From assembly GCF_000313135.1 (NCBI RefSeq), contig NW_004457288.1, positions 14,407 through 27,929 on the forward strand: DNA of 13,523 nucleotides, read 5' to 3'. How positions within the stretch are numbered: the first letter of the stretch is position 1; every line of letters begins with the position of its first letter. The translations under genes were made by a program, and so were the position numbers. The notes under the pieces were generated by a model, which did no database searches, had not been told where the DNA came from, and worked only from the letters and a program-made list of their open reading frames with translations. The stretch comes from Acanthamoeba castellanii str. Neff (lineage: Eukaryota; Discosea; Longamoebia; Acanthamoebidae). Below are positions 1 to 13,523 of the stretch, piece by piece.

Positions 1-547
1 ACGATTTTGACACATTCGCCAAGCCTCGACGAGAAGCTTGTCTCCCGCATCGACGATGTTCTGGGTCCGTACCTAAGAATTCTGTTTCTCTGTTTTTCAT
101 TCTTTCTGTTGGTCCCGCACTCACGCACATGACACGCACGCACGCACAGGTATCGACATTCCTCGGTTGATGGCAATGATCTCGCCGCCGAAGAAGGAGG
201 AGCCAGCGCCGCCACTTCAGCGACAGCAGTCCAATCCGTTCGGCGGCGCCGGCGGCGACGACAACCCGTTCGAGGACGAGCCCGAGGACGAGGACTACGT
301 GATCCGCGAGCGGGAGAAGGCGGCCTACGAGCGCCAGTTCCTCATGCTCAACCCGCAGGCTGGCAAGCTCAGCGGCGCGCAGGTCAAGACGGCGCTGGTC
401 GAGACGGGCGTGGCCACGGGCGTGCTGCGCAAGGTGTGGACCCTGTCCGACATCGACAAGGACGGCAAGCTCGACCTCGACGAGTTCGCCATCGCCCTGC
501 GGTACCGTCCGGCCCTTCTCCCATCTCTTTCGTGTGCGCGCTGTGCG

Positions 548-612
<65 letters not shown>

Positions 613-786
613 CGGTGGTGCGTGTGCGCACGACACTCACGCGTGGCTGTGGCTGTGGCCGTGTGTGCGCTGCACAGGCTGTGCGAGATTGCGAAGAAGT
701 CGCCCGAGAATCCGATTCCGTTCGAGATGCTTCCGGCCTCCCTGGTGCCCCCCTCCAAGATGAGCTTCTTCACCAACCCGCAGTAG
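1..786 (+). CDS. EHD-family membrane-remodelling protein, C-terminal part (partial at left edge), 3 exons
   Basis: EHD proteins are dynamin-like ATPases that tubulate endosomal membranes during endocytic recycling. Only the C-terminal part is in the window. Proposed exons are <1-64, 150-501 and 678-786, joined by GT-AG introns 65-149 and 502-677; both joins keep frame and restore family sequence (DDVLG/IDIPRLM and FAIALR/LCEIAKK). After the helical segment comes an acidic linker with two NPF tripeptides, then an EH domain with the conserved KVWTLSD and a canonical EF-hand loop (DIDKDGKLDLDE), ending LVPPSK as in EHD proteins. Stop is TAG at 784-786. Oddity: the family motif DFxxF is read in frame 3 at positions 3-17, whereas SLDEKL and all that follows is in frame 1, so one base appears extra near 18. 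It converges on the 944-1567 ORF. The family call is strong; the first 20 bases are uncertain. Confidence 0.85.
550..610. repeat. (GT)n microsatellite, about 30 units, inside EHD intron 2
   Basis: An uninterrupted alternating GT tract lies within the intron proposed at 502-677. It creates artificial Cys-Val and His-Thr reading frames on both strands that are not proteins. Its length is likely to vary between strains. Confidence 0.95.
617..683 (+). repeat. Left copy of a 67-bp segment from the EHD intron 2/exon 3 boundary
   Basis: This stretch covers the 3' end of EHD intron 2, the CACAG acceptor and the first bases of exon 3. Its reverse complement occurs at 9151-9217 with about one mismatch. 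This copy is the parent, because it sits in a working intron context. Confidence 0.85.
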
Positions 787-943
787 TCGTGGTGGTGGGT
801 CAGGTGGTCGGACTGGTATGGGCGGAGCACGTTTTGGGGTTGTTGATGATATAAAATTGATCGACACGTTGCCCCTTCTACGTAACAAACAAGTGGTGTG
901 GGTGTGTAAAATGTGTTTGTGTTTTGATCCATGGCCTGCGGGC
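787..943. other. Intergenic region between convergent genes
   Basis: This holds the 3' ends of the EHD gene (plus) and the 207-aa ORF (minus). An AT-richer patch at about 844-860 (GATATAAAATTG) may contribute to 3'-end formation; no perfect AATAAA is seen on the plus strand. Part of it, about 917-943, is also copied at 9111-9145, next to a run of C and a run of A. Confidence 0.5.
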
Positions 944-1567
944 TTACAGGCTGAGGGCGAGGGCGTCGACCAGCTCCGGAGCGAGTTCGGGGCACGCCTT
1001 GACGAGGCTGGCCAAGCCAGCCGGGCGGGTGTGCAGCGGAGGGAGCTCCGGCTTGTCGGGTCCGAGCAGGCCCGGTTCTTTGGCGGCCAAGTAGGAGCGG
1101 AACCGGAGAACATTCACGGGTCTGAGACACGACCTCAGCTGTTCTCCTTTGGCACTCGAGGAACGCATCCCGGAGGGATGGAACAACAAACCCGCCTCGG
1201 TGAGCGCGGTGTCGTAGGCCACCCGTGTCCAGGCATTCAGCCGTTCCTGCAGCGTCGCTGATAGCATTAGCCCACGCGTGGTGAACGACGCAGAGCCGGG
1301 GTTGGCGCTCCGGAATGCACTCATACCTGGAGCCGCATCAAGTTTGTGGTGGTCGCTTCGTCCAGAGGCTGCCTCTTGCAATCGAGCAGCCTTGAGATTC
1401 CGTGGTAGAGCCTGCATGACATGTGTGCCAATCAGTCGTGACACCAAACGGCCTTTTTCCGCACCTGATCTGCGCTGTAAGCTGACCACTGCATACTTGG
1501 CAAAGTCGCCCAAGTCGAACAGCTCAGGCTGCAGCATCTCCTCTGCGCGCTTGGGCTGTAAAGCCAT
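944..1567 (-). CDS. Unrecognised 207-aa protein, one exon; C-terminus duplicated in the window
   Basis: The frame is open from ATG at 1567 to TAA at 944, intronless and GC-rich at third positions. The product is Ala/Leu/Arg/Pro-rich and mostly soluble-looking, with no membrane segment or signal peptide. I recognise no catalytic motif. It starts MALQPKRAEE and ends in a helical LVKACPELAPELVDALALSL-type tail. The last 68 or so residues recur at 8904-9110 with one in-frame codon missing and mostly conservative or silent changes, which argues that the frame is or was protein-coding. The flank upstream of its start is shared with the other copy (segment B), and the retroelement sits further upstream. 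It could instead be a gene fragment of a multicopy family; function unknown. Confidence 0.6.
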   Translation of the reverse strand: MALQPKRAEEMLQPELFDLGDFAKYAVVSLQRRSGAEKGRLVSRLIGTHVMQALPRNLKAARLQEAASGRSDHHKLDAAPGMSAFRSANPGSASFTTRGLMLSATLQERLNAWTRVAYDTALTEAGLLFHPSGMRSSSAKGEQLRSCLRPVNVLRFRSYLAAKEPGLLGPDKPELPPLHTRPAGLASLVKACPELAPELVDALALSL

Positions 1568-1852
1568 GTCGTTGGTAGTGTAGTGTTTAGTGTTGTCCAG
1601 GTGACCACACGGCCCAACGGTAAAGATGTTGGCGTATGTACCACAGCACCGATGGCGTTTGGGGGCGCCAACTTCCAGTCCTGCCCATGTGACGCTGATA
1701 GCATCCAGCTTTAATAGGCGGCCTTAAGAGGGTGGGCGGCAACAATTCAAGGATGTCAATCTGGAGTTCAGGAGCACAGGAAAGCCATTGACATACAGCA
1801 GTGCACGCGATGGGGAAAAAGAGGCAAAGGGGTGGGAATGGTTGTTCTTGAT
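1568..1852. other. Upstream region of the 207-aa ORF, with segment B (1654-1686)
   Basis: No convincing gene is seen here. Segment B, whose reverse complement carries GGACTGGAAGTTGGCG, matches 8871-8903 with about two mismatches over 33 bp. The rest, up to the retroelement edge, has no match elsewhere in the window. It presumably holds the promoter of the minus-strand ORF. Confidence 0.5.
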
Positions 1853-1966
1853 TCAACAGTCATATACAACATCTCTATACATTACTAGCTTCCCTCAACA
1901 CAGCATTCACACTCTTGTTTGGCCTCACATCAAGAGATTCTCTGTGCATCTATATAGAGCCACTCT
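1853..1966 (+). repeat. Left terminal repeat (LTR core or TIR)
   Basis: It starts TCAACAGTCATATAC and ends GAGCCACTCT. It is followed by CTATATATGATACTCATCAC (1967-1986), the likely remainder of an LTR ending in CA. It is the reverse complement of 4255-4368 except for two adjacent differences near 1946. Confidence 0.9.
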
Positions 1967-1988
1967 CTATATATGATACTCATCACAT

Positions 1989-2001
1989 TGGCAACAATGG
2001 C
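1989..2001 (+). promoter_or_regulatory. Possible primer-binding site
   Basis: TGGCAACAATGGC begins four bases after the putative LTR end (CA at 1984-1985). A primer-binding site that starts TGG and lies a few bases after the 5' LTR is typical of LTR retroelements. The tRNA was not identified, so this rests on position and the first three bases only. Confidence 0.3.
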
Positions 2002-2007
2002 TACTTG

Positions 2008-2277
2008 ATGTCTAAGAAGGTGAAGGGCAAGCTGCCAGTTGAGGCAGAAGCAAAGGTTAGCAAGGAGGAGGAAGAGGAGGAGGAGGAGGTTGAAGGTGGA
2101 GAGGATGAAGAGGTGGGAGAGGTTACCAAGAAGGGGACAACAAAGGTGAGTTCAGCTGGTGGACAGTCAAGTCAGTTCAATGGGGCAATGATGCCCTGCA
2201 CTGATTTGGGGCCATCAGCCTGGACTATGATTGGCAAGTTGTGCAGGTGGTGGGCATGGATGTGCCCATGTCTATGA
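2008..2277 (+). CDS. Acidic 89-aa ORF at the start of the element, possible Gag remnant
   Basis: The first ATG after the putative primer-binding site opens an 89-residue frame. It has a basic start (MSKKVKGK), a run of eight Glu and more acidic residues, then Ser/Gly. No zinc knuckle or capsid fold is recognisable. Its position and charge pattern suggest what remains of a Gag N-terminus. Downstream, the +1 frame around 2210-2330 shows a hydrophobic stretch that could be decayed protease-region sequence, too weak to call. Confidence 0.35.
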   Translation: MSKKVKGKLPVEAEAKVSKEEEEEEEEVEGGEDEEVGEVTKKGTTKVSSAGGQSSQFNGAMMPCTDLGPSAWTMIGKLCRWWAWMCPCL

Positions 2278-2895
2278 TGGTGGATGAGGGCAGGGTCTCC
2301 ATGCAAGTAGTGGCTGGTGTGACTATTCTGCTATGTGTGGCAGTCTTTGTCTGCTGTGTGGTTGTGGGGGATGTCAGAGACACATGAGTGTTCCTGGTGG
2401 AGGAGGAGGCTGACAAGGAGCTGACAAAGTCAGGAGCAGTGGTGGCACACAGTCTCTGCTGGGTATTGTGGAGCAAGGGTCACATGACAGCCTATGTGCA
2501 TGTCATGAACCCAGAACTTGTGGTCATTTGAAATGAGAGGTCCAGTCATTTTGAAAAGTGATTTTGTTTGTGAGTTTAAGCTCATAAAAATGGTTTTGAT
2601 AACACAAAAATGGTTTTATAACATGACAAAATTGGATGCATCTTGAGATATGGCAGATCAAAATTCCATCATAATGAGAGATGTGATACTGTGACTGGGC
2701 CAGCAGTCAAAGTCAAATTAGTTTGGTGTGGTTGGCATAATGTGAGGATTACTGGGGTAGCCAGTGTTCTTTATCTTATTGGCATGGTGGCAATTGTCAT
2801 TGAGCACACACCTAGAGGAGGAAGCTTTTTTTCATGAATTGGGAAGTGAACAAAGGAGTTTATTTTAAAAGTTGGAAAGATTGGAAAGACAGAGT
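2278..2895. other. Decayed internal region of the retroelement
   Basis: Short plus-strand frames around 2390-2520, such as VEEEADKEL and TAYVHVMNPELV, resemble the linker between protease and reverse transcriptase in gypsy Pol, but stops interrupt them. The stretch 2540-2640 is AT-rich with a near-repeated AAAATGGTTTT. AATAAA is present on the minus strand at 2859-2864. No intact gene is seen. Confidence 0.35.
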
Positions 2896-3205
2896 TTAGT
2901 ATTCACTCCTATCCACATCAGAACCAGAGTGGAAAGGGGAAAGTGACCCAAGGTCAGGCAATTGGTCAATGTCAGAGTTGTGGCTTCTGTCCCTGCTCCA
3001 GCTCCTGCTGGCTCCTGCTCTTGTGGCACTTGTGTCACAATCCACAGCTGTGCTTGTGGCAGTCATTGTGGGCACTGCTGTGTCTGTGGGCGTGGGTGTC
3101 AGTATCCTCATGATCTCAATGCTTTCTCTTGTGCAATGGTTCCAAGTGAGGGGTTGTGGAGAGCTGAGACTGCTGTTGATTTTGAGAGTAAGTGATATAT
3201 TTCAT
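2896..3205 (-). CDS. Unrecognised minus-strand ORF inside the element, with downstream AATAAA
   Basis: On the minus strand a frame open from about 3205 ends TAA at 2896. It encodes a Thr/Pro-rich stretch, then a Ser/Arg/Asp-rich tail (SRSWSRDRSHNSD ... SDVDRSEY). An AATAAA follows about 30 bp beyond the stop, and a CAACAG splice-acceptor-like site lies near its upstream end. These together resemble the 3' exon of a small gene, but the sequence is low complexity and CpG-poor like the rest of the element. No family is recognised. Confidence 0.3.
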
Positions 3206-3429
3206 AACATACACATAAACAATGAAAAAAGGGCATGGGTGAATGAAAACCTGTGTAGGGGTGCTAGGAGCTGATGCCATGGAAGAAGGGTCAAGAAGAA
3301 GTGGAGGTACTGGATGAGATGTGGTGGTGGGTATGACCATGTGAGGTTGTGCAGCTGGGGGATGGATGCACTATGACCCCAACTGTGGGCTGGTGGGATG
3401 GAGGCCCCAGGACAAGATGGCTGGGAGTG

Positions 3430-3728
3430 GTGTGGTGATGGAGAGCAGCATGTTGGTCAAGGGTGGCAAGGCGTCTGGGAACAGTGTGGTGATGGAGAGT
3501 GGCATGTTGGTCAAGGGCAGCCAGGTGATGGAGAGTGGCGCAGTGGTCAAGGGCGGCTGGGCAGTGGTGAGCAGTGTGGCAACAGAGAGTGGCATATCAG
3601 TCAAGAGCGGCCAGGTGGTGGAGGTGGTGGAGAGTGGTGCAGTGGTCAAGGGTGGCCAGGTGGTGGTGAGTGGCACAGTGACAGAGAGTGGCATGTTGGT
3701 CAAGGGTGGCAAGGAGATGGAGAGCAAC
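3430..3728 (+). repeat. Minisatellite, about six units of roughly 36-54 bp, in frame
   Basis: Variant copies of a unit containing ATGGAGAGTGGCATGTTGG follow each other. The frame through them encodes variants of ESGMLVKGGK, including ESGAVVKGGQ and ESGISVKSGQ. Unit length differs by multiples of three, so the frame stays open into the integrase fragment downstream. Confidence 0.8.
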
Positions 3729-3788
3729 ATGGTGGTGGAGGAAGATGAAGCAGAGGAGGGCGAGGAGGCAGAGAAGGAGGAGGAGAGC

Positions 3789-4178
3789 AATGAGATCTTG
3801 GTGGCCAAGGTGTTCATAGAGGAGGTTGTGTGTTGGCATGGGGCGCCTGAGGCACTGCTCTTGGACCAAGGGCAACAGTTCTTGAGCAAGGTGCTCAAGG
3901 AGGTCAATGAGTTATTGGGTGAAAAAGGTGAACACAGCACCTTACCTCCCCCAGACAGACAGCCTGGTCAAACACTTCAACAGCACACTCAGCCTTGGCA
4001 ACACAAAGACCTTGGGCCACTCAAAGGTCTGTTGGCAAAGGTCACCAACAAGAAGCAGGACAACTGGGACCTCTACATGCCCTATGTGCTGTTTGCATAC
4101 TGCACAAGCATGCATGAGGCCACACAGGACTCCCCATTCTACCTCCTCCATGGTTGGGAGGCCAACCTACCTGGTTGA
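3789..4178 (+). pseudogene. Ty3/gypsy-type integrase core remnant, frame-broken and catalytically defective
   Basis: Three blocks match the retroviral-type integrase core in order: VFIEEVVCWHGAPEALLLDQG (frame 3), VNTAPYLPQTDSLVKHFN (frame 1), then WDLYMPYVLFAYCTSMHEAT ending DSPFYLLHGWEANLP (frame 3 again). Two frame changes, near 3920 and after about 3990, are needed to follow it, so it cannot make a complete protein. The second catalytic Asp (LLLDQG) remains, but the catalytic Glu expected in the (G)LVERFN motif is Lys (SLVKHFN). The first catalytic Asp and the zinc-binding domain are not visible. The fragment is continuous upstream with the minisatellite frame. Confidence 0.8.
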
Positions 4179-4254
4179 TGTGTTGGCTGGAGTCCTGATG
4201 GATGCCCTGGGAACCTCAACTCACCAGTATCAATTGGAACTTGTGGTCCAATAT

Positions 4255-4368
4255 AGAGTGGCTCTATATAGATGTGCAGAGAATCTCTTGATGTGAGGCC
4301 AAACAAGAGTGTGAATGCTGTGTTGAGGGAAGCTAGTAATGTATAGAGATGTTGTATATGACTGTTGA
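4255..4368 (-). repeat. Right terminal repeat (inverted copy of the left one)
   Basis: This is the reverse complement of 1853-1966. It is itself flanked by the inverted decamers AGAGTGGCTC (4255-4264) and GAGCCACTCT (4367-4376). The outer flank 4367-4394 is a direct copy of the sequence at 1957-1986. This arrangement is what an in-place inversion of the LTR core between the two decamers would leave. Confidence 0.9.
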
Positions 4369-4390
4369 GCCACTCTATATTTGATACTCA

Positions 4391-4879
4391 TCACACCCAC
4401 ACGCTATAACACACGTGAGGAGCACATGTTGCAGCGACCGTGCAGAGAGGGGGGGAAACCTCGTCAGTTCCCTGGACAGCGCCTTCCAGTGCTGCGTTTT
4501 GCTTCTTGCCTGCTCGAAGAGCACTTCGAGGTCCTACCAAAATACCACCACCACAGATGGAGTGGTGGGCACCCACAATTTCATCATCAATTAGATGGAG
4601 GTAGTAGGAATTACCCGAGTGGGTGGTGTGAAGCTCAGCATGGGTGATAGTGGAATGGAAGACAGCGGCCACCCCTGACAGTGGATCCTCCAGATACAGA
4701 TGCACAAACAGCTCTTACCACTTTAGGTAAGGAATCAACTGGGACCGCTTCAGGAGCACACTTGTCAGTTCCAGCCGAAGGGTATCTCTTTGGTCGGTGG
4801 TCATGCTCCTTGGGCGGAACCACAGCATCTCAGCTGTCACCTCTAAGCCGACAACCAGGATCACGTGAGCCAGCGCCAT
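4391..4879 (-). pseudogene. Possible gene remnant, minus strand, one in-frame stop
   Basis: From ATG at 4879 a frame reads MALAHVILVV ... LLKRSQLIPYLKW and meets TAA at 4715-4717. The same frame then continues open for another 108 codons (LFVHLYLEDPLSG ... LIDDEIVGAHHS) through segment A to 4391. Upstream, a perfect GTAAGT donor (reverse complement of 4891-4896) follows a short frame ending GPDGRKPGFFALTR, so this could be exon debris of a longer gene. A 45-nt GT-AG intron removing the stop is conceivable (GTAAGAG ... CTGTCAG), but it changes the downstream frame. No family recognised. Confidence 0.3.
4430..4552 (-). repeat. Segment A, left copy of a dispersed conserved segment
   Basis: The reverse complement matches 8684-8813 closely, including GCACTGGAAGGCGCTGTCC and CAGGGAACTGAC. 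Two frames stay open in both copies: one reads LRFASCLLEEHFEVLPKYHH here against LRFAPCTIEELFEDLPKYHH in the right copy, the other reads ALEGAVQGTD in both. It may be a 5' exon or a promoter/UTR segment shared by the duplicated genes. I do not recognise a domain. Confidence 0.7.
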
Positions 4880-5080
4880 AGAGTAATGTCACTTACCTTG
4901 TCAGTGCAAAGAATCCAGGCTTCCTTCCATCAGGACCTGGTCCATGGTGGTACCTGCTTCTCCTTCTTCAACCAAGGCCAGCAGCCTGTAAAATTCTTTA
5001 ACAAACTGGTGCGCAGCGTGGTGTAGAGCATAGCAACATCACACCAATCAATGAAGGAACAGAAAAGGAGCTTCATTACA
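4880..5080. other. Gene debris upstream of 4879 and 3' flank of the truncated repeat-protein copy
   Basis: Apart from the splice-donor-like site and a short minus-strand frame (HQFVKEFYRLLALVEEGEAG, about 4940-5000), nothing is recognisable. It shows no match to the region after the stop of the full-length paralogue at 8005. Confidence 0.4.
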
Positions 5081-5575
5081 CTAGAGGATGGGGGCGGTGG
5101 TGGAGGTGGTGGCGGCCCTGGCCGTGGCGGGGTCGACGCCCTCGGAGATGAGCTTGCCCTCCTCCTTCTTGAGCTCGTTGCCCGTGATCGAGCCCTGCAG
5201 CTGCTTCACGGCGCCCTTCAGCCTCTGGCCCATCGTGGGCTTATGCGCCGCCGTCGTGCCCAGCGCGCCCTCCCGCGCCGCCAGCGGCACGTCCCTCATC
5301 ACCGGAGTGGTCCCGCGGTGGCCCATCAGCCGCTCCTCCGTTGCCAGGGCGCGGCCGACGACTGGAATTTGAGGCAGCGGCTTCGCGTAGTGGAGCCCGC
5401 CAGCGGGGGCCGCGATGGTGACGGTGGGTTCGATGATGGGCGGGAGCATGACGGTGTGCTCCTGGTTGATCACCCGCTGCTCGGTCGTCACCTCCGTCTT
5501 GATCACCGGCTGGATGTGGTGCACCCGCTCGTGGATCACCGGCTGGATGTGGTGCTCGTGGTTGATCTGCACCGG
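5081..5575 (-). pseudogene. 5'-truncated paralogue of the 546-aa repeat/CsbD-like protein
   Basis: Reading from about 5575 to TAG at 5081, the frame matches the last ~190 residues of the 6364-8004 protein. It has one copy of the HHIQPVIHERVHHIQPVIKTE block, then a linker, then an almost identical tail (GQRLKGAVKQLQGSITGNEL, EGKLISEGVDPATAR, ending TTSTTAPIL). The linker is shorter and divergent, whereas the ends are nearly the same. The upstream three and a half repeats and the MSHHERK start are absent. Homology begins right after GTGCAG, which could be a splice acceptor, so a short upstream exon within 5576-5720 is possible; otherwise it is a truncated copy. The frame upstream is open to about 5713 but has only a TTG start. 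Confidence 0.7.
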
Positions 5576-6363
5576 GGCTTGGTTGGTGTTGGGTCGACAT
5601 CTGGTCACCGAGAGCCAACCGGAGTGAGTCAGTATCCCCCGACATTTGAGGCTTGTTTTAGCAAAACGCGTTGGTCGGCCAAGGTGCCATTCGGAGCAGG
5701 CGTTTGCAACCAATCACCTCCCTCCGCCTACCAGGGGTTGACTATTTGTCGACTGTCGTTCGCTCGAAACAAGGCTCAGAAAGGCAATGATCTTTGTGTC
5801 GACGGATTCCGGAAATTCAAATGGCACGTCTTCGATTGGCTGGTTGGAATCGATCTGTTTTTCTACACTTTTTTGCCCTTTTGCCAGGCAGCGTCGGAGC
5901 CTTTACTCCCCCATCTCAAGTTGTTAATTCGCTGAACCGACCCCGAGGCCAAAACCTTTTTATTGTCCGGACAAGGTGACGTCACACGCCACTCCTGTCC
6001 ACCACCCACGACCGGTGCGAGGTGGGATCGCGCTTTCCACCGCATTTCACCCCCAACCGGGCCGAATCTGCAGCGATGGGCGCCCGACCCTCTGGCCCAC
6101 GTGCCTAAAGGCCACCCACCCTTTCCCTTCCATTCTCATACTCAAACCCAGAACCCTCAACCTCATCCCCACTCCCAACACCAACCACACGCGCCACATC
6201 ACCCAGGTTCGGCTCTCTCGCCCACCTCCAACTTGGTTCCTGTGGATTGTCGTCGTTGTTGAGCGCACACGACAGGCATTAACCGCACACGCCCATGACA
6301 CACGCACACGCACTTACAAGAATGTGTTTGGAATGTGCCGTTGTGTTCTGCACGCAGTAGAAA
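5576..6363. promoter_or_regulatory. Spacer at the centre of the inverted duplication, probable divergent promoter region
   Basis: No convincing gene is seen on either strand. It contains a perfect TGACGTCA (5977-5984) and TTCCGGAA (5807-5814), the latter fitting two head-to-head heat-shock half sites. A CACGCAG immediately before the 6364 start and an AG|GTTCGG near 6205 could define a 5'-UTR intron, which is speculative. The 3' portion is rich in CACAC/ACGCAC and precedes the ATG at 6364. The long minus-strand frames here are shadows. Confidence 0.4.
5977..5984. promoter_or_regulatory. TGACGTCA palindrome (CRE/bZIP-type site)
   Basis: A perfect 8-bp palindrome lies about 380 bp upstream of the 6364 start and about 400 bp upstream of the truncated minus-strand copy. 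It is the consensus for CREB/ATF-type bZIP factors. Whether amoebozoan factors use it here is unknown. Confidence 0.3.
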
Positions 6364-8004
6364 ATGTCGCATCACGAGAGAAAGGCGGCCAAGCACGAGG
6401 AGAAGGCGGCCAAGCACGAGGAGCACCACCTCTTCGGCCGGCGACACTCCACCGACAAGCACGCCGCCACCTCCGTGCCCGTCACCACCGGCACCGGCCT
6501 CGGCACCACCACCACCACAGCCGAGGCCCTGGCCCGCGAGGGCGCGCCCGTTGTCCACACCGCCGCCGTGCCCGTCGTGCCGATGCAGGGCCTGTCGCTG
6601 GCCGACCGCGTGGTGCACGAGCCCGAGCAGGTCATCCGCCACGCGCCCCTCTTCGAGAAGGAGATCGTCAACGAGCGCACGCTCGAGGTCAAGCGCGAGC
6701 ACCACATCCAGCCCATCGTGCACGAGACCGAGCACCGCATCCAGCCCATCATCAAGACCCAGGCCACCACCGAGCAGCCGTTCATCGTGCAGGACCGCAA
6801 CGTCATGCTCGCGCCCATGGTCGAGCGCGCCGCGCTGCCCGCCGGCCTCGAGGCCGTTGAGCGCGTGGCGGCGGAGGGCATCATCCACGCGCCGCGGGTG
6901 GAGACGCTGGTGGTCAACGAGCGGCCGGTCGAGGTGCGGCGCGAGCACCACGTGCAGCCCATCATCCACGAGCGCGAGCACCGCATCCAGCCCATCATCA
7001 AGACCCAGGCCACCACCGAGCGGCCCATCATCGAACAGGACCGCAACGTCATGCACGCGCCCATCGTCGAGCGCGCCGCGCTGCCCGCTGGGCTCGAGGC
7101 GGTGGAGCGCGTGGCGGCGGAGGGCATCATCCACGCGCCGCGGGTGGACAGGCAGGTGGTGGTCGAGCACCCGGTCGAGGTGCGGCACGAGCGGCACATC
7201 CAGCCGGTGATCCACGAGCGCGAGCACCACATCCAGCCCATCATCAAGACCGAGGTGACGGCCGAGCAGACCCACATCAAGACCGACCGCAGCGTAATGC
7301 TCGAGCCCGTGGTCGAACGCGCCGCACTGCCGCTGGGCCTGGAGGCCGTCGAGCGATCCGGCCCCGAGGGCGTGCTCCACAGGGCCAAGCTCGAGAAGGA
7401 GGTCTTGGTCGAGCACCCGGTCGAGGTGCGGCACGAGCACCACATTCAGCCGGTGATCCACGAGCGGGTGCACCACATCCAGCCGGTGATCAGGACGGAG
7501 GTGACGACCGAGCAGCGGGTGATCAACCAGGAGCACACCGTCATGCTCCCGCCAATCATCGAACCCACCGTCATGACCAGGGCCGCGCCTGCCGTTCCCC
7601 TGGCAACCGCCGCGCCCGTGGTGGCCACCACGACACTGCCGCACATGGCCGGCGTGCTCAACCAGTCGAAGCCGCTGCCGCAAATCCCGGTTGTAGGCCG
7701 CGCGCACGAGCCCGTCGCCGTTCCCACGACGGCCACGACGGCCGTGCTGCCCGCGGAGCAGGGACTGGGGCCGACGGGGGTGGCGCGGGACGTGCCGCTG
7801 GCGGCGCGGGAGGGCGCGCTGGGCACGACGGCGGCGGCGCACAAGCCGACGGTGGGCCAGAGGCTGAAGGGCTCCATGAAGCAGCTGCAGGGCTCGATCA
7901 CGGGCAACGAGCTCAAGAAGGAGGAGGGCAAGCTCATCTCCGAGGGCGTCGACCCCGCCACGGCCAGGGCCGCCACCACCTCCACCACCGCCCCCATCCT
8001 CTAA
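6364..8004 (+). CDS. 546-aa His/Val/Glu-rich tandem-repeat protein with C-terminal CsbD-like segment
   Basis: One uninterrupted exon runs from ATG at 6364 to TAA at 8002-8004. Residues 1-25 hold a duplicated, charged KAAKHEEK motif; about 35-80 is Thr/Ala/Val-rich. From about residue 84 to 410 lie four copies of an 82-residue repeat, the last partial; each contains a doubled HxIQPxIHE/HxIQPIIKT block and ends with an [18 protein letters not shown] block. A Thr/Ala/Pro linker follows. Residues about 497-529 (GQRLKGSMKQLQGSITGNEL ... EGKLISEG) resemble the CsbD-like family of small stress-induced proteins. There is no signal peptide, membrane segment or catalytic motif. The high charge, His content and CsbD-like tail suggest a soluble, stress-related protectant or scaffold; that is inference. 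It has a truncated inverted paralogue at 5081-5575. Confidence 0.85.
   Translation: MSHHERKAAKHEEKAAKHEEHHLFGRRHSTDKHAATSVPVTTGTGLGTTTTTAEALAREGAPVVHTAAVPVVPMQGLSLADRVVHEPEQVIRHAPLFEKEIVNERTLEVKREHHIQPIVHETEHRIQPIIKTQATTEQPFIVQDRNVMLAPMVERAALPAGLEAVERVAAEGIIHAPRVETLVVNERPVEVRREHHVQPIIHEREHRIQPIIKTQATTERPIIEQDRNVMHAPIVERAALPAGLEAVERVAAEGIIHAPRVDRQVVVEHPVEVRHERHIQPVIHEREHHIQPIIKTEVTAEQTHIKTDRSVMLEPVVERAALPLGLEAVERSGPEGVLHRAKLEKEVLVEHPVEVRHEHHIQPVIHERVHHIQPVIRTEVTTEQRVINQEHTVMLPPIIEPTVMTRAAPAVPLATAAPVVATTTLPHMAGVLNQSKPLPQIPVVGRAHEPVAVPTTATTAVLPAEQGLGPTGVARDVPLAAREGALGTTAAAHKPTVGQRLKGSMKQLQGSITGNELKKEEGKLISEGVDPATARAATTSTTAPIL
6613..7590 (+). repeat. Tandem 246-bp coding repeat (82 aa), four units
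   Basis: Corresponding GAG codons of the (K/R)(R/H)E(H/R)HxQP block fall at 6697, 6943, 7189 and 7435, exactly 246 bp apart each time. Units 2 and 3 are the most alike. Within each unit the HxIQPxI block is doubled about ten residues apart. Confidence 0.95.
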
Positions 8005-8143
8005 TCATACTTGCGTGTAGGGCCAGCAAAAACACGTAATAACACTTACGTCATTGCACGATTATGGTGGTGGGACGATTATTTATTCTTATTATTTTTA
8101 TTTACATTTGTATTTATTTGTTGTTTGTTGACGGGAAAGGCCT
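8005..8143. terminator. AT-rich convergent 3' region with minus-strand AATAAA signals
   Basis: It lies between the stop of the repeat protein (plus) and the stop of the membrane protein (minus). On the minus strand it carries several overlapping AATAAA/AATAAT motifs (about 8080-8120), well placed for polyadenylation of the membrane-protein transcript. The plus strand has only a weak AATAAC. Confidence 0.55.
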
Positions 8144-8813
8144 TCACTTCCTCCAGGAGGAGAACCAGGAGAAGGAGGGGGAGACAGACACGTTCTCGGC
8201 GGGGGCGTGCTGCTGGTTCTGGCGCAGTGCCACGTAGAGGCCCAAAAGCGTCCCCCAACGAGGAGGATGCCAGCGACGAGGGTGAAGTTGATGTTGGTGT
8301 TGTTGCTGCCGCTGACGGTACCGCTGCCGTTTATCACACCACTCGGGTTGTAAGAACCGTGATGAACGATGTGGCTGCCGCCCGTCGCAACAGAGCTGTT
8401 GGTGTTGGGTGGGCAAGGTAGTTGTTTGGCGCAAGTTGTATGGTGCCGAATAAAAAAACCACTTTTTTCAACGTGCCACGCAACAGGCCTGTTTCCGATA
8501 AATTCGACATTCAGATGCGCCGTGGCCAATTCCACCCACTCCCTGCGGTGGTGGTGACAACGGAGCTGTTGCCGTAGGCGACGTTGCTTTGTCCACCGCA
8601 GCTAAGTCCCACCACCATAACTGCGGCATCTTCGTCGTCGTTGTTGTGGTACCTTGGCGTGGTGGTGGCGTATGGTGGTGGTGGTGGTGGTATTTGGGTA
8701 GGTCCTCGAAGAGCTCTTCGATCGTGCAGGGAGCAAAACGGAGCACTGGAAGGCGCTGTCCAGGGAACTGACCCTCGAGGTTTCCCCCTCTCTTTGCGCG
8801 GTCGCAGCAACAC
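8144..8813 (-). CDS. Small single-pass membrane protein, 2 exons, frame broken at a G5 run
   Basis: Exon 8395-8144 and upstream exon ending at 8536 are joined by a GT-AG intron (8535-8396, 140 nt) that keeps frame (TTTAGSG/SVATGGS). The likely ATG is at 8618, giving about 111 residues; the frame is open further up to 8813 through segment A. The N-terminal two thirds are Gly/Ser/Asn/Thr-rich with N-glycosylation-type sites (NSS, NGS, NNT). A hydrophobic helix follows, starting NFTLVAGILLVG, then a short tail (ALRQNQQH ... SWFSSWRK). The helix is interrupted: the frame before the G run (8252-8256) leads to another reading, and one more G would continue GTLLGLYVALRQ to the TGA at 8144. No signal peptide is evident. 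Ectodomain outside and short cytosolic tail is the natural topology. Function unknown. Confidence 0.55.
8684..8813 (+). repeat. Segment A, right copy, with a 16-bp perfect palindrome
   Basis: This is the counterpart of 4430-4552 in opposite orientation. It contains TCGAAGAGCTCTTCGA (8706-8721), a perfect palindrome; the left copy has one mismatch to symmetry (GAGCAC). It lies between the divergently oriented membrane-protein gene and the truncated 207-aa-ORF copy. Confidence 0.75.
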
Positions 8814-8870
8814 GACGGGATCTACTCACACCCACCCACATGTGTGGGTTGTTATTGGGGGCGTGGTGGT

Positions 8871-9110
8871 GGGCAGGACTGGAAGTTGGCGCCCCCGGAC
8901 GCCGGCAAAGGAGAACAGCTGAGGTCGTGTCTCAGACTCGCGAATGTTCTCCAGCTCCGCTCCTTGGCCGCGCAAGAACCGAGCCTGCTCGGACCCGACA
9001 AGCCGGAGCTCCCTCCGCTGCACACCCGCCCGGCTGGCCTGGCCAGCCTCGTCAAGGCGTGCCCCGAACTAGCTCCGGAGCTGGTCGACGCCCTCGCCCT
9101 CAGCCTGTAA
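8871..9110 (+). pseudogene. Truncated copy of the 207-aa ORF (C-terminal 68 residues) fused to its own upstream flank
   Basis: Segment B (8871-8903) is joined directly to the sequence for GKGEQLRSCLR, so about 500 bp including the start and first two thirds of the ORF are missing relative to the minus-strand original. The remaining frame runs to TAA at 9108-9110 with the same LALSL ending, one codon deleted, and otherwise mostly conservative changes. There is no in-frame ATG in the remaining part; only a GTG at 8844 precedes it. I regard it as a deletion pseudogene. Confidence 0.75.
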
Positions 9111-9150
9111 CCCCCCCCCCTGCAGGCCGTTGATCAAACAGAAAAAAAAA

Positions 9151-9217
9151 CACAGTCTGTGCAGCGCACACACGGCCACAGCCACAGCCACGCGTGAGTG
9201 TCGTGCGCACACGCACA
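9151..9217 (-). repeat. Inverted copy of the EHD intron 2/exon 3 boundary
   Basis: This is the reverse complement of 617-683 with about one mismatch. It follows a C10 run (9111-9120) and an A9 run (9142-9150), and lies where the left arm would predict EHD sequence after a roughly 230-bp deletion. Confidence 0.85.
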
Positions 9218-9266
9218 TCGTCAAGCGCGCGGCGCTGCCCGTCGGGCTCGAGCCGTGGAGCGCGGG
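9214..9266 (+). pseudogene. Fragment of the 82-aa repeat coding unit
   Basis: ATCGTCAAGCGCGCGGCGCT and what follows encode IVKRAALPVGLE, matching the [18 protein letters not shown] block of the 6364-8004 protein (for example 7061-7110). One base is missing after GLE, so the frame is lost. It abuts the EHD intron fragment without a gap. Confidence 0.7.
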
Positions 9267-9421
9267 GCCAAGCAGGATCGAGAAAAATGATGGGATAACG
9301 TTTTATAAACAAGTGTGCTGGCGAAGAAGAAGATCTGTACACAGGGAGTGGAGGGGAGATGAACGGTTGACAGGTAATGACAGATCGCGGCGTGCGGTGT
9401 GGGTGTGGTCACACACACACA
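9267..9421. other. Intergenic, 3' of ClpB
   Basis: No gene is seen here. The stretch includes a short CA run (9410-9421) and TTTATAAA near 9300. It may serve as 3' UTR of the minus-strand ClpB transcript. Confidence 0.4.
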
Positions 9422-9739
9422 CTACTTGGCTCTCGCGCTGCTGCCTCCCGACGCCTTCCTCCTCTTCTTGTTCGGCGGGCTATCCTTCTTGCTCGTCGTC
9501 TTCTTCTTCTTCTTCTTCGCGCTCTTCGGACCGTGAGCCTCGAACGCGCTGTTCTGCTCCTCGGCTCTTCCTCTCTTCCCACCGGCTGTCGCGGCAACCT
9601 CCTCCTCGTCCATCAAATCCTCTTCCTCCTCATCGCCGTCGCCGTCATCAAGCCTGGCCCTCTTCGGCCTGTTCAGTAGGCCTGCGTCTCGATCCGGTCG
9701 GGATTCCGCTGAGTCGCGGAGTCGTTTGGGGGTCGAACT
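9422..9739 (-). other. Open +1 frame downstream of the ClpB A10 run: possible 105-residue charged tail
   Basis: Immediately after the ten A residues (minus strand of 9739-9748), the frame one base off the ClpB frame is open for 105 codons to TAG at 9422. It encodes a strongly patterned tail: [10 protein letters not shown], an acidic DGDGDEEEED stretch, KSAKKKKKKTTSKK and PPNKKRRKAS. The frame is closed by TAA only a few codons upstream of the A run, so its opening coincides with the run. With one more A, ClpB would read into it in place of its present 21-residue end. It might alternatively begin at a Met (9613) as a separate 64-aa ORF. Confidence 0.5.
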
Positions 9740-10590
9740 TTTTTTTTTGAGTCGGCGGTGGCGGCCGTGTTAGGCCCCACCCGGAAGGTCAGCTTGCCGT
9801 TGGTGGCCGTGATGTGGACCATGCTGTCGTCCAGCAGCTCGCCCGCAATGATCATGCGCGACAACTGGTAACACACATACACACATACATAGATTCGCCA
9901 ATGTTAAAGATAGGCAACATGTTGCGAAGAATGTGAAGACTGAAGCGTACCTGAGTGACGATGTGCTTCTCGAGGTAGCGGCGCAGAGGCCGGGCGCCGT
10001 AGAGGGGATCGTAGGCTTGGGCGAGGATGAGGTCCAGCGCGGATTCGTCGATGTCGAGGTGGATGTCGCGGTCCTCGAGGCGCTTGCCGACGGCCAGGAC
10101 CTGCAGGCGGACGATGTTGTGGAGGTGCTTCTTGGAGAGCGGGTGGAAGATGACGATGTCGTCCATGCGGTTGAGGAACTCGGGCCGGAAGTGCATCTTG
10201 ACCACGTTCATGACCTGGTCGCGGGCCGACTCCTTGAGCGTGCCCTCGGAGTCGACGCTCTTCAGGAGGATGTCGGAGCCCAGGTTCGAGGTGAGGATGA
10301 TGACCACGTTCGAGAAGTCGACCACGCGGCCCTGGCCGTCGGTGAGGCGACCGTCGTCGAGCACCTGGAGCAGGATGTTGAGGACCTGCACATGGGCCTT
10401 CTCCACCTCGTCGAAGAGCACCACGGCGTAGGGGCGGCGACGGACAGCTTCGGTGAGCTGGCCACCTTCGTCGTGGCCCACGTAGCCGGGCGGGGCGCCG
10501 ATGAGCCGGGCCACGGAGTGCTGCTCCATGTACTCGGACATGTCGATGCGGACCATGTTCTTCTCGTCGTCGAAGAGCTCGTGGGCGAGG

Positions 10591-10622
<32 letters not shown>

Positions 10623-11529
10623 AGGGCCCAGGAAGAGGAACGAGCCGAGCGGCTGGTGCGGGCGCGACAGGCCGGCGCGCGAGCGCAGGATGGCCTCGGC
10701 GACGGCGTCGACGGCCTCCTCCTGGCCCACGACGCGCTCGTGGAGGTGCTCGGCGAGATGAAGCAGGCGCTGCTTCTCGGTCTGGTTGAGCTTGCTCACG
10801 GGGATGCCGGTCCAGCGCGAGATGACCTCGGCCACCTGCTCGGGGCCGACCACCTCGGAGAAGAGCTTGTTATCGGCCTTGCGTGAGGCGTCGGCCTGCT
10901 CCTTCTGGCGCTCGAGGGCGGCGATCCGCTTCTCGAGCTCGGGCACGGCGCCGTAGCGCAGATCGGCGGCGGTGGCGAGGTCCTTGCGTCGCTCGGCGGC
11001 GTCGGCCTTGAGCTTGAGGTCCTCGAGTCGCTTCTTGAGCGTGCGGATCTCGTCGAGCGCGCCCTTCTCCTGCTCGTAGCGCGCCTTGAGCGGGCTGATC
11101 TCCTCCTTGATGCGCGACAGCTCCTCCTTGATCTTCTCGATGCGCTGCTCGGTGGCCTTGTCCTTCGATTCCTTGTACTCCTTCTCCATGGCGGTGAGCT
11201 CGACCTCGAGCCTGAGACGGCGGCGCTCGAGCTGGTCGATCACCTCGGGCTGCGAGTCGAGCTGCACGCGGGTGTTGGCGCAGGCTTCGTCAATCAGATC
11301 GATGGCCTTGTCGGGCAGGAAGCGGTTGGTGATGTAGCGGGCGGCGAGCTGGGACGCCATGATCAAGGCCGAGTCCATGATGCGCACGCCGTGGTGGGCC
11401 TCGTACTTCTCCTTGAGCCCGCGCAGGATGCTCACGGTGTCCTCGACGCTGGGCTCGCCGACGTAGACCGGCTGGAAGCGCCGCTCGAACGCGGCGTCCT
11501 TCTCCACGTGCTTGCGGTACTCGGCCAGG

Positions 11530-11564
<35 letters not shown>

Positions 11565-12582
11565 GAGCATGGGCTTGAGCAGGTTGGCCGCGTCCATGGC
11601 GCCCTCGGCCTTGCCGGCGCCCAGCACGAGGTGGATCTCGTCGATGAAGAGGATGATCTTGCCCTCGGCCTCCTTGACCTCCTTGAGCACAGCCTTCAGT
11701 CGCTCCTCGAACTCGCCGCGGTACTTGGCGCCGGCCACGAGCGCGCCCATGTCGAGCGCGATGACGCGGCGGTCCTGGAGGTTGGTCGGCACGTCGCCGC
11801 GCACGATACGCTGTGCGAGGCCCTCCACGATGGCGGTCTTACCCACGCCGGGCTCGCCGATGAGCACCGGGTTGTTCTTCGTACGTCGGGACAGCACGCG
11901 AATGACTCGCCTGATCTCGTCGTCTCGACCTGTCGTGCAGCACAAGAAAAAACAGGAGATGTGAGAAACGAGATGTGCACAGATGTAAAGCAAGTCGGAG
12001 TGAAGATCTTCGTGAGTAGAGGGTAGGAAGAGGTACCGATGACTGGGTCGAGCTTGCCCTGCTCGGCGCTGGTGACGAGGTCGTGACCATACTTCATGAG
12101 GGCCTCGTAGGTCTCCTCGGCGTTCTTGCTGTCTACTCGTCGGCCGCCTCGACCTCGCGAACGGCCATCTCGAGCTTCTTCTTGTCCAGGCCGCACTCGT
12201 TCAGGGCGCCGGCAACGTCTGAGTCCGTGTGCAGAGCGAGCAGGATGTGATCGACGGCGAGATGCGAGTCGTTCTGCTTCTTCTGGATCTCGGTGGCCTC
12301 GCGCATCATGCGCACGAAGGCCTGGCCAGCACCGACCTCAGGCGGCGCTGGGCTCTGGGTGGCTTGTCGACTGAGGACCTTGCGCAGGGCGGCCTCGACC
12401 TTCTCGGGCGACGCACCAGCCTTGTTGGCGATGCTACGCGCAAGGCCATCCTCCTCGGCAAACAGCACTACGGCGAGATGTATGGGTGCCAGCTGGACGT
12501 GTGAGTGTTCCTCGGCCAGCTCCTTGGCCTTCGACACCGCCTCGGCCGTCTTCTCGGTCCAGTACTTGGGGTTGAGTGCCAT
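9673..12582 (-). CDS. Hsp101/ClpB-type AAA+ protein disaggregase, 4 exons
   Basis: This hexameric ATPase threads aggregated proteins through its pore, working with Hsp70. Proposed exons (minus): 12582-12154, 12151-12037, 11929-9951 and 9864-9673. Introns 12036-11930 and 9950-9865 are GT-AG and keep frame ([27 protein letters not shown]). Domains in order: Clp N-domain ([12 protein letters not shown]...), first AAA with Walker A GEPGVGKT, Walker [10 protein letters not shown] and pore KYRG, long coiled-coil middle domain typical of disaggregases, second AAA with [18 protein letters not shown], pore GYVG, sensor TSNLGS and GARPLRR. The length is about 905 aa, with no organelle targeting extension, so cytosolic/nuclear Hsp101 is likely. 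Oddities: a missing base near 12152 (REV to [10 protein letters not shown]) and an A10 run near the C-terminus. Confidence 0.93.
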
Positions 12583-13154
12583 TCTACAGAATGATTATGT
12601 GATTGTGTGATTTATGTGCAGAATCTCTTGAAATGAAGGGTTTCTTCCTGTGTCCTTCGAGCTGCAGTGCAGTCGTCTCGGGTACTTGCTGGTGTCTTGT
12701 TGTGGTGTGGTGAAATGGTGAGTCCAGGCTGCCTTCCACCTTCTTGTAGCGTGCGCCATTCTCATGGTGGTGTCTTCAGCTTCGCCCTCCGCCACTTTCA
12801 GCCCCACTCTCACCGCTCGTTGGCCTAAATTTCCTGCGCTCTTACCTGAATTCTCAATTTTGCCGACATTAGGAAGTGTAGCGGGTCGCCAACGACGCTG
12901 AAGAAGGGTACAAGGGGGTGGGCTTGAAGACATTCATTTTGTAGAGCTGGGGTGCTCGTGACAAAACGAGCGCACGGCTCTACACGATGTGATGGTGGTT
13001 GGCGGCGAGGCGGTCTTCCGCGACGACAGGTGGTGGGGCTCAGAGCGCGTGCAAAAAAAAGTGGTGTAAGTTATGTTCACCACGTCGAGTAGCCCACCTC
13101 CCTCATTGTCTCATCTCATTCGCCGTTTCCGTAGTCGTTGTTGATCGTTGTAGT
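12583..13154. promoter_or_regulatory. Region between ClpB start and the next gene; presumed ClpB promoter
   Basis: No convincing coding sequence lies here. It should contain the ClpB promoter and 5' UTR (minus strand) and the 3' UTR of the 13155 gene. Scattered GAA/TTC triplets occur near 12620-12660, but no clean three-unit heat-shock element at 5-bp spacing is visible. No TATA box stands out. Confidence 0.45.
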
Positions 13155-13523
13155 TTAGTCGTCGCTCGTGGCGTCGCTCTCGTCGCTGTGCTTCTTGAGC
13201 TTCTTCTCCTCGGGCTTGAGGCTCTTGCTCAGGCCGCTGGCTTTCCGGCCTGAGGCGCTGTTCCTGGTGAGGTTGTTGCTGGAGCTGCGCTTGGACGGCA
13301 CCGCGGAGCTTGATCCGCTGGCGGCGCCGTTCTTGGCGCTCTCGTCGTCGCTGCCGTCCTCGCTGTGCTTGAACTTGGCCATCATCTTGGACTTGAGCTG
13401 CTGGGGAATGTGGGCCAAGTCGCCCGCCGTAACGACGTGCTCCTCCCACTCGTCCGGGTGGGCGTTGCCCGCAGCTTGGCCGTGGTAAGGGTGGCCGTGG
13501 ACCAGCTGGAAGTGGAGCGAGAG
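13155..13523 (-). CDS. Unrecognised protein, C-terminal 122 residues (partial at right edge)
   Basis: The frame is open from the window edge to TAG at 13155. The upstream part reads LHFQLVHGHPYHG ... HPDEWEEHVVTAGDLAHIPQ, which looks like a folded-domain end. It is followed by KSKMMAKFKHSEDG and a low-complexity Ser/Lys/Asp-rich tail ending KKHSDESDATSDD. The tail has many potential casein-kinase-type Ser-acidic sites and looks disordered. The coding evidence is GC-rich third positions and an uninterrupted frame through the fragment. I do not recognise the family. The true start is outside the window. Confidence 0.6.
   Translation of the reverse strand, partial: LSLHFQLVHGHPYHGQAAGNAHPDEWEEHVVTAGDLAHIPQQLKSKMMAKFKHSEDGSDDESAKNGAASGSSSAVPSKRSSSNNLTRNSASGRKASGLSKSLKPEEKKLKKHSDESDATSDD

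What the first reader, a model, noticed from the sequence alone, without database searches (positions are those of the whole stretch)
617..9217. Interrupted inverted duplication covering most of the window
Five separate segments of the left arm recur, reversed and in the same order, in the right arm: repeat-protein tail, A, B, ORF C-terminus, EHD intron end. The two arms differ by deletions and by one retroelement insertion, which gives a relative time order: duplication-inversion first, or at least separate from, the insertion and losses. The centre is the 5.58-6.36 kb spacer that now looks like a divergent promoter region.
Basis: seen in the sequence. Interest (0 to 1): 0.75.

Follow-up and report, generated by a model that had tools for sequence, protein, structure and literature searches.

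The report
Decayed inverted duplication in amoeba genome
A stretch of amoeba DNA holding the end of one gene and a neighbouring repeat-protein gene appears to have been copied in mirror image and then eroded differently on each side; this is a real but ordinary kind of genome rearrangement, and long reads are still needed to prove that the two halves sit side by side.

Summary
The inverted homology is real. Seven segment pairs, reversed and in mirror order, link 618-5576 to 7416-9216, above chance (53-355 bits; 50 shuffles reach 39). The window is one gap-to-gap contig of an Acanthamoeba genome, very probably A. castellanii Neff: the left X tail matches annotated protein ACA1_139890. The left arm holds a decayed LTR-type insertion, 1688-4395, with TG..CA ends and CCCA on both sides; a metagenomic protein shows the empty site and the right arm lacks it, so 'duplication first, insertion later' is the likelier order. 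Divergence of six pairs is 1.5-10%, borderline heterogeneous (p=0.052); the seventh, a linker in gene X, is 38%. Protein comparisons show that X genes have a mosaic history. U and the left arm are 99.8% identical in the EHD gene and then split abruptly, as unresolved alleles or a recent copy would. The spacer is single-copy and lies upstream of the right X; a 'divergent promoter' was not shown. Linkage of the arms rests on one contig without reads. Known kind of rearrangement; modest interest.

The parts
1..786 (+). 3' part of an EHD-type gene (EH domain), cut by the N run at the window start; last intron holds a (GT)n run
   Evidence: Pfam EH PF12763, 3.6e-15 on 170-520; 1 of 646 bases differs from copy U over 101-532 and 618-832; the first 100 bases hold 4 substitutions and one indel against U, as at contig ends
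618..1151 (+). left arm, distal segments: EHD intron end 618-683 and ORF C-terminus 923-1151
   Evidence: reversed in 9151-9216 and 8906-9138
944..1567 (-). open reading frame of 207 codons in the left arm, function unknown; decayed in U and in the right arm
   Evidence: one short relative, P0017; no Pfam family at E<0.01, no NCBIfam family at E<0.1
1654..1687 (+). left arm patch next to the insertion site
   Evidence: reversed in 8870-8903, 2 of 34 differ
1684..1687 (.). target-site duplication CCCA, left copy
1688..4395 (.). decayed LTR-type retroelement insertion, left arm only; TG..CA ends, gypsy-like integrase remnants near 3790-4180 (seen by eye, recalled motif; no Pfam match), CpG almost absent from 2001 on
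   Evidence: empty site in P0017; no insert beside the patch in U and the right arm; CpG observed/expected 0.00-0.23 in 2001-4500
1688..1987 (.). putative 5' LTR; its 3' end recurs directly at 4373-4395
   Evidence: 23-base direct repeat 1965-1987/4373-4395; limits are my inference
2513..3329 (.). inner piece repeated elsewhere in the genome
   Evidence: at least 8 other places of 600 bases or more at 92-95% identity (40 of 77 candidates scored)
4396..4399 (.). target-site duplication CCCA, right copy
4427..4554 (+). left arm segment reversed in the right arm (called A here)
   Evidence: 8681-8812, 13 of 128 differ
5082..5576 (-). left copy of gene X: C-terminal part only, truncated at 5576; annotated as ACA1_139890
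5577..6360 (.). spacer at the centre; upstream of the right X
   Evidence: only itself found in the genome
6364..8004 (+). right copy of gene X, full length (546 codons), tandem 82-residue repeats, weakly CsbD-like C-terminus (below Pfam's cut-off)
8519..8594 (-). right arm segment shared with U; no match in the left arm
   Evidence: 84% to C223:11328-11396
8681..9138 (-). right arm: A, 1654 patch and ORF C-terminus, reversed
9151..9216 (-). right arm: EHD intron end, reversed; the last EHD exon is missing next to it
9207..9268 (+). fragment of an X repeat at the distal end of the right arm
   Evidence: 86% to 7053-7115; 91% over 47 bases to C9:1285328-1285374
9770..12594 (-). flanking ClpB/HSP104-type gene (limits approximate), outside the duplication
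   Evidence: AAA_2 1.5e-69, Clp_N 6e-19; nearest relative in the genome on C114, pieces at 71-81%

Best explanation
A segment running from the last intron of an EHD gene through an unknown ORF to the repeat-protein gene X was duplicated in inverted orientation. It left a head-to-head pair of X genes around a short spacer (L arm, minus strand; R arm, plus strand). Each arm then decayed on its own: R lost the last EHD exon and most of the ORF; L lost the 5' half of X and took in an LTR-type retroelement. X genes have exchanged sequence, probably by gene conversion, so their repeats and C-termini look younger than their linkers. The direct copy U across the N run is most likely the other allele of the L arm, placed in tandem by the assembler; a recent tandem copy is the alternative. 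Shown: homology, order, orientation, an insertion confined to L with an empty site elsewhere, mosaic X genes. Inferred: one founding event, that the insertion came later, exchange between these two arms, allelism of U. How the inversion arose (fold-back or template switching) is a guess.
For: Seven reversed pairs in mirror order. The right arm has its own sequence between the pairs and its own deletions, so it is no mechanical reverse copy of the left. U shows the left-arm order EHD-ORF-X(-) a second time. Insertion: CCCA on both sides, TG..CA ends, and the joined flanks read in frame like P0017. Neff annotation holds the U and L X tails as ACA1_139850 and ACA1_139890, both on a contig of 146,960 bases. 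Mosaic: in N-terminus plus repeats, sites that group R with P0002 against P0001 outnumber the reverse 30 to 2; in the linker it is 2 to 12 (Fisher p=1.9e-7). L, U and R are identical over the last 127 bases of X. A second head-to-head set of X relatives lies on C9.
Against: No reads were available. The window is one contig between two N runs, probably from an assembly of short and 454 reads. The linker pair differs by 38%. The C-terminal identity could be constraint. The mosaic test compares R with proteins of other sources, so it shows mosaic X genes and not exchange between these two arms. At the insertion site R has 57 bases of unlike sequence, and U lacks A altogether, so neither is a clean empty site; a deletion could have removed an insert from U. 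The X fragment at 9207-9268 is unexplained. The N run of 2,359 is also roughly the size needed for a tandem EHD copy.
Confidence: 0.68

Rival explanations
1. Assembly joint: L and R are both real but come from different alleles or paralogous places, and the assembler joined them at or near 5577.
For: The window is bounded by N runs and its left part repeats the end of the preceding contig. The break of L at 5576 lies inside an X repeat, a place where a false join is easy. EHD is 99.8% identical between U and L and then diverges abruptly (1 of 646 against 37 of 1,027; p=2e-7). Divergent Neff alleles were not properly placed in a later Neff assembly (passages of PMC12210455). Neff was assembled from Velvet contigs cut into pseudo-reads, with 454 and Sanger reads (passages of PMC4053784).
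Against: The right arm carries reversed remnants of EHD and the ORF at its far end; a joint at the centre would not make these. The spacer was found only once.
Confidence: 0.2
2. U and L are tandem paralogs, so the locus is a three-copy array (two direct, one inverted) and not an inverted pair seen in two alleles. This concerns U only and does not exclude the best explanation of L and R.
For: Both are annotated on a contig of the same length, 146,960 bases. Missing EHD 5' sequence (about 1.8 kb) plus missing X 5' sequence (0.56 kb by the ACA1_139850 model, about 1 kb by R) could roughly fill the 2,359 N.
Against: EHD 5' sequence was found once, apart from a short simple repeat (40 of 180 candidates scored). 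Near-identity in EHD beside strong divergence needs an extra conversion event. The N run leaves little room for an intergenic stretch.
Confidence: 0.35
3. Independent events: X, the ORF piece, A and the EHD piece were copied separately into the right side.
For: Linker divergence of 38%; A at 10% against 1.5% for the EHD piece; X is a dispersed family, found on nine contigs.
Against: Mirror order of all seven pairs; six of seven compatible with one age at p=0.052.
Confidence: 0.07

Closest known systems
Palindromic gene blocks with conversion between arms (human Y, Adineta vaga, Folsomia candida; as told in passages of PMC5490193)
   Same: inverted duplication of a multi-gene block, with signs of sequence exchange between gene copies
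   Different: much smaller (a few kb), heavily decayed, arms interrupted by deletions and a retroelement; conversion between these very arms not proven
Divergent, unresolved alleles in Acanthamoeba Neff, called highly polyploid and aneuploid (passages of PMC12210455)
   Same: near-identical flank followed by structurally different versions, laid out as separate places in an assembly
   Different: explains U against L, not the inverted right arm; that paper treats viral regions
LTR retroelement insertion (Ty3/gypsy-like by eye)
   Same: TG..CA ends, short target duplication, integrase-like remnants
   Different: decayed; part of one LTR end inverted and the rest missing; no Pfam match to the remnant

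Membership tests
Inverted segmental duplication (palindromic block) | two or more loci repeated in reversed order and orientation | tested here: met
Inverted segmental duplication (palindromic block) | physical linkage of both arms on one molecule | not testable with these tools
   only one gap-free contig; no reads
Inverted segmental duplication (palindromic block) | similar divergence of all segments | tested here: inconclusive
   six of seven p=0.052; with the linker p=3e-25
Palindrome with arm-to-arm gene conversion | parts of one copy grouping with different relatives than other parts of it | tested here: met
   30:2 against 2:12 sites, p=1.9e-7; relatives are from other sources
Palindrome with arm-to-arm gene conversion | exchange shown between the two arms themselves | tested here: inconclusive
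   127 identical bases in L, U and R at the X 3' end; constraint not excluded
LTR retrotransposon | TG..CA ends and target-site duplication with an empty site | tested here: met
   the duplication is only 4 bases, and the clean empty site is known from a protein (P0017) alone
LTR retrotransposon | two direct LTRs | tested here: inconclusive
   23 bases direct at the ends; 118 bases inverted, the rest of the 3' LTR not seen
LTR retrotransposon (Ty3/gypsy) | reverse transcriptase or integrase family match | tested here: not met
   no Pfam or NCBIfam match for 3786-4178, the only part tested; resemblance by eye only
CsbD-like protein (gene X) | Pfam CsbD above its cut-off | tested here: not met
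   17.1 and 19.1 bits against 40

The most novel reading that the evidence does not exclude
In this polyploid amoeba, gene family X is repeatedly held in head-to-head inverted sets (C223 here and a second set on C9) whose arms keep exchanging sequence, a palindrome-based upkeep of gene copies like that proposed for parthenogenetic animals.
Probability: 0.15. Interest if true: 0.5.

Novelty: new member of a known kind. Interest (0 to 1): 0.3.

Why it matters
It gives a relative order of events (inverted copying, arm-specific loss, retroelement insertion, exchange between gene copies) in one compact locus of an amoeba described as polyploid and aneuploid. It also warns that gene counts in the older Neff annotation may include allelic duplicates such as ACA1_139850 and ACA1_139890.

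Tried and rejected
Chance matches: rejected by shuffles. Treating the 118-base inverted ends of the insert as part of the duplication: rejected, they belong to the element. CpG loss by decay after insertion: unlikely, because 19 of 20 aligned pieces of the repeated inner part elsewhere have CpG observed/expected of 0.16 or less (one 0.36). Finding the locus in other genomes: no relative in viral contigs or genome contigs; no relatives of this genome are held. Papers: ACA1_139850 is in no paper of the library. 'Acanthamoeba' with 'inverted duplication' gave one paper, on Dictyostelium by its listing. Six further searches gave listings; from these I opened PMC12210455, PMC12344493 and PMC5490193, passages only, the second without use for the argument. 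PMC4053784 was opened by its recalled DOI (passages). Function of X: no convincing solved structure (best E 0.07), no NCBIfam family. Structure prediction was not run.

Full report
What the window is. It lies at C223:14407-27929 of a 38.4 Mb genome in 250 contigs, exactly between two N runs of 2,359 and 3,203 bases (I held C223:1-47929 of 143,081). N may mean an assembly gap or a withheld stretch. Protein ACA1_139890 of Acanthamoeba castellanii Neff (181 residues) equals the left X tail over its last 172 residues. The upstream tail equals ACA1_139850 from INHEHH to the end. I infer that the genome is Neff or nearly so. The N-terminal part of ACA1_139850 was not found at high identity (best 76%) and the contig lengths differ (146,960 against 143,081), so this may be another version of the assembly.

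The observation. Self-comparison confirms the reversed pairs in mirror order (values in the observation check). Shuffled windows give at most 39.2 bits.

C223:9819-12047 is a direct copy (U) of the left arm: EHD end, ORF pieces, X tail on the minus strand. It lacks the insertion and A, and carries a 51-base micro-inversion relative to 1250-1300 (identical, reversed). U continues into X beyond the point where L breaks off at 5576. Over EHD 101-532 and 618-832 U and L differ at 1 of 646 aligned bases; over five segments beyond 833 at 37 of 1,027, with indels. Part of the 20 differences in 833-1103 may be alignment noise, since a local alignment shows fewer. The first 100 bases, with 4 differences, were left out as probable contig-end error. 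EHD 5' sequence occurs once apart from a short simple repeat. This fits two alleles, or a recent copy, better than two old tandem genes. For Neff, divergent alleles not properly placed in an assembly are described in PMC12210455, which also calls Acanthamoeba highly polyploid and aneuploid (passages).

Order of events. The insertion sits at 1688-4395 with CCCA on both sides and TG..CA ends. Joining the flanks restores a frame that reads ..ATCAPHVCYSVWAGLEVGAPKRH.., against ..ATCDPHVCCGVWAGLEVGAPKRH.. in metagenomic protein P0017. U and R show no insert beside the patch, but R has 57 bases of unlike sequence before A, and U lacks A, so only P0017 is a clean empty site. The insertion is thus most likely later than the inverted duplication; whether it is later than the parting of U and L is open. 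R lost the last EHD exon, with TGTG near the join, and about 500 bases of the ORF; U lost about 60 bases between two GGAAC (junctions read by eye).

Divergence per segment. EHD piece 1/66, ORF 12/226, patch 2/34, A 13/128, X C-tail 6/216, last repeat 10/158: p=0.052 for heterogeneity. With the X linker (41/109) p=3e-25. X history accounts for the linker: R resembles P0002 in N-terminus and repeats (390/401) but not in the linker (26/37), while L resembles P0002 in the linker (40/42). Site counts reverse between regions, 30:2 and 2:12 (C-tail 3:0, too few to tell). Rate differences alone do not reverse such a ranking; recombination among X genes does. L, U and R share 127 identical bases at the end of X; none of 10,000 shuffles gave so long an L-R run, though constraint could.

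Gene X. A family found on nine contigs. On C9 two copies on the minus strand face three on the plus strand about 10 kb away. Cross-arm matches there run from 71 to 90.2% identity, the within-arm pair is 75.5% in one arm and 77-89% in the other. The best cross-arm pair is only slightly closer than the best within-arm pair, so this second head-to-head set is suggestive at most. Function is unknown; a CsbD-like C-terminus is below Pfam's cut-off.

Verdict. A real, decayed inverted duplication, a known kind of rearrangement. Linkage at the centre is the open point. The 'divergent promoter' reading has no support here: the spacer was found once and the left X lacks its 5' half; promoter activity was not tested.

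Noticed in passing
window 1853-4395 and L023-L041: The insert and 19 of 20 aligned pieces of its repeated inner part elsewhere have almost no CpG (observed/expected 0.16 or less, one piece 0.36), against 0.93-1.15 in 12 one-kb windows upstream on the same contig; the family seems CpG-poor by descent and not by decay in place.
   Followed up: partly
window 4501-5000: CpG is also low here (observed/expected 0.33), beyond the right end of the insertion, mostly in a stretch matched only by the left arm itself; perhaps another inserted piece.
   Followed up: no
window 1853-1970 and 4251-4368: 118 bases of the element's end are inverted between its two ends, next to an 18-base inverted repeat (4247-4264/4367-4384), like a flipped LTR piece.
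   Followed up: partly
L056 and L057 (C9:687500-693500 and 699500-706500): A second head-to-head set of X relatives; cross-arm matches 71-90.2% identical.
   Followed up: partly
C223:10965-11015 against window 1250-1300: A 51-base micro-inversion between U and the left arm with no substitution.
   Followed up: no
window 9207-9268: An X-repeat fragment at the distal end of the right arm, closest to a paralog on C9.
   Followed up: no
window 1-100: Four substitutions and one inserted base against U in the first 100 bases of an otherwise near-identical gene: probably contig-end error.
   Followed up: no
window 5577-5650: The annotated model of ACA1_139890 seems to need a 19-base intron to reach a start codon, so its 5' end is doubtful (splice read by eye).
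   Followed up: no
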